A stretch of DNA of 64,000 nt, taken from positions 27,594-91,593 of the forward strand of contig NZ_FNCV01000010.1 of the NCBI RefSeq assembly GCF_900100455.1. The letters are read 5' to 3'. The DNA comes from Roseospirillum parvum. Its GTDB lineage: Bacteria > Pseudomonadota > Alphaproteobacteria > Rhodospirillales > Rhodospirillaceae. The notes beneath the pieces are model-generated. The model saw only the letters and a program-made list of their open reading frames with translations, searched no databases and was not told the DNA's origin. The translations under genes were made by a program, and so were the position numbers. Shown in pieces: positions 1 through 64,000 of this stretch. Numbering within the stretch: position 1 is the stretch's first letter; the number at the start of each line of letters is the position of its first letter.

Positions 1-1529
<1,529 letters not shown>

Positions 1530-2244
1530 GGTCGAGGGTCCTCCCAAAGTGGTCGGGGGTGGGGCGCTGGGGGCAGGACGAAAAGCCGTTCGGCGCCCGA
1601 AAACGGGGCGCCGCCTGGGGAGCGACCTGGTCGAAGCATCCGGGGGGCGGCCGTCGGAAAAATACAGCCCCGCTGAGGCCGGACGGCGGCGCCCCGGACC
1701 GGCGGGTGCGCCCGCTCTCCCCGGGGTGGGGCGGCCCCGGCCACCGCCCCCGGATGCGATCCGGAGCGCGGCGGCGTCGCCGCCACCGGGCGCCCAACCA
1801 ACCAGAGCCGGTCGGACACCTTGTCGCCGGGATAGACCACACTTTGCCCGCGCTGTCCATAACCCAGGCGGGAAGGCCGGCGGATGGAGGGCGAAAACCC
1901 AGGGCGGACGGGGGTCGCGAAAAACCGCCGCCGGAGCCGCTTGACCCTAGGGAAGAATTCGGTTTAGGTGATAGCCACGGTCGGCTTGTATACAAAAAGA
2001 GCCCCCCAGGGGTCAGCGCCGACCGGCGAAACAGAGGTTGTTTTACGTTGATGGCGGATCGCCGGCGGCTGCCCTTGCGGCCCCCCGGGACAACAGTCCG
2101 CACCTGGGGCAGGCAAGTCGAAGCCAGGGGTCAGCCATCGTTTGGAAGACATGCGCCGGGGCGCGAAAACCGGCGTCCTGTCCGTCGTCGACGGCACGGG
2201 GCGGGGGTTGGTGTGTCCTGGGTGCCGGATGGAGACCATGCGCC
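1530..2244. other. 715-bp divergent intergenic region
   Basis: The region lies between divergent acnA (-) and the acyl-CoA synthetase (+). I see no convincing gene in any frame: the reading frames here have no recognisable protein and poor start sites. The only distinct element is a perfect 10-bp palindrome at 1986-1995 (listed separately). Both promoters must lie here, but I could not assign -35/-10 boxes with confidence. Confidence 0.6.
1986..1995. promoter_or_regulatory. Palindrome TTGTATACAA, possible GntR/FadR-type operator
   Basis: TTGTATACAA is a perfect 10-bp palindrome in a local AT-rich patch about 250 bp upstream of the acyl-CoA synthetase start. GntR-family regulators of the FadR/VanR group often bind T-GTA-TAC-A palindromes, so it is a candidate operator for the CoA ligase/ABC transporter cluster. 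No regulator gene is adjacent, so the assignment is inference only. Confidence 0.3.
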
Positions 2245-4215
2245 TTGGTTGACGCCACTGTCGCCAGTGCGGGCCCCGAGCGGGATACCCTGCCCAAGCT
2301 TCTCATGCACAACGCCCGGATCCGTCCGACCCTGCCCGCCTACCGGGAGAAGGACTACGGCATCTGGCAGACCTGGTCGTGGCGCGAGGTGGAGGCGGAA
2401 ATCTTCCGCATGGCCGCCGGCCTGGCCGAGCTTGGTTTCAAGCGCGGCGACCGCATGGCCATCGTCGGCGACAACCGGCCGCAGCTTTACTGGTCGATGG
2501 TCGCCGCCCAGGTGCTGGGCGGGGTGCCGGTCCCGGTCTACCAGGATTCGGTGGCCGACGAGATGGTCTTCGTGCTCGAGCACGCCGAGGTCACCTTCGC
2601 CATGGTCGAGGACCAGGAGCAGGTGGACAAGCTGCTGGAGTGCCGGACCAAGGGGGCCCGGGTCGACCACATCATCTACGAGGACCCGCGCGGCCTGCGC
2701 AACTACCGCGAGGAGGGCGTGCACGCCCTGTCGGCGGTGCTCGACTCGGGGGCCCGGCGGCTCGGGCGCGAACCCGACTTCGCCGCCACCGAGGCAAAAC
2801 AGGGCAGCGGCGCCGATCTGGCCCTGATGGCCTACACCTCGGGCACCACCGGCAAGCCCAAGGGGGTCATGCTGACCTTCGACAACCTTTTGACGGTGGC
2901 CCGCGCGGCGGCCGAGATGGAGGGCTTGAGCGAGCGCGACGAGATCCTGGCCTATCTGCCCATGGCCTGGGTCGGCGACTTCGCCTTCTCGGTCGCCCAG
3001 GCCTATCTGTGCGGCTTCACGGTCAACTGCCCGGAAAGCGGCGAGACCCTGCTCATCGACCTGCGCGAGATCGGCCCGACCTATCTGTTCTCGCCGCCGC
3101 GCATCTTCGAGAACCTGCTGACCACGGTGATGATCCGCATGGAGGACGCCGGGTCCTTCAAGCGGCGCCTGTTCCACTATTTCATGGATCACGCCCGCAC
3201 CGTCGGGGTGGCCCTGATGGACGGCCGCCCGGTCTCGCTGGTGGACCGCCTGAAGTACTGGCTGGGCGAGCTTCTGGTCTACGGCCCCCTGAAGAACGTG
3301 CTGGGCTTTTCGCGCATCCGGCTGGCCTACACCGCCGGCGAGGCGATCGGGCCCGAGATTTTCGACTTCTACCGTTCGATCGGGATCAATCTCAAACAGA
3401 TCTACGGCTCCACCGAGGCCAGCGTGTTCATCACCGTGCAGCCCAACGGCGAGGTCAAGCCCGACACCGTGGGCCGGCCCTACCCCGGGGTGGAGATCAG
3501 GATCGCCGAGAACGGCGAGGTGATGTTCAAGAGCGCCGGGGTGTTCGCCGCCTACTACAAGAACGACGAGGCGACCCGCGAGACCAAGACCGACGACGGC
3601 TGGGTACACACCGGCGACGCCGGGCTGCTGGATGGCGACGGCCACCTGAAGATCATCGACCGGGCCAAGGACGTGGGCCATCTGAACAACGGCACCATGT
3701 TCGCCCCCAAGTACATCGAGAACAAACTGAAGTTCTTCCCCTTCATCAAGGAGGCGGTGGCCTTCGGGCACGAGCGCGATTACGCCGCCGCCTTCATCAA
3801 CATCGACCTGGAGGCGGTCGGCAACTGGGCCGAGCGCATCAATCTGGCCTACGCCGGCTATGCCGATCTGGCCAGCCGGCCGGAAGTCTACGCCCAGATC
3901 AAGGACTGCGTGGAAAAGGTCAACGCCGATCTGGCCCAGGACGACCTGCTGGCCGGCGGCCAGATCCGCCGTTTCCTGATCCTGCACAAGGAACTGGACG
4001 CCGACGACGGCGAGTTGACCCGAACCCGCAAGGTGCGCCGCAAGTTCGTCGCCGAGAAGTACGCCCCGCAGATCGCCGCCCTCTATGACGAGCAGGTGAG
4101 CGAGGTCTACTGCGAGACCGAGGTGACCCAGGAAGACGGCCGCAAGTACATGATCAAGGCCGACCTTCGGATCAGCCCGGCGAAAACCTTCGACCCGGTC
4201 AGGAAGGCCGGCTAG
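2245..4215 (+). CDS. AMP-binding long-chain-type acyl-CoA synthetase
   Basis: This ANL-superfamily adenylate-forming ligase activates a carboxylic acid to its acyl-CoA through an acyl-AMP, probably in the cytosol. The P-loop YTSGTTGKPKGVM is at residues ~197-209, the YGSTEA motif and the TGDAG hinge region follow, and the C-terminal TRTRKVRRKF carries the expected catalytic-type lysine. The length of 656 aa fits long-chain (FadD15/FACL) types. I chose the TTG at 2245 because GGAGA lies 9 nt upstream and the N-terminus then matches the family (DTLPKLLMHNARIRP...YREKDYGIW). The open frame continues upstream to 2038, but that extension looks non-coding. It heads a cluster with a complete Liv-type importer and a second ligase-like gene, suggesting capture and activation of an organic acid. 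The substrate is not identifiable. Confidence 0.92.
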   Translation: MVDATVASAGPERDTLPKLLMHNARIRPTLPAYREKDYGIWQTWSWREVEAEIFRMAAGLAELGFKRGDRMAIVGDNRPQLYWSMVAAQVLGGVPVPVYQDSVADEMVFVLEHAEVTFAMVEDQEQVDKLLECRTKGARVDHIIYEDPRGLRNYREEGVHALSAVLDSGARRLGREPDFAATEAKQGSGADLALMAYTSGTTGKPKGVMLTFDNLLTVARAAAEMEGLSERDEILAYLPMAWVGDFAFSVAQAYLCGFTVNCPESGETLLIDLREIGPTYLFSPPRIFENLLTTVMIRMEDAGSFKRRLFHYFMDHARTVGVALMDGRPVSLVDRLKYWLGELLVYGPLKNVLGFSRIRLAYTAGEAIGPEIFDFYRSIGINLKQIYGSTEASVFITVQPNGEVKPDTVGRPYPGVEIRIAENGEVMFKSAGVFAAYYKNDEATRETKTDDGWVHTGDAGLLDGDGHLKIIDRAKDVGHLNNGTMFAPKYIENKLKFFPFIKEAVAFGHERDYAAAFINIDLEAVGNWAERINLAYAGYADLASRPEVYAQIKDCVEKVNADLAQDDLLAGGQIRRFLILHKELDADDGELTRTRKVRRKFVAEKYAPQIAALYDEQVSEVYCETEVTQEDGRKYMIKADLRISPAKTFDPVRKAG

Positions 4216-4308
4216 GGCGACCTGTCGGCGCGCGGCCACCCCGCCCGCCGGCCGGCCGGCCTCCGCCCCCACCCCAGGCCCGACACCCCTGCGAGGAGAG
4301 AGATACCG

Positions 4309-5118
4309 ATGTCCCAAGCCGAGGCGTCCCCGGCCGGTCCGGCCCCGGGCGAGGTGCTGCTCAAGGTCGACAACATCAGCTTGTCGTTCGGCGGCGTGCG
4401 GGCCCTGACCAACATCAGCTTCGACGTGATGAAGGGCGAGATCCGCGCCATCATCGGCCCCAACGGGGCCGGCAAGAGCTCCATGCTCAACGTCATCAAC
4501 GGGTTCTACCACCCGCAGGAAGGCACCATCACCTACAAGGGCGAAACCCGGCGCAAGATGAAGCCGCATCAGGCGGCCCGCACCGGCATCGCCCGCACCT
4601 TCCAGAACATCGCCCTGTTCAAGGGGATGAGCGCGCTCGAGAACATCATGACCGGGCGCAACACGGTGATGGCCCACAACCCGTTCACCGCCGCCGTCTA
4701 CCTGGGCCCGGCCAAGCGCAGCGAAATCCACCACCGGGAGGTGTGCGAGCGCATCATCGACTTCCTGGAGATCGAGGCCATCCGCAAGACCCCGGTCGGC
4801 CGCCTGCCCTACGGCCTGCAGAAGCGGGTCGAGCTGGGCCGCGCCCTGGCCGCCGAGCCCGAGATGCTGCTGCTGGACGAGCCGATGGCCGGCATGAACC
4901 TGGAAGAGAAGGAGGACATGTGCCGCTTCATCCTCGACGTCAACGAGGAGTTCGGCACCACCATGGTCCTCATCGAGCACGACATGGGCGTGGTGATGGA
5001 CATCTCCGACCGCGTCGTGGTGCTGGACTACGGCCGCAAGCTGGCCGATGGCCCGCCCGATCAGGTGCGCAACGACCCCGACGTGATCGACGCCTACCTG
5101 GGGGTGGCCCATGACTAG
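4309..5118 (+). CDS. Liv-type ABC transporter ATP-binding protein (LivG-like)
   Basis: Cytoplasmic ATPase of a branched-chain-amino-acid-family (HAAT) importer, 269 aa. Walker A GPNGAGKS is at ~50-57, the signature region is LPYGLQKRVELGRAL near ~166, and Walker B MLLLDEPMAGMN is near ~186, followed by the H-loop IEHDM. The signature is LPYGLQKR rather than LSGGQ, as is usual in LivG relatives. A clear GAGGAGAG site precedes the ATG at 4309. It lies 93 bp after the acyl-CoA synthetase and 58 bp before the LivH-like permease, so the set is very likely one operon. Its position beside two CoA-ligase-type genes suggests that the substrate is an organic acid rather than leucine; that is inference. 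Confidence 0.93.
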   Translation: MSQAEASPAGPAPGEVLLKVDNISLSFGGVRALTNISFDVMKGEIRAIIGPNGAGKSSMLNVINGFYHPQEGTITYKGETRRKMKPHQAARTGIARTFQNIALFKGMSALENIMTGRNTVMAHNPFTAAVYLGPAKRSEIHHREVCERIIDFLEIEAIRKTPVGRLPYGLQKRVELGRALAAEPEMLLLDEPMAGMNLEEKEDMCRFILDVNEEFGTTMVLIEHDMGVVMDISDRVVVLDYGRKLADGPPDQVRNDPDVIDAYLGVAHD

Positions 5119-5176
5119 GTCCCCTAGCCCCCCCGTCTCCGCCGCTCGCCCCGCCACCGCCAAGAGTTAAGCCCCC

Positions 5177-6193
5177 ATGAGCAATCAACTCCGCATCGCC
5201 CTGTGGGCCCTCGGCGCGCCGGTTTCGGTCGGCCTGATCGGTCTTCTGATCTCGGCCATGCCGCTGATCGATTCCAACTTCTTCTTCACCTGGGGCTACT
5301 ACCTGGAGGTGGTCACCACCGGCCTTCTGACCGGCGTGCTGTATTCGCTGGTGGCACTCGGCTTCGTGCTGATCTTCAAGGCCTCCGGGGTGTTCAACTT
5401 CTCCCAGGGGGCGATGGTGCTGTTCGCCGCCCTGTTCTTCGTCGGCTTCATGGACAAGTGGGGCCTGCACCCGGCGCTCGCCTTCCTGCTCACCGCCGGG
5501 GTGATGATCCTGCTGGCCATGCTGATCGAGCGGGTGGTCTTGAGGCCGCTGGTCAACCAGCCGGCCATCATCCTGTTCATGGCGACCATCGGCATCACCT
5601 ACTTCCTGGACGGCCTGGGCCAAACCATCTGGGGCTCGGACGTCTTCACGCTCGATATCGGCCTGCCCAAGGACCCCATGTTCCTGATGGAAGGCACCTT
5701 CGAGGGCGGGGTGATGGTCAACCAGTTCGACATCGTGGCCGCCGTCGCCGCCGGGGCGATGGTGATCGTGCTGGCCTTCCTGTTCCAGTACACCCGCATC
5801 GGCCGCGCCCTGCGCGCGGTGGCCGACGACCACCAGGCGGCGCTGTCGGTGGGCATTCCCCTGAAGACCATCTGGGCCATCGTGTGGTCGGTGGCCGGCA
5901 TCGTCGGCCTGGTCGCCGGGGTGATGTGGGGCTCGAAGCTCGGGGTGCAGTTCTCGCTCGCCCTGGTGGCGCTCAAGGCGCTGCCGGTGCTCATCCTGGG
6001 CGGCTTCACCTCGGTGCCGGGGGCCATCGTCGGCGGCCTGATCATCGGCGCCGGCGAGAAGATCGCCGAGATCTTTTTCGGCGGCTACATCGGCGGCGGC
6101 ATCGAGGACTGGTTCGCCTACATGCTGGCCATGGTCTTCCTGCTGTTCCGGCCGCAAGGGCTGTTCGGCGAGAAGATCATCGAGCGCGTCTGA
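5177..6193 (+). CDS. Liv-type ABC transporter permease (LivH-like)
   Basis: Inner-membrane permease subunit of the HAAT importer, 338 aa, with about eight hydrophobic segments. The typical LivH pattern of GVLYSLVALGFVLIFKASGVFNFSQGAMVLF near the N-terminus and GRALRAVADDHQAALSVGI in the cytoplasmic coupling loop is present. It forms the membrane channel with the LivM-like protein encoded next. Start: ATG at 5177 following a short leader. It is clearly part of the same transcription unit. The family is certain; the transported compound is unknown. Confidence 0.93.
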   Translation: MSNQLRIALWALGAPVSVGLIGLLISAMPLIDSNFFFTWGYYLEVVTTGLLTGVLYSLVALGFVLIFKASGVFNFSQGAMVLFAALFFVGFMDKWGLHPALAFLLTAGVMILLAMLIERVVLRPLVNQPAIILFMATIGITYFLDGLGQTIWGSDVFTLDIGLPKDPMFLMEGTFEGGVMVNQFDIVAAVAAGAMVIVLAFLFQYTRIGRALRAVADDHQAALSVGIPLKTIWAIVWSVAGIVGLVAGVMWGSKLGVQFSLALVALKALPVLILGGFTSVPGAIVGGLIIGAGEKIAEIFFGGYIGGGIEDWFAYMLAMVFLLFRPQGLFGEKIIERV

Positions 6194-6270
6194 CCGGCGC
6201 CTATCGACCCCCGCCCCAAGATCCCGCCCCAAGATCCCTCAGGGCAAGGCTTTCAAAGGCACATCCGACC

Positions 6271-7347
6271 ATGATCTACCGCGAAGCCGGACAGTTCAAA
6301 ACCTCCTACGCCCGCGACGGCGGTCTCTATCCCATCCGCCAGGACCGCTATGGGCTGATCGTCCTGTTGCTGGTCGCCGTCTTCGCCGTGCCGATGATGA
6401 GCGAGTACTGGCTGGTCACCATCTTCCTGCCCTTCCTGGTCATGGCGGTGGCGGCCCTGGGGCTGAACATCCTGACCGGCTACGCCGGGCAGCTCAGCCT
6501 GGGCACCGGCGGCTTCATGGCCTGCGGGGCCTATGCCGCCTACAAGCTGGCCACCGCCTTTCCCGACCTCAACATCGTGCTGGTGTTTCTCGGGGCGGGG
6601 CTGGTCAGCGCCCTGGTCGGCATCCTGTTCGGCATTCCCTCGCTCAGGATCAAGGGCTTCTATCTGGCGGTGGCCACCCTGGCGGCGCAGTTCTTCATCC
6701 TGTGGCTGCTCAACAAGGTGCCGTGGTTCGTCAACTACAGCCCCTCGGGCGTCATCTCGGCGCCGCCGCGGGCCATTTTCGGCGACATCTACGTGACCGG
6801 CGCCACCGCCACCCCGGAAGCCAAGTACCTGTTCGCCCTGGCCGTCGCCGCGCTGCTGGCGCTGGCCGCCAAGAACCTGACCCGCTGCGCCATCGGGCGC
6901 TCGTGGATGGCCATCCGCGACATGGACATCGCGGCCGAGATCATCGGCATCAAGCCGATGGCCACCAAGCTGGGGGCGTTCGCCATCAGCTCGTTCTACT
7001 GCGGCATCGCCGGGGCCATGTGGGCCTTCATCTACACCAGCTCGGTGGAGGCCAACGCCTTCGAGATCAGCCGCAGCTTCCAGGTGTTGTTCATGGTCAT
7101 CATCGGCGGCCTGGGCTCGATCCTCGGCTCGTTCCTGGGGGCCGCCTTCATCGTGCTTTTGCCGATCCTCTTGAAGAACGCGCCGGAGATGGTCGGTCTG
7201 TCGATCCCGGTCGACGTCATCGCCCACATCGAGTTCATGATCTTCGGCGCCCTGATCATCTTCTTCCTGATCGTCGAGCCGCACGGGCTGGCCCGTCTGT
7301 GGCAGATCGGCAAGGAGAAGCTGCGCCTGTGGCCCTTCCCCTACTGA
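6271..7347 (+). CDS. Liv-type ABC transporter permease (LivM-like)
   Basis: Second inner-membrane permease of the importer, 358 aa. The LivM hallmark LGLNILTGYAGQLSLGTGGFMACGAYAAY follows the first two membrane segments, and the coupling loop GRSWMAIRDMDIAAEIIGI is present. The ATG at 6271 gives MIYREAGQFKTSYARDGGLYPI, the N-terminal form common to this subfamily; the open frame upstream overlaps livH and is a shadow. It sits 77 bp after the LivH-like gene and 120 bp before the binding-protein gene. Partner of both ATPases in this cluster. Confidence 0.93.
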   Translation: MIYREAGQFKTSYARDGGLYPIRQDRYGLIVLLLVAVFAVPMMSEYWLVTIFLPFLVMAVAALGLNILTGYAGQLSLGTGGFMACGAYAAYKLATAFPDLNIVLVFLGAGLVSALVGILFGIPSLRIKGFYLAVATLAAQFFILWLLNKVPWFVNYSPSGVISAPPRAIFGDIYVTGATATPEAKYLFALAVAALLALAAKNLTRCAIGRSWMAIRDMDIAAEIIGIKPMATKLGAFAISSFYCGIAGAMWAFIYTSSVEANAFEISRSFQVLFMVIIGGLGSILGSFLGAAFIVLLPILLKNAPEMVGLSIPVDVIAHIEFMIFGALIIFFLIVEPHGLARLWQIGKEKLRLWPFPY

Positions 7348-7467
7348 CAACCAACACAACTGGCGACCAACAACGAGGCCGGCGACCAAGCCGGCCCGCG
7401 TGACCGAAACCAGAGAGAGCGGACCCCTTAAACGATCCCGGACCCAACTAAGGGAGGAGAGACCCCC

Positions 7468-8796
7468 ATGAGCTTCCGCAAGACCCTGACCATGGCCGCC
7501 CTGGCCGGCGTGGTCGGTGCCGGCGCCCTGGCGCCCGCCCCGGCCCAGGCCCAGGAAAACGGGCAGTACATGCCGCAGATGGTGTATCGCACCGGCCCCT
7601 ATGCCCCCAACGGCATCCCGCTGGCCAACGGCGAGGGCGACTACCTGCGCCTGTTGAACGAGCGTGACGGCGGCATCAACGGCGTGCCGATCCTGATCGA
7701 GGAGTGCGAGACCGCCTACAACACCGACCGTGGCGTGGAATGCTACGAGAAGATGAAGAACGGCGGCCCCACCGGCGCCGCCCAGTTCAGCCCCTACTCG
7801 ACCGGCATCACCTACGCCCTGATCGAGCGCGCCACGGCCGATCAGATTCCCATCTTCTCGATGGGCTACGGCCGCGCCGACGCCAGCTACGGCAAGGTCT
7901 TCGAGTACGTCTTCACCGCCCCGGCCACCTACTGGGCCGGCGCCGACGCGGCCATCCAGTACATCAAGGCCGAGGAAGGCGGCGACCTGTCGGGCAAGAA
8001 GATCGCCCTGGTCTACCACGACAGCGCCTACGGCAAGGAGCCGATCGCCACCCTGGAGCATCTGGCCGGGCAGGAAGGCTATAACCTGTCGCTGTTCCCG
8101 GTGCCCCATCCGGGCCTCGAGCAGAAGTCCACCTGGCTGAAGATCGGCCGTCAGGTGCGCCCGGACTGGGTGATCATGTGGGGCTGGGGCGTGATGAACC
8201 AGACCGCCATCAAGGAAGCGGCCGCCGTCGGCTTCCCCATGGAGCGCTTCATCGGCAACTGGTGGGCCGGGGCCGAGCCCGACGTCCGCCCGGCCGGCGA
8301 GTCGGCGATCGGCTACAAGGCCCTGCAGTTCCACGGCGTGGCCCACGACCTGAAGGTCCACCAGGACATGAAGACCCACCTCTATGCCAACGGCAAGGGG
8401 CTGGCCGATGACGAGAGCCAGGTCGGCGAGGTGCTCTACAACCGCGGCATCGTCAACGCCGTGATCAGCACCGAGGCCGTGCGCACCGCCATGGACCACT
8501 TCGGCAACAAGCCGATGACCGGCGAGCAGGTGCAGTGGGGCTTCGAGAACCTGAACCTCACCGCCGAGCGTCTGGAAGCGCTGGGCCTGACCGGCCTGAT
8601 GAGCCCGCTTTCGCTCTCCTGCGCCGACCACGAGGGCGGCGGTCAGGCCCGCATCGTGCAGTGGGACGGCGAGGACTGGCGCCCGGCCAGCGACTGGATC
8701 GTGCCCAACCGCGCCGGCTTCCTGAGTGAAGCCTACGAGGCCTCGGCCATGCAGTACGCCAACGAAAAGGGCCTCACCCCGCGCGACTGCAATTGA
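7468..8796 (+). CDS. Periplasmic substrate-binding protein of Liv-type ABC transporter
   Basis: Periplasmic binding protein of the HAAT importer, 442 aa. It has a clear Sec signal peptide (MSFRKTLTMAALAGVVGAGALAPAPAQA, cleavage near AQA-QE), then a type I periplasmic-binding fold. The strong ribosome-binding site AGGGAGGAGAG precedes the ATG at 7468, which fits the high expression expected of a binding protein. It differs from LivJ/LivK (length about 370), matching the longer binding proteins found with aromatic-acid or fatty-acid-type CoA ligase clusters. The ligand cannot be read from the sequence. It lies between livM-like and livF-like genes. Confidence 0.92.
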   Translation: MSFRKTLTMAALAGVVGAGALAPAPAQAQENGQYMPQMVYRTGPYAPNGIPLANGEGDYLRLLNERDGGINGVPILIEECETAYNTDRGVECYEKMKNGGPTGAAQFSPYSTGITYALIERATADQIPIFSMGYGRADASYGKVFEYVFTAPATYWAGADAAIQYIKAEEGGDLSGKKIALVYHDSAYGKEPIATLEHLAGQEGYNLSLFPVPHPGLEQKSTWLKIGRQVRPDWVIMWGWGVMNQTAIKEAAAVGFPMERFIGNWWAGAEPDVRPAGESAIGYKALQFHGVAHDLKVHQDMKTHLYANGKGLADDESQVGEVLYNRGIVNAVISTEAVRTAMDHFGNKPMTGEQVQWGFENLNLTAERLEALGLTGLMSPLSLSCADHEGGGQARIVQWDGEDWRPASDWIVPNRAGFLSEAYEASAMQYANEKGLTPRDCN

Positions 8797-8918
8797 TGGC
8801 GGCGGGGCGACCGCATACCGCCTCGCCCCACCCCCTCCACCAACACCCCGGAGCACGCCCGGCGCGCGCTCCGGGGCCCCATCCCGGCGCCGACCGATAA
8901 GCGAGAAGGACCACCGTC

Positions 8919-9767
8919 GTGAGCACCGCCCCTGTCCAGAGCAGCGCCGGGGAGGCCCCCGGGGCCACCGCGCCGATCCTCTCGGTGAACAACATCGAGG
9001 TCATCTACGACCACGTGATCCTGGTCCTCAAAGGGGTCTCGCTGGAGGTGCCCGAAGGCGGCATCACGGCCTTGCTGGGGGCCAACGGGGCGGGCAAGAC
9101 GACCACCCTCAAGGCCATCTCGAACCTGCTTCGGGCCGAGCGCGGCGAGGTCACCAAGGGCTCGATCACCTATCGCGGCGAGCAGGTCGACAGCATGACC
9201 CCGAGCGAGCTGGTGCGCCGTGGCGTCATCCAGGTGATGGAGGGCCGCCACTGCTTCGAGCATCTGACCATCGAGGAAAACCTGCTGACCGGGGCCTACA
9301 CCCGCAAGGACGGCTGGAGCGCCGTCAAGGAAAGCCTGGAGATGGTCTACCACTACTTCCCGCGGCTGCGCGAACGCCGGGGCAGCCAGGCCGGCTACAC
9401 CTCGGGCGGCGAGCAGCAGATGTGCGCCGTCGGCCGCGCCCTGATGGCCAATCCCAGGGTGATCCTGCTCGATGAGCCGTCGATGGGGCTGGCCCCGCAG
9501 TTGGTCGAGGAAATCTTCGAGATCGTGCGCCAGCTCAACGCCGAGCAGAACGTCTCCTTCCTGCTCGCCGAGCAGAACACCAACATCGCCCTGAAGTACG
9601 CCAAGTTCGGCTACATCCTGGAAAACGGCCGGGTGGTCATGGAAGGCGACGCCGCCGAGCTGCGCGAGAACGAGGACGTCAAGGAATTCTACCTGGGCAT
9701 CGCCGGCGGCGACCGCAAAAGCTTCCGCGAGGTCAAACACTATCGACGCCGCAAACGCTGGCTGTAG
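8919..9767 (+). CDS. Liv-type ABC transporter ATP-binding protein (LivF-like)
   Basis: Second cytoplasmic ATPase of the HAAT importer, 282 aa. Walker A GANGAGKTT is at ~54-62, the signature is YTSGGEQQMCAVGRAL, and Walker B is VILLDEPSMGLAP. The start is GTG at 8919 with GAGAAGGA upstream; no nearby ATG fits the conserved N-terminus. An extended N-terminus of about 20 residues and a basic C-terminal tail (YRRRKRWL) make it longer than typical LivF (about 235). It is followed after 53 bp by the second ligase-like gene, so translation units are closely spaced. Confidence 0.92.
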   Translation: MSTAPVQSSAGEAPGATAPILSVNNIEVIYDHVILVLKGVSLEVPEGGITALLGANGAGKTTTLKAISNLLRAERGEVTKGSITYRGEQVDSMTPSELVRRGVIQVMEGRHCFEHLTIEENLLTGAYTRKDGWSAVKESLEMVYHYFPRLRERRGSQAGYTSGGEQQMCAVGRALMANPRVILLDEPSMGLAPQLVEEIFEIVRQLNAEQNVSFLLAEQNTNIALKYAKFGYILENGRVVMEGDAAELRENEDVKEFYLGIAGGDRKSFREVKHYRRRKRWL

Positions 9768-9820
9768 ACTGCGGGCCACCCCACCGCCCCACCCCCGAAC
9801 GGCAGCGAGAGGCGACCCCC

Positions 9821-11050
9821 ATGGCCCATTTCGACGACCTGGAAACCCGCGACCCGGCGCAGCGACAGGAAGAGCTTTACGCCGCGCTGCCCGGCCTGAT
9901 CGCCCACGCCCAAAGCCAGACCGACCACTATGCCAAGGCTCTGGCCGGCATCGACCCGGACAGCATCACCAGCCCCCAGGCCCTGGCCGGCCTGCCGGTG
10001 ACCCGCAAGAGCCAGCTGATCGAGTTGCAGAAGGCCAACCCGCCGTTCGGCGGTCTGGTCGCCCGCGACCGGCGAATCGAGCGCATCTTCCAGTCGCCCG
10101 GCCCGATCTTCGAGCCGCAGGGGCAGAACCCCAACTTCTGGCGCGCCGCCCGCGCCCTCTATGCCGCCGGCTTCCGCCCCGGCGATCTGGTCCACAACAG
10201 CTTCGCCTATCACATGACGCCGGGCGCCTGGATCCTCGATGACGGCTGCCGGGCCCTGGGCTGCACGGTGTTCCCGGGCGGCGTCGGCAACACCGAGGCC
10301 CAGGTCCAGGCCATCGCCGGCTATGGCGCCAATGCCTATGCCGGCACGCCCAGCTTCCTGCGCGTCCTGCTGGAGAAGGCGCGGGAGATGAAGCTCGACC
10401 TCGCCTCGCTGAAAAAGGCGATGGTCTCCGGCGAGGCCCTGCCGCCGTCGCTGCGCCAGCGCATCGCCGAGCTGGGGGTCACCGTCCACCAGTGCTACGC
10501 CACCGCCGACCTGGGGCTGATCGCCTACGAATCGGAAGCCCTGGAAGGGATGATCGTCGACGAAGGGGTGATCGTCGAGATCGTCCGCCCGGGCACCGGC
10601 GAGCCGGTCGCCGAGGGCGAGGTGGGCGAGGTGGTGGTCACCACCTTCACCCCGGAATACCCGCTGATCCGCTTCGCCACCGGCGACCTGTCGGCGGTGC
10701 TGCCCGGCACCTCGCCGTGCGGGCGCACCAACACGCGCATCAAGGGCTGGATGGGCCGGGCCGACCAGACGACCAAGGTCAAGGGCATGTTCGTCCACCC
10801 CGAGCAGGTGGCCGAGGTGGTGCGCCGCCACACCGAGATCGCCAAGGCCCGGCTGGTGGTCGACAGCGACGACAACCACGACCGCATGACCCTGAAGGTG
10901 GAAGCCGAGGGGGTCGGCCAGGTGCTGGCCGACGCGGTGGCCCAGTCGGTGCAGGCGGTGATCAAGCTGAAAGGCCAGGTGGAGATCGTCGCGCCCGGCA
11001 GCCTGCCCAACGACGGCAAGGTGATCGACGACGTCCGCACCTACGAGTGA
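9821..11050 (+). CDS. Phenylacetate-CoA-ligase-like protein (atypical P-loop)
   Basis: A 409-aa protein of the PaaK-like branch of adenylate-forming enzymes. The overall plan is clear: an AMP-binding core with VSGEALPPSLRQRI, YATADLGLIAYE, FATGDLSAVLPG, then a C-terminal domain ending LPNDGKVIDDVRTYE with the expected lysine. Where PaaK enzymes carry an (S/T)SG(T/S)TG phosphate loop, this protein has FQSPGPIFEPQGQN, so the canonical loop is missing. It may still bind nucleotide in a divergent way, or it may be a non-canonical or inactive partner of the synthetase at the head of the cluster. The ATG at 9821 has a GCGAGAGGCGA region upstream. It is 4 bp from metZ. Confidence 0.82.
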   Translation: MAHFDDLETRDPAQRQEELYAALPGLIAHAQSQTDHYAKALAGIDPDSITSPQALAGLPVTRKSQLIELQKANPPFGGLVARDRRIERIFQSPGPIFEPQGQNPNFWRAARALYAAGFRPGDLVHNSFAYHMTPGAWILDDGCRALGCTVFPGGVGNTEAQVQAIAGYGANAYAGTPSFLRVLLEKAREMKLDLASLKKAMVSGEALPPSLRQRIAELGVTVHQCYATADLGLIAYESEALEGMIVDEGVIVEIVRPGTGEPVAEGEVGEVVVTTFTPEYPLIRFATGDLSAVLPGTSPCGRTNTRIKGWMGRADQTTKVKGMFVHPEQVAEVVRRHTEIAKARLVVDSDDNHDRMTLKVEAEGVGQVLADAVAQSVQAVIKLKGQVEIVAPGSLPNDGKVIDDVRTYE

Positions 11051-11054
11051 CGCC

Positions 11055-12335
11055 GTGAGCACCGACCGAGACAATTCCGGCTGGGGCACCGAGACCCGGG
11101 CCGTGCATGCCGGCGTGGCCCGCTCGCCGCACCAGGAAACGTCGGAGGCCCTGTTCCTCACCTCGGGCTTCGTCTACGACAGCGCCGAGGAGGCCGAGGC
11201 CGCCTTCAACGGCGAGTTGGAGCGCTTCGTCTACTCGCGCTTCCGCAACCCCACCATCGGCCAGTTCGAGACCCGACTGAGCGCCCTGGAAGCACCCGCG
11301 CCCGGCGGCACGGTCGCCGCCCGGGCCACCGGCAGCGGCATGGCGGCCCTGTTCGCCGCCCTGTTGAGCCAGCTTCAGGCCGGCGACCGGGTGGTGGCGG
11401 GGCGCGCCCTGTTCGCCTCGACCCGCGTCCTGCTGGCCGAGGTGCTGCCCCGCTTCGGGGTGATCTGCGATCTGGTCGACGGCCCCGACCCTGCAGTCTC
11501 GGAACTTGCAACCTCGGAACTTGCGGCCTCGGAACTTGCGGCCTCGGAACTTGCGGCCTGGGAAGCGGCGCTGGCCACCCCGGCCCGGCTGGTGCTGATC
11601 GAGACGCCGACCAATCCGACCCTCGAGGTGCTCGACATCGCCGCCATCGCCAAGCTGGCCCATGGCGCCGGGGCGCGGCTGATCGTCGACAACGTGTTCG
11701 CCACCCCGTGCCTGCAAGGGCCGTTGGCCCTGGGCGCCGACATGGTGGTCTACTCGACCACCAAGCACATCGACGGCCAGGGGCGCTGTCTGGGCGGCGC
11801 CATCCTGGGCGCCCCCGATCTGCTGGTCGAGGTTCTCGACCCCTTCCTGCGGCACAGCGGCCCGGCGATGAGCCCGTTCAACGCCTGGGTCATGCTGAAG
11901 GGCCTGGAAACCCTGCCCCTGCGCGTCGAGCGTCAGGCCGCCAGCGCACTCAAGGTGGCGCGGGCGCTGGAGGCGCTGCCCGGGGTGCTGAAAGTGAGTC
12001 ACCCGGGCCTGGAAAGCCATCCCGGGCATGCCATCGCCAAACGCCAGATGACCGCCGGCGGCCCGATGCTGGCCTTCGAGGTGGCGGGCGGCAAGCAGGG
12101 TGCCTTCAACACCCTGAACCGGCTGCGGCTGATCGCCATCTCCAACAACCTCGGCGACGCCAAAAGCCTCGCCTGCCACCCGGCGACCACCACCCACCAA
12201 CGCCTGGAGCCGGCGGAACAACAACGCCTGGGCATCACCCCGGGGCTGATCCGCCTGTCGGTCGGCCTGGAAACCCCCGACGACCTGATCGCCGACCTCG
12301 CCGGCGCCGTCGCCAAGGGGGCGCCGCCCCCTTGA
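11055..12335 (+). CDS. metZ: O-succinylhomoserine sulfhydrylase
   Basis: PLP enzyme of the Cys/Met-metabolism family that makes homocysteine from O-succinylhomoserine and sulfide, in methionine synthesis, 426 aa. The PLP lysine lies in YSTTKHIDGQGRCLGG, ETPTNPTLEVLDI is present, and the C-terminus ends LIRLSVGLETPDDLIADL. The start is GTG at 11055, 4 bp after the preceding ligase-like gene, so it may be co-transcribed. Unusual feature: residues ~149-168 hold four copies of the pentapeptide SELAA/T, encoded by a 15-nt tandem repeat, in the loop before the RLVLIETPTNP strand. The frame is preserved. O-acetylhomoserine sulfhydrylase is the alternative activity. Confidence 0.9.
   Translation: MSTDRDNSGWGTETRAVHAGVARSPHQETSEALFLTSGFVYDSAEEAEAAFNGELERFVYSRFRNPTIGQFETRLSALEAPAPGGTVAARATGSGMAALFAALLSQLQAGDRVVAGRALFASTRVLLAEVLPRFGVICDLVDGPDPAVSELATSELAASELAASELAAWEAALATPARLVLIETPTNPTLEVLDIAAIAKLAHGAGARLIVDNVFATPCLQGPLALGADMVVYSTTKHIDGQGRCLGGAILGAPDLLVEVLDPFLRHSGPAMSPFNAWVMLKGLETLPLRVERQAASALKVARALEALPGVLKVSHPGLESHPGHAIAKRQMTAGGPMLAFEVAGGKQGAFNTLNRLRLIAISNNLGDAKSLACHPATTTHQRLEPAEQQRLGITPGLIRLSVGLETPDDLIADLAGAVAKGAPPP
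11499..11558 (+). repeat. Four copies of a 15-nt tandem repeat inside metZ
   Basis: The unit TCGGAACTTGCGGCC repeats four times (copies begin at 11499, 11514, 11529 and 11544), with small changes in the first two copies. Because 15 is a multiple of three, each copy adds five residues (SELAA or SELAT) without breaking metZ. Copy number could vary between strains by slippage. Confidence 0.9.
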
Positions 12336-12350
12336 CCCCCGCCGTGACTC

Positions 12351-12391
12351 AAAACCCCACAGAGGGGGGCAAGCCCCCTCTGTGGGGTTTT
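12351..12391. terminator. Bidirectional terminator between metZ and the GT39-like gene
   Basis: Near-perfect hairpin: left arm AAAACCCCACAGAGGGGG, short loop, right arm CCCCCTCTGTGGGGTTTT. It has A and T runs at its two ends, so it can terminate metZ (+) and the convergent membrane glycosyltransferase gene (-). Confidence 0.85.
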
Positions 12392-12401
12392 GATTCAGGG
12401 T

Positions 12402-12460
12402 GGGGTCTGGGGAGGCCTCCCGGCCTCCCCAGCGGGGTTCAAAGGGGCAGCGCCCCTTTG
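12402..12460. repeat. Double-hairpin intergenic repeat, copy 1
   Basis: Two adjacent hairpins: GGGGAGGCC/GGCCTCCCC, then a GCGGGGTT linker, then AAAGGGGC-AG-GCCCCTTT. It ends 4 nt before the stop codon of the minus-strand gene. Nearly the same sequence recurs in opposite orientation at 44388-44450, and related forms occur at 44528-44590, 53611-53677 and 53876-53947. Confidence 0.8.
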
Positions 12461-12464
12461 CGAC

Positions 12465-13946
12465 TCAGCGGGTGAAGACCAGGTGGTTGCCCTGGCGGTA
12501 CTCGGTCTGGTGGGTGTTTTCCAGCCAGTCGCGCAGGTCCTTCGAGGTATTGAAGCGTCGCAGGCTGATCACCGGCGGCTGGGTCTGCTCGATGATGCGC
12601 TGGATGTCCGCCTCCGACAGTTGGCCGGTCTTGCGGCGCTTGTCGGTCCAGACGGCCAATGCCGGCGGCACCAGCCGGCCGGCCCGGATGGCGTCCATGG
12701 GGCGGTCGGTGACCACCAGTTGCCCCGGCGCGCTGTGCGTCCTGAGCAGGGCGACGGCCTTGCCGTCGGCGCGGCCCGCCGGGCGAACCAGATCCCGCTC
12801 GGTGCGGGCGATCTGGCTGGCGATCGGGCCGGCCACCTGGCTGAGGGCGTAGACCACCGCCAGCCCGGCAGCCAACCCGGCCAGACGCCGCCAGCGCGGC
12901 GTGGTCGATGCCATGGCGGCGGCCAGCGGCGCCACGGCAAGGCCGCCCAGCCAGGCCAGCGGCACCACCAGCAGCAACAGGTGATGATACCACAGCGGCT
13001 GATGGTCCATCAGGGCCAGCCCGGCGACGGCCAGCCAGAGCACGGGCAACAGGCGACTCCAGCGCCAGCCGATCAGGCTGGCGACCAGCCCCACCCCACC
13101 CAGCCACAGGTACTGGGGCTCCTTGCCCAGCTTGAACCACAGGGCATCGACCCCGCCGCCGACCCCGAACAGGCCACCGCTGCTGGCCGCGAGGTGGGGG
13201 CTGACGATCTGCGACAGGGGCGCCCCGGAAAGCAGCCACAGGACGGCCAGGGCGGCGATCAGGCCGGCCAGCCAGCCACCGCAGCGGGCCACCGCCAGCC
13301 GCCAGCCGAGCGGCCGGTGGACCAGCAGCACGGCAAGCAGCAGCGACGGCAGCAGAACCCCGACGAACAGCTTGGTGCCCAAGGCCAGGGCGGCCACCCC
13401 GGCACTGGCGGCCAGTCGCCCCGGCGAAGGAACGCGGCGCCCCCGGGGATCGGGCCCCAGGGCCAGATCCAGCGCCAGCATGCCCAGGGCCAGGGCCGGC
13501 AGGCCGACCAGCACGGAGACGGCCAGACGCTGGAACAGCCAACCCGACAGCAACAGGGCAACGGCGGCCAGCCCGGCCACCGCGCCCTCGGTGCGGCCCA
13601 GGATGCGGAACAGGCAGACGGCGAGCAGCCCGGCAAAGCCGGCGATCAGGGCCCGGGCCTCGGCCACCGGCGCCTCGACCAGATGGAACAGCGGGGCCAG
13701 CAGCCAGGTCAGCACCGGCGGCTGGTCGCTCCAGATCTCGCCGTAGAGGTCGTAGCCGCCGGCCACCAGGGCGGCCTTCATCAGGTTCACGCCCTCGTCC
13801 AGGTCCAGCTCGTAGGGCTGCCACCAGGGGCCGAGCAGACTGACAAAGGCAACCACCGACAGCCCCACCGCCAGCTCGTAGGCGAGGCGGGCGGACATCG
13901 GCAGCGGCTGGGCGGCGGGGGCGGTGGCGGCGATGGAGGTTGTCAT
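12465..13946 (-). CDS. GT39-like membrane glycosyltransferase (ArnT/PMT family)
   Basis: Integral inner-membrane protein, 493 aa, with about ten or more hydrophobic segments. The N-terminal part has the acidic pair of lipid-linked-sugar glycosyltransferases (ELDLDEGVNLMKAALVAGGYDLYGEIWSDQPP, residues ~42-73), where the DEG and the following D are expected to be catalytic. Such enzymes move a sugar from a polyprenyl-phosphate carrier to lipid A, protein or glycan outside the membrane. The C-terminal ~100 residues form a soluble part. The ATG at 13946 is chosen over the upstream frame to 14024, which overlaps cobF. It is transcribed after cobL-cobF but is functionally unrelated to them. The acceptor is unknown. 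Confidence 0.82.
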   Translation of the reverse strand: MTTSIAATAPAAQPLPMSARLAYELAVGLSVVAFVSLLGPWWQPYELDLDEGVNLMKAALVAGGYDLYGEIWSDQPPVLTWLLAPLFHLVEAPVAEARALIAGFAGLLAVCLFRILGRTEGAVAGLAAVALLLSGWLFQRLAVSVLVGLPALALGMLALDLALGPDPRGRRVPSPGRLAASAGVAALALGTKLFVGVLLPSLLLAVLLVHRPLGWRLAVARCGGWLAGLIAALAVLWLLSGAPLSQIVSPHLAASSGGLFGVGGGVDALWFKLGKEPQYLWLGGVGLVASLIGWRWSRLLPVLWLAVAGLALMDHQPLWYHHLLLLVVPLAWLGGLAVAPLAAAMASTTPRWRRLAGLAAGLAVVYALSQVAGPIASQIARTERDLVRPAGRADGKAVALLRTHSAPGQLVVTDRPMDAIRAGRLVPPALAVWTDKRRKTGQLSEADIQRIIEQTQPPVISLRRFNTSKDLRDWLENTHQTEYRQGNHLVFTR

Positions 13947-13993
13947 GGCCGGGTTGTAAGCCGCCCGGCGAACCCCGGCAAGGGGAAGGGTGC

Positions 13994-14758
13994 TCAACCG
14001 TCGCGGCGGCGCAGCAGGTAGCAATCCATGATCCAGCCCTTGGCGGCGCGCAGGCGCTGGAACTCGGCCTCCACCTGCCCGGCGACCTGATCCAGCGGCC
14101 CGGCGATCAGGGTCTCGTCGGGCAGGCCCAGGTAGGCGCCCCAGTAGATCATCAGGTCGTGGCCGATGAAGTGCTTGTAGGCGTGCCGGGTGTCGAGCAT
14201 GACGAAGACGTTGTCGACCGCCTCCGGGGCCATCTTCTCCAGCGCCCGGCCGGGGGTGACGGTGATCCGCCCGCCGACCCGGTTCATGGCCACCCGGTGG
14301 CGGGCGGTCAGGGCTTGCAGGCTGGTGATGCCGGGGATGACGGTGAACTGGAAGTCGTCGCGCCCGGCCGCCTTCAGGTCGTGCAGGATCTGGATGGTGC
14401 CGTCATAAAGCGCCGGATCGCCCCACAACAGCATGCCGCCGGTCTGGCCGTCCTCCAGTTCCTCGGCGATCAGGCGGCCGATCAGGTCGATCTTCTTCTG
14501 CCGCCAGTCCTCCACCGCGCCCAGGTAGTCGGCGGCGGCGCGGTCGCGTTCGGGGCTGGGGGCGTGGACCAGCCGGTAGGGCTTGTCGGTGGCGAAGCGG
14601 CGCAGGATGGTTTCGCGCACCTGGATCAGCTCGTCCTTGCCGGGGCCGGCCTTGTCGAGCAGGAAGAAGACGTCGACCTGATTGATCGCGGCGATGGCCC
14701 GCCCGGTCAGGTCATCCGGGTCGCCGGGGCCGAGGCCGATCAGATGGACGGTCTTCAT
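13994..14758 (-). CDS. cobF: Precorrin-6A synthase (deacetylating)
   Basis: SAM-dependent C1-methyltransferase of the aerobic cobalamin pathway: it methylates precorrin-5 and releases acetate to give precorrin-6A, in the cytosol. It is 254 aa. The family N-terminus VHLIGLGPGDPDDLTGRA and the SAM-binding loop MLLWGDPALYDGTI are present, followed by FTVIPGITSLQALTARH. The ATG at 14758 overlaps the cobL stop by 4 bp (ATGA), indicating translational coupling. A much longer open frame to 15364 in the same register is antisense-like junk over cobL. Other cob genes are not in the window. Confidence 0.95.
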   Translation of the reverse strand: MKTVHLIGLGPGDPDDLTGRAIAAINQVDVFFLLDKAGPGKDELIQVRETILRRFATDKPYRLVHAPSPERDRAAADYLGAVEDWRQKKIDLIGRLIAEELEDGQTGGMLLWGDPALYDGTIQILHDLKAAGRDDFQFTVIPGITSLQALTARHRVAMNRVGGRITVTPGRALEKMAPEAVDNVFVMLDTRHAYKHFIGHDLMIYWGAYLGLPDETLIAGPLDQVAGQVEAEFQRLRAAKGWIMDCYLLRRRDG

Positions 14759-16074
14759 GGCAAGGCGTCCTGATGACCGCCCGGGCCGCCGTCCCGCGGC
14801 TTGGTGAGCACGAACAGGGTCACCGGCATGGCCGGGCGCCACGCCGTGAAGCCCCCGAGCGGCCCGCCGTGGGCCACCGACAGGCGGACCAGATCGGCCT
14901 TCAGGTGGCGCCCGAAGCGGCTGTTGAGGGCGGCCACGGCGGCCTCGCTTTCCAGGGTCACGGCGTTGGCGACCAGCCGGCCGCCGGGTTTCAGGGCCTG
15001 CCAGCAGGCCTCGAAGACGCCTTCGGTGGTCAGCCCGCCGCCGATGAACACGGCATCCGGCGGCTCCAGGCCGTTCAGCGCCGCCGGGGCCCGCCCGCCG
15101 ACCACCTTGAGGCCGGGCACGCCGAGGGCGGCCTTGTTGTGGTTGATGGTGGTGGCGCGCTCGGGCGCCGCCTCGATGGCGATGGCCCGGCAGCGCGGGT
15201 CGGCCCGCATCCATTCGATGGCGATCGAGCCGGCGCCGGCGCCGACGTCCCACAGCAGCTCGCCCGGCCGGGGGGCGAGGCGGCCCAGGGTCATGGCCCG
15301 CATGTCGCGCTTGGTCAACTGGCCGTCGTGGCGGAAGGCGTCGTCGGGCAGGCCGGCCAGACACGAGCCGGGCGGCACTGCACCGGCCGCCGCCACCTCG
15401 ATGGCCAACACGTTGAGGTCGGCGCCGCGCGGCTGGTCCCAGCTTTCGGCGCGGCCGGCGAGCAGGCGCTCCTCGGCCCCGCCCAAGTGCTCGAGCACGG
15501 TCATCCGACTGGCCCCCAGACCCTGGGCGGCGAGATGGGCGGCCAGCCGGGGCGGCGTCTCGGCACTGTCCGACAAAACCAGCAGCCGGGCCCCGGGGTG
15601 CAGGTGCACGGCCAGCCCTTCCACCGCCCGGCCATGGACGCTGAAGCAGACCACGTCCTGCAACGCCCAGCCCAGCCGCGCCGCGGCCAGCGAGAACGAC
15701 GAGGGGGCGCTGAAGACGCGCATCTCGGCCAGCGGCAGCCAGCGGGTCAGGGTGGCGCCGATGCCGTAGTGCATGGGGTCGCCACTGGCCAGCACGCAGA
15801 CTGGGGCCGGGGCGCCGGCGGCCGGCGGCTCGGCCGGGCGCTCGGCGAGGATCATCTCGCGCGCCTTGTGGAAGGGGCTGGGCCAGCTCAGGCGGCGCTG
15901 GGCGGCGTCGGCCGGCAACAGGTCCAGGTGGCGGCGCCCGCCGATGACCACGTGGGCCCCGGTGACGGCGGCACGGGCGGCGTCGGACAGACCGGGCAGG
16001 CCGTCCTCGCCGATGCCGACCACGGCCAGCCAGGGGGTGGGCGCGGCGGCGTTGGGGGTGCTGGGATCAGTCAT
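14755..16074 (-). CDS. cobL: Precorrin-6Y C5,15-methyltransferase (decarboxylating)
   Basis: Bifunctional methylase of aerobic cobalamin synthesis, 439 aa, fusing CbiE-like (residues ~10-210) and CbiT-like (~230-420) halves. The first half carries WLAVVGIGEDGLPGLSDAAR and VCVLASGDPMHYGIG. The second carries the SAM motif ELLWDVGAGAGSIAIEWMRADP and DAVFIGGGLT. It methylates C5 and C15 and removes the acetate side chain at C12. The ATG at 16074 (MTDPSTPNAAAP) is preferred to the frame start at 16218, which runs through non-coding DNA. It is the first gene of a cobL-cobF pair. I did not find a cobalamin riboswitch upstream. Confidence 0.95.
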   Translation of the reverse strand: MTDPSTPNAAAPTPWLAVVGIGEDGLPGLSDAARAAVTGAHVVIGGRRHLDLLPADAAQRRLSWPSPFHKAREMILAERPAEPPAAGAPAPVCVLASGDPMHYGIGATLTRWLPLAEMRVFSAPSSFSLAAARLGWALQDVVCFSVHGRAVEGLAVHLHPGARLLVLSDSAETPPRLAAHLAAQGLGASRMTVLEHLGGAEERLLAGRAESWDQPRGADLNVLAIEVAAAGAVPPGSCLAGLPDDAFRHDGQLTKRDMRAMTLGRLAPRPGELLWDVGAGAGSIAIEWMRADPRCRAIAIEAAPERATTINHNKAALGVPGLKVVGGRAPAALNGLEPPDAVFIGGGLTTEGVFEACWQALKPGGRLVANAVTLESEAAVAALNSRFGRHLKADLVRLSVAHGGPLGGFTAWRPAMPVTLFVLTKPRDGGPGGHQDALP

Positions 16075-16145
16075 GGTCCCGGGGTGATACGCCAAGCCGA
16101 GGGCAGCGGCAAGTGGCTGTGCAACGCCCCCCAAAGCGTGATGCC

Positions 16146-16183
16146 GGCTACTGCGCGATGGCATAGGTGGCGCTACAGTAGCC
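16146..16183. promoter_or_regulatory. 8-bp inverted repeat upstream of cobL
   Basis: GGCTACTG and CAGTAGCC are perfect 8-bp inverted arms separated by 22 nt, in the gap between divergent cobL (-) and the TadE-like gene (+). It could be an operator or a leader hairpin. No regulator can be assigned. Confidence 0.3.
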
Positions 16184-16332
16184 TGAACAATTGACCGTTT
16201 CCCAGCCAGTCCGCCCACATGGTAAACTTATGCGGCGTTTCTTCGACAGTCGCTCCGCCTTGCCCGGCCTGGCCGACGCGCCGCCCGGCCGACCGGATGC
16301 AAGCCGCCCGGGAGCCCCTTTTGGTGAAGGCC

Positions 16333-16911
16333 ATGAAACCCTGGAAGGCCATGAACTCGGGCGTCACCAGATCGGCCCGCCCCTCGCCCGCCGGCCGGCG
16401 GCGTCTGTTCGGGCTGCTCGGCGACCGCCGGGGCGCCACCGCCATCGAGGTGGCGCTGATCCTGCCGATCTTCGTCACCCTGATGTTCGGCACCCTCGAG
16501 GTGGGCCTGCTGTTCTTCACCGCCACCGTCATGGAAGGCGCGGTCAGCGAGGCCGGGCGGCTGATCCGCACCGGTCAGGCGCAACGGGAAACCAGCCCCC
16601 TGGCCACCTTCAACGCCCAGCTTTGCGAGCAGTTGGCCGGGATCATCAACTGTGACGACATCCAGTACGACGTGCGCACCTTCTCCAGCTTCGGGGTGAT
16701 CACCCTGACCCCCGACCTGGACGAGGACGGCGAGCTCGAATCGCCGGTCTTCCAGCCCGGCGGGGCCGAGGAAATCGTGGTCATCCGCTCGGTCTACAAG
16801 TGGAACTTCCTGGTTCCCTTCATCGGCAACCTGATCAGCCCCAACGGCGACAGCTACTACCTGATGCAGGCCACCGCCGTGTTCCGCAACGAACCCTACG
16901 AAACCTCCTGA
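16333..16911 (+). CDS. TadE-like pilus assembly protein
   Basis: TadE-family pseudopilin-like protein, about 192 aa. After a short basic N-terminus comes RRGATAIEVALILPIFVTLMFGTLEVGLLFFTATVMEGA, the single hydrophobic helix with an E near its start that marks the family; a prepilin-peptidase-type cleavage before the helix is expected. The remainder is a periplasmic domain. It belongs to the tight-adherence (Flp pilus) system, but no tad ATPase, secretin or flp gene is in the window. The start is uncertain: ATG at 16333, GTG at 16324 (GGGAG 8 nt upstream) and ATG at 16297 are all possible. It is followed by two further Tad-type genes in the same direction. Confidence 0.85.
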   Translation: MKPWKAMNSGVTRSARPSPAGRRRLFGLLGDRRGATAIEVALILPIFVTLMFGTLEVGLLFFTATVMEGAVSEAGRLIRTGQAQRETSPLATFNAQLCEQLAGIINCDDIQYDVRTFSSFGVITLTPDLDEDGELESPVFQPGGAEEIVVIRSVYKWNFLVPFIGNLISPNGDSYYLMQATAVFRNEPYETS

Positions 16912-16936
16912 CCGACCCCGGGACAACGGCGACACC

Positions 16937-17482
16937 ATGCGGCACCCCCACTCCCCTCGCCTTCTGGCCCGTCTGGCCGGTCTGCCCGCCGATCGGCGCG
17001 GCATGGCGGCGGTCGAGTTCGCCATGATCGTGCCGATCATGGTGGTGCTGTTCGCCGGGGTGGTGGAAATCACCAATTTCGTGATGCTCGACAAGAAGAT
17101 GATCGCCGCCACCCAATCGGCGGCCGATCTGGTGGCCCAGGCCGACGAGCTGACCAGCGCCGAGTTGAGCGACATCCTGACCGCCGCCCGGTTGGTGATG
17201 GCCCCCTTCCCGGGCGACAACGTGGCGCTGGGCGTGGCCTCGGTGCGCTTCGACGACGACGGCGACGCCTACGAGGACTGGAGCGACGGCATCAACGGCG
17301 GCGACGTGCCGGCCTCGGCCAGTCTGGCCGCCGGCATGGGGGCGGCCAATGAAAGCGTCATCATCGCCCGCATGACCTACGCCTACACCCCGATCTTCGG
17401 GCAACTCATCATGTCGCCGACGCAGCTTGAGGAGTTCTCCTACACCCGGCCCCGCACGGCGGCCTTCATCGAGTTGAACTGA
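16937..17482 (+). CDS. TadE/TadF-like pilus assembly protein
   Basis: A second TadE-like protein, 181 aa. DRRGMAAVEFAMIVPIMVVLFAGVVEITNFVML (residues ~18-50) forms the pseudopilin-type transmembrane helix; the conserved E sits five residues after the G. The C-terminal ~130 residues are acidic and presumably periplasmic (FDDDGDAYEDWSDGINGGD). It lies 25 bp after the first TadE-like gene and 14 bp before the TadG-like gene, so the three are probably one operon. In Tad systems these minor pilins help to anchor or assemble Flp pili in the envelope. The exact assignment between TadE and TadF is not secure. Confidence 0.83.
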   Translation: MRHPHSPRLLARLAGLPADRRGMAAVEFAMIVPIMVVLFAGVVEITNFVMLDKKMIAATQSAADLVAQADELTSAELSDILTAARLVMAPFPGDNVALGVASVRFDDDGDAYEDWSDGINGGDVPASASLAAGMGAANESVIIARMTYAYTPIFGQLIMSPTQLEEFSYTRPRTAAFIELN

Positions 17483-17496
17483 GGAGTTCCCAAGCC

Positions 17497-19059
17497 ATGT
17501 GGACCCCCTCCAGCCCATTTGCCCGCGCCCTTGCCCGGCGACCTGGTGTCCCGCGCCTTGCCCGGCGCCTTGGTCAACTGCCGGGCGACCGGCGGGGGGT
17601 CACCGCGGTGCTCTTCGCCGTGGCCCTGATTCCCCTGGTGCTGGCGGTCGGCGTGGCGGTGGACATCAGCCGGGCCTACATGGTCAAGGCGCGCCTGGGC
17701 CACGCCCTGGACGCCGCCGGGCTGGCCGTCGGCTCGATGGCCGACCGCACCGACGAAACGGCCAACAAGGCCATGCTCGACCGCTTCTTCTACGCCAACT
17801 ACCCGAGCGACGTGGTCGGCACGGTGACCGAGCTGAACATGAGCGAGGTGGACAACGTCATCACCCTGACCGCCACCGTGGAGATGAAAACCAGCTTCAT
17901 GACCCTGGCCGGCATCGACACCATCGAGGTCGCCGGGTTCAGCGAGGTGACGCGCGAGACCAAGGGCCTGGAACTGGTCATGGTGCTCGACAACACCGGC
18001 TCGATGGCCGGCACCAAGCTCTCCTCGATGAAGACCGCGGCGACCAATCTGGTCAACATCCTGTTCGGCAGCGACGAAACCTCGGACAACCTCTACATCG
18101 GTCTGGTGCCGTTCGCCGGCACGGTGAACATCGGCTCCGACAACACCGCCCTGACCAGCGGCCCGCCCTACATCGAGCAAAGCCTGAAGGACGCCGGCCT
18201 GAACGACGGCACCACCTACATGGGCCCCAACGACGACCGCTTCACCTACGACGGCTGGGGCCCGATCTCGGGCTGGGGACCGACCAGCACCCACTGGTGG
18301 ACCGGCGACACCACCTACAATTGGTGGGGCTGCGTCGACGCGCGCCCCTACCCCAACGACGTCGAGGACACCGACACCACCAGCGGCGGCTTCTGGCGGC
18401 CCTACTACTGGGCCGACACCCCCTACAACTCCTCCAACCCCGACTGGGACGCCGGCAACGCCAACAACTGGCGCTGGAGCAACGGCTCGACCTACGACAT
18501 CGACAACACCGGCCCCAGCACCCTGGGCCCCAACAAGGGCTGCCCGCGCGAGCTGACCCCGCTGACCAACACCAAGCAGACCCTGATCGACGAGATCGAC
18601 GCGATGTGGGCCGACGGCTACACCCACATCAACATCGGCGCCGTCTGGGGCTGGCGGGTGATCTCGCCGGGCGAGCCGTTCACCGGCTCCAAGGCCTATG
18701 GCGAGGAGGACTGGAACAAGGCGGTGATCATCCTGACCGATGGCGACAACACCACCCACGATCAGGTGGACACCGCCTACGGCTACCGCTGGGAAGGCAA
18801 GCTTGCCGGCTACACCTCGGGCTGGCAGACCGAGGGCGAGTTGGATGACCGCCTGAGCGAGGTCTGCACCGGCATGAAGAACCTGGGCATCATCGTCTAT
18901 ACCATCACCTTCCAGGTCTCCAGCAGCTCGACCCGCACGCTGATGGAAAACTGCGCCACCGACAGCGGCAAGTACTACAACTCGCCGACCGAATCCGAAC
19001 TGAACGCGGTGTTCGAGAAGATCGCCAACGAGCTGTCCAACCTGCGCCTGTCCAAGTAG
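17497..19059 (+). CDS. TadG-like pilus assembly protein with vWA domain
   Basis: TadG-type protein of 520 aa. The N-terminal ~75 residues hold the Flp_N-type transmembrane part (DRRGVTAVLFAVALIPLVLAVGVAVDISRAY). A von Willebrand A domain starts near residue 155 with LELVMVLDNTGSMAG, a MIDAS-type DxTxS motif, and ends near the C-terminus. Between about residues 225 and 350 the domain carries an insertion very rich in Trp, Asn, Thr, Tyr and Gly (for example TSTHWWTGDTTYNWWGC), with cysteines that may pair. The protein is anchored in the inner membrane and faces the periplasm. It is preceded by AGGAG. It ends 18 bp from the convergent diguanylate cyclase gene. Confidence 0.87.
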   Translation: MWTPSSPFARALARRPGVPRLARRLGQLPGDRRGVTAVLFAVALIPLVLAVGVAVDISRAYMVKARLGHALDAAGLAVGSMADRTDETANKAMLDRFFYANYPSDVVGTVTELNMSEVDNVITLTATVEMKTSFMTLAGIDTIEVAGFSEVTRETKGLELVMVLDNTGSMAGTKLSSMKTAATNLVNILFGSDETSDNLYIGLVPFAGTVNIGSDNTALTSGPPYIEQSLKDAGLNDGTTYMGPNDDRFTYDGWGPISGWGPTSTHWWTGDTTYNWWGCVDARPYPNDVEDTDTTSGGFWRPYYWADTPYNSSNPDWDAGNANNWRWSNGSTYDIDNTGPSTLGPNKGCPRELTPLTNTKQTLIDEIDAMWADGYTHINIGAVWGWRVISPGEPFTGSKAYGEEDWNKAVIILTDGDNTTHDQVDTAYGYRWEGKLAGYTSGWQTEGELDDRLSEVCTGMKNLGIIVYTITFQVSSSSTRTLMENCATDSGKYYNSPTESELNAVFEKIANELSNLRLSK

Positions 19060-19077
19060 GGCGCCGGCGGAAGCGGC

Positions 19078-21129
19078 TTATACCGCCACGGTGCGATCAC
19101 GCCCGGCGTGCTTGGCCTCGTAGAGCGCCACGTCGACCCGCGACAGCCAGGCCGAGACGCTTTCCCCCGGCCGCAAGGCGCTCACCCCCAGCGACAGGGT
19201 GACCCGACCGACCTCGCCGAAAGGTGCCCCGCCCACCGCCTGGCGCAGGGTCTCGGCCAGCCGGCGGGCCCCGTCGCGGTCGGTGCCGGGCAACAGGATG
19301 AGGAATTCCTCGCCGCCCCAGCGGGCCAGCATGTCGGTCTCGCGCAGGCGCTCGGCAAGGCGGGCCGCGACCTCCTGCAACACCTGATCGCCGGCCGGGT
19401 GGCCGAAGCGGTCGTTGACCCTCTTGAAGTGGTCCACGTCGATCATGACCAGGCTGGCCGGGTGGACCAGCCGCTGGGCCCGGCGGATCTCGCCGTCGAT
19501 CACCCGCTGCGCGTGTTGGCGGTTGAACAGGCCGGTCAGCGGATCGTGGGTCGCCTGATGCTCCAGGCGGCGCATCAGCCGGCGCTGCTCGGTGACATCG
19601 TTGATCATGCACAGCAGGTAGTCGCGGTCGCCGCCCTTGATGGGCACGATCCTCAGCTCGCCGATGAACGGCGCGCCATGGCGATCGACGTGGCGCACTT
19701 CCAGCGGCGGCGCCTCGGCATGGCGGGCCAGGGCCTCTTGAATCACCGTCTGGCGGCGCTCGACGTCGGGCAGCAGGCCCAACTCGACGGCGGTGTGGCC
19801 GATCGCCGCCTGATAGCTCAGCCCGAAGGTGTCGAGCAGGGCCTGGTTGACGTCCACGAAGCGGCCCGTCTCGGGCTCGGAGAGGATCATCAAGGTGTTG
19901 TTGTAGCGGAAGGTCTTTTCGAACACCTCGCGCTGGAAAGTCAGCTCGGAGAGATCGCGGGTGGTGGTGAACAGGGCCGGCCGGCCGTTCCAGGTGCCCC
20001 GGGTGACGCGGGTCTCGCAGGGGATGACGCGGCCATCGGCGGCGATCAGGGGGAAGGCGCACTCCTGGCAGGTGCCGGCCATGATGGCCTCCAGGGTGTG
20101 CGCCGCCTCGGCGCGCCGTGCCTCGGGGATCAGCGAGAAGGCCGAGCGGTCGATCAACGCGCCGCGCGGATAGCCCAGGCCGTCCACGGTGGCGGTGTTG
20201 ACCTCGATGATGCGGGCGCTGTCGTCGAGCACCATCAGGAAGTCGCGCGACAGGTTGAAAAAGGCCCGCAGGTTGCCGTGGCCGCTTTTCAGGGCCCGAT
20301 CCAGCCAGTGCGTCTGGGTGATGTCGCGGCCCAGCTCGACCACCCCGGTCAGCGCCTCGGCGGCGTCGTGCACCGGGAAGGCGCGGATCTGCCACACCCG
20401 GCCGTCCGGCGTGGCGCGGGTGGTCTCGGCCGGGCGACCGGTGTCAAAGCAGGTGACCACCGGGCAATGGGCGCACGGCTCGGCGGAGTCGGCCCACACG
20501 GCGTGGCAGGTCCGGCCGATCACCTCCTCGGGCCGGCGGCCGACGCTCTCGGCGGCGGCCTGGTTGGCCCAGCGCACGACCAGGTCGGGGCTGTCGTAGA
20601 ACGTCACCATGTCGGAGATGGCGCCCAGGATCAGGCGCTTCTCGCGCTCGCTGGCCGCCGCCGTCGCCTCGGCCCGCTTGCAGGCGCTGATGTCGGTGTG
20701 GGTGCCGACCATGCGGGTCGGGGCGCCCGCCGCGTCGCGGGCCACCACGCGGCCGCGCCCCAGGGTCCACAGCCAGCCGCCACCGGCCCGCCGCAGACGG
20801 AACTCGACCGACAGCGGGGCCCCGTCGGCCAACCGGGCGGCGACCTCGGCCAGCACCGCCGGGCGATCGTCGGGATGCATCAGGTCGGCCCAGACCTCGC
20901 GGGTCACCGCAAAGGCGCCGGGCGGATGGCCCAGGGCGGCGAACCAGGCGTCGTTCCAGATGACCTTGTCGGTGGTCAGGTCCCAGTCCCAGATGCCGTC
21001 GGTGGTCGCCTCCAGGACCAGTCGCAGGCGCTCTTCCTCGGCCATGGGCGGGGGGGAAGTCCCGGAATCCCGGCACGCGTCGGACGGTTCCGGCGCGCCC
21101 GGGGGCGGCGGTGTGGACGGTCCCGACAT
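19078..21129 (-). CDS. Multi-PAS diguanylate cyclase
   Basis: Cytosolic signalling protein of 683 aa that makes cyclic di-GMP from two GTP. After a Pro-rich start come about four PAS/PAC units: LVLEATTDGIWDWDLTTDKV near ~40, a second with CAHCPVVTCF, a third with LMVLDDSARIIEVNTATVDG, and a fourth from about residue 375. The GGDEF domain fills the last ~165 residues with WGGEEFLILLPGTDRDG. An I-site RxxD (RETD) lies five residues before GGEEF, so product inhibition is likely. No membrane segment is seen. ATG at 21129 (MSGPSTPP) is chosen; MAEEERLR further in is an alternative. The cysteine cluster in PAS 2 could bind metal or sense redox. The gene is unlinked to an EAL partner here. Confidence 0.92.
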   Translation of the reverse strand: MSGPSTPPPPGAPEPSDACRDSGTSPPPMAEEERLRLVLEATTDGIWDWDLTTDKVIWNDAWFAALGHPPGAFAVTREVWADLMHPDDRPAVLAEVAARLADGAPLSVEFRLRRAGGGWLWTLGRGRVVARDAAGAPTRMVGTHTDISACKRAEATAAASEREKRLILGAISDMVTFYDSPDLVVRWANQAAAESVGRRPEEVIGRTCHAVWADSAEPCAHCPVVTCFDTGRPAETTRATPDGRVWQIRAFPVHDAAEALTGVVELGRDITQTHWLDRALKSGHGNLRAFFNLSRDFLMVLDDSARIIEVNTATVDGLGYPRGALIDRSAFSLIPEARRAEAAHTLEAIMAGTCQECAFPLIAADGRVIPCETRVTRGTWNGRPALFTTTRDLSELTFQREVFEKTFRYNNTLMILSEPETGRFVDVNQALLDTFGLSYQAAIGHTAVELGLLPDVERRQTVIQEALARHAEAPPLEVRHVDRHGAPFIGELRIVPIKGGDRDYLLCMINDVTEQRRLMRRLEHQATHDPLTGLFNRQHAQRVIDGEIRRAQRLVHPASLVMIDVDHFKRVNDRFGHPAGDQVLQEVAARLAERLRETDMLARWGGEEFLILLPGTDRDGARRLAETLRQAVGGAPFGEVGRVTLSLGVSALRPGESVSAWLSRVDVALYEAKHAGRDRTVAV

Positions 21130-23228
<2,099 letters not shown>

Positions 23229-23402
23229 GCCGCCTCCACCCACCCGACAGACCGGCCGGCGAGAAGCGCGCCGCCGCCGGTTCTTGACGAGGCGCCCCCC
23301 TGACCACGGCCCCAGCCAAGGCCCTGACCAGGGGCCCCTCCGCCAAGACCACCTTCCGCGCGAAACACCCACCGACCAACCAGTGACGGGGATTTAAAGA
23401 CC

Positions 23403-24812
23403 ATGTCCGATGCCAGCAAAGTCATGGAAATGATCAAGGAAAACGACGTCCAGTACGTCGATTTCCGTTTTACCGATCCGAAGGGCAAGTGGCAGCACAC
23501 CGCCCAGCACGTGGACAGCGTTGACGAGGACATGCTGACCGACGGCATCATGTTCGACGGCAGCTCGATCGCCGGCTGGAAGGACATCAACGAGTCCGAC
23601 ATGATCCTCATGCCGGACCTGTCGACCGCCGTGATGGACCCGTTCGCCGCCCAGCCGCAGCTGATCCTGTTCTGCGACATCGTGGAGCCGGCCACCGGCC
23701 AGCCCTACGAGCGCGACCCCCGCTCGATCGCCAAGAAGGCGCTGACCTACATGGCCTCGGCCGGCATCGGCGACACCGCCTACTTCGGTCCGGAAGCCGA
23801 GTTCTTCGTCTTCGACGATGTGCGCTGGAACATCTCGATGAACAAGGTCGGCTACGAGATCGACAGCGAGGAAGGCCCCTACGTCACCGGCAAGGCCTTC
23901 CAGGAAGGCAACATGGGTCACCGTCCGCGTCCCAAGGGTGGCTACTTCCCGGTGCCCCCGGTCGACGCCGGCATGGACATGCGCGCCGAGATGGTCAGCA
24001 CCATGAAGGAAATGGGCCTGCCCATGGAGAAGCACCACCACGAGGTGGCGCCCTCGCAGCATGAGCTGGGCTTCAAGTTCCTGACCCTGATCGAAGCCGC
24101 CGACGCCATGCAGATCTACAAGTACTGCACGCACATGGTGGCCCACGCCTACGGCAAGACCGCCACCTTCATGCCCAAGCCGGTGGCCGGCGACAACGGG
24201 TCGGGCATGCACACCCACCAGTCGATCTGGAAGGACGGCCAGCCGCTGTTCGCCGGCTCGGGCTATGCCGACCTGTCGGAGACGGCGCTCTACTACATTG
24301 GCGGCATCATCAAGCACGCCAAGGCCCTGAACGCCTTCACCAACCCCTCGACCAACTCCTACAAGCGCCTGATCCCGGGCTTCGAGGCGCCGGTGCTGCT
24401 GGCCTACTCGGCGCGCAACCGCTCCGCCTCGTGCCGTATCCCCTACGGCTCCAGCCCCAAGGCCAAGCGGGTCGAGGTGCGCTTCCCCGACCCCACCGCC
24501 AACCCCTACTTGGCCTTCAGCGCCATGATGATGGCGGGCCTCGACGGCATCCAGAACAAGATCCATCCGGGCGACCCGATGGACAAGAACCTCTACGACC
24601 TGCCGCCGGAAGAGCTGGCCGACGTGCCGACCGTCTGCGGCAGCCTGCGCGAGGCCCTGGAAGCCCTGGACGCCGACCGCGAGTTCCTGAAGAAGGGCGA
24701 CGTCTTCACCGACGACGCCATCGACGCCTACATGGACCTGAAGTGGGACGAGGTCTACAACTTCGAACACGCCGTCCACCCGATCGAGTACGAGATGTAC
24801 TACTCGGTTTGA
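23403..24812 (+). CDS. glnA: Glutamine synthetase type I
   Basis: Dodecameric GSI of 469 aa that makes glutamine from glutamate, ammonia and ATP, the entry of ammonium in this organism. [18 protein letters not shown], the ATP region [18 protein letters not shown] and NRSASCRIP are intact. The adenylylation tyrosine is near residue 398 in [10 protein letters not shown], so GlnE control is expected. The ATG at 23403 gives [15 protein letters not shown]. Codon use is strongly biased towards C-ending codons, consistent with high expression. The end of the gene lies only 45 bp from the left boundary of the proposed island, which may have displaced its original terminator. Confidence 0.98.
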
Positions 24813-24856
24813 TCGGAATGCCGAAAACCCTTGTCTTGCGCCACACCCGGCTATGA

Positions 24857-24874
24857 CTGTGTAGCAGGCGTGTG
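24857..24874. repeat. Left direct repeat (candidate attL) of the island
   Basis: CTGTGTAGCAGGCGTGTG matches 31616-31633 at 17 of 18 positions (G against T at position 12). It is flanked by an imperfect inverted repeat (CCACACCCGGCTA on the left, TAGCAGGCGTGTGG on the right), as expected of a tyrosine-recombinase core site. It lies 45 bp after glnA. Confidence 0.6.
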
Positions 24875-24899
24875 GAGCGGTCAAGGGACCGACCTCGGA

Positions 24900-24930
24900 G
24901 GCCCCCGTCAGGCGACTGGCGGGGGTTTCC
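24900..24930 (+). terminator. Hairpin terminator after glnA / at island left end
   Basis: GCCCCCGTCA - short loop - TGGCGGGGG followed by TTT at 24900-24930, reading on the + strand. If the direct repeat at 24857 is attL, this hairpin belongs to the island and now ends glnA transcription. A second small hairpin (GGTGTGCA/TGCACC) follows at about 24953-24970 next to the end of the ParB-like gene. Confidence 0.6.
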
Positions 24931-24991
24931 ATTTGGGCCGCGCCCGCCTCAAGGGTGTGCAAAATGCACCCCGTAAGGATTACACAGGGGA

Positions 24992-25846
24992 TCAGAAGTC
25001 GTCGTTCTCGCCGTCCACCTCCTCGGGGACAAGCAAGCCGAGTTCATGGACTAGGTCCGGCAGGTTCCGACCGAAGTAGATGGCGAAGGTTCGGGCGGCC
25101 AGCGTGGGGTTGGTGGCGAGCTTGGTGCTGAACTCCCTTGAGAGCCGGTCGGCATAGTCCGCCGCCTGGACCTCCAGACGCGCCTCGCGATCCTCGTCGC
25201 TCAACTCCTCCCGCTTGAGGCCCTTGTGGGCATTCATCGCCTCGAACCAGAACTTGAAGCCGAACGCCTCCTCGCCCAGTTCCCTCTTCACCCGGCGCAT
25301 GATGGCAATGCTGCCGTCCGAGGCGCCCGACGCCTTGGCGATCTGCTTCTTGGAATGCTTGCCGAGAAGCACCAGACGCCACGCGTAGTTCTGCCGCTCC
25401 TGGGTGCTCATCGGCAGTTTGGCCTTGCTGTTGGCCCGTCCAGCCGCCAGCACCGCCTGTTCCAGGGTGCCGTTGAAGTACTCCACCGGAATGTCGTTGG
25501 TGACACCGGACGACTCGTAGGCCGCCACGCGATGATGACCATCAAGCAGGATCACCGAACGCCCAACCTGCGCCACCAGAAGCGGATCGAGACGCCCCCC
25601 GGCCTTGATGGCCCGCTGAAGCTCGCTGATGTGCCGTTCGTCCATCCCTCGGGGCTGGAACAGATCGGGGTGAAGCTCGATTTCCGACAAGGGCAGACGA
25701 CCCGGCCGGACCTCGGGTTCTGGCTCCCGCTCGGCCCTGGCCTTCAACTTCTCCAGCAAGTCCAGCGGCTCAAAAGCCAACCATTCTTCTTCCTCGTTCG
25801 CCACGGCCTCGGGAATGCCGACCGTTTTTGCTTCCTTCCCGGTCAC
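24992..25846 (-). CDS. ParB-like nuclease-domain protein
   Basis: Protein of 284 aa with a ParB/Srx-type N-terminal domain at about residues 45-140. PLSEIELHPDLFQPRGMDERHISELQRAIKAGGRLDPLLV leads to the motif LLDGHHRVAAYE, equivalent to the nucleotide-binding box of ParB-like domains. A central helical region (KHSKKQIAKASGASDGSIAIMRRVKREL) looks like a helix-turn-helix. No ParA is nearby, so a plasmid-partition role is doubtful. It could be a DNA-binding regulator or a CTP/ATP-using enzyme of the element. It overlaps the upstream zinc-finger-like gene by 4 bp (ATGA), so the two are translated together. Part of the island's minus-strand module. Confidence 0.8.
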   Translation of the reverse strand: MTGKEAKTVGIPEAVANEEEEWLAFEPLDLLEKLKARAEREPEPEVRPGRLPLSEIELHPDLFQPRGMDERHISELQRAIKAGGRLDPLLVAQVGRSVILLDGHHRVAAYESSGVTNDIPVEYFNGTLEQAVLAAGRANSKAKLPMSTQERQNYAWRLVLLGKHSKKQIAKASGASDGSIAIMRRVKRELGEEAFGFKFWFEAMNAHKGLKREELSDEDREARLEVQAADYADRLSREFSTKLATNPTLAARTFAIYFGRNLPDLVHELGLLVPEEVDGENDDF

Positions 25847-26505
25847 GTCAGGTTCCTCACAGCTTCGCCCAATTGATGAACTTCATCCCGGCGCTTCCTC
25901 GCGTCCTCTTCCTCCCGCCGGGCCAGCATCAGCCCAGGCAAGCCGAACGCCTCGTTCAGCATGGCCGCCATGGTCAGCGTGGTGGTGGCCGGAAGATCGC
26001 GGTAGACCCGCTTCACCCGACCTGACCCGTGATCGAACCAACTCCCCGCGTTGACGTCCGTCAGGCCACGAAGACGCCGGCTCAGTTGGTGCCGAAAGGC
26101 GTCATCGGACTGGAAGCGCCGGTGGTCATGCTCCTGCATCATGTACAGGGCCAGGGCGGTTTCGATCACCGTCCACGGCTCGACATGATCGGCGATCCTG
26201 ACCACCTCGACACAGGCCTGGCGCTGGTGACGGTTCATGGCCCGACCGTCCAGGGCCTGGGCGACCACGCCCCGGCAGTGCTCGACCAGCGCGGCCCAGC
26301 GGGCCTCGATCTGGCCCCACAGGGGGCTGTCCGGGTTGCGGGACTTCCGTTGTCGAACCAGGGCCACGAAGGGGACCAGTTCAGCCTTGGTGACGCCGGT
26401 TTGCTGGGGGTGGCCGTGGCGGCGCTGGCGGCTCTTGTGGGTGCTGCACAGGCTGCCCCAGCGGGTGACCGGAGCCGTGCAGCCAGGAACGCGACAGGTG
26501 CTCAT
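25843..26505 (-). CDS. Hypothetical protein with N-terminal Cys/His zinc-finger-like motif
   Basis: Protein of 220 aa that I do not recognise. The N-terminus MSTCRVPGCTAPVTRWGSLC-STH holds C4, C9, C20 and H23, spaced like a small zinc knuckle. The rest is helical and charged, with no membrane segment and no catalytic motif that I can name (VEPWTVIETALALYMMQEHDHRRF in the middle, RREEEDARKRRDEVHQL near the end). The ATG at 26505 is chosen because the motif begins immediately; the frame to 26817 overlaps the recombinase gene. It is between the serine recombinase and the ParB-like gene and is 4-bp coupled to the latter, so the pair probably work together. Confidence 0.7.
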   Translation of the reverse strand: MSTCRVPGCTAPVTRWGSLCSTHKSRQRRHGHPQQTGVTKAELVPFVALVRQRKSRNPDSPLWGQIEARWAALVEHCRGVVAQALDGRAMNRHQRQACVEVVRIADHVEPWTVIETALALYMMQEHDHRRFQSDDAFRHQLSRRLRGLTDVNAGSWFDHGSGRVKRVYRDLPATTTLTMAAMLNEAFGLPGLMLARREEEDARKRRDEVHQLGEAVRNLT

Positions 26506-26581
26506 TGGGATCGCTCTGCGAAGAATCCGCACCCGCCCCCGGAGAGACAGGCACGAAGGAAATTTCCAGGGGAGAGGGTAA

Positions 26582-27148
26582 TCAGGCGCTGGAGCCGGGA
26601 TTGTCAAGAATGCGGTAGACCGAGGCCCGCCCGATCTCCAGCCGCCGGGCGATCTCGGTGGCTCCCACGCCTTCGGCCTTGAGCCGGCGAACCTCCGTCT
26701 CCTTGGCCCGGGCCGTGGCCTTGCGGCCCTTGTACTTGCCCTCGCGGCGGGCCTTCTCGATGCCCTCGCGCTGGCGCTCCAGCATGATCTCGCGTTCAAA
26801 CTCCGCGATGCCGCCAAGCACGGTCAGCATCAGCTTGCCGGTGGAGGTGGCCGTATCGATGCCCATGTCCAGGATGCGAAGGCTGGCCCCCTTGGCCTGG
26901 ATCGCCTCCGTGATCTCCAGCAGATGCTTCACCGAGCGGGCCAACCGGTCCAGCTTGGTCACCACCAGGGTGTCACCCTCGCGGATGAACTCCAGAGCCT
27001 GGGCCAACTGCTCCCGGTTGGGGACATCCACCGAGGAGACCTGTTCGCTGAACAGCTTATCGCACCCCGCCGCGCGAAGATCGCGGGCCTGGGCTTCGAT
27101 GCTGGCCTTCTGGTCCAGGGTTGAGGTGCGGGCGTAACCGACGAGCAT
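26582..27148 (-). CDS. Serine recombinase (resolvase/invertase family)
   Basis: Small serine recombinase of 188 aa. The catalytic domain begins MLVGYARTSTLDQ with nucleophile S9, then LVVTKLDRLARSVKHL with the conserved DRL-R residues, and STGKLMLTVLGGIAEFEREIMLERQREGI of the long helix. The C-terminal ~45 residues form a Hin-type helix-turn-helix (GVGATEIARRLEIGRASVYRIL). It would cut and rejoin DNA at short inverted or direct sites, as a resolvase or DNA invertase. The ATG at 27148 is chosen for the family N-terminus. It is the first gene of the island's minus-strand module, and 331 bp of non-coding DNA separates it from vsr. Confidence 0.92.
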   Translation of the reverse strand: MLVGYARTSTLDQKASIEAQARDLRAAGCDKLFSEQVSSVDVPNREQLAQALEFIREGDTLVVTKLDRLARSVKHLLEITEAIQAKGASLRILDMGIDTATSTGKLMLTVLGGIAEFEREIMLERQREGIEKARREGKYKGRKATARAKETEVRRLKAEGVGATEIARRLEIGRASVYRILDNPGSSA

Positions 27149-27479
27149 GGGGGCCTCCGGGGCAAGGTGTCTCACAACGTCTTAAACGCATGAGTCCACC
27201 CGCCCCGAAAGTCAAGAGGCAATGTGTATGAGACACCCTGGACCGCATCCCGAGACGACTCGCTGGGGCAAGGCTCATTGAGACGGCGGCCTCAAGAGGC
27301 GAGCGAGCGAGCGGGAGTTGGAAGTCACCATCCAGCACCAACGCCAACCGACCCACCCCACCGGGGGAAATCGGCGCTTGCCCATGTAGGTTTAGGCGCT
27401 CAGATTTTCGCGCTGAAACACCCGCACCCACTCGCCGACCTGGCTCACCGCGAGAGTCATCCCGGAAGCCAAGGGGCCA
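27149..27479. other. 331-bp divergent gap between recombinase and vsr
   Basis: No gene is seen. It contains a short GCGA run near 27300 and must hold promoters for the serine recombinase (-) and for vsr (+). AAGGGG a few nt before 27480 is the vsr ribosome-binding site. I found no clear recombination site for the serine recombinase. Confidence 0.45.
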
Positions 27480-27935
27480 ATGCCTGAATCGATGGCTGAT
27501 ACTCTGACCCCTTCTCAACGATCAGAACGAATGAGCCGCGTTCGCGCTCGCGACACCCGACCCGAGTTGGCCGTCCGGCGCGTCCTCCATCGCTCGGGCT
27601 ATCGATACCGCCTTCAGGGCAAGGATTTACCGGGCCGGCCAGATATAGTATTCCGATGCAGGAAGAAGGCCATATTTGTCCATGGCTGCTTTTGGCACAG
27701 ACACCCCGGATGCGCCTTGGCGCGAATGCCGAAATCTCGAGTAGAGTTCTGGGTGACGAAGCTGGAAGGCAACCGTGATCGCGACCTCCGCAATCAAGCG
27801 GCGCTTATCGCGATGGGCTGGGAGTTCCTGGTTATTTGGGAATGCGAGATAGGGAACACAGGAGCGATGGAGGAGAAACTTCGGCAGTTCCTGGGATCAA
27901 CGAGGGAGGTTGGGGGACGTGTTCAAGTCGGTTGA
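27480..27935 (+). CDS. vsr: Very short patch repair endonuclease
   Basis: Vsr nicks DNA at T:G mismatches made by deamination of 5-methylcytosine at the partner methylase's site, starting very-short-patch repair. It is 151 aa, near the usual length. RMSRVRARDTRPELAVRRVLH, the catalytic aspartate D55 in GRPDIVF, and the zinc/active-site segment FVHGCFWHRHPGC (residues 66-78) are all intact. It overlaps the start of the cytosine methyltransferase gene by 17 bp, the normal pairing. The start could also be ATG at 27492. GC content and codon use are lower than in the chromosomal flanks, in line with horizontal transfer. Confidence 0.95.
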   Translation: MPESMADTLTPSQRSERMSRVRARDTRPELAVRRVLHRSGYRYRLQGKDLPGRPDIVFRCRKKAIFVHGCFWHRHPGCALARMPKSRVEFWVTKLEGNRDRDLRNQAALIAMGWEFLVIWECEIGNTGAMEEKLRQFLGSTREVGGRVQVG

Positions 27936-29124
27936 ACTCTTCGCGGGAGCTGGTGGCTTGGGCATGGGAGTCGGCCTCGCCGGCTTCACCCCAATGGCCG
28001 TTGTGGAGCGGGACCGCTGGGCCGCCGACACGGTGCGGGAGAACGCCGCCCGTGATTTCCCGCTCGTGAAGGACTGGCCGCTATTCGAGGGCGATGTTCG
28101 ACATTTCGATTTCGACACCCTCGAAGACAAGATCGACTTGGTTTCGGGAGGCCCACCGTGCCAACCGTTTTCCCTCGGAGGCAAACACCGCGCGAATGCC
28201 GACGACCGAGACATGTTCCCCGTTACCGTGGACGTGGTTCGTCGCCTTCGGCCGAAAGCCTTCATTCTTGAGAATGTCCGTGGCCTGACCCGGTCGGCTT
28301 TTGCCAACTACTTTCAGTACATCCTCCTGCAACTCAGCTTCCCGGAGATCGTGCGCCGCCCACGCGACAACGCCGAAAACCATCTGAAGCGGCTGGAGGA
28401 AGCCAAGACCTCAGGCCGGCGCGACGGGCTGACCTACGAGGTTGTTCACCGTGTCATCAACGCAGCCGATTATGGCATCCCTCAAAAGCGGGAGCGCGTA
28501 TTCATCGTTGGCTTCCGTCAAGACCTTGAGGTCAAATGGTCATTCCCCACCGAGACTCACAGTCTAGATGCGCTCCTTGAGGACCAGTGGGTGACCGGCG
28601 ACTACTGGGATCGGCACCGTATCGCGTCTCGCCACCGCTCACCCACGCCACTCCGCCTGCGACGCAGAATCGAGGCCATCAGGACCAGCAACGACCGCCC
28701 AACTCGCTCAAGCAAGCCCTGGCGAACCGTTCGTGACGCCCTGCTCGATATGCCCGACCCGCGCGAGACATCGGAGTTGTTCCACGACCATAGATACCAG
28801 CCAGGGGCCAGAGCCTATCCCGGCCATACAGGAAGTCCTCTCGACTTGCCCTCCAAAGCCCTCAAGGCCGGTGTCCATGGTGTCCCCGGCGGGGAAAACA
28901 TGATGGTGCTGGACGATGGGAGCGTCAGGTACTTCAGCGTCCGAGAAGCCGCTCGTTTGCAGACGTTTCCCGATGGCTACAAGTTCCATGGCGCGTGGTC
29001 CGAAACCATGCGGCAACTCGGCAACGCCGTACCGGTCCGCTTGGCACAGACCGTGGCGAGCAGTGTTGCGGAACAACTTGCCCTCCGCTTGGAACAAGAG
29101 CTCAAACAAGACAGAAGCGCATAG
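27919..29124 (+). CDS. DNA (cytosine-5) methyltransferase of a type II R-M system
   Basis: C5-cytosine methylase, 401 aa. Motif I ELFAGAGGLGMG, motif IV GGPPCQPFSLGG with catalytic C81, motif VI LENVRG, motif VIII PQKRERVFIVGF and motif X RQLGNAVPV are in the normal order. The start is taken as GTG at 27919, 9 nt after GGGAGG; TTG at 27910 is too close to that site. It overlaps vsr and is 8 bp from the endonuclease gene. Because the next gene resembles Eco29kI, the expected target is CCGCGG, by analogy with Eco29kI, Cfr42I and NgoMIII; the sequence does not prove that. No internal break is seen, so the methylase is likely active. Confidence 0.94.
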   Translation: MFKSVELFAGAGGLGMGVGLAGFTPMAVVERDRWAADTVRENAARDFPLVKDWPLFEGDVRHFDFDTLEDKIDLVSGGPPCQPFSLGGKHRANADDRDMFPVTVDVVRRLRPKAFILENVRGLTRSAFANYFQYILLQLSFPEIVRRPRDNAENHLKRLEEAKTSGRRDGLTYEVVHRVINAADYGIPQKRERVFIVGFRQDLEVKWSFPTETHSLDALLEDQWVTGDYWDRHRIASRHRSPTPLRLRRRIEAIRTSNDRPTRSSKPWRTVRDALLDMPDPRETSELFHDHRYQPGARAYPGHTGSPLDLPSKALKAGVHGVPGGENMMVLDDGSVRYFSVREAARLQTFPDGYKFHGAWSETMRQLGNAVPVRLAQTVASSVAEQLALRLEQELKQDRSA

Positions 29125-29132
29125 TATCGGCC

Positions 29133-29751
29133 ATGAGCTCGACCGAACCATACAACCCCCTTGCAAAACGCAACCTCGGCAAGAGCGTGGCGGATGCGCT
29201 TCTACAAAGCGAACCCGATCCGCTCGGCACTCTGACGAACTTCGATGGCGCCGGCATCTATGCCCTCTACTACACTGGGGCATTCCCGATCTACGCACCC
29301 ATCGCCAATCGAAACCGGAAGGGAAAATTTGAACTTCCGATCTACGTTGGCAAGGCAGTTCCGAAGGGCGCCAGAAAAGGAGATATCGGCCTTGGACTCG
29401 ACCCTGGCACGGCCCTGTTTACCCGCCTCGTCAAAGACCACGCCAAGAGCATTAAGCAAGCTGAAAACCTCGACATCGAAGACTTTTTTTTGCCGCTTCC
29501 TCGTAGTGGACGACATTTGGATTCCGCTTGGTGAAAGCCTGCTCATCTCAAGATTCGTGCCACTCTGGAACAAGTGGGTGGATGGCTTTGGCAACCATGA
29601 TCCCGGGGGCGGGCGATATAACCAAGAACGCTCCCGCTGGGACGTGCTGCACCCAGGCCGCCCTTGGGCCACGAAATGCAAGGAGCGGAAGGAAGCCCTT
29701 GCTCAGATTGAGACCGACGTGGCCGCTCGCTTAAGGGACATGTACGACTGA
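29133..29751 (+). pseudogene. Eco29kI-like GIY-YIG restriction endonuclease, frameshifted at a T8 tract
   Basis: Two frames together encode an Eco29kI-type GIY-YIG endonuclease of about 205 residues. From ATG 29133 the first frame gives the N-terminus, including DGAGIYALYYTG, LPIYVGKAVP and the R-H motif RLVKDHAKSI, up to NLDIEDFF. At 29484-29491 there are eight T residues, after which the frame yields a short wrong tail and stops at 29534. In the +1 frame the expected continuation is intact: DDIWIPLGESLLISRFVPLWN, with the catalytic-type E and N, then GFGNHDPGGGRYNQERS up to the stop at 29751. One T fewer would restore the gene. It may be inactive, phase-variable, rescued by slippage, or a sequencing error. 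Confidence 0.88.
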
Positions 29752-30008
29752 TTGACGCCAAGACCACGGCGAGGACTTGTGGAGGCCCTGCTTCCGTGAG
29801 ACCCGCCCTCCATCACGGCCTCCCAACCCCACTAGGATTGCGCCCACGCCAACATCGCCGCGAGATGTTCAAGGGATAGCCTTTGGGAGTGATCGACCGT
29901 TGCCCCCTACGCCACAAAGCTGGCACACAAGCCCCATGCGAGGCGACAGAAAACTCTCTGACTTCCAACAGCTTATCTCCCGGCGAGCGCTAGTCTTCCC
30001 TCGGGCAC
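29752..30008. other. 257-bp gap between endonuclease gene and integrase
   Basis: Convergent 3' ends of the endonuclease (+) and integrase (-) genes. I see no gene and no strong terminator hairpin. Its base composition resembles the island cargo rather than the chromosome. Confidence 0.4.
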
Positions 30009-31604
30009 CTACCGCCCCATGAGGTGCGTCAGATCAACGCCGAAGTCCAGGTCCTTGAAACACTCCAGCCGCTTGGATGGGGTGAACAACTTGCCGCCGT
30101 AGGTGCCCGCCGTGATGCCGTTGATCTTGTGGCCGACGATCCGACCGATCCGGGCCGTGTCGACGCCGGCTTCCTCCAGGCGGGAGACGAAGGTGTGCCG
30201 GAAGCTGTGGAAGACCACGCCTTCCCGCTCAAGGCCAATCATGCGCAGATAGCCGGGGAACCAGACGGCGAAGCGGTGGCTGTGGCTGCCCTCGCTGTTG
30301 GGCTTCAACTCCGGCCACAGACGCTCATGCTTGATGGCCTTCACGTGCTCCAGGAAGCCGAGATCGATCAGACGGGGGTGGATCGGCACCAGCCGTTCGC
30401 CGGCCTTGGTCTTGGACTTGAGAATGTCAAAGCACCAGACCCCGTCCTCCATCCGCACATCCGCGACCCGCAGCTTGGCGATTTCCTCGACCCGCATCCC
30501 GGTGTGCAGGCTGATCAGCGGAAACCAGTACTTGTAGTCCTTGACCAGCACCGAACCAGGACGCTCTCGCCGATCAGCCCGCCAGTGACCGGTGTACAGG
30601 GGCGAATGAAACAGCCGCCGCAATTCGTCGGCCGAGAAGGCGTCGCGCTTGGGAGCGTCGGCGGGCGGCATCAGGCCCACGGTGGGATTGTCGATGGTGG
30701 CCTTGCCCTCCTGCTTCGCCCAGTTGAACAGGGCGGCGACCACCTTGAAATGGTGGCGGATGGTGTTGTTGGAGCGCTCCCCTTCCTCCAGCACCTCCCG
30801 CCAGCCCCGAATGTCGTCCCGGGTCACGGTGTCGATGGGCTTGCCGTCCAGGGTTTCGACGAACAGGCGCAGCTTGCCGATGGCGTTCCTGCGGGTGGTC
30901 GGCTGCCACTTGCCATCGCGGACCTGGGCCACCTCGTAGGCCTCCAGGACGTCGCCCAGCGGCAGGGACTTGGCTCGTTGATCCCCTGGCTCGGGCATCA
31001 TGGAGGAAACCGACGCCGATTGCCGGCGGAACAATGGGTCAATCGGCTCCAACGAGTAGTCGCCGACCCGCCGGGCCTTGGAGATGCGAAACAGTTCAAT
31101 GTTCGCTCTCAGAAGGGCCAAGCACAAACGCTTATATACGTCAGACCCCGGCTCCGCACTTCTGCCAGCTTCTCCCAGAAGACATTCCACATCCCGGGCG
31201 ACCTTGGAGAACTGGTTGCAGGCGATGGCCTCTCGGTAGTCGGCCTCCAGTTCGCTCAGAAGCTCAAGGTCCGCATCGACCGGGTCTTCGCCAGCGCGGG
31301 GCCACACATAGAGCGCTTTTCCCGACTGGGCAGAGAGGCGGAAATCCTCCTCATCCCGCAGCGCTTCAGCAAACCACTTGCGGGCGAGGTCATCGATCTG
31401 GTCGGGGGTCAGTTCAGGATGGCTCATCAGGTGATCGAACAGACGGTCGGCGGTGATGGACAGAAGCCGGGCGCGGCGCATCGCCTCTCCCCGGCTGGTG
31501 GTGTGCAGAGAGCGGACGATCTCCCGTCGGCCCCATCGGGTGCTCAAGGTATACGGCACCCGGCGGCGCCATGAGTAGACCGCACCTCGGCGTTGGACGT
31601 GCAT
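30009..31604 (-). CDS. Tyrosine site-specific integrase
   Basis: Phage-type tyrosine recombinase of 531 aa. The N-terminus MHVQRRGAVYSWRRRVPYTLS is the DUF6538-type start of large proteobacterial island integrases. The central core-binding SAM-like domain includes KWQPTTRRNAIGKLRLFVETLDG. The catalytic domain has R371 in HTGMRVEEIAKLR, HSFRHTFVSRL with R469, GHKINGIT, and the nucleophile Y502 in TAGTYGG. All key residues are present. The ATG at 31604 is preferred over the frame to 31784, which runs through the repeat. Its start lies 12 nt inside the right direct repeat, so the gene sits at the end of the island it presumably mobilises. Confidence 0.94.
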   Translation of the reverse strand: MHVQRRGAVYSWRRRVPYTLSTRWGRREIVRSLHTTSRGEAMRRARLLSITADRLFDHLMSHPELTPDQIDDLARKWFAEALRDEEDFRLSAQSGKALYVWPRAGEDPVDADLELLSELEADYREAIACNQFSKVARDVECLLGEAGRSAEPGSDVYKRLCLALLRANIELFRISKARRVGDYSLEPIDPLFRRQSASVSSMMPEPGDQRAKSLPLGDVLEAYEVAQVRDGKWQPTTRRNAIGKLRLFVETLDGKPIDTVTRDDIRGWREVLEEGERSNNTIRHHFKVVAALFNWAKQEGKATIDNPTVGLMPPADAPKRDAFSADELRRLFHSPLYTGHWRADRRERPGSVLVKDYKYWFPLISLHTGMRVEEIAKLRVADVRMEDGVWCFDILKSKTKAGERLVPIHPRLIDLGFLEHVKAIKHERLWPELKPNSEGSHSHRFAVWFPGYLRMIGLEREGVVFHSFRHTFVSRLEEAGVDTARIGRIVGHKINGITAGTYGGKLFTPSKRLECFKDLDFGVDLTHLMGR

Positions 31605-31615
31605 CGGTGTTGCCC

Positions 31616-31633
31616 CTGTGTAGCAGTCGTGTG
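31616..31633. repeat. Right direct repeat (candidate attR) of the island
   Basis: CTGTGTAGCAGTCGTGTG, 17 of 18 identical to 24857-24874, 12 nt upstream of the integrase start codon. Position and pairing fit an attachment site. The single mismatch means that the exact crossover must lie in the shared CTGTGTAGCAG part or in CGTGTG. Confidence 0.6.
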
Positions 31634-31767
31634 CGCAAGGGTGGGTCACGACTGGTTCGCAGTGGCGCGAAACGCTAGGTTTTCCGCGATTCTCCGACGC
31701 CCATGGGGGCCTGTGCCGAGATGTACTACAGCGTCTGATCCGACGCCCGTACATCCGACCCGAGACG

Positions 31768-31798
31768 AGAGGGGGGAGCCGCAAGGCTCCCCCTTTTT
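31768..31798 (+). terminator. Orphan rho-independent terminator right of the island
   Basis: GGGGGGAGCC-GCAA-GGCTCCCCC followed by TTTTT, a strong + strand terminator. No + strand gene lies directly upstream: the integrase is on the minus strand. If the island inserted after glnA, this is plausibly the original glnA terminator. Confidence 0.85.
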
Positions 31799-32095
31799 GT
31801 TATGGGGCGCTCCTTGGCGGGGGTGCCCTCATTTCCCCTTCCGCCTGCAAGCACAACACCGCAGCGAAGCAGGCGCCAGACCCCCCGCCAGAAAAAGAAA
31901 AGCAGAAAATTTTATGAAAACACAAACCCCGTCGATCAGCCAAGTCACTGGGAATTCATGCAAACCCCATAAGCGGGAAAAACAAGATTTCTATGCGGTT
32001 CGATATATGGCCCGCTCTATCCTTACGTGCTACCCGTAACCCGAGTTTGGCTTCAGTGGGCGCAACAAGGGCCTGTTTGACGCGGGGATGAAATT

Positions 32096-32713
32096 ATGCT
32101 CGACCTCATTACTGGTATTGCTGTTGGAATCGTCGCGACCGCCCTCAGCCTGGAGGTCAAGAAACAGAAGAATAAGCGTATCTTTAAAAGATACGACCTG
32201 TCAGACGCCGGCAACCAGCTTCGATTCATCGAGGAGGTCAAACTTTACCGCAAGAGACCGATCAACCGCGAATCATACGAGCACTTCAGGTACATCGAGC
32301 AGCACCTGAAAAACAGGCAAGAGGGGTTGCGGATACTCGCCGAGGTTGGGCTCGGCGCCTTCATCGGAACCTCCGACGCAGCATCGACGGAGAAGCAGAG
32401 AAAACGCGCCTTCAGCTCCTACAACAGCAAGCGCGTGGACTTTCTTGTCATCGATGCTTTCGGCAACCCGGCGGTCGCCATCGAGTATCACGGCAGCGGC
32501 CACCATTTGAGCCCCGATGCCGTGGCCCGGGACGCCGTCAAGAAACGCGCCCTGCAAAAAGCGGGGATCGAGTTGCTGGAGATTTATCCCAACGCCCACA
32601 AACCCGAGGTCCTGGCCAGACTCGACGCCATCCTGGCCCGCCACGCGGGCACCACAGGCCGGCTGGCGGCGCCTCATCGCCCCCACCTCCAAGCCGTGGC
32701 CGTCGGCGCCTGA
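32096..32713 (+). CDS. DUF2726 protein with N-terminal membrane segment
   Basis: Protein of 205 aa. Residues 1-20 (MLDLITGIAVGIVATALSLE) form one hydrophobic segment followed by the basic stretch KKQKNKRIFKR, so a single-pass inner-membrane anchor with a cytosolic body is likely. The C-terminal half (KQRKRAFSSYNSKRVDFLVIDAFGNPAVAIEYHG...LQKAGIELLEIYPN) is the DUF2726 region. Its D-(16)-E-Y-H pattern resembles a PD-(D/E)XK nuclease-like core, but the usual lysine is replaced by histidine. Function unknown. Just outside the right repeat and in AT-rich surroundings, it may be a separate acquisition. An in-frame rival start is not evident; ATG at 32096 has GGGGAT upstream. Confidence 0.75.
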   Translation: MLDLITGIAVGIVATALSLEVKKQKNKRIFKRYDLSDAGNQLRFIEEVKLYRKRPINRESYEHFRYIEQHLKNRQEGLRILAEVGLGAFIGTSDAASTEKQRKRAFSSYNSKRVDFLVIDAFGNPAVAIEYHGSGHHLSPDAVARDAVKKRALQKAGIELLEIYPNAHKPEVLARLDAILARHAGTTGRLAAPHRPHLQAVAVGA

Positions 32714-32777
32714 GCCGGCGCCCGGCAACGCGCTCTCGGTCCGTTGCCAAGCCGGCTCCCACCCGAAGCCGCCTCCC

Positions 32778-34466
32778 CTACCCCTCGCCCAGCCCGGCCA
32801 CCGCCGCCTCGAAATCGGGCGCCGTTTCGGCCAGCTCCAGCACCCCCATGTCGGCCAGCACGCGGGCCGGCTGGTCGGCCAGGCCGGTGAGGATCAGGCG
32901 GGTGCCGTGGCGCCGGCACTTGGCGGCCAGGTCGGCCAGCTTGCTGGCCCCGGTAGCGTCGATCATCGGCACCCCGTCGAGCCCCAAAAGGAACACCCGG
33001 GGCCGCCCGGCGATGCTGTCCAGCAGGTCGGCGATGCGGCTGGCCACGCCGAAGAACAGCGGCCCGGAGAGGCGGAAGGCCTCCACCCCCGGGGGCAGGC
33101 CGCCGGCCACGTAGGGCGGGCGCGGCTGGCCGGAGAGATCGTCCACGTCCTCGGCGATCATCGGGCCGCCGGTGCTCAGGGCGACCAGCTCGCTCATCCG
33201 GTGCATGAACAGCAGGGCGGCCAGCACCACCCCCACTTCGATGGCCACCGTCAGGTCGACCAGCACGGTCAGGCCAAGGGTCACCACCAGGGTCAGGCGG
33301 TCGCCCCACGGCCCGCGCATCAACTGGCGGATGCGGCCCAGCTCGCTCATGTTCCAGGCCACCACCACCAGCACCGCGGCGAGGCTGGCCAGCGGCACGT
33401 GGGCGATCAGCGGGGCGGCCAGCAGCACCGCCGCCATGACGATCAGGGCATGCAGCATGCCGGCCACCGGGGTCCGTCCGCCGCTGCGGATGTTGGTCAC
33501 CGTGCGGGCGATGGCGCCGGTCGCCGGCAGGCCGCCGAACAGAGCCGAGGCCGAGTTGGCCACCCCTTGCGCCACCAGCTCGCAGTTGGCGCGATGGCGG
33601 CGCCCGGTCATGCCGTCGGCGACCACCGCCGAGAGCAGCGACTCGACACCGGCCAGGAAGGCGATGGTGAAGGCGCTGGGCAGCATCTCGGCCAGCCGGG
33701 CCAGCGACACCTCGGGCCAGGTAGGCGTGGGCACCCCCAGCTCGACCGAGCCGAAGCGGCTGCCCACGGTGTCCACCGGCAGGTCGAGCCCCCACACCAT
33801 CAGCCCGCCGGCGACCACGCAGACCAGGAAGCCCGGCACCCGGGGCCCGAAGCGGCGCAACAGCAGGATCACCGCCAGCCCGCCGCCGGCCACCGCCAGG
33901 GTCGGCAGGTCCAGGGTGTCGCGGGCCGCCCACAGCCCGCCCAACCGGCCCAGGATGTCGCCCGGCAACTCGCCCGGCATCAGGCCGAAGAAGTCCTTCA
34001 CCTGGCTGAGCAGGATGATCGCCGCGATGCCGGCGGTGAAGCCGACCACCACCGGCTCGGGGATGTACTTCATCAGGGTGCCGAGGCGCAGCAGCCCGGC
34101 CAGCACCAGCATCGCCCCGGCCATCAGGGTGGCCAGGATCAGGCCGTCGAAACCGTGCTGGGCAATGACGTTGAAGACCACCACCACGAAGGCCCCGGTC
34201 GGCCCGCCAATCTGGAAGCGGCTGCCGCCCAGCGCCGAGATCAGGAAGCCGGCCACCACCACCGTCAGCAGCCCCTTGTCGGGGGTGGCGCCGCTGGCGA
34301 TGGCCAGGGCCATGGCCAGGGGAATGGCGACCACCGCCACGGTCATGCCGGCCAGGGCGTCGGCCTTCAGGTCATCCAGCCGGTAGCCCTGGGCCAGCAC
34401 GGTGAAAAGCTTGGGCACCAGCAGGTGCCACCAGGGAGCGCGGGCGGGATCGGACGACAGGGGCAT
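32778..34466 (-). CDS. SulP-family anion transporter with STAS domain
   Basis: Inner-membrane SLC26/SulP transporter of 562 aa. The N-terminal ~420 residues contain 10-14 membrane segments, with LAGMTVAVVAIPLAMALAIASGATPDKGLLT (SulP signature-like) near residue 40 and QIGGPTGAFVVVVFNV soon after. The C-terminal ~115 residues are a STAS domain (GVEAFRLSGPLFFGVASRIADLLD...LLGLDGVPMIDATGASKLADL). Members carry sulfate, bicarbonate or dicarboxylates; the substrate cannot be set from sequence. The upstream 84-aa HTH gene, 35 bp away and in the same direction, probably regulates it. ATG at 34466. Confidence 0.93.
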   Translation of the reverse strand: MPLSSDPARAPWWHLLVPKLFTVLAQGYRLDDLKADALAGMTVAVVAIPLAMALAIASGATPDKGLLTVVVAGFLISALGGSRFQIGGPTGAFVVVVFNVIAQHGFDGLILATLMAGAMLVLAGLLRLGTLMKYIPEPVVVGFTAGIAAIILLSQVKDFFGLMPGELPGDILGRLGGLWAARDTLDLPTLAVAGGGLAVILLLRRFGPRVPGFLVCVVAGGLMVWGLDLPVDTVGSRFGSVELGVPTPTWPEVSLARLAEMLPSAFTIAFLAGVESLLSAVVADGMTGRRHRANCELVAQGVANSASALFGGLPATGAIARTVTNIRSGGRTPVAGMLHALIVMAAVLLAAPLIAHVPLASLAAVLVVVAWNMSELGRIRQLMRGPWGDRLTLVVTLGLTVLVDLTVAIEVGVVLAALLFMHRMSELVALSTGGPMIAEDVDDLSGQPRPPYVAGGLPPGVEAFRLSGPLFFGVASRIADLLDSIAGRPRVFLLGLDGVPMIDATGASKLADLAAKCRRHGTRLILTGLADQPARVLADMGVLELAETAPDFEAAVAGLGEG

Positions 34467-34501
34467 GGGGGGCTCCGCGAATTCGGAACAGGGAGTCGGG
34501 A

Positions 34502-34756
34502 TCAGGCGGCGGGGCCGCGCAGACGCACGCCGCGCCCCGAGGCCCGGCTCTCCGCCCCCTCGCCGATCAGCTCGACGCCGCCGGCCTCCAGCGCCTCGAC
34601 CACCTTGGTCAGGCTGTCGATCACGCCGCGCACGGTGCCCGGACTGGCTTCCATGCGCTGGATGGTGGGCAGGGAGAGGCCGGCGCGGGCGGCCAGGGTC
34701 TTCTGGTCGATGCCGAGCAGGGCCCGGGCGGCGCGCATCTGGGGGCCGGTGATCAC
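34502..34756 (-). CDS. Small XRE-family transcriptional regulator
   Basis: An 84-aa DNA-binding protein made almost entirely of an HTH_3 (Cro/CI) domain. MITGPQMRAARALLGIDQKTLAARAGLSLPTIQRMEAS holds the helix-turn-helix at residues ~18-38, followed by a region to about 70 (DSLTKVVEALEAGGVELI) typical of the short regulators paired with SulP genes. It is 35 bp upstream of the SulP transporter gene on the same strand, so it is probably co-transcribed and autoregulatory. The ATG at 34756 lies next to an AT-rich stretch (34757-34805) likely to hold the promoter and operator. Confidence 0.88.
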   Translation of the reverse strand: MITGPQMRAARALLGIDQKTLAARAGLSLPTIQRMEASPGTVRGVIDSLTKVVEALEAGGVELIGEGAESRASGRGVRLRGPAA

Positions 34757-34850
34757 CCTATATTCCAGTTTTTAACGTTTATGATGATATCTGATACATC
34801 AGATTAGATGGCAATGCAAGGTCACCCCGGCGGCCCGGAGGGGACTCATG

Positions 34851-34860
34851 TTGCACTGCA
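34851..34860. promoter_or_regulatory. TGC/GCA motif upstream of the phasin promoter (possible PhaR site)
   Basis: TTGCACTGCA, containing TGCACTGCA, lies 11 nt before the -35 box. PhaR of alphaproteobacteria (Paracoccus, Rhodobacter) binds TGC/GCA-rich palindromes near phasin and pha promoters. The same core recurs downstream of the -10 box. Confidence 0.5.
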
Positions 34861-34871
34861 CAAAAAAGCCG

Positions 34872-34899
34872 TTGACCCCGGCTTGCGGGCTGGTATGAT
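34872..34899 (+). promoter_or_regulatory. Sigma-70 promoter of the phasin gene
   Basis: TTGACC (34872-34877) and TATGAT (34894-34899) with a 16-bp spacer, both close to consensus. The predicted transcript start is near 34906, giving a leader of about 170 nt to the phasin ATG. Confidence 0.7.
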
Positions 34900-34913
34900 G
34901 TCCCCATATAAGG

Positions 34914-34929
34914 GTTGCTGCACTGCAAC
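34914..34929. promoter_or_regulatory. Palindrome at the phasin transcript start (possible PhaR operator)
   Basis: GTTGCTGCACTGCAAC has palindromic GTTGC/GCAAC arms with TGCACTGCA nested inside. It lies at about +8 to +24, a position where a bound repressor would block transcription. The core matches the upstream motif at 34851. Confidence 0.6.
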
Positions 34930-35075
34930 ATGCCCGTACCGGAACATGGCCGCCCGCATGGTGCCTCGCATGGTTCCCATCCGGCCGCCGCCCCAGGGCC
35001 CGGCACACACCGCAGCCCCATCCCGTGCCGAGCCGCCCGCGCCGGCGGCCGATCGCCAAGAAAAGGACTCCGATC

Positions 35076-35429
35076 ATGATGAAGACCTACGAAGACATCC
35101 TGCAGTTCAACAAGCAGACCCTCGACCTGATGGTCAAGAGCAGCAGCCGCATGGCCGGCTCCATGGAGACCATGACCAAGGAAGCCATGGGCTTCTTCGG
35201 CAAGAGCTTCGAGGACGCCGTCGAGGCCTCCAAGGCGATGGCCTCCTGCAAGACCGCGGCCGACGTGATGGCCCTGCAGACCAAGCTGTCCAAGGACGCC
35301 TGGGAGCAGATGATCGAGCAGAGCAAGAAGATCAGCGAGGTCCAGGCCGAGCTGTTCCGCGAGACCGTCGAGCCGCTGACCAGCCACTACAAGGGTGCCC
35401 TGGACAGCGCCATGAAGTCGGCCGCCTGA
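35076..35429 (+). CDS. Phasin family protein
   Basis: Small helical protein of 117 aa that coats polyhydroxyalkanoate granules. MMKTYEDILQFNKQTLDLMVKSSSRMAGSMETMTKEAMGFFGKSFEDAVEASKAMASCKTAADVMALQTKLSKDAWEQMIEQSKKISEVQAELF is one long amphipathic helical region, the Phasin_2 pattern. The ATG at 35076 follows AAAAGGA by 8 nt; a second ATG is adjacent. It is monocistronic, with its own strong promoter, candidate PhaR operators and a strong terminator. No phaC or phaP paralogue is in the window. Family assignment is firm; the PHA role follows from the family. Confidence 0.93.
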   Translation: MMKTYEDILQFNKQTLDLMVKSSSRMAGSMETMTKEAMGFFGKSFEDAVEASKAMASCKTAADVMALQTKLSKDAWEQMIEQSKKISEVQAELFRETVEPLTSHYKGALDSAMKSAA

Positions 35430-35462
35430 ACGGCGCCCGGCCCAGCGGCCACCTGACCCATA

Positions 35463-35499
35463 CAAAGAGGCACCGCCCCCGGCGGTGCCTCTTTTTTGT
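35463..35499 (+). terminator. Rho-independent terminator of the phasin gene
   Basis: AGAGGCACCGCC-CCC-GGCGGTGCCTCT followed by six T. It is one of the clearest terminators in the window and also faces the 3' end of folC. Confidence 0.92.
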
Positions 35500-35519
35500 C
35501 GTGCCGGCGCCAGAGTTGC

Positions 35520-36851
35520 TCAGGCGTGGTTTTCCAGCACGTGCCCGGCCAGATACAACGAGCCGGCGATCAGCACCCGGTGCGGAGTCGGGCCGGCGTG
35601 GCGCTGGATGTCGGCCAGCGCGGCGGCCAGGTCCGGCGCCTCGGCGGCGTCCAGGGCCTGGGCGGCGCGGGCGTGGGCGACCAGCTCGGCGGTCGGCTGG
35701 CCCGCATGATCCGGGTTGGGCATGGGGATGGCGCGCAGGTGGCGCAGCGCCGGGGCCAGCGGCCTCAGGAAGCCGTCCGCCTTCTTGTCCTTCAGCATGC
35801 CGACGATCAGGCTGAGCGGCCGGTCGCGCCACAGCCGGGCCTGGGCGGCCAGGGCCTGACCGGCGGCCGGGTTGTGGCCGCCATCGAGCCACAGCTCCCA
35901 GCCGTCGGGCAGGCTCTCGACCAACGGCCCGCGGGTCAGGCGGTGCAGGCGGCCGGGCCAGTTGGCGGCCCTCAGCCCCTCGGCCCGCGCCTCGGGACTG
36001 ACGGAAACCCCCTTCAGGTGCTCCAGCGCCGCCAGGGCGAGGCCGGCGTTGTGGAGCTGGTGCGGCCCCGGCAGCGCCGGCAGGGGCAGCGGCGGAGCGG
36101 CGCATCGGGCGCCGTCCTGAGCGATGGTTTCCAGAACCAGCCCACCTTGGGGGGCGGGTCGGGTGCGCACGAACCACTCGCTGCCCTCGCGCCAGGTGGG
36201 GCAGCCCATTTCCAGCGATTTCAGCTCGATCACCCGGGCCGCCTTGCGCGGCTGGCGGGCCACCACCACGCCCACCCCGGGCTTGAGGATGCCGGCCTTC
36301 TCGGCGGCGATGCTTTCGATGCGCCCACCGAGGTAGCTTTCGTGGTCCATGGAAACCGGGGTGAGGAGGGTCAGGGCCGGCCGGCGGACCACGTTGGTGG
36401 CGTCCAGCCGCCCGCCGAGGCCGGTTTCCAGCAGCACCACATCGGCCGGAACGCGCGAGAAGGCGAGGAAGGCGGCCGCCGTGGTGATCTCGAAAAAGGT
36501 GATGGGCCGTCCGGCGTTGGCCGCTTCCACCTCTTCCAGCAGGGCGGTCAGCTCGGCCTCGCCGATGATCCGCCCGGCCACCCGGATGCGCTCGGCGAAG
36601 CGCACCAGATGGGGCGAGGTGTAGACGTGCACGGTCAGGCCCGCCGCCTCCAGCATGGCCCGCATGAAGGCGATCACGCTGCCCTTGCCGTTGGTCCCGG
36701 CGACATGGACCACCGCCCCGGGCAGCTTCAGGTGGGGATCGCCCAGGTCGGCCAGCAGGGTCTCGATGCGGCCCAGGGTCAGGTCGATCAGCTTGGGATG
36801 CAGGTCGAGCAGGCGGGCCAGCACCGGGTCGCTGGCCTGGGACGGCGGCAT
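35520..36851 (-). CDS. folC: Bifunctional dihydrofolate synthase/folylpolyglutamate synthase
   Basis: Mur-ligase-type enzyme of 443 aa that adds glutamate to dihydropteroate and then to folates, using ATP. The P-loop VAGTNGKGSVIAFM is at ~50-63. VHVYTSPHLVRFAERI, VLLETGLGGRLDATN, SMDHESYLG and the C-terminal WLDGGHNPAAGQAL are all present. The ATG at 36851 (MPPSQASDPVLARLLD) is used; the frame continues upstream only through accD in the wrong register. It is the last gene of trpB-trpA-accD-folC, 29 bp after accD, an order typical of alphaproteobacteria. Confidence 0.96.
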   Translation of the reverse strand: MPPSQASDPVLARLLDLHPKLIDLTLGRIETLLADLGDPHLKLPGAVVHVAGTNGKGSVIAFMRAMLEAAGLTVHVYTSPHLVRFAERIRVAGRIIGEAELTALLEEVEAANAGRPITFFEITTAAAFLAFSRVPADVVLLETGLGGRLDATNVVRRPALTLLTPVSMDHESYLGGRIESIAAEKAGILKPGVGVVVARQPRKAARVIELKSLEMGCPTWREGSEWFVRTRPAPQGGLVLETIAQDGARCAAPPLPLPALPGPHQLHNAGLALAALEHLKGVSVSPEARAEGLRAANWPGRLHRLTRGPLVESLPDGWELWLDGGHNPAAGQALAAQARLWRDRPLSLIVGMLKDKKADGFLRPLAPALRHLRAIPMPNPDHAGQPTAELVAHARAAQALDAAEAPDLAAALADIQRHAGPTPHRVLIAGSLYLAGHVLENHA

Positions 36852-36880
36852 GGGCGTCGGGGTCCTTGGCGCGGGCCGGG

Positions 36881-37867
36881 TCAGCCGCCGGAGGTCGGCT
36901 CGGGGCCGGCCGCCTCGGCCGGCGGCGGCGGCTGGACGCCGGGCCCGGGCGGCGGCGGCACCTCGGGCGCGCCATCGGGCCGCCCGGGGGCCGGCAGGGG
37001 CAGCACGATGGCCGACTGCCTGGGGTTCATCAGAAGGTCGATCAGGCGGATCAGGGTGTCGCGCACCTCGTGGCGCGGCACCACCATGTCGACCATGCCG
37101 TGGTCGAGCAGGTACTCGGCCCGCTGGAATCCTTCGGGCAGGGTCTCGCGGATGGTGGTTTCGATCACCCGCGCCCCGGCGAAGCCGATCACCGCGCCGG
37201 GCTCGGCCAGGGTGACGTCGCCCAGCATGGCGAAGCTGGCCGAGACGCCGCCGGTGGTCGGGTCGGTCAGCAGCACGAAGTAGGGCAGGCCCTTTTCCTT
37301 CACCTTGTCGACCGCGATGGTGGTGCGCGGCATCTGCATCAGCGACAGGATGCCCTCCTGCATGCGCGCCCCGCCGGAAGCCGGGATGACGATCAGCGGC
37401 GCCTCCTGCAACACCGCCAACTCGGCGGCGGCGACCAGCCCCTCGCCCACCGCCGGCCCCATGGAGCCGCCCATGAAGGCGAAATTGAAGGCCGCGACCA
37501 CGGTGTTGATGCCGCCCATGCGGCCGTGGGCGACGATGATGGCGTCCTTCTCGCCGGTCTTCGACTGGGCGTCCTTCAGGCGGTCGGTGTAGCGCTTCTC
37601 GTCGCGGAACTTCAGCGGGTCGAGCGGCACCTTGGGCAGCTCGATGCGTTCGAACTCGCCGTTGTCGAACAGCATGGCCAGACGCCGCTCCACCGGCAGG
37701 CGCATGTGGTGGCCGCAGTGGCTGCACAGGCGGGCGTTCTTGTCCAGTTCCTTGTGGAAGATCATGTGCCCGCAGGCGGGGCACTTGGTCCACAGGTTGT
37801 CCGGCACGTCGCGGGTGCGGACCAGTTGCTGGAACTTGGGGCGGACGAGGTTGGTCAGCCAGTTCAT
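36881..37867 (-). CDS. accD: Acetyl-CoA carboxylase carboxyltransferase subunit beta
   Basis: Beta subunit of the carboxyltransferase that makes malonyl-CoA for fatty-acid synthesis, 328 aa. The N-terminal zinc ribbon has two CxxC pairs (CPACGHMIFH and CSHCGHH, about residues 29-57). The crotonase-like core carries VVAAFNFAFMGGSMGPAVGEG and VIPASGGARMQEGILSLMQMP. The last ~35 residues are a Pro-Gly-rich tail (PPPPGPGVQPPPPAEA), probably disordered, which makes it somewhat longer than usual. The ATG at 37867 gives MNWLTNLVRPKFQ. Its partner accA is not here. It lies 47 bp after trpA. Confidence 0.97.
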   Translation of the reverse strand: MNWLTNLVRPKFQQLVRTRDVPDNLWTKCPACGHMIFHKELDKNARLCSHCGHHMRLPVERRLAMLFDNGEFERIELPKVPLDPLKFRDEKRYTDRLKDAQSKTGEKDAIIVAHGRMGGINTVVAAFNFAFMGGSMGPAVGEGLVAAAELAVLQEAPLIVIPASGGARMQEGILSLMQMPRTTIAVDKVKEKGLPYFVLLTDPTTGGVSASFAMLGDVTLAEPGAVIGFAGARVIETTIRETLPEGFQRAEYLLDHGMVDMVVPRHEVRDTLIRLIDLLMNPRQSAIVLPLPAPGRPDGAPEVPPPPGPGVQPPPPAEAAGPEPTSGG

Positions 37868-37914
37868 CGGTGGGGGTGGGCTCCTGACGGGGACCTTCTG
37901 GGGGGCGGGGTGGG

Positions 37915-38769
37915 TTAGGATTGGCCAGACGGCGGGTCGCCGCGCACCCCGGCGGCCAGCCGGCCGACCAGGGCGTGGACCCGGGACACGGTGTGGGGGC
38001 CGGCGCGGCCCTCGGCGTCGAGGCTGCCGGCCAACTCGGAGACCACCGCCGAGCCGACCACCGCGGCGTCGGCGAGGCCGGCCATGGTCGCCGCCTGCTC
38101 GGGCGTCTTGATGCCGAAGCCGACCGCCACCGGCAGGTCGGCGGCGGCCTTCAGGCGCTCGACGGCACAGGCCACCGTCTCGGCGTCGGCCGAGCGGGTG
38201 CCGGTGATGCCGGTGATGGAGACGTAGTAGAGGAAGCCGCTGGCCCGCCGCAGCACCGCCGGCAGGCGAGCCTCGTCGGTGGTCGGGGCGGCCAGCATGA
38301 TCAGGTGCAGGCCGTGGGCCCTGAGCGGGTCGGCCAGCTCGGCCGCCTCTTCCGGCGGCAGGTCGACGCAGATCAGCCCGTCGGCCCCGGCCTCGGCGGC
38401 GCGGGCGGCGAAGGTTTCCGGGCCCATGCGGTAGATCGGGTTGTAGTAGCCCATCAGGATGACCGGGGTTTCGGAGTCGGTCTCCCGGAAGCGGGCCAGG
38501 GCGTCGAGCGCCCCCTTGAGCGAGCCGCCGGCGGCCAGGGCGCGCTGGCCGGCCAACTGGATGGCCGGGCCGTCGGCCATGGGATCGGAGAAGGGCAGGC
38601 CCAGCTCGATGATGTCGGCCCCGGCGGCGGGCAGGCCGTCGAGGATGGCCTGGGCGGTGGCGGCGTCCGGGTCGTGGGCCATCACGTAGACCACCAGGCC
38701 GCCGCGCCCGGCCGCCTTGAGGTCGGCGAAGCGCCGGGCCAGCCGGTCGTCGCTGGGGTGGGCGGTCAT
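37915..38769 (-). CDS. trpA: Tryptophan synthase alpha chain
   Basis: TIM-barrel subunit of 284 aa that cleaves indole-3-glycerol phosphate to indole and glyceraldehyde 3-phosphate, passing indole to TrpB. The catalytic glutamate lies in [22 protein letters not shown] and the aspartate in [12 protein letters not shown]. The phosphate-binding part [11 protein letters not shown] and VVGSAVV follow. It overlaps the trpB stop by 4 bp (ATGA), so the two subunits are translationally coupled, as expected for an alpha2beta2 complex. The C-terminus is of usual length. Confidence 0.97.
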
Positions 38770-39998
38770 GACGACACCTCCGCGTTGCCAAGGTGCTCGG
38801 CCACCGTCGCCACGTCCTTGTCGCCGCGCCCCGACAGGTTGACCACCATGACGTGGTCGCCCGGCAGGTCGGGCGCCGCCTGGAAGGCGTGGGCCAGGGC
38901 GTGGGCGCTTTCCAGGGCCGGGATGATGCCCTCCCAGCGGGTCAGCGTCTGGAAGGCCTCCAGGGCCTGGGTGTCGGTGACCGGCACGTAGCGCACCCGC
39001 CCCTGCTCCTTCAGCCAGGCGTGTTCCGGGCCGACTCCGGGATAGTCCAGCCCGGCCGAGATGGAGTGGGCCTCGGTGATCTGGCCCTCGGAGTCCTGCA
39101 GCAGATAGGTGCGGTTGCCGTGCAGCACCCCGGGCGCCCCGCCGGCCATGGAGGCGGCGTGCTTGCCGCTCTCGATGCCGTGGCCGGCCGCCTCGATGCC
39201 GACGATGTCGATCCCGGGCTCATCGAGGAAGGGATGGAAGAAGCCGATGGCGTTGGAGCCCCCGCCGATGCAGGCGACCAGACTGTCCGGCAGGCGCCCC
39301 TCGGCCTCCATGATCTGGCCCCGGGTCTCCTCGCCGATGACGCACTGAAGATCGCGCACCATGGCCGGATAGGGGTGCGGCCCGGCCGCCGTGCCGATCA
39401 GGTAGTAGGTGTCGTCGACGTTGGCCACCCAGTCGCGCAGGGCGTCGTTCATGGCGTCCTTCAGGGTGCCGGCGCCGCTGGTCACCGGCTTGACCTCGGC
39501 CCCCAGCAGCTTCATCCGGAACACGTTGGGGGCCTGACGGGCGATGTCGGTGGCGCCCATGTAGATGACGCATTTCAGCCCGAACAGGGCACACACCGTG
39601 GCCGTGGCGACGCCGTGCTGGCCGGCCCCGGTCTCGGCGATGATGCGCTGCTTGCCCATGCGCCGGGCGAGCAGGATCTGGCCCATGCAGTTGTTGATCT
39701 TGTGGGCCCCGGTGTGGTTCAGGTCCTCGCGCTTCAGGTAGATTTTCGCCCCGCCCAGCTCGGCCGTGCTGCGGGCCGCGAAATAGAGCGGGCTGGGCCG
39801 CCCCACATAGTGCGCCAGATAGTGGTCGAGCTCGGCCTTGAAGGCCGGATCGGCGCCGGCCTCGGCCCACGCCTTCTCCACTTCCAGGATGCAGGGCATC
39901 AGGGTCTCGGCCACGAAGCGGCCCCCGAACAGGCCGAAGTGGCCCTGCTCGTCGGGACCGGCGCGATAGCTGTTGGGTCGCGGCGGGGACTGGGACAT
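38766..39998 (-). CDS. trpB: Tryptophan synthase beta chain
   Basis: PLP-dependent subunit of 410 aa that joins indole and serine to make tryptophan. The Schiff-base lysine is in [17 protein letters not shown], the phosphate-binding loop is [15 protein letters not shown], and the catalytic glutamate is in [14 protein letters not shown]. The ATG at 39998 ([22 protein letters not shown]) matches family starts; the longer frame to 40187 covers the promoter. AAGGAAAG lies upstream as a ribosome-binding site. It is the first gene of trpB-trpA-accD-folC. trpF, which often precedes trpB, is absent from the upstream 690 bp. Confidence 0.97.
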
Positions 39999-40684
39999 GC
40001 GGAACGACGCTTTCCTTGAAAGACCTTGACGTAAATAAAACGTGGCCGGGTTATAGCGCACCCCACCACCGGCGCACAAAGGCTGAATCGCCTCCCGCGC
40101 CACGCCGTCGCGCCCCTGGCGGGAAGGCCCCCGCCGGCCCCGACCAGCGCCGCAAGGCCTCGAAGCATTCGGATCATGGCGAACCACAAGGCGCCGGATA
40201 ACGGATCAACACCCATCCAAGGTTGCGGCCTCGCCAAGACCTCGAACAGTACTCGCCGGATCATACGGAACAGTTGCATGGCCTTGGTGGTTTGTGGCAC
40301 GGTAACCGCCGTTTATTTTGGCAAAGCCACATTTTCGTTGCGACCACCACAGGAAGCCGTTACGTAGAGCGCGACCAGTCGCGGCCGACGAAGGGCAGTG
40401 GACGCCCGTGGGCGTTGCCCACCCGCTCAACCGTTGGAGCGGATCGGGTGGTTCACCCTCCCCCCTTTCGCTCCCCCCTTTCGGCGGCACGGGTTGGTCG
40501 AGGTCACCTCCCGCCGGGGCTTCCCCGCCCCGCCGTGCTTTTCGCCCCTCCCCGATGGATGGGCCGGCTTGTTTCTTCGGTCCCGACGCGGCCCCCTCCC
40601 AGCCGCCCCGTGACCCGGTTCATCCGTGATCCAGCTTCACGCAGTCCCGTTCTCAGTGGGGATATTTTCGTGGATTCCACCACC
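39999..40684. other. 686-bp divergent intergenic region, trpB / XRE regulator
   Basis: No convincing gene is seen in any frame. The trpB promoter (40051-40079) is at the left. An AT-richer stretch at about 40255-40340 may hold the promoter of the XRE regulator, but I cannot fix its boxes. The remainder (40390-40620) is GC-rich with repeated CCCC-rich runs and has no feature I can name. Confidence 0.5.
40051..40079 (-). promoter_or_regulatory. Sigma-70 promoter of trpB-trpA-accD-folC
   Basis: Read on the minus strand: TTGTGC (40079-40074), a 17-bp spacer, CTATAA (40056-40051). The transcript would start near 40044, about 46 nt before the trpB ATG. That leader is too short for a classical trp attenuator. 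Confidence 0.6.
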
Positions 40685-41122
40685 ATGAACACCGTGTTTT
40701 CCGACAAACTGGTCCCGGTCAACAGCCTGGAAAGCGACGACAGCAGCGATCCCCTTGATCGCGCCAGCCGGACCGACCGCCACGTCGGCCGGCGCATCCG
40801 CGAACGGCGCATCATGATGGGTCTGTCGCAGCAGCAGATGGCCGACATGATCGGCGTCACCTACCAGCAGGCCCACAAGTACGAACGCGGCATCAACCGC
40901 ATCTCGGCCGGGCGCCTGTTCGAGATTTCCCAGGTCCTGGGCGTGCCGATCAGCTTCTTCTTCGAAGGCCTGGCCGGCCAGCAGGAGCCGGAGGCCCCCG
41001 GCCTCAGCCCGCGCCAGCGCATGTGCCTGGAACTGGCCCGCAACTTCAGCCAGATTTCCGACGAACGTCACCAGGAAGCGCTGAGCCAACTGGCCCGCGC
41101 CCTGGCCGACCAGGAAGGCTGA
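40685..41122 (+). CDS. XRE-family transcriptional regulator
   Basis: Regulator of 145 aa. An acidic, polar N-terminus (~35 residues) precedes the Cro/CI-type HTH domain: VGRRIRERRIMMGLSQQQMADMIGVTYQQAHKYERGINRISAGRLFEISQVLGVPISFFFEGL, with the HTH at about residues 50-70. A C-terminal tail with GLSPRQRMCLELARNFSQISDERHQEALSQLARAL probably mediates oligomerisation. The type is very widely conserved in alphaproteobacteria, where it is often present as a single chromosomal copy. The ATG at 40685 is chosen; no coding signal precedes it. It is convergent with the cNMP-binding/TPR gene across a perfect hairpin. Confidence 0.9.
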   Translation: MNTVFSDKLVPVNSLESDDSSDPLDRASRTDRHVGRRIRERRIMMGLSQQQMADMIGVTYQQAHKYERGINRISAGRLFEISQVLGVPISFFFEGLAGQQEPEAPGLSPRQRMCLELARNFSQISDERHQEALSQLARALADQEG

Positions 41123-41127
41123 GGCCC

Positions 41128-41180
41128 GACACCATCGCCCCATGGCGCGACCCTGCCTCGCGCCATGGGGCGATGGTGTC
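41128..41180. terminator. Perfect 23-bp inverted repeat, likely bidirectional terminator
   Basis: Arms 41128-41150 and 41158-41180 are exact reverse complements of 23 nt around the loop CCCTGCC. The hairpin sits between the convergent XRE gene (+) and the cNMP/TPR gene (-), and its right arm ends on the latter's stop codon at 41179-41181. There is no T run, so termination may need Rho or act through RNA stability. Confidence 0.75.
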
Positions 41181-43104
41181 AGCCGGCCGGCGGCGAGTCG
41201 CCCTTCTCCGACTCGTCGGCCGCCGGCTGGTCCTCCGGACCGATCACCGCCGGGCCGGTGCTGTCGTCCAGATTGGCGTCCAGACTGGCCCCCAGGCTTT
41301 GGCGGGCCCACCCCGGGTCGGCCACCTTGCGGGCCGCCGCCGGCTTGCCCATCAGCCCGTCCGCATGCGCCAGATTGCGCTCGGCCACCTTGGCCAGACG
41401 CTTGGCGCCATGCCGGTGATAGACATCGAGCGCCAGCCGGAAGGCATCGGCCGCCTGCCCCAGCAACTCGGCGTCGTCGCCGTGACGGGCCATCAGGAAC
41501 AGCGCCGAGCCCAGGTTGTTCTGCGAGGCCGCCCAGCCCAGCGGGTCGCGCTCGCGGGTCCGCACCTCCAGCGCGGCGTGGAAGGCATCCACCGCCCGCT
41601 TCAGCACCTCGGTGCTCTTCAGGTGGTCGCCCCACACCTGCAAGGCCTGGCCCAGGTTGTTCATGGCCTCGGCCCAGTGGAGCGGCGCGCTGGCCCGGGT
41701 GAACACCTTGAGCGCCTTCTGATAGGCCGCCAGCCCCTCCTTCAGGGCCTCGGCGTCGCCGGTCAGCATGTCCACCTTGCAGCAGACCACGCCCAGCCGG
41801 TTGTGCAGCCAGGCCCATTCGCGCGGCGCCTCCTGCACCCTCAAACCGGCGATGGCGGCGCGATAGGCCTCGGCGGCCGCGGCCAGACGCTCGGCGGTGC
41901 GGGTGCGCTCGCCAAAGGTCTGCAACACCATGCCCCGGGTGCGGTTGAGGATCACCCACTCCGCCTCGGCATGGCGGTCCAGCCCGGCCAGCGCCTTGTC
42001 CAGCGCCCCGGCGGCGGCGGCGACCCAGCTCTGCTTGCCGGTATAGTAGCCGGCCAGGCCGGCCAGACTGCCCCACAGGCCATACACCTGGGCCTGCTCG
42101 TGGCTGGAAAAGCCGGGCGCCACCTCGGTGCCGACGGCGCGCGCCTCCTCGACCAGCGGCGGCAGACGGGCCTGCAGGAAGGCCAACTGGGCCTCGGTGC
42201 GCGGCGCCACGGCGGCCAGGGCGGTGGCCGCCAGCAGGGTCTCCCAGGCGGCCTCGAAGCCCAGCGGCAGGTTGAGCACCGTCAACGGCGCGATGGCCCC
42301 GGGGCGAGCATCGTCCCACGGCGCCCCGGAGGCGAAGCGCAGTTGCAGCAGCCGGCCACTGTCGTCCACCGCGCCCCAGATCAGCACCTCGGCCTTGCGC
42401 TCGATCAGCCACTGGCGGGCGGTCAGCGCCGCCACCCGGGGCTCGCCCTCCGGCGCCTTGTCCAGCGGCGCGACACGCACCCCGGGCAGGGTCTCCAGCA
42501 CCGCCAGCACCGCCTGACGCTCCAGGTCGTCGGCATCCCCGGCGAACGGGCAGACCAGGAAACCCAGCGGGCGCGGCGTGGCGTCGCCCGTCGACGGCGC
42601 CGCCGAGGCATACGGCAGTGCCGCCCGACGACGCCCGAACAGGCGGGCCAATAGCCCTGCCCGACGCGGCGCGGCGGCTGGCAGCGGTGCCTCGGCGGCC
42701 ACCGGCACCGGCAGTCCGACGGTGGGCGGGGCCGGTGCCGCCGCCGTCTGACGGGTGACCAGAAGATCGCTGGTGTGGCGCAACCGTCGGGCCATGCGGG
42801 CCATGATCTTCAGCGCCGTGTCGGGATCGTTCTGGATCTGCTTCAGGAACACCTCGCGCGGGATGACCTTCAGGCGCACGTCGCCGACCGCCACCGCGGT
42901 GGCGCTGCGCGGCCCGTTGTCCAGCGTGCCCACCTCGCCCAGAAGGTCGCCCTTGCCCAGGGTGGCCAGACGCACCGGCCCCACCGCCCCGTCCTTGAAC
43001 AGGTCCACCTGGCCGTCGAGAATGACAAAGGCCGAGGTGCTCTCCTCGCCCTCGCGACAGATCACCTCGCCGTGGGAATAGTCCTGAGTGGTTGCCGAGG
43101 CCAA
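41179..43104 (-). CDS. Cyclic-nucleotide-binding domain protein with C-terminal TPR-like repeats
   Basis: Protein of 641 aa with an unusual architecture. Residues ~5-110 form a CAP_ED/cNMP-binding domain (VICREGEESTSAFVILDGQVDLFKDG, LLGEVGTLDNGPRSATAVAVGDVRLKVIPREVF). A low-complexity Ala/Pro linker with a basic patch (LLARLFGRRR) follows at ~115-165, then a ~170-residue unassigned region. The last ~280 residues carry TPR-like helical pairs (AEAMNNLGQALQVWGDHLKSTEVLKRAVDAFHAALEVR, WAASQNNLGSALFLMARHGDDAELLGQAADAFRLALDVY). No HTH or enzyme domain is seen, so it is probably a cytosolic scaffold or sensor. cNMP binding is not certain, because the canonical arginine motif is replaced by GPRSATAVA. 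It is not clearly linked to the neighbouring genes. Confidence 0.82.
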   Translation of the reverse strand: MASATTQDYSHGEVICREGEESTSAFVILDGQVDLFKDGAVGPVRLATLGKGDLLGEVGTLDNGPRSATAVAVGDVRLKVIPREVFLKQIQNDPDTALKIMARMARRLRHTSDLLVTRQTAAAPAPPTVGLPVPVAAEAPLPAAAPRRAGLLARLFGRRRAALPYASAAPSTGDATPRPLGFLVCPFAGDADDLERQAVLAVLETLPGVRVAPLDKAPEGEPRVAALTARQWLIERKAEVLIWGAVDDSGRLLQLRFASGAPWDDARPGAIAPLTVLNLPLGFEAAWETLLAATALAAVAPRTEAQLAFLQARLPPLVEEARAVGTEVAPGFSSHEQAQVYGLWGSLAGLAGYYTGKQSWVAAAAGALDKALAGLDRHAEAEWVILNRTRGMVLQTFGERTRTAERLAAAAEAYRAAIAGLRVQEAPREWAWLHNRLGVVCCKVDMLTGDAEALKEGLAAYQKALKVFTRASAPLHWAEAMNNLGQALQVWGDHLKSTEVLKRAVDAFHAALEVRTRERDPLGWAASQNNLGSALFLMARHGDDAELLGQAADAFRLALDVYHRHGAKRLAKVAERNLAHADGLMGKPAAARKVADPGWARQSLGASLDANLDDSTGPAVIGPEDQPAADESEKGDSPPAG

Positions 43105-43185
43105 GGAGCCCCCCGCTCCAGTCGAAACACAAAACCGTGCCTGTCATACCACCCTTCAGGCGGCAAAACACGCGCCTTGCGGGAC

Positions 43186-44316
43186 TCAGTCCGCGCCCAG
43201 CCGGCGGTAGAGATCGCCGGTCGCCGCCGCCACCGCCCCGGCCGAGTAGGTGGCCTCGGCGTCGGCCCGGGCCCGCGCCCCCAGCCGGCGGCGCAGATCG
43301 CCATCGCCGGCCAGCCGGGCCATCGCCTGGGCCAGCGCCGCGCCGTCGCGGGCCGGGACCAGGAGGCCGTTGACCCCATCCTCGACCAGGGCCCGGCAGC
43401 CCGGCACGTCGGTGGCGATCAGCGGCCGGCCACAGGCCGCCGCCTCCAGCAGCGCCTTGGGCATGCCCTCGCGGTAGGACGGCAACACCGCCACATGACT
43501 GGCCCGCCACACCCCGGGAATGTCGTCGCTCGCCCCGGCCCACTCGATGGCCCCCTCGGCCACCCAGCCGTCCAGGGTGGCCCGGTCGATGGCCGCCGGG
43601 TTGTGCGCATCAAGCCCGCCAACCAGCCGACAGCGCACCGCAAGGCCCCGCGCCTTGAGCAGACGCGCCGCCTCGACGAACTCCCCCACCCCCTTGTCCC
43701 ACAGCATCCGGGCGACCAGGGCAAAGACCACCGGCCCGGCCGGCTCGTCGCTCGGCACCAGGGCCTCGGTGTCCACCCCGGACCCGGGAATCACCACCAC
43801 CCGCGCCGGCGCCACCCCGAAACCCTCGACCATGAACCGCGCGTCATCGGCATTCTGGACCAGCACCCGCCCGCGCGGCCGATTCAGCAACCACCCCAAC
43901 AGCGGCACCACCCCGGCCCGCAGCAGACGCGCCTTCATCCCCCGCGAAATGAACAGATAGCCCATCCCGGCCAGCGCATTGACCACCGCCGGACGCCGCC
44001 GACCCGCCAACACCGCCGCCAACGAGCCCAGGAACACCGGCTTCAAGGCCACATGATGCACCACATCCGGCCGCAGTCGGCGATACAGACGCACCAACTC
44101 CCACAACGAGCGCAGATTGCCGAGCGGCCCCAAACCACCCCGGCTCAAGGTGATCGGCACCACCTCGAACCCCAAGGCCGAAATCTCCCCGATCCGACCG
44201 GTGTCCCGAACCGCCACCACCACCCGAAACCCAGCCGCCACCGCCGCCGACGCCATCGGCAAACGATGCGACAGAAAATACCCGTCCTCACTGACCACAT
44301 AAACCAAACACCCCAT
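43186..44316 (-). CDS. Glycosyltransferase family 4-type protein
   Basis: GT-B glycosyltransferase of 376 aa. The N-terminal domain MGCLVYVVSEDGYFLSHRLPMASAAVAAGF resembles enzymes of capsule and O-antigen synthesis (PglA/WcaA-like). The C-terminal Rossmann domain carries VVFALVARMLWDKGVGEFVEAARLL and the nucleotide-sugar E-x7-E region SYREGMPKALLEAAACGRPLIATDVPGCRALVEDGVNGLLV. It would add a hexose or amino-sugar to a lipid-linked glycan at the cytosolic face of the inner membrane. The ATG at 44316 is chosen. It lies downstream of a second GT gene across a repeat-rich gap. Confidence 0.88.
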   Translation of the reverse strand: MGCLVYVVSEDGYFLSHRLPMASAAVAAGFRVVVAVRDTGRIGEISALGFEVVPITLSRGGLGPLGNLRSLWELVRLYRRLRPDVVHHVALKPVFLGSLAAVLAGRRRPAVVNALAGMGYLFISRGMKARLLRAGVVPLLGWLLNRPRGRVLVQNADDARFMVEGFGVAPARVVVIPGSGVDTEALVPSDEPAGPVVFALVARMLWDKGVGEFVEAARLLKARGLAVRCRLVGGLDAHNPAAIDRATLDGWVAEGAIEWAGASDDIPGVWRASHVAVLPSYREGMPKALLEAAACGRPLIATDVPGCRALVEDGVNGLLVPARDGAALAQAMARLAGDGDLRRRLGARARADAEATYSAGAVAAATGDLYRRLGAD

Positions 44317-44387
44317 CCCCTGCCTCCCAGTCGCTGTCGCCGTCGCCCTCTTCCACGGCCCACGATCCACCCTGCCCCGGATCACGT

Positions 44388-44450
44388 CAAAGGGGCGCTG
44401 CCCCTTTGAAATCCCCGCTGGGGAGGCCGGGGGCCTCCCCAGACCCCACC
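44388..44450. repeat. Double-hairpin intergenic repeat, copy 2
   Basis: CAAAGGGGCGCTGCCCCTTTG hairpin, a CCCCGC linker, then GGGGAGGCC-GGGGGCCTCCCC, AGACCCCACC. It is nearly the reverse complement of copy 1 at 12402-12460. Confidence 0.8.
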
Positions 44451-44466
44451 ATGAGTCAAAGCCGTG

Positions 44467-44511
44467 AAGAGGGGGGTATCCGAGCGCGCGCGCTCGGCTA
44501 CCCCCTCTTTT
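44467..44511. terminator. Long hairpin, probable terminator
   Basis: AAGAGGGGGGTA and CTACCCCCTCTT arms enclose CCGAGCGCGCGCGCTCGG, itself a palindrome; TT follows on the + side and AA precedes. It reads as a terminator for the minus-strand glycosyltransferase at 44613-45755 or as a structural barrier between the two genes. Confidence 0.65.
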
Positions 44512-44527
44512 CCGGATTTAAGTCGCG

Positions 44528-44590
44528 GCGGGGGTCCGGGGGGACCCCTGGTCCCCCCGGCGGGGGTTCCAAGGGGGCGGCGCCCCCTTG
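44528..44590. repeat. Double-hairpin intergenic repeat, copy 3
   Basis: GCGGGGGTCCGGGGGGACC-CCT-GGTCCCCCCGGCGGGGGTTCC, then AAGGGGGC-GGC-GCCCCCTT. Same plan as copies 1 and 2 but with longer G/C runs. It lies 22 nt past the stop codon of the glycosyltransferase gene at 44613. Confidence 0.8.
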
Positions 44591-44612
44591 GCGTGGTTCG
44601 CGGCACGGCGGG

Positions 44613-45751
44613 TCATGGGTCCTGGGAGCGGGCGGCGGCGGCGGCCACTTGGAGCCAGAGGGTGTGGTATTGGGTTTGGATGGTGGGGAGGGTCCAGTTG
44701 TCGAGGATGCGTTGGCGGGCCTGGTGGCCGCGTTTTTGGCGTTCCTCGGCCGGGGTGGCGAGGGCCTGGTGGAGGGTTTCGGCCAGGGCGTGGGTATCGT
44801 TGGGGGGGGTGATCCAGCCGCTGGGACCGATGATGTGAGCGCTGTCGCCGACCTGGGTGGCGATGGCGGGCAGGCCGCAGGCCATGGCCTCGCCGAGGGC
44901 ATTGGAGAAGCCTTCGCCGTAGGCCGAGGGCAGGATGGCGAGGTCGCTGGCGTTGAGCAGGGCGGGGATGTCGGTGCGCTCGCCCAGGCGCAGGACCTTG
45001 TCGGCCAGCACGTCGGGCAGGTCCAGGTCTTGCGTGCCGCGCCCGGCCAGCAGCAGGCGGGCGTGGGGGTGGTCGGGAGCAACCCGGGCGAAGGCGTCGA
45101 GCAGGCCGGGGTGGTTTTTCTGCGGATCGACCCGGGCGGTCAGGGCGATCACGGTGTGACCGTCATCCAGTCCCAGTTGGCGGCGGGTGGTGGCGCGCAG
45201 GTCGGGGTCGGGGGCGAAGCGGGTGGTGTCGAAGCCGTTGGGGATGACGGCCCACTGGCGCGGCCGGTAACCCAGCTTTTCGTGCACCTGCCGGCCGACC
45301 TGGGCGTTGGCGATGACCGCGCCGGGCAGCGGCGACAGGCGGGCGCAGAGGCCGCGCACCAGGGCCGAGAGGCGGCCGTAGCGGGCCATCTCCATGTCCG
45401 AGCAGCGCAGGTTCCAGATCACCCGGCGCGGCTGCCCGGTGAGCCCGGCGGCGACCAGGGCCAGCAGATCGGCGTGATAGAGCCAGCTTTGGATGACGTC
45501 CGGGCGGTGACGGCGGATCAGCCTGACGGCGCCCAGCAGCGCCCGGGGGTGGGGTCGGCCGCGCGCAAGGCCGAGGTCGTGCAGCGGCACGCCGAGGGCT
45601 TCCACCTCGGCGCCCAGGCGGCCGGGGCCGGTCAGGCTGGCCACCCGGTGGGTCACCGTGTCGCGCCCGGCGTCGGCGGCGAGCAGCTTCACGAGCATGC
45701 GCTCGGCGCCGCCGGTCTGAAGGCCGGTGATGAGGTGGAGGACGGACAGGC

Positions 45752-45755
<4 letters not shown>
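44613..45755 (-). CDS. Glycosyltransferase family 4-type protein
   Basis: GT-B glycosyltransferase of 380 aa. The start MSLSVLHLITGLQTGGAERMLVKLLAA is the GGAE pattern of GT4 enzymes in exopolysaccharide synthesis. VIANAQVGRQVHEKLGYRPRQWAVIPNGFDTTRF and the C-terminal AYGEGFSNALGEAMACGLPAIATQVGDSAHIIG (EGFSNALGE with the acceptor-phosphate glutamate) complete the fold. Its start overlaps the stop of the MsbA-like exporter gene by 4 bp, so sugar transfer and export are coupled genetically. The last ~60 residues (PAEERQKRGHQARQRILDNW...) are helical. Sugar and acceptor are unknown. Confidence 0.9.
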
Positions 45756-47515
<1,760 letters not shown>

Positions 47516-47860
47516 GGGAACTTTCGTGCTGCGGCGGACGGGGCGGGCCCTTGCGAAGGCGAACGGGCAGGATCAGGGGCCGGACAGTAGCGCCTTCGCG
47601 CCGGCAATGCCATCATCCGGCGTTCGGCACCGACGACGGGGGCTCGCGGCCGCGATCCGCGCAAAACCTCCGCTGGGTGATTCAACCCGCCGCCAACATG
47701 CCCTAAAGTGCGCCTGTGACGAGCCCCCACCAAGCCGGCCCGGTTGGCATCTCGGGATTTGCTCTAAGTTATTGAATCAAGAGCGTTTTGCGAACCGGAC
47801 CCCAGAAGCCAGCGATTCCGTTTTGGCGCAAAACGCTCTAGAGATACGGCACATGAGGCA
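47516..47860. other. 345-bp divergent gap, exporter / FkbM methyltransferase
   Basis: The only structure I see is a pair of perfect 13-bp inverted repeats at 47780-47839, close to the FkbM gene start. No gene is apparent. Promoters for both flanking genes must lie here but are not clear. Confidence 0.5.
47780..47839. repeat. Palindromic intergenic element (13-bp arms)
   Basis: AGAGCGTTTTGCG (47780-47792) and CGCAAAACGCTCT (47827-47839) are perfect inverted arms separated by 34 nt. AGAGC(G/A)TTTT...AAAACGCTCTAG palindromes are common as dispersed small elements in alphaproteobacteria. It ends 21 nt before the FkbM methyltransferase start, so it would be part of that transcript's leader or its promoter. 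Confidence 0.7.
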
Positions 47861-48778
47861 ATGACAGACCACGCCCCCACGCCCCACGACCCCGAGGCCC
47901 TGCGCCGGCTGCTGAAACTGGCCGGACAATGGCGCAAGACCCGCACCTGGAAGGCCGACAGGCCGCGCCTGCGGCTGGCCGGGAAAGGCGCCCAGAAGCG
48001 CCTGGAGCGCCATCTGGCCGAGCAGTGGCCGGGCGGCTGGAAGCGCCTTTCGGGCGATCTGTGGATCTACCTGCCGGCCCCCGCCGACGCCCGGGTGGTC
48101 AACCTGCTGATGGGCGGCTTCGCGGTCGAGCCGTCGGTCGGGCTGGCCGTCCGCCCCGGCGCGGTGGTCATCGACATCGGCGCCAACATCGGCGAGTGGG
48201 CCCTGCAGGCCGCCCGGCTGGCCGGTCCGGAGGGCTCGGTGCTGGCGGTGGAGCCCAACCCGGTGCTGGTCGAGGCCCTGCACAAGACCGCCGCGCTGCA
48301 ACCGCACCTCGGCATCTCGGTGCGCGGATCGGCGGTCGGCGACGCCGAGGGCGACTGCCTGCTTCAGGTCGATGCCGGCGACAGCGCCCTGTCGCACCTG
48401 CTGGCCGGGGACGACCCCGCGGCGGCCCCGGGCGGGGCGACGCGGGTGCCCCTGACCCGGCTCGACACCCTGGCCGAGAGTTGCCCCTCGCGGCCGGTGG
48501 CCGTGGTGAAGATCGACGTCGAGGGCCACGAGCTGGCGGTTCTGCGCGGCGCCACGCGGCTGCTGCGCGAGGATCGCCCGGTGCTGATCCTGGAAACCGG
48601 CCACGAGGACCAGACCACGCGCCGGGACATCGCCCGCCTGCTGAGCGCGGCCGGCTACGCCCTCATGGGCCTGATCCTGGACGACGCGGTGGTCGAGGCC
48701 GACTGGTCGATCTTCGAGAGCGGCGCCCCGCCGCTGGCCTTCGGCAAGGTGGGCAACCTGCTCATCCGGCCGCGCTGA
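47861..48778 (+). CDS. FkbM-family methyltransferase
   Basis: SAM-dependent O-methyltransferase of the FkbM type, 305 aa. After ~90 N-terminal residues rich in K and R, the Rossmann motif VVIDIGANIGEWALQAARLAGPEGSVLAVEPNP is at about residues 103-134. VPLTRLDTLAE and VAVVKIDVEGHELAVLRGA follow, the signature of the family. Such enzymes methylate hydroxyl groups on sugars or lipids and commonly lie in polysaccharide clusters, here beside a flippase and glycosyltransferases, divergently transcribed. The ATG at 47861 lies in GAGGCAATG. Its substrate is not known. Confidence 0.9.
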   Translation: MTDHAPTPHDPEALRRLLKLAGQWRKTRTWKADRPRLRLAGKGAQKRLERHLAEQWPGGWKRLSGDLWIYLPAPADARVVNLLMGGFAVEPSVGLAVRPGAVVIDIGANIGEWALQAARLAGPEGSVLAVEPNPVLVEALHKTAALQPHLGISVRGSAVGDAEGDCLLQVDAGDSALSHLLAGDDPAAAPGGATRVPLTRLDTLAESCPSRPVAVVKIDVEGHELAVLRGATRLLREDRPVLILETGHEDQTTRRDIARLLSAAGYALMGLILDDAVVEADWSIFESGAPPLAFGKVGNLLIRPR

Positions 48779-48800
48779 GTCCCCCGCGCGGTCTGCCGCC

Positions 48801-49481
48801 TCAGGACCGCATCGCCGCCGCCACCTGGGCCAGACGGCGGACGGTCGGCGGATCGGCTTGGGCGGACAGATGGTCGGGCAGGAAGTGGCGCTGGAAGGCG
48901 CACAGGCTGGCCGGCAGGTCGGCGGTGTCGTAGCCGATGAGGCGCAGCAGGTCTTCCGGCGGCTGGGTCAGCAGCTCGGCGGGGGGCGGCCGGTCGGGGT
49001 CGGGCCACAGGCCGAGGCCATGTTCGGCCAGCCGGGGCCAGGGGAACAACTCGCCGGGGTCCTGTTTGCGGCTGGGGGCGACGTCGGCGTGGCCGATCAC
49101 CCGCTGGACCGGGATGGGGTGGCGGGCGCGGATCGCCGTGGCCAGTTCGATCAGGCGGTCGATCTGGGAGGCCGGAAAGGGCCGGTAGCCGAATTCGTGG
49201 CCCGGGTTGACCAGCTCGATGCCGATCGAGCGGTCGTTGATGTTGCCGGCCCCGGCCCAGTGGGCCACCCCGGCGTGCCAGGCCCGGCGCTCCTCGGGCA
49301 CCAGTTGGTGCGCGGTGCCGTCTTCCTCGATCAGATAGTGGGCGCTGACCTGGGCCACCGGGTCGCACAACCGTTCCAGCGCCGCCCGGGCGCTGGTCAT
49401 GCCGGTGTAGTGGACGATCAGCAGGTCGATGGCGATGCCGGCCGGGCGCGGCCCATGGTTGGGCGACGGGGTGTGGATCAC
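48801..49481 (-). CDS. N-acetylmuramoyl-L-alanine amidase (Amidase_2, AmpD-like)
   Basis: Zinc amidase of 226 aa that splits the bond between N-acetylmuramic acid and L-alanine in peptidoglycan or its fragments. IDLLIVHYTGMTSARAALERL contains the first zinc histidine (H24), and VIGHADVAPSRKQDPGELFPWPRL the second histidine and a Cys/Asp-type position (D in KQDPG). HYLIEEDGTAHQLVPEERRAWHAG is typical of the fold. No signal peptide is visible, so it is probably cytosolic and acts in cell-wall recycling like AmpD. A C-terminal extension of ~60 residues (EDLLRLIGYD...AFQRHF) looks like a small peptidoglycan-binding-type helical domain. The ATG at 49481. Confidence 0.92.
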   Translation of the reverse strand: MIHTPSPNHGPRPAGIAIDLLIVHYTGMTSARAALERLCDPVAQVSAHYLIEEDGTAHQLVPEERRAWHAGVAHWAGAGNINDRSIGIELVNPGHEFGYRPFPASQIDRLIELATAIRARHPIPVQRVIGHADVAPSRKQDPGELFPWPRLAEHGLGLWPDPDRPPPAELLTQPPEDLLRLIGYDTADLPASLCAFQRHFLPDHLSAQADPPTVRRLAQVAAAMRS

Positions 49482-49494
49482 GGGACCGGCCCGC

Positions 49495-49920
49495 TCAATC
49501 GAGCATGAAGTGACAGTGGGCGGCGGCGACCGGGCGGTCGGGGCCGTCCTGCCACGCCGAGACCCGGATGTTGGCGATGCGCCGCCCCTGCTTCACCATC
49601 TCGGCCCGGGCCAGGGTGGTCACGGCGCGGCACGGCCTGAGGTAGTCCACCGACAGGTTGATGATGCGCGGCGGCACCGTGGGGTCGAGGCGCCACAACA
49701 GCTCCATGATGGCGGCGTGTTCCAGCAGGCCGCCGACCACGCCGCCGTGCAGGGCGGGCAGCGAGGTGTTGCCCACGTTGTCGGCCTTGAAGGGCAGACG
49801 GGTGGTCAGGGTGTCGCCCTCCACCGCCACCTCGATGCCCAGGAAGCCGGCGTAGGGGAACAGGGCGCAGACCTCGGGGAAACGGCCCTCGGCCTTCAGG
49901 GTGCGGATGCGTTCCAGCAT
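49495..49920 (-). CDS. PaaI-family hotdog thioesterase
   Basis: Hotdog-fold thioesterase of 141 aa. FLGIEVAVEGDTLTTRLPFKADNVGNTSLPALHGGVVGGLLEHAAIM holds the HGG motif and following acidic/catalytic region of PaaI/YdiI-type acyl-CoA thioesterases. It probably removes CoA from acyl- or aryl-CoA. The ATG at 49920 lies within the stop codon of the upstream paralogue (TGATG), so the two are translationally coupled and may form a heteromeric complex or use related substrates. Start at 49920; the frame continues to 50187 through the neighbour. Confidence 0.87.
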   Translation of the reverse strand: MLERIRTLKAEGRFPEVCALFPYAGFLGIEVAVEGDTLTTRLPFKADNVGNTSLPALHGGVVGGLLEHAAIMELLWRLDPTVPPRIINLSVDYLRPCRAVTTLARAEMVKQGRRIANIRVSAWQDGPDRPVAAAHCHFMLD

Positions 49921-50396
49921 CAGGCGCCCTCCCTCTTGCCCGGCAGGTCGGGAACGAAACCGACCGAGCCGATCATGAAGGTGGCGACGCAGTTGGCCAC
50001 CGCGTTGGCCGCCTCGCCCTGGTAGGCGGTGGCGCGCACGAAAGCCACCGAGCGGGTCAGCCGGTAGACCTCGCCGGCGCCCAGGATGTCGACCCCGGGC
50101 TCGGCCGGCTTCAGGTAGTCGATGCGCAGATCGAGCGTGGCCACCGAGCGCCCCCGGGGCACGTTGGCGAAGGTGACGATGCCGCACACCGTGTCGAGCA
50201 GGGTGGTGATCGCCCCGCCGTGGATCACCCCGGTGATGGGATTGCCGACCAGATCGGCCCGCCAGGGCAGCTTCAGGATCACCTTGTCGGCGGCCAGCGA
50301 GACGCCCTCAAGGCCGATCGCCCGGCACTGGGGCAACTCGGTCAGCGAGCCGGCGAAGTCCTCGAAGGAAGATGGCGGAGGCGGCGGGTTGGGCAT
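49920..50396 (-). CDS. PaaI-family hotdog thioesterase (second copy)
   Basis: Hotdog thioesterase of 158 aa, paralogous in fold to the downstream gene. GVSLAADKVILKLPWRADLVGNPITGVIHGGAITTLLDTVCGIVTF carries the HGG motif and the D in LLDT; VATLDLRIDYLKPAEPG is the second strand pattern. It overlaps the next gene by 1 bp and lies 27 bp downstream of the FAH-family hydrolase gene on the same strand, suggesting a three-gene unit that processes CoA-linked or oxo acids. The N-terminus MPNPPPPPSSFEDFAGSLTELPQCRAIG is Pro-rich. Substrate unknown. Confidence 0.88.
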   Translation of the reverse strand: MPNPPPPPSSFEDFAGSLTELPQCRAIGLEGVSLAADKVILKLPWRADLVGNPITGVIHGGAITTLLDTVCGIVTFANVPRGRSVATLDLRIDYLKPAEPGVDILGAGEVYRLTRSVAFVRATAYQGEAANAVANCVATFMIGSVGFVPDLPGKREGA

Positions 50397-50423
50397 GGCG
50401 ACCTTGGCGATCCGCTGGCCGGC

Positions 50424-51122
50424 TCAGTCCAGGCGCACGGTCAGGGTCGGCAGGTCGGCCGCCTGGGCGATCAGGGTCTGCCCCCGCTCGACGGCGGCAA
50501 CGCCGGCCGGGGTGCCGGTGAAGATCAGATCGCCGGGGGCCAGCCGAACCAGGGTCGACAGGTTGGCGATCAACTCGGCGACCGGCCAAATGAGGTCGGC
50601 GATGTCGCCCTGCTGGCGCACCTCGCCATCCACCGTCAGACGGATCGGACCGCCGCCCAGCGGGTGGCCGGGGCTGGGCAGCAGCGGGCCGATGGGGGCC
50701 GAGGCGTCGAAGCCCTTGGCCATGTCCCAGGGCTGGCCCTTGGCCTTGGCCTGGGCCTGCAGGTCGCGCCGCGTCATGTCCAGGCCGACGGCGTGGCCGA
50801 ACACCAGATCGGCGGCGGCGGTCGGCGCCAGGTCCTGGCCGCCGGCCTTCAGCGCCACCACCAGTTCCACTTCCGGGTGCAGGTCGCGGGTGGCCGGCGG
50901 ATAGGGCAGGACCAGCGGCCGCCCGGGCTCGCCGGGGCTCACCGCGTCGGCCGGCTTGGTGAAGAAGAAGGGCGGCTCGCGGCCCGGATCGCCGCCCATC
51001 TCGCGGGCGTGGTCGGCGTAGTTGCGGCCGACGCAGAACACCCGGCGCAGGGGAAAGCGTTCCTCGCGCCCGGCGACGGCCAGGCTGGGCGGCAGGACGG
51101 GGGAGAAGACGAAGCGGCTCAT
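50424..51122 (-). CDS. Fumarylacetoacetate-hydrolase-family protein
   Basis: FAH-fold enzyme of 232 aa, of the short YcgM/FahD type. [33 protein letters not shown], then [15 protein letters not shown] with the metal-binding E-x-E residues and D in [16 protein letters not shown], and [19 protein letters not shown] near the end. It binds Mg2+ and acts as an acylpyruvase or oxaloacetate decarboxylase in relatives. The ATG at 51122 ([13 protein letters not shown]). Upstream is a promoter followed by a hairpin with a T run, which may attenuate this gene or end a short RNA. Two thioesterase genes follow. Confidence 0.9.
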
Positions 51123-51161
51123 GCCCTTGAAGGTAGACCCACGACCCCCCCGATGAAAACC

Positions 51162-51200
51162 AAAAAGGCGCCCGGCCGAGGGGGAGGTCGGCCGGGCGCC
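51162..51200 (-). terminator. Rho-independent terminator or attenuator before the FAH-family gene
   Basis: Perfect 13-bp arms GGCGCCCGGCCGA (51167-51179) and TCGGCCGGGCGCC (51188-51200). Read on the minus strand, the hairpin is followed by TTTTT (51166-51162). It lies after the promoter and before the FAH start, a classic attenuator position, or the end of a small RNA, or the end of lolA-type readthrough. Confidence 0.8.
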
Positions 51201-51298
51201 ACTGCTCCATGGGGGGGGGTTATGGAGCCGGGAGCCACGCCAGGGGAGAACGCGGCCCCCTTCTTCAGGGAGAGGGCGCCGGGGAAAGCGCCCTTCCT
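51162..51298 (-). ncRNA. Candidate small RNA or attenuated leader
   Basis: About 137 nt between the predicted transcript start and the terminator. Three nested or serial hairpins are visible on the minus strand: CAGG-(GGCGC...GCGCC)-CCTG, then GGCTCCAT-C-run-ATGGAGC, then the terminator. It matches no RNA family I know. Confidence 0.3.
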
Positions 51299-51305
51299 GA
51301 TTGTC

Positions 51306-51334
51306 CATATAGGCGAAGGTCCGTGGCGGGGCAA
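51306..51334 (-). promoter_or_regulatory. Sigma-70-like promoter of the FAH leader
   Basis: Minus strand: TTGCCC (51334-51329), a 17-bp spacer, TATATG (51311-51306). The predicted start is near 51298, giving a 176-nt leader before the FAH-family ATG. Confidence 0.5.
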
Positions 51335-51412
51335 TAACCCAGCGGTGGGGTCTGGAATGAATCGTGTTCATTCCCCTTCCCGCGCTGGGGACATGACCGG
51401 TCCGCGCCGGGC

Positions 51413-52063
51413 TCAGCGATTCTGCTGCCCCCACTGCCCGGCCGGCACCGCCAGTTCGAACAGGTCGCCGTCCAGCTCGATCCCGAAGCGGGGCTCGTAC
51501 AGGGACACGGTGGTTTCCACATTCTGGGCGTCAAGAATGCGCCACTGGCGCAACTCCAGCGGCGTTTCGGAAAAGACCATGGTCAACAGCCCGGCGTCGG
51601 GGTCGTCGGCCTGGCGCACCGCCACCTCCAGCGTCTCGCCGACCCGCGTCACGCCTTCCAACAGCACCTCGTCGGAAAAGAAGCTGAGGTCGGGCTTCAG
51701 CAGCAGCCCGGCCGGGGTCAGGCCAAGCGGCACGTGGCTGTACTGGTCCAGTTCCTTGTCGTGGTAGATCAGGAAGTTGCCATCGGCCACGATGAGCACC
51801 GGGGTGGGCGGATCGTAGGCGATGCGCATCTTCCACGGGCGCTTGATGTAAACCGTGCCCTCGGCGTAGTTGCCGGTCGAGGAGACCTGGACGAAGCGCG
51901 CCTCGAGCGTCGTGATGTCGGCCATGTGGGCCGCGATGCGCTCCAGCGTGGCCCGCTGGTCGGCGTCGGGCTCGAAGGCCGCCAGCGGCGAGACCGCGAC
52001 CAGCACAAGCCCCAGCGCCAGCAGGCACGGGCGAAACAGGCGAAACGGCGAACGGCGGGGCAT
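51413..52063 (-). CDS. LolA-like outer-membrane lipoprotein carrier protein
   Basis: Periplasmic protein of 216 aa with a signal peptide ([30 protein letters not shown], cleavage near LAA). The mature part has the LolA pattern: [74 protein letters not shown]. LolA carries lipoproteins from LolCDE to LolB across the periplasm. The ATG at 52063 gives the signal peptide; the longer frame to 52195 passes through a tandem repeat and is not real. In many alphaproteobacteria lolA follows ftsK; here it is alone. Whether it is LolA itself or a relative (DUF2092/LolA-like) is not settled. Confidence 0.87.
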
Positions 52064-52120
52064 GAACGGGGTCTCCGGGACTGACGGGCGGCCAAGCACA
52101 CATGCTGGCCGGCCATTACG

Positions 52121-52176
52121 GCCAAACCTGGGCGGCAAAACCTGGGTAGCCAAACCTGGGTGGCCAAACCTAGGCG
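52121..52176. repeat. Four copies of a 14-nt tandem repeat between lolA-like and dehydrogenase genes
   Basis: The unit GCCAAACCTGGGCG repeats with period 14 (AAACCTGGG begins at 52124, 52138, 52152 and, as AAACCTAGG, 52166). It lies in the 217-bp divergent gap, about 60 nt before the lolA-like ATG, so it is probably in its leader or promoter. Copy-number change could alter expression. Confidence 0.8.
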
Positions 52177-52280
52177 GCACGGGACCAGCCGGCAAGCCCG
52201 CGCCGCCGATTGCCTAAGCCGCGCCAAGCCGATAAACAGGTCCCACCCCGCGCCCGGAGCGCCGCCTTGAGAGGAGCCCC

Positions 52281-53579
52281 ATGACCACGCCCCGTTCCGT
52301 CTCGGTGATCGGCCTTGGCTACGTCGGCCTGCCGGTGGCGGTGGCCTTCGGGCGCACCGGCGCCCCAGGTATCGAGCCGGTGGTCGCGTTCGACATCGAC
52401 CCGCGCCGCATCGCCGAGCTGGAAGCCGGCCATGACCGCACCGGCGAGGTGAGCGACGCCGACCTCGCCGCCACCGCCCTCACCCTGACCACCGATCCCC
52501 TGAGCCTGAAGGCGGCCGATTTCCACATCGTCACCGTGCCCACGCCAATCGATGGCGCCCGCCTGCCCGACCTCTCGCCCCTGAAGGCGGCCAGCCGGAC
52601 GGTCGGCGCCATCCTCAAGCCGGGCGACATCGTGGTCTACGAATCGACCGTCTACCCGGGCGCCACCGAGGACGTCTGCGTGCCCATCCTGGAAGCCGCC
52701 AGCGGCCTCAAGCTGGGCCAGGACTTCGCCGTCGGCTACAGCCCCGAGCGCATCAACCCCGGCGACACCCGCCACCGACTGGCCACCATCGCCAAGGTGG
52801 TCTCGGCCTCCGACCCAGAAACCCTTCAGGTGGTCGCCGACACCTACCGCCGGGTGATCGAGGCCGACATCCACCAGGCCCCCTCGATCAAGGTGGCCGA
52901 GGCCGCCAAGGTGATCGAAAACACCCAGCGCGACCTCAACATCGCCCTGATGAACGAACTGGCCCTGATCTTCGAGCGCCTCGGCATCGATACCGGCGAC
53001 GTGCTGGCCGCCGCCGGCACCAAATGGAACTTCCTGCCCTTCACCCCCGGGCTGGTCGGCGGCCACTGCATCGGCGTCGATCCCTACTACCTGACCCACC
53101 GCGCCCAGCAGGTGGGCTACCACCCGGAAGTGATCCTCGCCGGACGGCGCATCAACGACGGCATGGGCGCCTTCGTGGCCCGCCAGATCATCACCCGACT
53201 GCTGCAAAACGGCGCCGGACCCCGCCCCCGGGTCAGCGTGCTCGGCCTCACCTTCAAGGAAGACGTGCCCGACATCCGCAACACCCGGGTGGTCGACATC
53301 ATCGCCGAACTCACCACCTTCGGCATCGAGGTCAACGTCGCCGACCCGCTGGCCGACCCCCAGCAGGTGAAGGACGAGTACAACCTCACCCTGACCCCCC
53401 TCGACGACCTCCCCCAGGCCGACGCCATCGTCCTCGCCGTCGGCCACCACCCCTTCCGCGAGATGGGCTGGAACGGCATCACAAGACTGCTCAAGAACCA
53501 CCAAGGCATCGTCGCCGACGTGAAACACACCCTGCCCCGGGAAACCACACCTCCCGGCGTGACACTCTGGCGGCTGTAA
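52281..53579 (+). CDS. UDP-N-acetyl-sugar 6-dehydrogenase (WbpO/TviB type)
   Basis: NAD-dependent nucleotide-sugar dehydrogenase of 432 aa that oxidises the C6 of a UDP-HexNAc to a uronate for capsule or O-antigen. The Rossmann motif VIGLGYVGLPVAVAFG is at ~9-24. VPTPID, VVYESTVYPGATEDVC, NTQRDLNIALMNELALIF and GGHCIGVDPYYLTHRAQ with the catalytic cysteine are present, followed by VSVLGLTFKEDVPDIRNTRV. The pattern favours UDP-GalNAc/GlcNAc (WbpO/TviB) over UDP-Glc dehydrogenase. The ATG at 52281 follows GAGAGGAG. The last ~60 codons use AT-free but less common codons with long C runs. It is followed by a repeat-dense region. Confidence 0.93.
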   Translation: MTTPRSVSVIGLGYVGLPVAVAFGRTGAPGIEPVVAFDIDPRRIAELEAGHDRTGEVSDADLAATALTLTTDPLSLKAADFHIVTVPTPIDGARLPDLSPLKAASRTVGAILKPGDIVVYESTVYPGATEDVCVPILEAASGLKLGQDFAVGYSPERINPGDTRHRLATIAKVVSASDPETLQVVADTYRRVIEADIHQAPSIKVAEAAKVIENTQRDLNIALMNELALIFERLGIDTGDVLAAAGTKWNFLPFTPGLVGGHCIGVDPYYLTHRAQQVGYHPEVILAGRRINDGMGAFVARQIITRLLQNGAGPRPRVSVLGLTFKEDVPDIRNTRVVDIIAELTTFGIEVNVADPLADPQQVKDEYNLTLTPLDDLPQADAIVLAVGHHPFREMGWNGITRLLKNHQGIVADVKHTLPRETTPPGVTLWRL

Positions 53580-53610
53580 AGAGCGACGACAGCGGGCGCC
53601 GCGGATCGTC

Positions 53611-53677
53611 GGGGGCCTTGCCCCCGAACCCCCACCGGGGGGACCGGGTCCCCCCGGACCCCGCCATTTCGTTGGTG
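53611..53677 (+). repeat. Double-hairpin repeat copy 4 (left arm of mirrored element)
   Basis: GGGGGCCTTGCCCCC hairpin, GAACCCCCACC linker, then a GGGGGGACC/GGTCCCCCC hairpin and GGACCCCGCCATTTCGTTGGTG. It is the inverted counterpart of 53876-53947 and belongs to the same family as copies 1-3. Confidence 0.8.
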
Positions 53678-53875
53678 CGTGAACGCCACGCCTTTGAGGG
53701 GAACGCCCCTGGTTGTTGGTTGCAGGCCAGCTTCGCTGGCCTGCCTGAACCCAACCACAGCAGGGCACGGCGAACGCCACGGATCGGCGGCCCAAATCGC
53801 TTGTTGTTTTCGCAGGCCGGCGAAGCCGGCCTGCAACCAACCCCAATCAGCGTTCAACGATACCGCAGCGTTCCA

Positions 53876-53947
53876 CACCAACGAATTGGCGGGGGTCCGG
53901 GGGACCGCCTTCGGTCCCCCGGTGGGGGTTCGGGGGCAAAGCCCCCG
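53876..53947 (-). repeat. Double-hairpin repeat copy 5 (right arm of mirrored element)
   Basis: CACCAACGAATTGGCGGGGGTCC, then GGGGGACC-GCCTTC-GGTCCCCC, a GGTGGGGGTTC linker and GGGGGC-AAA-GCCCCC. Reverse-complementary to copy 4. Confidence 0.8.
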
Positions 53948-53984
53948 TTTTGAAAGCGTGGGGGTTTGGGGGCAAAGCCCCCGT

Positions 53985-54473
53985 TCACCCCTTGCGCGCG
54001 GGGAACAGCGAGTCCCAGACCAGCAGCACCGCACCGATGGTGATTGCCGAGTCGGCGACGTTGAAGGCGGGCCAGTGGTAACCCATGGCGTGGACATCCA
54101 GGAAGTCGGCCACGGCGCCGAAGCGGATGCGGTCGATGGCGTTGCCGATGGCGCCGCCGATGATCAGCGACAGGGCGAGGCGCAGGCGTTTGCCGTCGGC
54201 CCGGGCCAGCCACAGCATCAGGCCGCCGGCGATGCCCAGCGACAGGCCGGTGAGCAGCCAGGGCCCGGCGCCGGTGAACAGCGAGAAGCTGACCCCGGTG
54301 TTCCAGGCCATGACCAGATTGAAGAACGGCGTCACCTCGATGATGCGCGGCGGCACCATGACCAGCGAGACCATGACCCACTTGGTGAGCTGATCCAAAA
54401 GCAGGACCAGGGCGGCCGGGACCAGCCCGCGCCCCAGGCGGGTCAGCGGTTGGGCCAGGGCGGGCAGCCTCAT
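53985..54473 (-). CDS. lspA: Lipoprotein signal peptidase
   Basis: Inner-membrane aspartyl peptidase of 162 aa that removes the signal peptide of prolipoproteins after lipid attachment. Four membrane segments are visible. The family blocks VLLLDQLTKWVM, FFNLVMAWNTGVSFSLF, IIGGAIGNAIDRIRFGAVADFLDVH (catalytic D in NAIDR) and WPAFNVADSAITIGAVLL (catalytic D) are intact. The ATG at 54473 overlaps the ileS stop by 4 bp, the usual ileS-lspA coupling. The extended open frame to 54584 is an artefact. Its stop is immediately followed by hairpin repeats. Confidence 0.96.
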   Translation of the reverse strand: MRLPALAQPLTRLGRGLVPAALVLLLDQLTKWVMVSLVMVPPRIIEVTPFFNLVMAWNTGVSFSLFTGAGPWLLTGLSLGIAGGLMLWLARADGKRLRLALSLIIGGAIGNAIDRIRFGAVADFLDVHAMGYHWPAFNVADSAITIGAVLLVWDSLFPARKG

Positions 54474-57301
54474 GCCTCGGCCCGGCTCACCGGCGGGTTG
54501 TCGATGGCCTCGGCGCAGCGGCCGCAGACCCCGGGGTGGTGGTGGCTGCCGACATCGGGCAGCACCTTCCAGCAGCGGGCGCATTTGGTGCCCTCGGCGA
54601 GGGCGGGCACGACGCCGACCCCGGGCACGTCATCGAGGGTGAAGGCGCCTTCGGGGACCGCGCCCTCGATCACCGTGACGGCCGAGGTGATGGCCAGCTC
54701 GGCCAGATCGAGGCCCTCCAGGGCTTCCATGTGGGCCCCGGTGACGTAGACCAAGGGGGCGGCCTGGAGGCTGGCCCCGATGCGCTTCTCGGCCCGTTCC
54801 ACCTCCAGCGCCCCGGTGACCACGCGGCGGATGTCGCGCACCGTGCGCCATTTGGCGCCCAGCCTGTCGTCGCGCCAGGTGGCGGGGATGTCGGGGAACA
54901 GTTCCAGGTGGATGCTTTCGGCCTCGGGGTGGCGGGCCAGCCACGCTTCCTCGGCGGTGAAGCAGAGGAACGGCGCCAGCCAGCGGGTCAGGCACTGGTA
55001 GAGGTGGTCGAGCACGGTGCGGCAGGCCCGCCGGCGCGGCGAGTCGGCGGCGTCGCAGTACAGGGCGTCCTTGCGCAGGTCCAGGTAGACCGCCGACAGG
55101 TCGACGGTCAGGAACTGGTTGAGCTCGAAGAACAGGCCGTGGAAGGCGAAGTCGTTGCAGGCGGTGCGCAGGTGGGCATCCAGCTCGGCCAGCCGGTGCA
55201 ACACCCAGCGCTCCGGCTCGGGCATGTCGGCGGGCTCGGCGACGGCTTCGGTGGCCGCATCGAAGCCGGCCAGGGCGCCCAGCAGGAAGCGCAGGGTGTT
55301 GCGCATCCGGCGGTACATCTCGGCCATCTGCTTGAGGATCTCGGGGCCGATGCGAAGGTCGCCCGCGTAGTCCGAGGCGACCACCCACAGGCGCAGGATG
55401 TCGGCCCCGTACTGGTCCACCACCTCCTGGGGGCTGACCACGTTGCCCAGCGATTTCGACATCTTGCGGCCCTGCTCGTCGAGCACGAAGCCGTGGGTGA
55501 GCACCGCCTTGTAGGGGGCCCGGCCACGGGTGCCGCAGCTTTCCAGCAGCGAGGTGTGGAACCAGCCCCGGTGCTGGTCCGAACCTTCGAGATAAAGGTC
55601 GGCCGGCCACGCCAGATCGTCGCGCGCCTCCAGCACGAAGGCGTGGGTCGAGCCCGAATCGAACCACACCTCGACGATGTCGCGGGTCGGCTCCCACTGG
55701 TCGGGGTCGTGATCGTTGCCCAGGAAGCGGCACGGATCGGCGGCGAACCAGGCGTCGGAGGTTTCCTGCTCGAAGGCCTGGGCGATGCGCTCGAAGACCT
55801 CGGGGTCCTTCAGCACCTCGCCGGTCTGGCGGTTGACGAACAGGGGCAGCGGCACCCCCCAGGCGCGCTGACGGCTGACGCACCAGTCGGGGCGCTGCTC
55901 GATCATGGCGCGGATGCGGTTGCGTCCCCGCGCCGGCACCCAGCGGGTTTCGTCGATGGCGGCCAGGGCCTTGTCGCGCAGGTCGTCCGTCTCCATGGAG
56001 ATGAACCACTGCGGGGTGTTGCGGAAGATCAGCGGCGCCTTGGAGCGCCACGAGTGCGGATAGCTGTGGGTCAGCTTGCCGTGGGCCAGAAGGGCGCCGG
56101 CCTCGGTCATCGCCTCGAGGATTTTCGGCGCCACCTTGAAGACATGCTGGCCGGCGAACATCGGCACATGGTCGAAGTAGAGGCCGTCGCCGGCCACCGT
56201 GTCGGGCGGCACCATGCCGTGGGCCCGGCCCAGCCAGTAGTCTTCCTCGCCGTGGCCCGGGGCGATGTGGACGAAGCCGGTGCCGGCCTCGGTGGTGACG
56301 TGCTCGCCGGCCAGCAGCGGCACCTCGAAGTCGTAGCCCTTGCCGTGCCAGGGGTGGTGGCAGACGGTGCCGGCCAGGGCACTGCCGGGCAGGCGGGCGC
56401 ATTCCTCGTGGGCGGTGACGCCGGCGGTTTTCAGCGTCTCGTCCAGCAGCTCGGCGGCGACGCAGAAGCGCTCGCCCTTGCGGGCCAGACTGTCCTCGGC
56501 GGTGGCGGTGACGCGGACCACCACGTACTCGAAGTCCTGGCCATAGGCGATGGCGCGGTTGCCGGGCATGGTCCACGGCGTGGTCGTCCAGATGACGATG
56601 CTGCCGCCTTCCAGGGCCGCCTCGCGGGTGTGGACCACCGGGAAGCGGACCCAGATGGTGGTCGAGGTATGGTCGGCGTATTCCACCTCGGCGTCGGCCA
56701 GGGCGGTCTTTTCGACCACGCTCCACATCACCGGCTTGGCGCCCCGGTAGAGCGCCCCGCTGGTGGCGAAGTGGGCCAACTCGCGGACGATCTGGGCCTC
56801 GGCCTTGGGGGCCATGGTGGTGTAGGGCTGCCGCCAGTCGCCGATCACGCCCAGGCGCTGGAATTCCTCGGCCTGCACGCCGATCCAGTGTTCGGCGAAG
56901 TCGCGGCACTCGCGGCGGAAGTCGTTGATCGGGATGTCGTCCTTGTTGTGCCCCTTGGCCCGGTACTGCTCCTCGATCTTCCATTCGATGGGCAGGCCGT
57001 GGCAGTCCCAGCCCGGCACGTAGTTGGAATCCTTGCCCAGCATCTGCTGGCTGCGGCTGATCACGTCCTTCAGGATCTTGTTCAGGGCGTGGCCGATGTG
57101 CAGGTGACCGTTGGCGTAGGGCGGGCCGTCGTGAAGGATGAACTTCTCGCGCCCCTGGCCGGCCTCGCGCTGGCGGCGATAAAGGTCGATCCCGGCCCAG
57201 CGCTCGAGAATCCCCGGCTCCTTCTTCGGCAGGCCGGCGCGCATGGGAAAGTCGGTGCGCGGCAGGAAGACGGTGCTTTTGTAGTCGGGCGTCTCGGACA
57301 T
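54470..57301 (-). CDS. ileS: Isoleucyl-tRNA synthetase
   Basis: Class I aminoacyl-tRNA synthetase of 943 aa, the usual bacterial length, charging tRNA-Ile in the cytosol. HIGH is seen as GPPYANGHLHIGHALNKILKDV near residue ~70, and KMSKS in DEQGRKMSKSLGNVVSPQE near ~610. The editing domain (GSIVIWTTTPWTMPGNRAIAYG) and the C-terminal zinc site (CARCWKVLPDVGSHHHPGVCGRCAEAI) are intact. Start: ATG at 57301 (MSETPDYKSTVFLPRTDFPMRAG). It is coupled to lspA downstream and lies 45 bp after ribF. Confidence 0.98.
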   Translation of the reverse strand: MSETPDYKSTVFLPRTDFPMRAGLPKKEPGILERWAGIDLYRRQREAGQGREKFILHDGPPYANGHLHIGHALNKILKDVISRSQQMLGKDSNYVPGWDCHGLPIEWKIEEQYRAKGHNKDDIPINDFRRECRDFAEHWIGVQAEEFQRLGVIGDWRQPYTTMAPKAEAQIVRELAHFATSGALYRGAKPVMWSVVEKTALADAEVEYADHTSTTIWVRFPVVHTREAALEGGSIVIWTTTPWTMPGNRAIAYGQDFEYVVVRVTATAEDSLARKGERFCVAAELLDETLKTAGVTAHEECARLPGSALAGTVCHHPWHGKGYDFEVPLLAGEHVTTEAGTGFVHIAPGHGEEDYWLGRAHGMVPPDTVAGDGLYFDHVPMFAGQHVFKVAPKILEAMTEAGALLAHGKLTHSYPHSWRSKAPLIFRNTPQWFISMETDDLRDKALAAIDETRWVPARGRNRIRAMIEQRPDWCVSRQRAWGVPLPLFVNRQTGEVLKDPEVFERIAQAFEQETSDAWFAADPCRFLGNDHDPDQWEPTRDIVEVWFDSGSTHAFVLEARDDLAWPADLYLEGSDQHRGWFHTSLLESCGTRGRAPYKAVLTHGFVLDEQGRKMSKSLGNVVSPQEVVDQYGADILRLWVVASDYAGDLRIGPEILKQMAEMYRRMRNTLRFLLGALAGFDAATEAVAEPADMPEPERWVLHRLAELDAHLRTACNDFAFHGLFFELNQFLTVDLSAVYLDLRKDALYCDAADSPRRRACRTVLDHLYQCLTRWLAPFLCFTAEEAWLARHPEAESIHLELFPDIPATWRDDRLGAKWRTVRDIRRVVTGALEVERAEKRIGASLQAAPLVYVTGAHMEALEGLDLAELAITSAVTVIEGAVPEGAFTLDDVPGVGVVPALAEGTKCARCWKVLPDVGSHHHPGVCGRCAEAIDNPPVSRAEA

Positions 57302-57346
57302 GGTGCGGGGCCGGTTCGGTCTGAAGGCGGGATGAAAAGGGGTGGC

Positions 57347-58282
57347 TCAGGCCAGGAGGCGGCGGGCCGCCGTCACATCCTCGGCGATCTGCGCCTTGAG
57401 GGCATCGAGGCCGGGGAAGGCCAGTTCGGGCCTGAGGAAGGCGATCAGCGCCACCCGCAGGTGCTGATGGTACAAATCGCCGGTGAAGTCAAACAAATGG
57501 GCCTCGAGCAGCGGGTCGCCATCGTCGAAGGTGGGGCGTTTGCCGAGGTTGGCCACCCCGCGATGCCACACCGTCTCCACCCCCCGGTCGACCCCGGCGC
57601 GGATGGCATAGACCCCGAGTCTGGGCCTCAGGTACTCGCCCAGCTTCAGGTTGGCGGTGGGGAAGCCCAGGTCGCGCCCCCGGGCGGCGCCGGGCTCGAC
57701 CCGGCCCTCCACCTCCCAGGGGCGGCCGAGCAGGGCGGCGGCCTGGTCCGGGCGGCCCTGGCGCAGATGCTCGCGGACCCGGGTCGAGGAGACCACCTCG
57801 CCCTCGCCGCACAGGGTCGGCGGCACGGCGGTCACGGTGAAGCCGTGGCGTTCGCCGGCCGCCGTCAGATAGGCCACGTCGCCCTCGCGGCCATGCCCGA
57901 AGACGTAGTCGGTGCCCACCACCACGTGGGCGATGCCCAGCCGGCGGGCCAGGATGTCGCGGCAGAAGTCCTCGGCGCTCAGGCTGGCGAAGGCGGGGTC
58001 GAAGTGCTGGGCGTAGAGGTAGTCGATGCCCATCGCCTCCAACAGGCGCACCTTGATGCGCAAGGGGGTCAGCCGGAAGGGCGGCAGGTCGGGCTTGAAG
58101 ACGGCGCGCGGGTGGGGCTCGAAGGTCATCACGGCGGCCGGGCGACCCTCGGCGCGGGCCCGGGCCAGGGCGGCCCCGACCACCGACTGGTGGCCCAGGT
58201 GCAGGCCGTCAAAGTTGCCCAGGGCGATGACCCCGCCGCGAACATCGGAAGAGACCTCGTCGGGGTGGCGGAACAGATGCAT
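57347..58282 (-). CDS. ribF: Bifunctional riboflavin kinase/FAD synthetase
   Basis: Makes FMN from riboflavin and then FAD, 311 aa. The N-terminal nucleotidyltransferase domain has GVIALGNFDGLHLGHQSVVGAAL at ~18-40, and VGTDYVFGHGREGD and SSTRVREHLRQG follow. The C-terminal kinase domain has GRDLGFPTANLKLGEYLRPRLGVYAIR (GFPTAN motif) and LEAHLFDFTGDLYHQ. The ATG at 58282 (MHLFRHPDEVSSDVRG) is preferred to the frame start at 58351. Order ribF-ileS-lspA is common in proteobacteria. Confidence 0.96.
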   Translation of the reverse strand: MHLFRHPDEVSSDVRGGVIALGNFDGLHLGHQSVVGAALARARAEGRPAAVMTFEPHPRAVFKPDLPPFRLTPLRIKVRLLEAMGIDYLYAQHFDPAFASLSAEDFCRDILARRLGIAHVVVGTDYVFGHGREGDVAYLTAAGERHGFTVTAVPPTLCGEGEVVSSTRVREHLRQGRPDQAAALLGRPWEVEGRVEPGAARGRDLGFPTANLKLGEYLRPRLGVYAIRAGVDRGVETVWHRGVANLGKRPTFDDGDPLLEAHLFDFTGDLYHQHLRVALIAFLRPELAFPGLDALKAQIAEDVTAARRLLA

Positions 58283-58376
58283 GCGGGAAGGGACTTCGTT
58301 CGGGGGCTTATGGGAAGGGCCACGCATACCCCGCCGAGCCCCCCCAGGCAACCGCCGACGGCGGGCAGCCGGCCTG

Positions 58377-58434
58377 GAGCCGCGAGCGAAAAACAGGAAC
58401 CACTTGGTGGTTGCCGATTTTTCGCTCTCGGCTC
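58377..58434. repeat. Long imperfect hairpin upstream of ribF
   Basis: GAGCCGCGAGCGAAAA and TTTTTCGCTCTCGGCTC arms with an inner ACCAC-TTG-GTGGT core, a 58-nt imperfect palindrome in the 219-bp gap between the MaoC gene (58502-) and ribF. A smaller hairpin (GGATCGGGCGC...GGCGCCGATCC) follows at about 58452-58480. It probably ends transcription of the MaoC gene or is a dispersed palindromic element. Confidence 0.65.
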
Positions 58435-58501
58435 GACACCCGAAATCGAGAGCGGATCGGGCGCATGGCTGGCGCCGATCCCGGGCCTCCGGGGCGGCGG
58501 T

Positions 58502-58933
58502 TCAGCCGCGCGCCGGGACCATGATGGTGGCGCTGCCGTCGAGCACCGTCTTGTCGCCCACCGTGCACCAGGTGCGGAACTTGACGAACTTCTTCTCGGG
58601 CACCGTCTCGGTCACCTCGACGTGGGCGTTGACCGTGTCGCCGGCCCTGACCGGGGCCTTGAAACGCAGCTCCTGGCCGATGTAGATGCAGCCCGGCCCG
58701 GGCATCCTGGTGCCGAACACGGCGGAGATCAGCGCCGCCGAGAGCATGCCATGGGCGATGCGTCCCTTGAACATGGTCTGGCTGGCGAACTCCTCGTTCA
58801 GGTGCACCGGGTTGGTGTCGCACGAGATGCCGGCGAAGAGCAGGATGTCGGCCTCGGAAATGGTCTTGCCGAGGCTGGCGGTCATGCCCGGTTGCAGGTC
58901 CTCGAACGCGTAGGCGGCGGTCTCGGCGGTCAT
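58502..58933 (-). CDS. MaoC-like (R)-hydratase
   Basis: Hotdog-fold hydratase of 143 aa. DLQPGMTASLGKTISEADILLFAGISCDTNPVHLNEEFASQTMFKGRIAHGMLSAALISAVFG carries the catalytic D/H pair (D in SCDTNPVH, H in NPVH) of MaoC/PhaJ enzymes. It converts trans-2-enoyl-CoA to (R)-3-hydroxyacyl-CoA, a supply route to PHA or a step in fatty-acid metabolism. The ATG at 58933 is used; the frame to 59047 crosses the promoter. It is divergent from the bacterioferritin gene. Because the organism has a phasin, a PHA-related role is reasonable but is not shown here. Confidence 0.9.
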   Translation of the reverse strand: MTAETAAYAFEDLQPGMTASLGKTISEADILLFAGISCDTNPVHLNEEFASQTMFKGRIAHGMLSAALISAVFGTRMPGPGCIYIGQELRFKAPVRAGDTVNAHVEVTETVPEKKFVKFRTWCTVGDKTVLDGSATIMVPARG

Positions 58934-59069
58934 GGCTCTTGAAAAACCTCCGTCACGGGGGATGCGGATTGCGGCGGGTGGATATCCTTGAAGAGGTGGA
59001 GATCGACAAATCAACTCAACCATTAAACTGTAAAGCAAATCGACCAACCCCGTAAAGCACCGCCCCGGG

Positions 59070-59099
59070 TTGATTTCCCCAGCCGTTCAGTGGTCTATA
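59070..59099 (+). promoter_or_regulatory. Possible sigma-70 promoter of bfr
   Basis: TTGATT (59070-59075), an 18-bp spacer, TCTATA (59094-59099), with the transcript starting near 59106 and 40 nt to the ATG. The AT-rich part upstream (59000-59045) could bind an iron regulator, but I see no certain Fur or Irr box. Confidence 0.4.
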
Positions 59100-59146
59100 G
59101 GAGGCTGTGCAACCGACCTCGACCGTGGAACACAAAGGAGCCCCCG

Positions 59147-59644
59147 ATGTACGAGAAGAGCATCGCCCTGCTGAACGAAGCGGTGGCCGACGAGTTGACC
59201 GCCATCCACCAGTACATGTACTTCCACTTCCATTGCGACGATCAGGGGTTGGACCTGCTGGCCGGCATGTTCCGGCGCACCGCGATCGAGGAAATGATGC
59301 ACGTCGAGCGCCTCGCCGAGCGCATCCTGTTCCTCAAGGGGGACGTGGTGATGAAGGCCAACCAGGAGGTCAAGTCGATCAACGAGCCGGACCAGATGCT
59401 GGCCATGACCGCCGAGCTCGAGGAGCGGGCGATCAAGATGTACAACCGTCTGGCCAGCCAGGCCCGCGAGGTCGAGGACTCCAACACCCGCAAGCTGTTC
59501 GAGGACCTGGTGTCGGAAGAGGAAGGCCACTACGACCAGTTCGACAACGAGGTCGAGAACCTCTCCAAGTACGGCCAGCAGTACCTGGCCCTGCAGTCCA
59601 TCGACCGCATGCGCGGCAACATGGGCGGCGGCGGCGGCGCCTGA
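59147..59644 (+). CDS. bfr: Bacterioferritin
   Basis: Iron-storage protein of 165 aa forming a 24-subunit shell with heme at subunit interfaces. The ferroxidase ligands are present: E16, Y23, E49 and H52 (in IEEMMHVERLAERI), with later glutamates in ELEERAIKMYNRL and EEEGHYDQFDNEVE. Met50 corresponds to the heme-binding Met52 of E. coli. A Gly-rich tail (GGGGGA) ends the protein. The ATG at 59147 follows AAAGGAG by 6 nt. It lies beside the feo ferrous-iron uptake cluster, so import and storage genes are neighbours, although on opposite strands. Confidence 0.95.
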   Translation: MYEKSIALLNEAVADELTAIHQYMYFHFHCDDQGLDLLAGMFRRTAIEEMMHVERLAERILFLKGDVVMKANQEVKSINEPDQMLAMTAELEERAIKMYNRLASQAREVEDSNTRKLFEDLVSEEEGHYDQFDNEVENLSKYGQQYLALQSIDRMRGNMGGGGGA

Positions 59645-59647
59645 GCC

Positions 59648-60271
59648 TTACTTCAGCCGATAGACGGCATGACAGGACCGGCAGGCGGTGGTGACCTCGG
59701 CCAACGAGTCGAGCATCGCCGCCGGGTCGCCGGCCCGCGCCGCCTCGGCCAGATTGTCGGCGGCGTCGTGCAGGGCAAAGCCCATGGCCCGCATCTCGGC
59801 CGGCAGATGGCGCCCCGGGCCCATGCCCTGGCCACCGCCGATGACGCGGGCGACGCGGGCCCGCTCGGCCTCGCTCAGGTGGTCGCGCATGCGCTGCTGC
59901 AAGACCTCGGGCTGGCCTGCCTGATCGGTGCGGGCCAGACTGCCCGGCCCCACCCCGGCCTCGGCCAGCCGGTGCTTGAGGGCGATCACCTCGGCCAGCG
60001 GCATGCCGTCGTCGAGCAGGCGCTGCCACAGATGATGGCCGAAGGACAGGCGCACCTCGGCGACCTCTTCCAGGGTCACCAGATCGCCCGCCGCCAGGGC
60101 CTGCACGGCGTCGTCCAGGCCGGCCAGATGATCGCGCATCTCGGCCCGCAGTTGCTCGGCCACCTTGGGCGGCAGGTCGACCACCTGCCGGGGGTCGTCA
60201 TCCGCCGCCAGCGACGGGCCCGCCACCAGCACCCCACCAGCCATCACCAAGACCAGCATCCGTCGCCGCAT
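59648..60271 (-). CDS. Cytochrome c'-like periplasmic c-type cytochrome
   Basis: Periplasmic protein of 207 aa with a signal peptide (MRRRMLVLVMAGGVLVAGPSLA, cleavage at SLA-AD). The mature part is predicted helical, and a single heme-binding CxxCH (CRSCHAVYRLK) lies at the very C-terminus, where cytochrome c' and c556 proteins have CRxCHxxYR. It is longer than cytochrome c' (about 130 residues), so there is an additional ~50-residue N-terminal helical region. It may transfer electrons or bind NO; the role is unknown. Convergent with bfr (3 bp apart) and downstream of the feo cluster. Confidence 0.85.
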   Translation of the reverse strand: MRRRMLVLVMAGGVLVAGPSLAADDDPRQVVDLPPKVAEQLRAEMRDHLAGLDDAVQALAAGDLVTLEEVAEVRLSFGHHLWQRLLDDGMPLAEVIALKHRLAEAGVGPGSLARTDQAGQPEVLQQRMRDHLSEAERARVARVIGGGQGMGPGRHLPAEMRAMGFALHDAADNLAEAARAGDPAAMLDSLAEVTTACRSCHAVYRLK

Positions 60272-60352
60272 GGGTCCCTCTCCCTTGATCGCGTCGCCTC
60301 ACCGTAGTGTGGACCCAACGACGGCCGGCGCCAAGGGGGAACCGGGCCCCCC

Positions 60353-60571
60353 TCAGTGCGCGGCGGAGCACCCCTGCTTGCTGCCGCAACTGGCGCAGGC
60401 CGGTCCCTTCTTGCCGCGCCGGGCGAAGTAGGTGCGCCACAGGAAGACCATGGCCAGCAGTGCCGCCAGCCCGACGACGGCGATCTCCCAGCCGGCCATG
60501 CCCGACTCGTGGCTCAAGTCGACCGCCGGGGTGGTGGTGGCGGTGGTGGTTTCGTTGACGGTCTCATTCAT
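60353..60571 (-). CDS. FeoB-associated Cys-rich membrane protein
   Basis: A 72-aa single-span protein. MNETVNETTTATTTPAVDLSHESG faces the periplasm, GWEIAVVGLAALLAMVFLWRTYF is one membrane segment, and the basic cytosolic tail RRGKKGPACASCGSKQGCSAAH carries three cysteines. This is the form of the FeoB-associated Cys-rich family, thought to help FeoB at the inner membrane. It starts 15 bp after the feoB stop on the same strand, with GGAGGCGC upstream of the ATG. No FeoC is present, so it may occupy that place. It is too short for other confident assignments. Confidence 0.85.
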   Translation of the reverse strand: MNETVNETTTATTTPAVDLSHESGMAGWEIAVVGLAALLAMVFLWRTYFARRGKKGPACASCGSKQGCSAAH

Positions 60572-60586
60572 CGGGAACGCGCCTCC

Positions 60587-63214
60587 TCATTCAGCGGGCG
60601 GACTGGCGGCGGGCGGACTGGCGTAGGCAGGCCGGGACAGGCCGCGCCCGAAGGGCGGCTTGAACAACCCGACCAGGATCAGCAGGGCCAGGGCACCCAG
60701 GTAGATCGCGGTGAACATCTGAAGCCCGGTCAGCTCCAGTGCCGTGCCGACGCTGTAGACCAGACTGGCCACCCCCAGCCCGAGGAAGGTCGGGAAGATG
60801 ATGGAGAAGGTCATCCAGCGGTAGGAGTTGGTCTGCACCCGGACCATGATGGTGGTGGCCAGACAGGGCGGATACAGCGCGAAGAACAGCATGATGGCGA
60901 CCGCCGTCAGGGCGGTGTAGCCGGCCGCCTTCTGCTCGCTGCCCATGCGCTCTTCCAGGGTCAGGTTCTCGCCCTGCTCCTGTTCGAACAACACGCCCAG
61001 GGTGGCCACGCTGCTTTCGCGGGCGGCGAACGAGCTGAGCAGGGCGACGTTGATCTTCCAGTCGAAGTTGGCGAACTGGGTGATGGGCTCCAGGCCGCGC
61101 CCGATCTGCCCCAGGAAGCTGTTGACGATGCGCTGGTCCTTCATTTCCCGGCGCAGGGTCTTCTGGGTGTTGGACAGATCCTTCAAGGCCCGGGCGGCGT
61201 CGCGGGCGTCGCGGTCGCGGCTGATCTTGAGGAAGGGGAAGAACTGTGGGTGGGCTTCCTCGAAACGGGCGTCCACCGCCTGCGAGGCACTGCCCCCGCC
61301 CGAGTTCAGCTTGGCCGCCTTGTAGGCGGTGTAGACGTTGAGCAGGCTGACCAGGGTTTCCTGGTCGGACACCCGCTCGGCCAGCGGGTTGCCCTCCATG
61401 GCCTGGAAGAACTCGCCGATGGCGGCCTCGCCGCGGGCCTGGAAGCCGGCCTGCTGGGCCGGGGTCAGGCCGGGGAACTGAAGCAGCACATAGACCACGG
61501 CGGCCACCGCCACCACCACCGTGCCGACCTTCTTCACGTACAGCCAGGTGCGGTCGACCGAGCGGCGCAGCACGCCGGTAATGGTCGGCAGGTGATAGTG
61601 CGGCAGCTCCATGACGAAGGGCGCCGTCTCCTTGTTGCGCAGCACCGAGACGGTCAAAAGCTTGGCGACCAGCAGGGCGGCGATCACCGTGATGGTCGAC
61701 AGGTAGAACAGGATCAGCCCCTTGTTCTCGGGGAAGTAGATGTTGATGAGCAGGGTGTAGAGCGGCACCTTGGCCAGACAGTTCATGAACGGCACGGTCA
61801 GGATGGTGGCCAGCCGGGCCCGCTGGTCGGGGATGCCCTTGGTCGCCATCACCCCGGGCACCGCGCAGCCGCCCGCGAACACCCCGGCCAGGATGAAGGG
61901 CAAGGTCGATTGGCCGTGCAGCCCGAAGCGGTGCAGGATGCGGTCCAGGATAAAGGCGATGCGGGCCATGTAGCCGCTGTCTTCGAGGATCGCGATCAAG
62001 GCGAACAGGATCAGGAAGATGGGCACGTAGTTGAGCAGGGTGTTGGCCGAATCGACCATCCACAGGCCCAGCGAGCGAACCTGCGGATCGACCAGGAAGC
62101 CGGCCTCGGGCAGCCAGTCGGCGGCCAGATTGCGCAACCCGGCGAGGATCGGCCAGGTGACCTTGGTCAGCTCGTAGCCCTGAACGATGGACAACTCGTA
62201 GATCGCCCACACCACCAGGACCAGGAACAGCGGGGCCAGCCAGCGGTTGAGCAGGAAGCGGTCGACCCGCTCGGAAATCGGCACCCGGCCCCGGCTGCCA
62301 TCGGTGACACAGGTGGCCAGGATGTCGCCGGCCAGATGGTCGCGCGCCGCCACCATGTGGTCGCCGGTGGACAGCCTCGCCTTCTCCTCGAAGGCCTGAC
62401 GGGCCTGGGTGGCCTGATCGAGCAGCCCGTGGGGATTGCTCAGGCACTTGGCCAGCAGGCGCCCGGCCTCGGCGTCGCCCTCGATCAGCTTGGTGGCCAG
62501 CCAGCGCGGTGACACCGCCTGGGCGACCGCCGGCAGCTCGGACAGGCGGGCCTGCAAGTCACTCACCGCCGCTTCCAGCTCGCCGTAATTGAGGGTGGCC
62601 AGGGTCGGCCGGTCGGCCTGGGCCACCTCGGCGATGGCCGCCTTCAACTGGTCGATGCCCACCCCCCGGCGCCCGACGCAGCCGACCACCGGCACGCCCA
62701 GCCGGGCCGACAGGGTCTTCAGGTCAATGGCCAGGCCGCGCCGCTCGGCGACGTCCATCATGTTCAGGGCGACGACCACCCGATAGCCCATTTCCAGCAA
62801 CTGGAAGGTCAGGTACAGGCCGCGCCGGATGTTGGTGGCGTCCAGCACGTTGACCACCACGTCCGGCTGGGCGTCGAGCAGGAACTCGCGGGCCACCCGC
62901 TCTTCCAGCGAAAAGGAGGTCAGGCTGTAGGTGCCCGGCAGATCGACCACCTCGGCGGCCCGGCCGCCGATGTGGGCCCGGCCGCTCTTCTTGTCGACCG
63001 TCACCCCGGGATAGTTGGCGATGTGCTGGTGCACCCCGGTCAGGGCGTTGAACAGCGTCGACTTGCCGGCATTCTGCTGGCCGGCCAGAGCAACCAGCAG
63101 CGGCGCGGCGCCCTCCGCCGCCGTCCCGGAGGCGGGCGTCGCGGAATCGGCCGTCGGGGCAGAGGAGGGGGCGGAAGGGGGAACCGCCGTGGAAGAAGCC
63201 TCGGACTCAGACAT
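60587..63214 (-). CDS. feoB: Ferrous iron transport protein B
   Basis: GTPase-driven Fe2+ importer of 875 aa in the inner membrane. An unusual 40-residue Ser/Pro/Ala-rich N-terminus precedes the G domain: G1 GQQNAGKST (45-53), G2 region NYPGVTVDKKSG, G3 VVDLPGTYSLT, G4 NMMD (in place of NKxD-type) and G5. About 10 membrane segments follow, with VFAGGCAVPGVMATKG of the core gate. A loop of ~180 residues around ~590-770 (AKLNSGGGSASQAVD...) is longer than in E. coli FeoB. It overlaps feoA by 8 bp. The ATG at 63214. It follows the standard feoA-feoB order. Confidence 0.96.
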   Translation of the reverse strand: MSESEASSTAVPPSAPSSAPTADSATPASGTAAEGAAPLLVALAGQQNAGKSTLFNALTGVHQHIANYPGVTVDKKSGRAHIGGRAAEVVDLPGTYSLTSFSLEERVAREFLLDAQPDVVVNVLDATNIRRGLYLTFQLLEMGYRVVVALNMMDVAERRGLAIDLKTLSARLGVPVVGCVGRRGVGIDQLKAAIAEVAQADRPTLATLNYGELEAAVSDLQARLSELPAVAQAVSPRWLATKLIEGDAEAGRLLAKCLSNPHGLLDQATQARQAFEEKARLSTGDHMVAARDHLAGDILATCVTDGSRGRVPISERVDRFLLNRWLAPLFLVLVVWAIYELSIVQGYELTKVTWPILAGLRNLAADWLPEAGFLVDPQVRSLGLWMVDSANTLLNYVPIFLILFALIAILEDSGYMARIAFILDRILHRFGLHGQSTLPFILAGVFAGGCAVPGVMATKGIPDQRARLATILTVPFMNCLAKVPLYTLLINIYFPENKGLILFYLSTITVIAALLVAKLLTVSVLRNKETAPFVMELPHYHLPTITGVLRRSVDRTWLYVKKVGTVVVAVAAVVYVLLQFPGLTPAQQAGFQARGEAAIGEFFQAMEGNPLAERVSDQETLVSLLNVYTAYKAAKLNSGGGSASQAVDARFEEAHPQFFPFLKISRDRDARDAARALKDLSNTQKTLRREMKDQRIVNSFLGQIGRGLEPITQFANFDWKINVALLSSFAARESSVATLGVLFEQEQGENLTLEERMGSEQKAAGYTALTAVAIMLFFALYPPCLATTIMVRVQTNSYRWMTFSIIFPTFLGLGVASLVYSVGTALELTGLQMFTAIYLGALALLILVGLFKPPFGRGLSRPAYASPPAASPPAE

Positions 63215-63623
63215 GAACCACCTCGATGCGGGCCGCCTCGGCCCGGCGCAGGGTCAGGAAGGTATCGCCGATGCGCACCTCGATGGGATCGCGCAGCGGG
63301 GCGGAACGGATGACGGCGATTTCCGCCCCCGGCACCAGCCCCATGTCGAGCAGCCGCTGGCGGATCGGTCCCCGCCCATGCAGACCGCGAATGCGCACCG
63401 AGGTGCCGGGCTTCTGGTCATCCAACGACATGCCGTGGAAGTGCGGCCCGGCACCATCGGCCCGTGGCCGGCCCGCCCCGGGTCCGTGGTGTCCCTGGCC
63501 ATGCCCCGGTTGGCCGTGGGCCACCCCCGCCCCGTCACCGGCCGCCGCGCGCCGCCGGAACCGGCGCCGCAGGCGGGCCCGCCAACTCATCTTGTTGCCC
63601 ATCCAGTCGCTCGTGTCCTGCAT
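63207..63623 (-). CDS. feoA: FeoA-domain protein with His/Gly-rich N-terminal extension
   Basis: About 138 aa. The C-terminal ~75 residues are the FeoA SH3-like fold (LDDQKPGTSVRIRGLHGRGPIRQRLLDMGLVPGAEIAVIRSAPLRDPIEVRIGDTFLTLRRAEAARIEV). Before it lies an extension with GVAHGQPGHGQGHHGPG and PHFHGM, rich in His and Gly, that may bind metal. It presumably acts on FeoB in iron import. The start could be ATG at 63623 or 63602; upstream the frame enters non-coding DNA. It overlaps feoB by 8 bp. Typical FeoA proteins are about 75-85 residues, so the extension is notable. Confidence 0.88.
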   Translation of the reverse strand: MQDTSDWMGNKMSWRARLRRRFRRRAAAGDGAGVAHGQPGHGQGHHGPGAGRPRADGAGPHFHGMSLDDQKPGTSVRIRGLHGRGPIRQRLLDMGLVPGAEIAVIRSAPLRDPIEVRIGDTFLTLRRAEAARIEVVHV

Positions 63624-63778
63624 CGTCGTGGTCTCACCCCGGTTACGTCGCGGGCCCGAAAAAGGGTCGGGCGCCCCAAAACGCGGCCGGGGAGTGTCCG
63701 GCGGGACCGTCTCGATCCCGCCGCAACACCCCCCCTCTAGCACGATCTCCGGCAAACCGGGATCGCCTTGTTATTGGT

Positions 63779-63830
63779 GGCGCGCCTTACGGCGCGCCGA
63801 TGTTGTTGGCGACGCGCCTCACGGCGCGCC
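63779..63830. repeat. Two GGCGCGCC palindromes downstream of the DUF4198-like gene
   Basis: GGCGCGCC-TTAC-GGCGCGCC at 63779-63798 and CGCGCC-TCAC-GGCGCGCC at 63813-63830, about 34 nt apart. They lie between the stop codon of the partial gene (63833) and feoA, so they probably shape the 3' end of that transcript. Confidence 0.6.
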
Positions 63831-63832
63831 GG

Positions 63833-64000
63833 TTACAGGTCGTAGGCGCGGATCCACAGGACGGCGTCCTGCGACAGTTCCTTGCCCTCGTGCTCGGTGT
63901 CGGGACCGCTGCCCAGGGCGGCGAAGCCCCAGAAGCCGGCCTTGGGAATGCCGAAGGTGAATTCGCCGTCGGCATCGGTGATGGCGACCAGGGTGCCCCC
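63833..64000 (-). CDS. C-terminal fragment of DUF4198/metal-uptake-linked protein (runs off the window)
   Basis: Only about 55 C-terminal residues are in the window. They read GTLVAITDADGEFTFGIPKAGFWGFAALGSGPDTEHEGKELSQDAVLWIRAYDL, ending in TAA at 63833-63835. TDADGEFTFGIPKAGFWGFAAL resembles the C-terminus of DUF4198 proteins, predicted periplasmic partners of metal transporters with an Ig-like fold. Its position upstream of feoA and feoB on the same strand fits a role in iron or nickel uptake. The start, signal peptide and full domain lie outside, so this is a tentative reading. Confidence 0.6.
   Translation of the reverse strand, partial: GGTLVAITDADGEFTFGIPKAGFWGFAALGSGPDTEHEGKELSQDAVLWIRAYDL

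What the first reader, a model, noticed from the sequence alone, without database searches (positions are those of the whole stretch)
24857..31633. A 6.76-kb integrative island inserted just behind glnA, with an R-M/Vsr set and two recombinases
An 18-nt repeat matching at 17 of 18 positions lies exactly at the two ends of a lower-GC segment whose right end carries a tyrosine integrase 12 nt from the repeat. The cargo is vsr, a cytosine methylase, a GIY-YIG endonuclease, a serine recombinase, and a ParB-like plus zinc-finger pair. No transfer or phage genes are seen, so it would depend on others for spread. The target, immediately downstream of glnA, is not a tRNA gene, which is unusual for this integrase class.
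Basis: partly seen in the sequence, partly recalled or inferred. Interest (0 to 1): 0.75.

Follow-up and report, generated by a model that had tools for sequence, protein, structure and literature searches.

The report
Mobile islands that swap glnA's tail
A 6.9-kb DNA island lies in the last codons of the glutamine synthetase gene glnA, where its integrase is predicted to have inserted it and where it has likely swapped the gene's own ending for a matching copy; all 16 close relatives of this integrase that were examined, this one included, lie beside a copy of that gene ending.

Summary
The 18-nt repeat (24857 and 31616) is present but lies inside the element. The outer repeat is CGAGATGTACTAC, at 24791-24803 inside the 3' end of glnA and at 31717-31729, where an orphan glnA tail (MYYSV-stop) is followed by a second terminator-like hairpin. 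Core to core the element is 6,926 bp. It likely inserted within the last codons of glnA and supplies its own synonymous ending and terminator.

Sixteen integrases of one clade (100/100 support) all have a glnA tail just outside the integrase start. In the 14 whose two ends could be read, the GlnA tail encoded at both ends is identical, in 9 with different nucleotides. Of 15 more distant homologues none lies at a glnA tail and 12 lie near tRNA genes. A second, distinct integrase lineage uses the same glnA site in four genomes.

Cargo here is an Eco29kI-type R-M set with Vsr, its endonuclease frame-shifted, plus a serine recombinase. The kind is known (compare e14 in icd); this target was not found in the papers searched.

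The parts
23403..24812 (+). glnA, type I glutamine synthetase; its last codons lie in the left attachment core
   Evidence: TIGR00653 675 bits, PF00120/PF03951
24791..24803 (+). left attachment core (attL) CGAGATGTACTAC, codons of the GlnA C terminus
   Evidence: 13-nt direct repeat of 31717-31729
24795..24812 (+). glnA tail (MYYSV-stop) now in use, inferred to be supplied by the element beyond the crossover
   Evidence: 4 nt differences to the outer tail, same amino acids; direction inferred from relatives
   Evidence: iteron places +63-65 and +76-78 shared with the left ends of relatives
24880..24885 (+). GTCAAG box of unknown role
   Evidence: GTCAA at +85 to +87 in 14 of 14 left ends
24897..24930 (+). 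terminator-like hairpin carried by the element behind the glnA tail
   Evidence: -31.5 kcal/mol, z -5.6, 0 of 200 shuffles as good; not listed by the pattern scan
24992..25846 (-). protein with weak ParB-like similarity
   Evidence: TIGR00180 27.3 bits, below cut-off
25843..26505 (-). Cys/His-bearing protein of an unnamed family; a homologue (36%) lies in the M. fulvum element
   Evidence: no Pfam hit
26582..27151 (-). small serine recombinase (resolvase type)
   Evidence: PF00239 2.9e-42, PF02796; homologue in the 8 other elements read in full
27480..27935 (+). Vsr mismatch endonuclease
   Evidence: TIGR00632 146 bits
27910..29124 (+). C5-cytosine DNA methyltransferase
   Evidence: PF00145 197.6 bits
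29133..29751 (+). Eco29kI-type restriction endonuclease gene, split over two frames at T8 29484-29491
   Evidence: PF09517 hits its first part in one frame and its last part in another; run length
30009..31604 (-). tyrosine integrase, DUF6538 N-terminal domain plus catalytic domain; R371, H466, R469, H492, Y502 present
   Evidence: PF20172, PF00589; conserved columns; model aligned to lambda and Tn1549 integrases
   Evidence: at least one iteron between -112 and -84 in 16 of 16 right ends by pattern, two or more in 14 of 16
31717..31729 (+). right attachment core (attR) CGAGATGTACTAC
31721..31738 (+). orphan glnA tail (MYYSV-stop), inferred to be the native one, displaced
   Evidence: a glnA tail at this place in 16 of 16 clade members
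31764..31801 (+). terminator-like hairpin, inferred native glnA terminator
   Evidence: -32.4 kcal/mol, z -7.6; not listed by the pattern scan

Best explanation
This is a 6,926-bp genomic island lying between two copies of the glnA 3' end, and it was likely inserted there by its own tyrosine integrase, whose crossover probably falls in or beside the codons for Met-Tyr near the GlnA C terminus. Shown by sequence: the duplicated core, the orphan tail outside the integrase, matching iterons at both ends, a glnA tail outside the integrase in 16 genomes and the two-ended layout in 14 of them. Inferred: the integrase binds the iterons with its N-terminal DUF6538 domain as arm sites and the core with its central domain. 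Inferred too: on integration the host keeps a complete GlnA because the element carries a synonymous tail and its own terminator, and the displaced native tail and terminator end up at the far end; excision would reverse this. The cargo (R-M/Vsr here, other defence systems in three relatives) is inferred to be what selection keeps. With no transfer or phage genes found, movement between cells probably depends on other elements.
Against: No excision, circle or integration was observed. No genome of the window's own genus besides G000 appears (one search lists only part of its genomes), so the window's own empty site was not seen. Left iterons were caught by the pattern in 9 of 14 left ends only; in the five other, nearly identical Azospirillum-group elements they were read by eye. 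The window's second iteron is degenerate at both ends, and a shared word as long as its 11-nt repeat came up in 14 of 2000 letter shuffles. In two clade members the integrase was not seen whole: G642 stops at a contig end and G730 is open only to position 356 of the query. In the two cut MAG contigs glnA itself was not seen, and type I glnA was not found in those MAGs. The isolated DUF6538 model found no convincing match in the PDB, so arm binding is unproven. The crossover place rests on identity blocks that mutation may have shortened.
Confidence: 0.93

Rival explanations
1. One reading: the element ends at the CTGTGTAGCAG repeats and the target is intergenic, behind glnA.
For: The repeat is near-perfect and unique in the window.
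Against: None of 32 other glnA loci (31 genomes) carries CTGTGTAGCAG within 400 nt of the tail. Related elements have another iteron at the same place but a glnA core. The sequence between the repeat and the core carries further shared features (degenerate iteron, GTCAA box) in relatives.
Confidence: 0.03
2. A decayed, immobile remnant: the island inserted at glnA once and is now fixed, kept for its methylase and Vsr.
For: The endonuclease gene is frame-shifted, the second iteron is degenerate, and the orphan tail differs from the working one at 4 of 18 positions.
Against: Integrase and serine recombinase frames are open and conserved residues present. The 4 differences may date from the element's former host rather than from decay.
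Confidence: 0.3
3. The orphan tail is not a displaced native tail but a chance or ancestral partial copy of glnA.
For: Only a 13-nt block is identical in the window.
Against: A glnA tail in the same place in 16 of 16 clade members; the block is 27 nt in N. itersonii and 47 nt in three Azospirillum-group elements; M. fulvum's orphan tail matches glnA of a genome of its genus.
Confidence: 0.02

Closest known systems
Prophage e14 in icd of E. coli K-12 (passages of PMC4759930)
   Same: Element inside a central metabolic gene, supplying a substitute end; excision across an 11-bp direct repeat restores the host version; both versions show the same activity in vitro; 10 of 12 differences are synonymous.
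   Different: Different gene, prophage rather than small island; in glnA only the last codons are exchanged, with the terminator, and iterons flank the core.
Islands at the 3' end of trmE (SGI1 kind) and at dusA (title and start of the abstract of PMC8409611, listing)
   Same: Islands at a conserved protein gene that depend on other elements for transfer.
   Different: Different target; the element seen here has no recognised mobilisation genes.
DUF6538 or similar tyrosine integrases at tRNA-Gln, tRNA-Ser and tRNA-Arg genes
   Same: Same catalytic family; the group joined to the glnA clade in the tree (91/93, below the starred level) holds four members at tRNA-Gln and one with no tRNA found.
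   Different: 26-40% identical over the aligned part; none of 14 in the tree at glnA.
Second integrase lineage at glnA in Azospirillum-group genomes (348 aa, L102:1743-2789)
   Same: Same glnA core, own tail supplied.
   Different: No DUF6538 hit; alignable to the window's integrase over only 60 residues at 30%.
Eco29kI-type restriction-modification
   Same: PF09517 endonuclease beside a C5 methylase.
   Different: Here with Vsr, and the endonuclease frame is broken.

Membership tests
Integrative genomic island of a tyrosine integrase | Open tyrosine integrase gene with the catalytic residues | tested here: met
   PF00589; R371, H466, R469, Y502 among conserved columns, H492 beside the conserved glycine; the role of these residues is recalled
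Integrative genomic island of a tyrosine integrase | Direct repeats from the target at both ends | tested here: met
   13 nt in the window, 9-47 nt in relatives
Integrative genomic island of a tyrosine integrase | Empty site in relatives | tested here: met
   same-genus cases G010 for N. itersonii and G603 for M. fulvum. The window's own genus: no second genome found. 32 other glnA loci show no second tail, but only up to 1.5 kb downstream was held
Integrative genomic island of a tyrosine integrase | Excised circle, integration activity | not testable with these tools
   no reads, no experiment
Lambda-type integrase with separate arm and core sites | Arm-type iterons flanking the core on both sides | tested here: met
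   as sequence only, binding not shown: right 16 of 16 by pattern; left 9 of 14 by pattern, 5 by eye
Lambda-type integrase with separate arm and core sites | N-terminal domain with an arm-binding fold | tested here: inconclusive
   beta-beta-alpha-beta-alpha model, pLDDT 91, no convincing PDB match
Integrative conjugative or mobilisable element | Relaxase or transfer genes | tested here: not met
   no such family among the eight island reading frames scanned; origins of transfer not searched
Phage satellite or prophage | Capsid, terminase or packaging genes | tested here: not met
   none among the eight reading frames; PHROGs not searched; integrase matches in 22 phage records are all under 60% identical and none covers 80%
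Eco29kI-type R-M system | Endonuclease and methylase both intact | tested here: not met
   endonuclease split over two frames

The most novel reading that the evidence does not exclude
The glnA 3' end is an integration hotspot of the tRNA kind: an integrase lineage moved from tRNA genes (nearest kin at tRNA-Gln) to glnA, a second lineage found the same codons independently, and every arrival or loss swaps GlnA's last codons together with its transcription terminator, so that islands act as heritable variants of glnA expression in Azospirillum and related alphaproteobacteria. DUF6538 would be a new type of arm-binding domain reading iterons spaced by about 13 nt.
Probability: 0.3. Interest if true: 0.8.

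Novelty: new variant of a known kind. Interest (0 to 1): 0.62.

Why it matters
It gives a clear case of integrases using a protein-coding end where most of their examined distant kin lie at tRNA genes, with the host gene kept whole by a synonymous tail and a spare terminator. Because the core, the iterons and the clade are all delimited, target choice and arm recognition can be tested directly. Several of the elements carry defence genes, and they sit at the nitrogen-assimilation gene of Azospirillum-group and related bacteria, so their presence or absence may be mistaken for changes in glnA itself.

Tried and rejected
A link between one residue of DUF6538 (SLH/SLR) and iteron type: rejected, because the Pleomorphomonas MAG has the SLR form with the TGTGTAGCA iteron. 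PDB search for the isolated DUF6538 model: nothing convincing. The pattern scan for terminators listed neither hairpin; folding showed both. Phage, plasmid and viral-contig searches gave no close integrase relative.

Literature: no paper naming glnA as an attachment site was seen in searches (0 papers; 94 papers, 20 listed; 86, 15 listed; 1; 0; 3; 0; 2); DUF6538 is in no held paper. These were listings; I opened passages only of PMC8270828, PMC12884075, PMC10872708, PMC12441131, PMC2765452 and PMC4759930. In the first, third, fourth and fifth the glnA or glutamine synthetase passages are unrelated; the second has no 'glutamine'. The library is open-access only and island databases could not be searched, so absence from print is not shown.

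Rows dropped or double: L045 is the same integrase as L036 and was left out of the tree; L052 (Polyangiaceae MAG, 28%) was checked only and is not in the tree. L017 (N. itersonii) was left out of the 32 loci, in which G010 counts twice (L016, L076). N. itersonii, M. fulvum, the Rhodospirillaceae MAG and the Methylocystaceae MAG each appear under several handles and were counted once. G603 (210 bits) and G396 (245 bits) passed the E 1e-60 limit but are not at glnA and fall outside the clade; 15 of the 16 clade members score 266 bits or more against the profile, the 16th, the Pleomorphomonas MAG, comes and has no such score. In one search G712's left end was first taken from glnA itself; searches use the element's own left core.
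Full report
WHAT IS THERE. The window holds glnA (23403-24812) and, behind it, genes for a weakly ParB-like protein, a Cys/His-bearing protein, a serine recombinase, Vsr, a C5 methylase, an Eco29kI-type endonuclease in two frames and a DUF6538 tyrosine integrase. The genome has one match to the whole region.

THE TRUE ENDS. The glnA 3' end is duplicated. CGAGATGTACTAC lies at 24791 inside glnA and at 31717, where GAG ATG TAC TAC AGC GTC TGA repeats the protein end EMYYSV-stop. Core to core the distance is 6,926 bp. The working tail (TCG GTT TGA) and the orphan one (AGC GTC TGA) differ at 4 of 18 positions but encode the same residues. Each is followed by a strong terminator-like hairpin, -31.5 and -32.4 kcal/mol.

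RELATIVES. In Novispirillum itersonii (integrase 60% identical) a 27-nt copy of the glnA tail flanks a 6,732-bp element. One scan of genome contigs and searches of whole genomes (73 of the family, 317 of the order, 385 drawn from the class, 82 inferred Azospirillaceae) gave 16 distinct integrases of this clade: window, N. itersonii, M. fulvum, three MAGs titled Rhodospirillaceae, Pleomorphomonas and Methylocystaceae (one search places the last, G644, in the window's order), G642, and nine Azospirillaceae. All 16 have a glnA tail outside the integrase start. In 13 of the 16 glnA lies at the other end on the same contig: in 12 directly, and in G712 behind a second element. G642 has its ends on two contigs, and two MAG contigs stop before glnA. 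Four elements measured core to core are 6.7 to 13.9 kb, G712's is 12.9 kb; glnA-to-integrase spans in the other eight Azospirillaceae run from 5.6 to 14.2 kb. G730's integrase is open only to query position 356 and G642's is cut by a contig end.

EMPTY SITES. G010, of the N. itersonii genus, has glnA followed by the terminator seen outside the N. itersonii attR. In M. fulvum the orphan tail ends TCGGTCTAATCCGAG, exactly as glnA ends in G603 of its genus, while the working tail differs. This supports the orphan tail being the native one. Of 32 other glnA loci (31 genomes) none has CTGTGTAGCAG within 400 nt of the tail; none shows a second tail, but only up to 1.5 kb downstream was held.

END ARCHITECTURE. 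Left of the element: tail, iterons at +63-65 and +76-78, GTCAA at +85-87 (14 of 14 left ends). Right: at least one iteron between -112 and -84 in 16 of 16, two or more in 14 of 16, spaced 12-13 nt. The iteron differs between subgroups (TGTGTAGCA, GGTGTAGCA, GGTGGACCA, GGTGGTACA, GGTGTACC) but is of one kind at both ends of an element. The pattern caught left iterons in 9 of 14; the five other, nearly identical Azospirillum-group elements have GGTGTACCG/GGTGTACCC or a one-letter variant there, read by eye. In letter shuffles a shared word as long as the observed one (window 11, N. itersonii 13, M. fulvum 13, Methylocystaceae MAG 12, G642 21 letters) came up in 14, 0, 1, 2 and 0 of 2000 trials. 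Of the 32 element-free rows, one (L018) had a motif of the two kinds sought, at +149 and +226, out of register. GTCAAG within 130 nt of the tail ATG was found in 1 of 28 element-free rows (L003, at +87; perhaps a scar). The iterons are most simply read as arm sites for the integrase.

TARGET CHANGE. In the tree the 16 glnA integrases form one side of a branch (100/100). The group joined to them (91/93, below the starred level, with long branches) holds four integrases at tRNA-Gln and one with no tRNA found. Of 15 distant homologues (14 in the tree, and L052) 12 have a tRNA gene within the fetched flanks and none a glnA tail. A move from a tRNA site to glnA is the simplest history; the root is a midpoint, so direction is inferred.

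SECOND LINEAGE. In G712 two elements lie in tandem behind glnA. The inner one has a 348-aa tyrosine integrase without DUF6538; it and its three close copies (96-100%), in four genomes of one genus, all end at a glnA tail, and the glnA side carries one and the same tail of its own. Four more distant hits of this lineage (31-32%) show no glnA tail, one lies by a tRNA-Thr gene.

CARGO. A serine recombinase is present in all 9 elements read in full, 30-78% identical to the window's in the other eight; five were not fetched whole and two contigs are cut. Defence genes were recognised in four: R-M with Vsr (window), type I R-M and GmrSD (M. fulvum), Lamassu LmuAB (Methylocystaceae MAG), type I R-M and PDC-S19 (G768). 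In the N. itersonii, G707, G724, G729 and outer G712 elements nothing was recognised, but only one to four cargo proteins of each were scanned, and those of N. itersonii and G707 not against PADLOC.

COMPARISON. The nearest published analogue seen is e14 in icd, where excision at an 11-bp repeat restores a version with 12 differences, 10 of them synonymous (passages). Islands that rebuild the gene they enter are known in general (PMC12884075 passage). No search showed glnA as such a target, within an open-access library and partial listings only.

Noticed in passing
29484-29491: Run of eight T at which the Eco29kI-type endonuclease gene changes frame: true mutation, slippage site or sequencing error.
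   Followed up: partly
32096-32713: Gene with DUF2726 and a weak REase_MTES_1575 match just outside attR, in a stretch of 53-55% GC; may be an older insertion.
   Followed up: no
L067 and L069, outside attR: Iteron-like GTGTAGCAG or GTGTAACAG plus GTCAAG and a hairpin-like repeat beyond attR, near the register of a left end: probable scars of earlier elements at the same glnA.
   Followed up: partly
L003 (G032), +87 after the ATG of the MYYSV tail: GTCAAG box at the element register in a glnA locus with no clade integrase found: possible scar.
   Followed up: partly
L101 and L102 (G712): Tandem of two elements with different integrase lineages behind one glnA, three tail copies.
   Followed up: yes
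L076 (G010): Start of a type I methylase-like gene close behind the uninterrupted glnA, beside a GTGTTGCAG that may be a decayed iteron.
   Followed up: no
24880-24885 and 13 other left ends: Conserved GTCAA box between the iterons and the terminator-like hairpin, role unknown.
   Followed up: partly
L067:10221-10658: RNase HI gene inside the Methylocystaceae MAG element next to attL.
   Followed up: no
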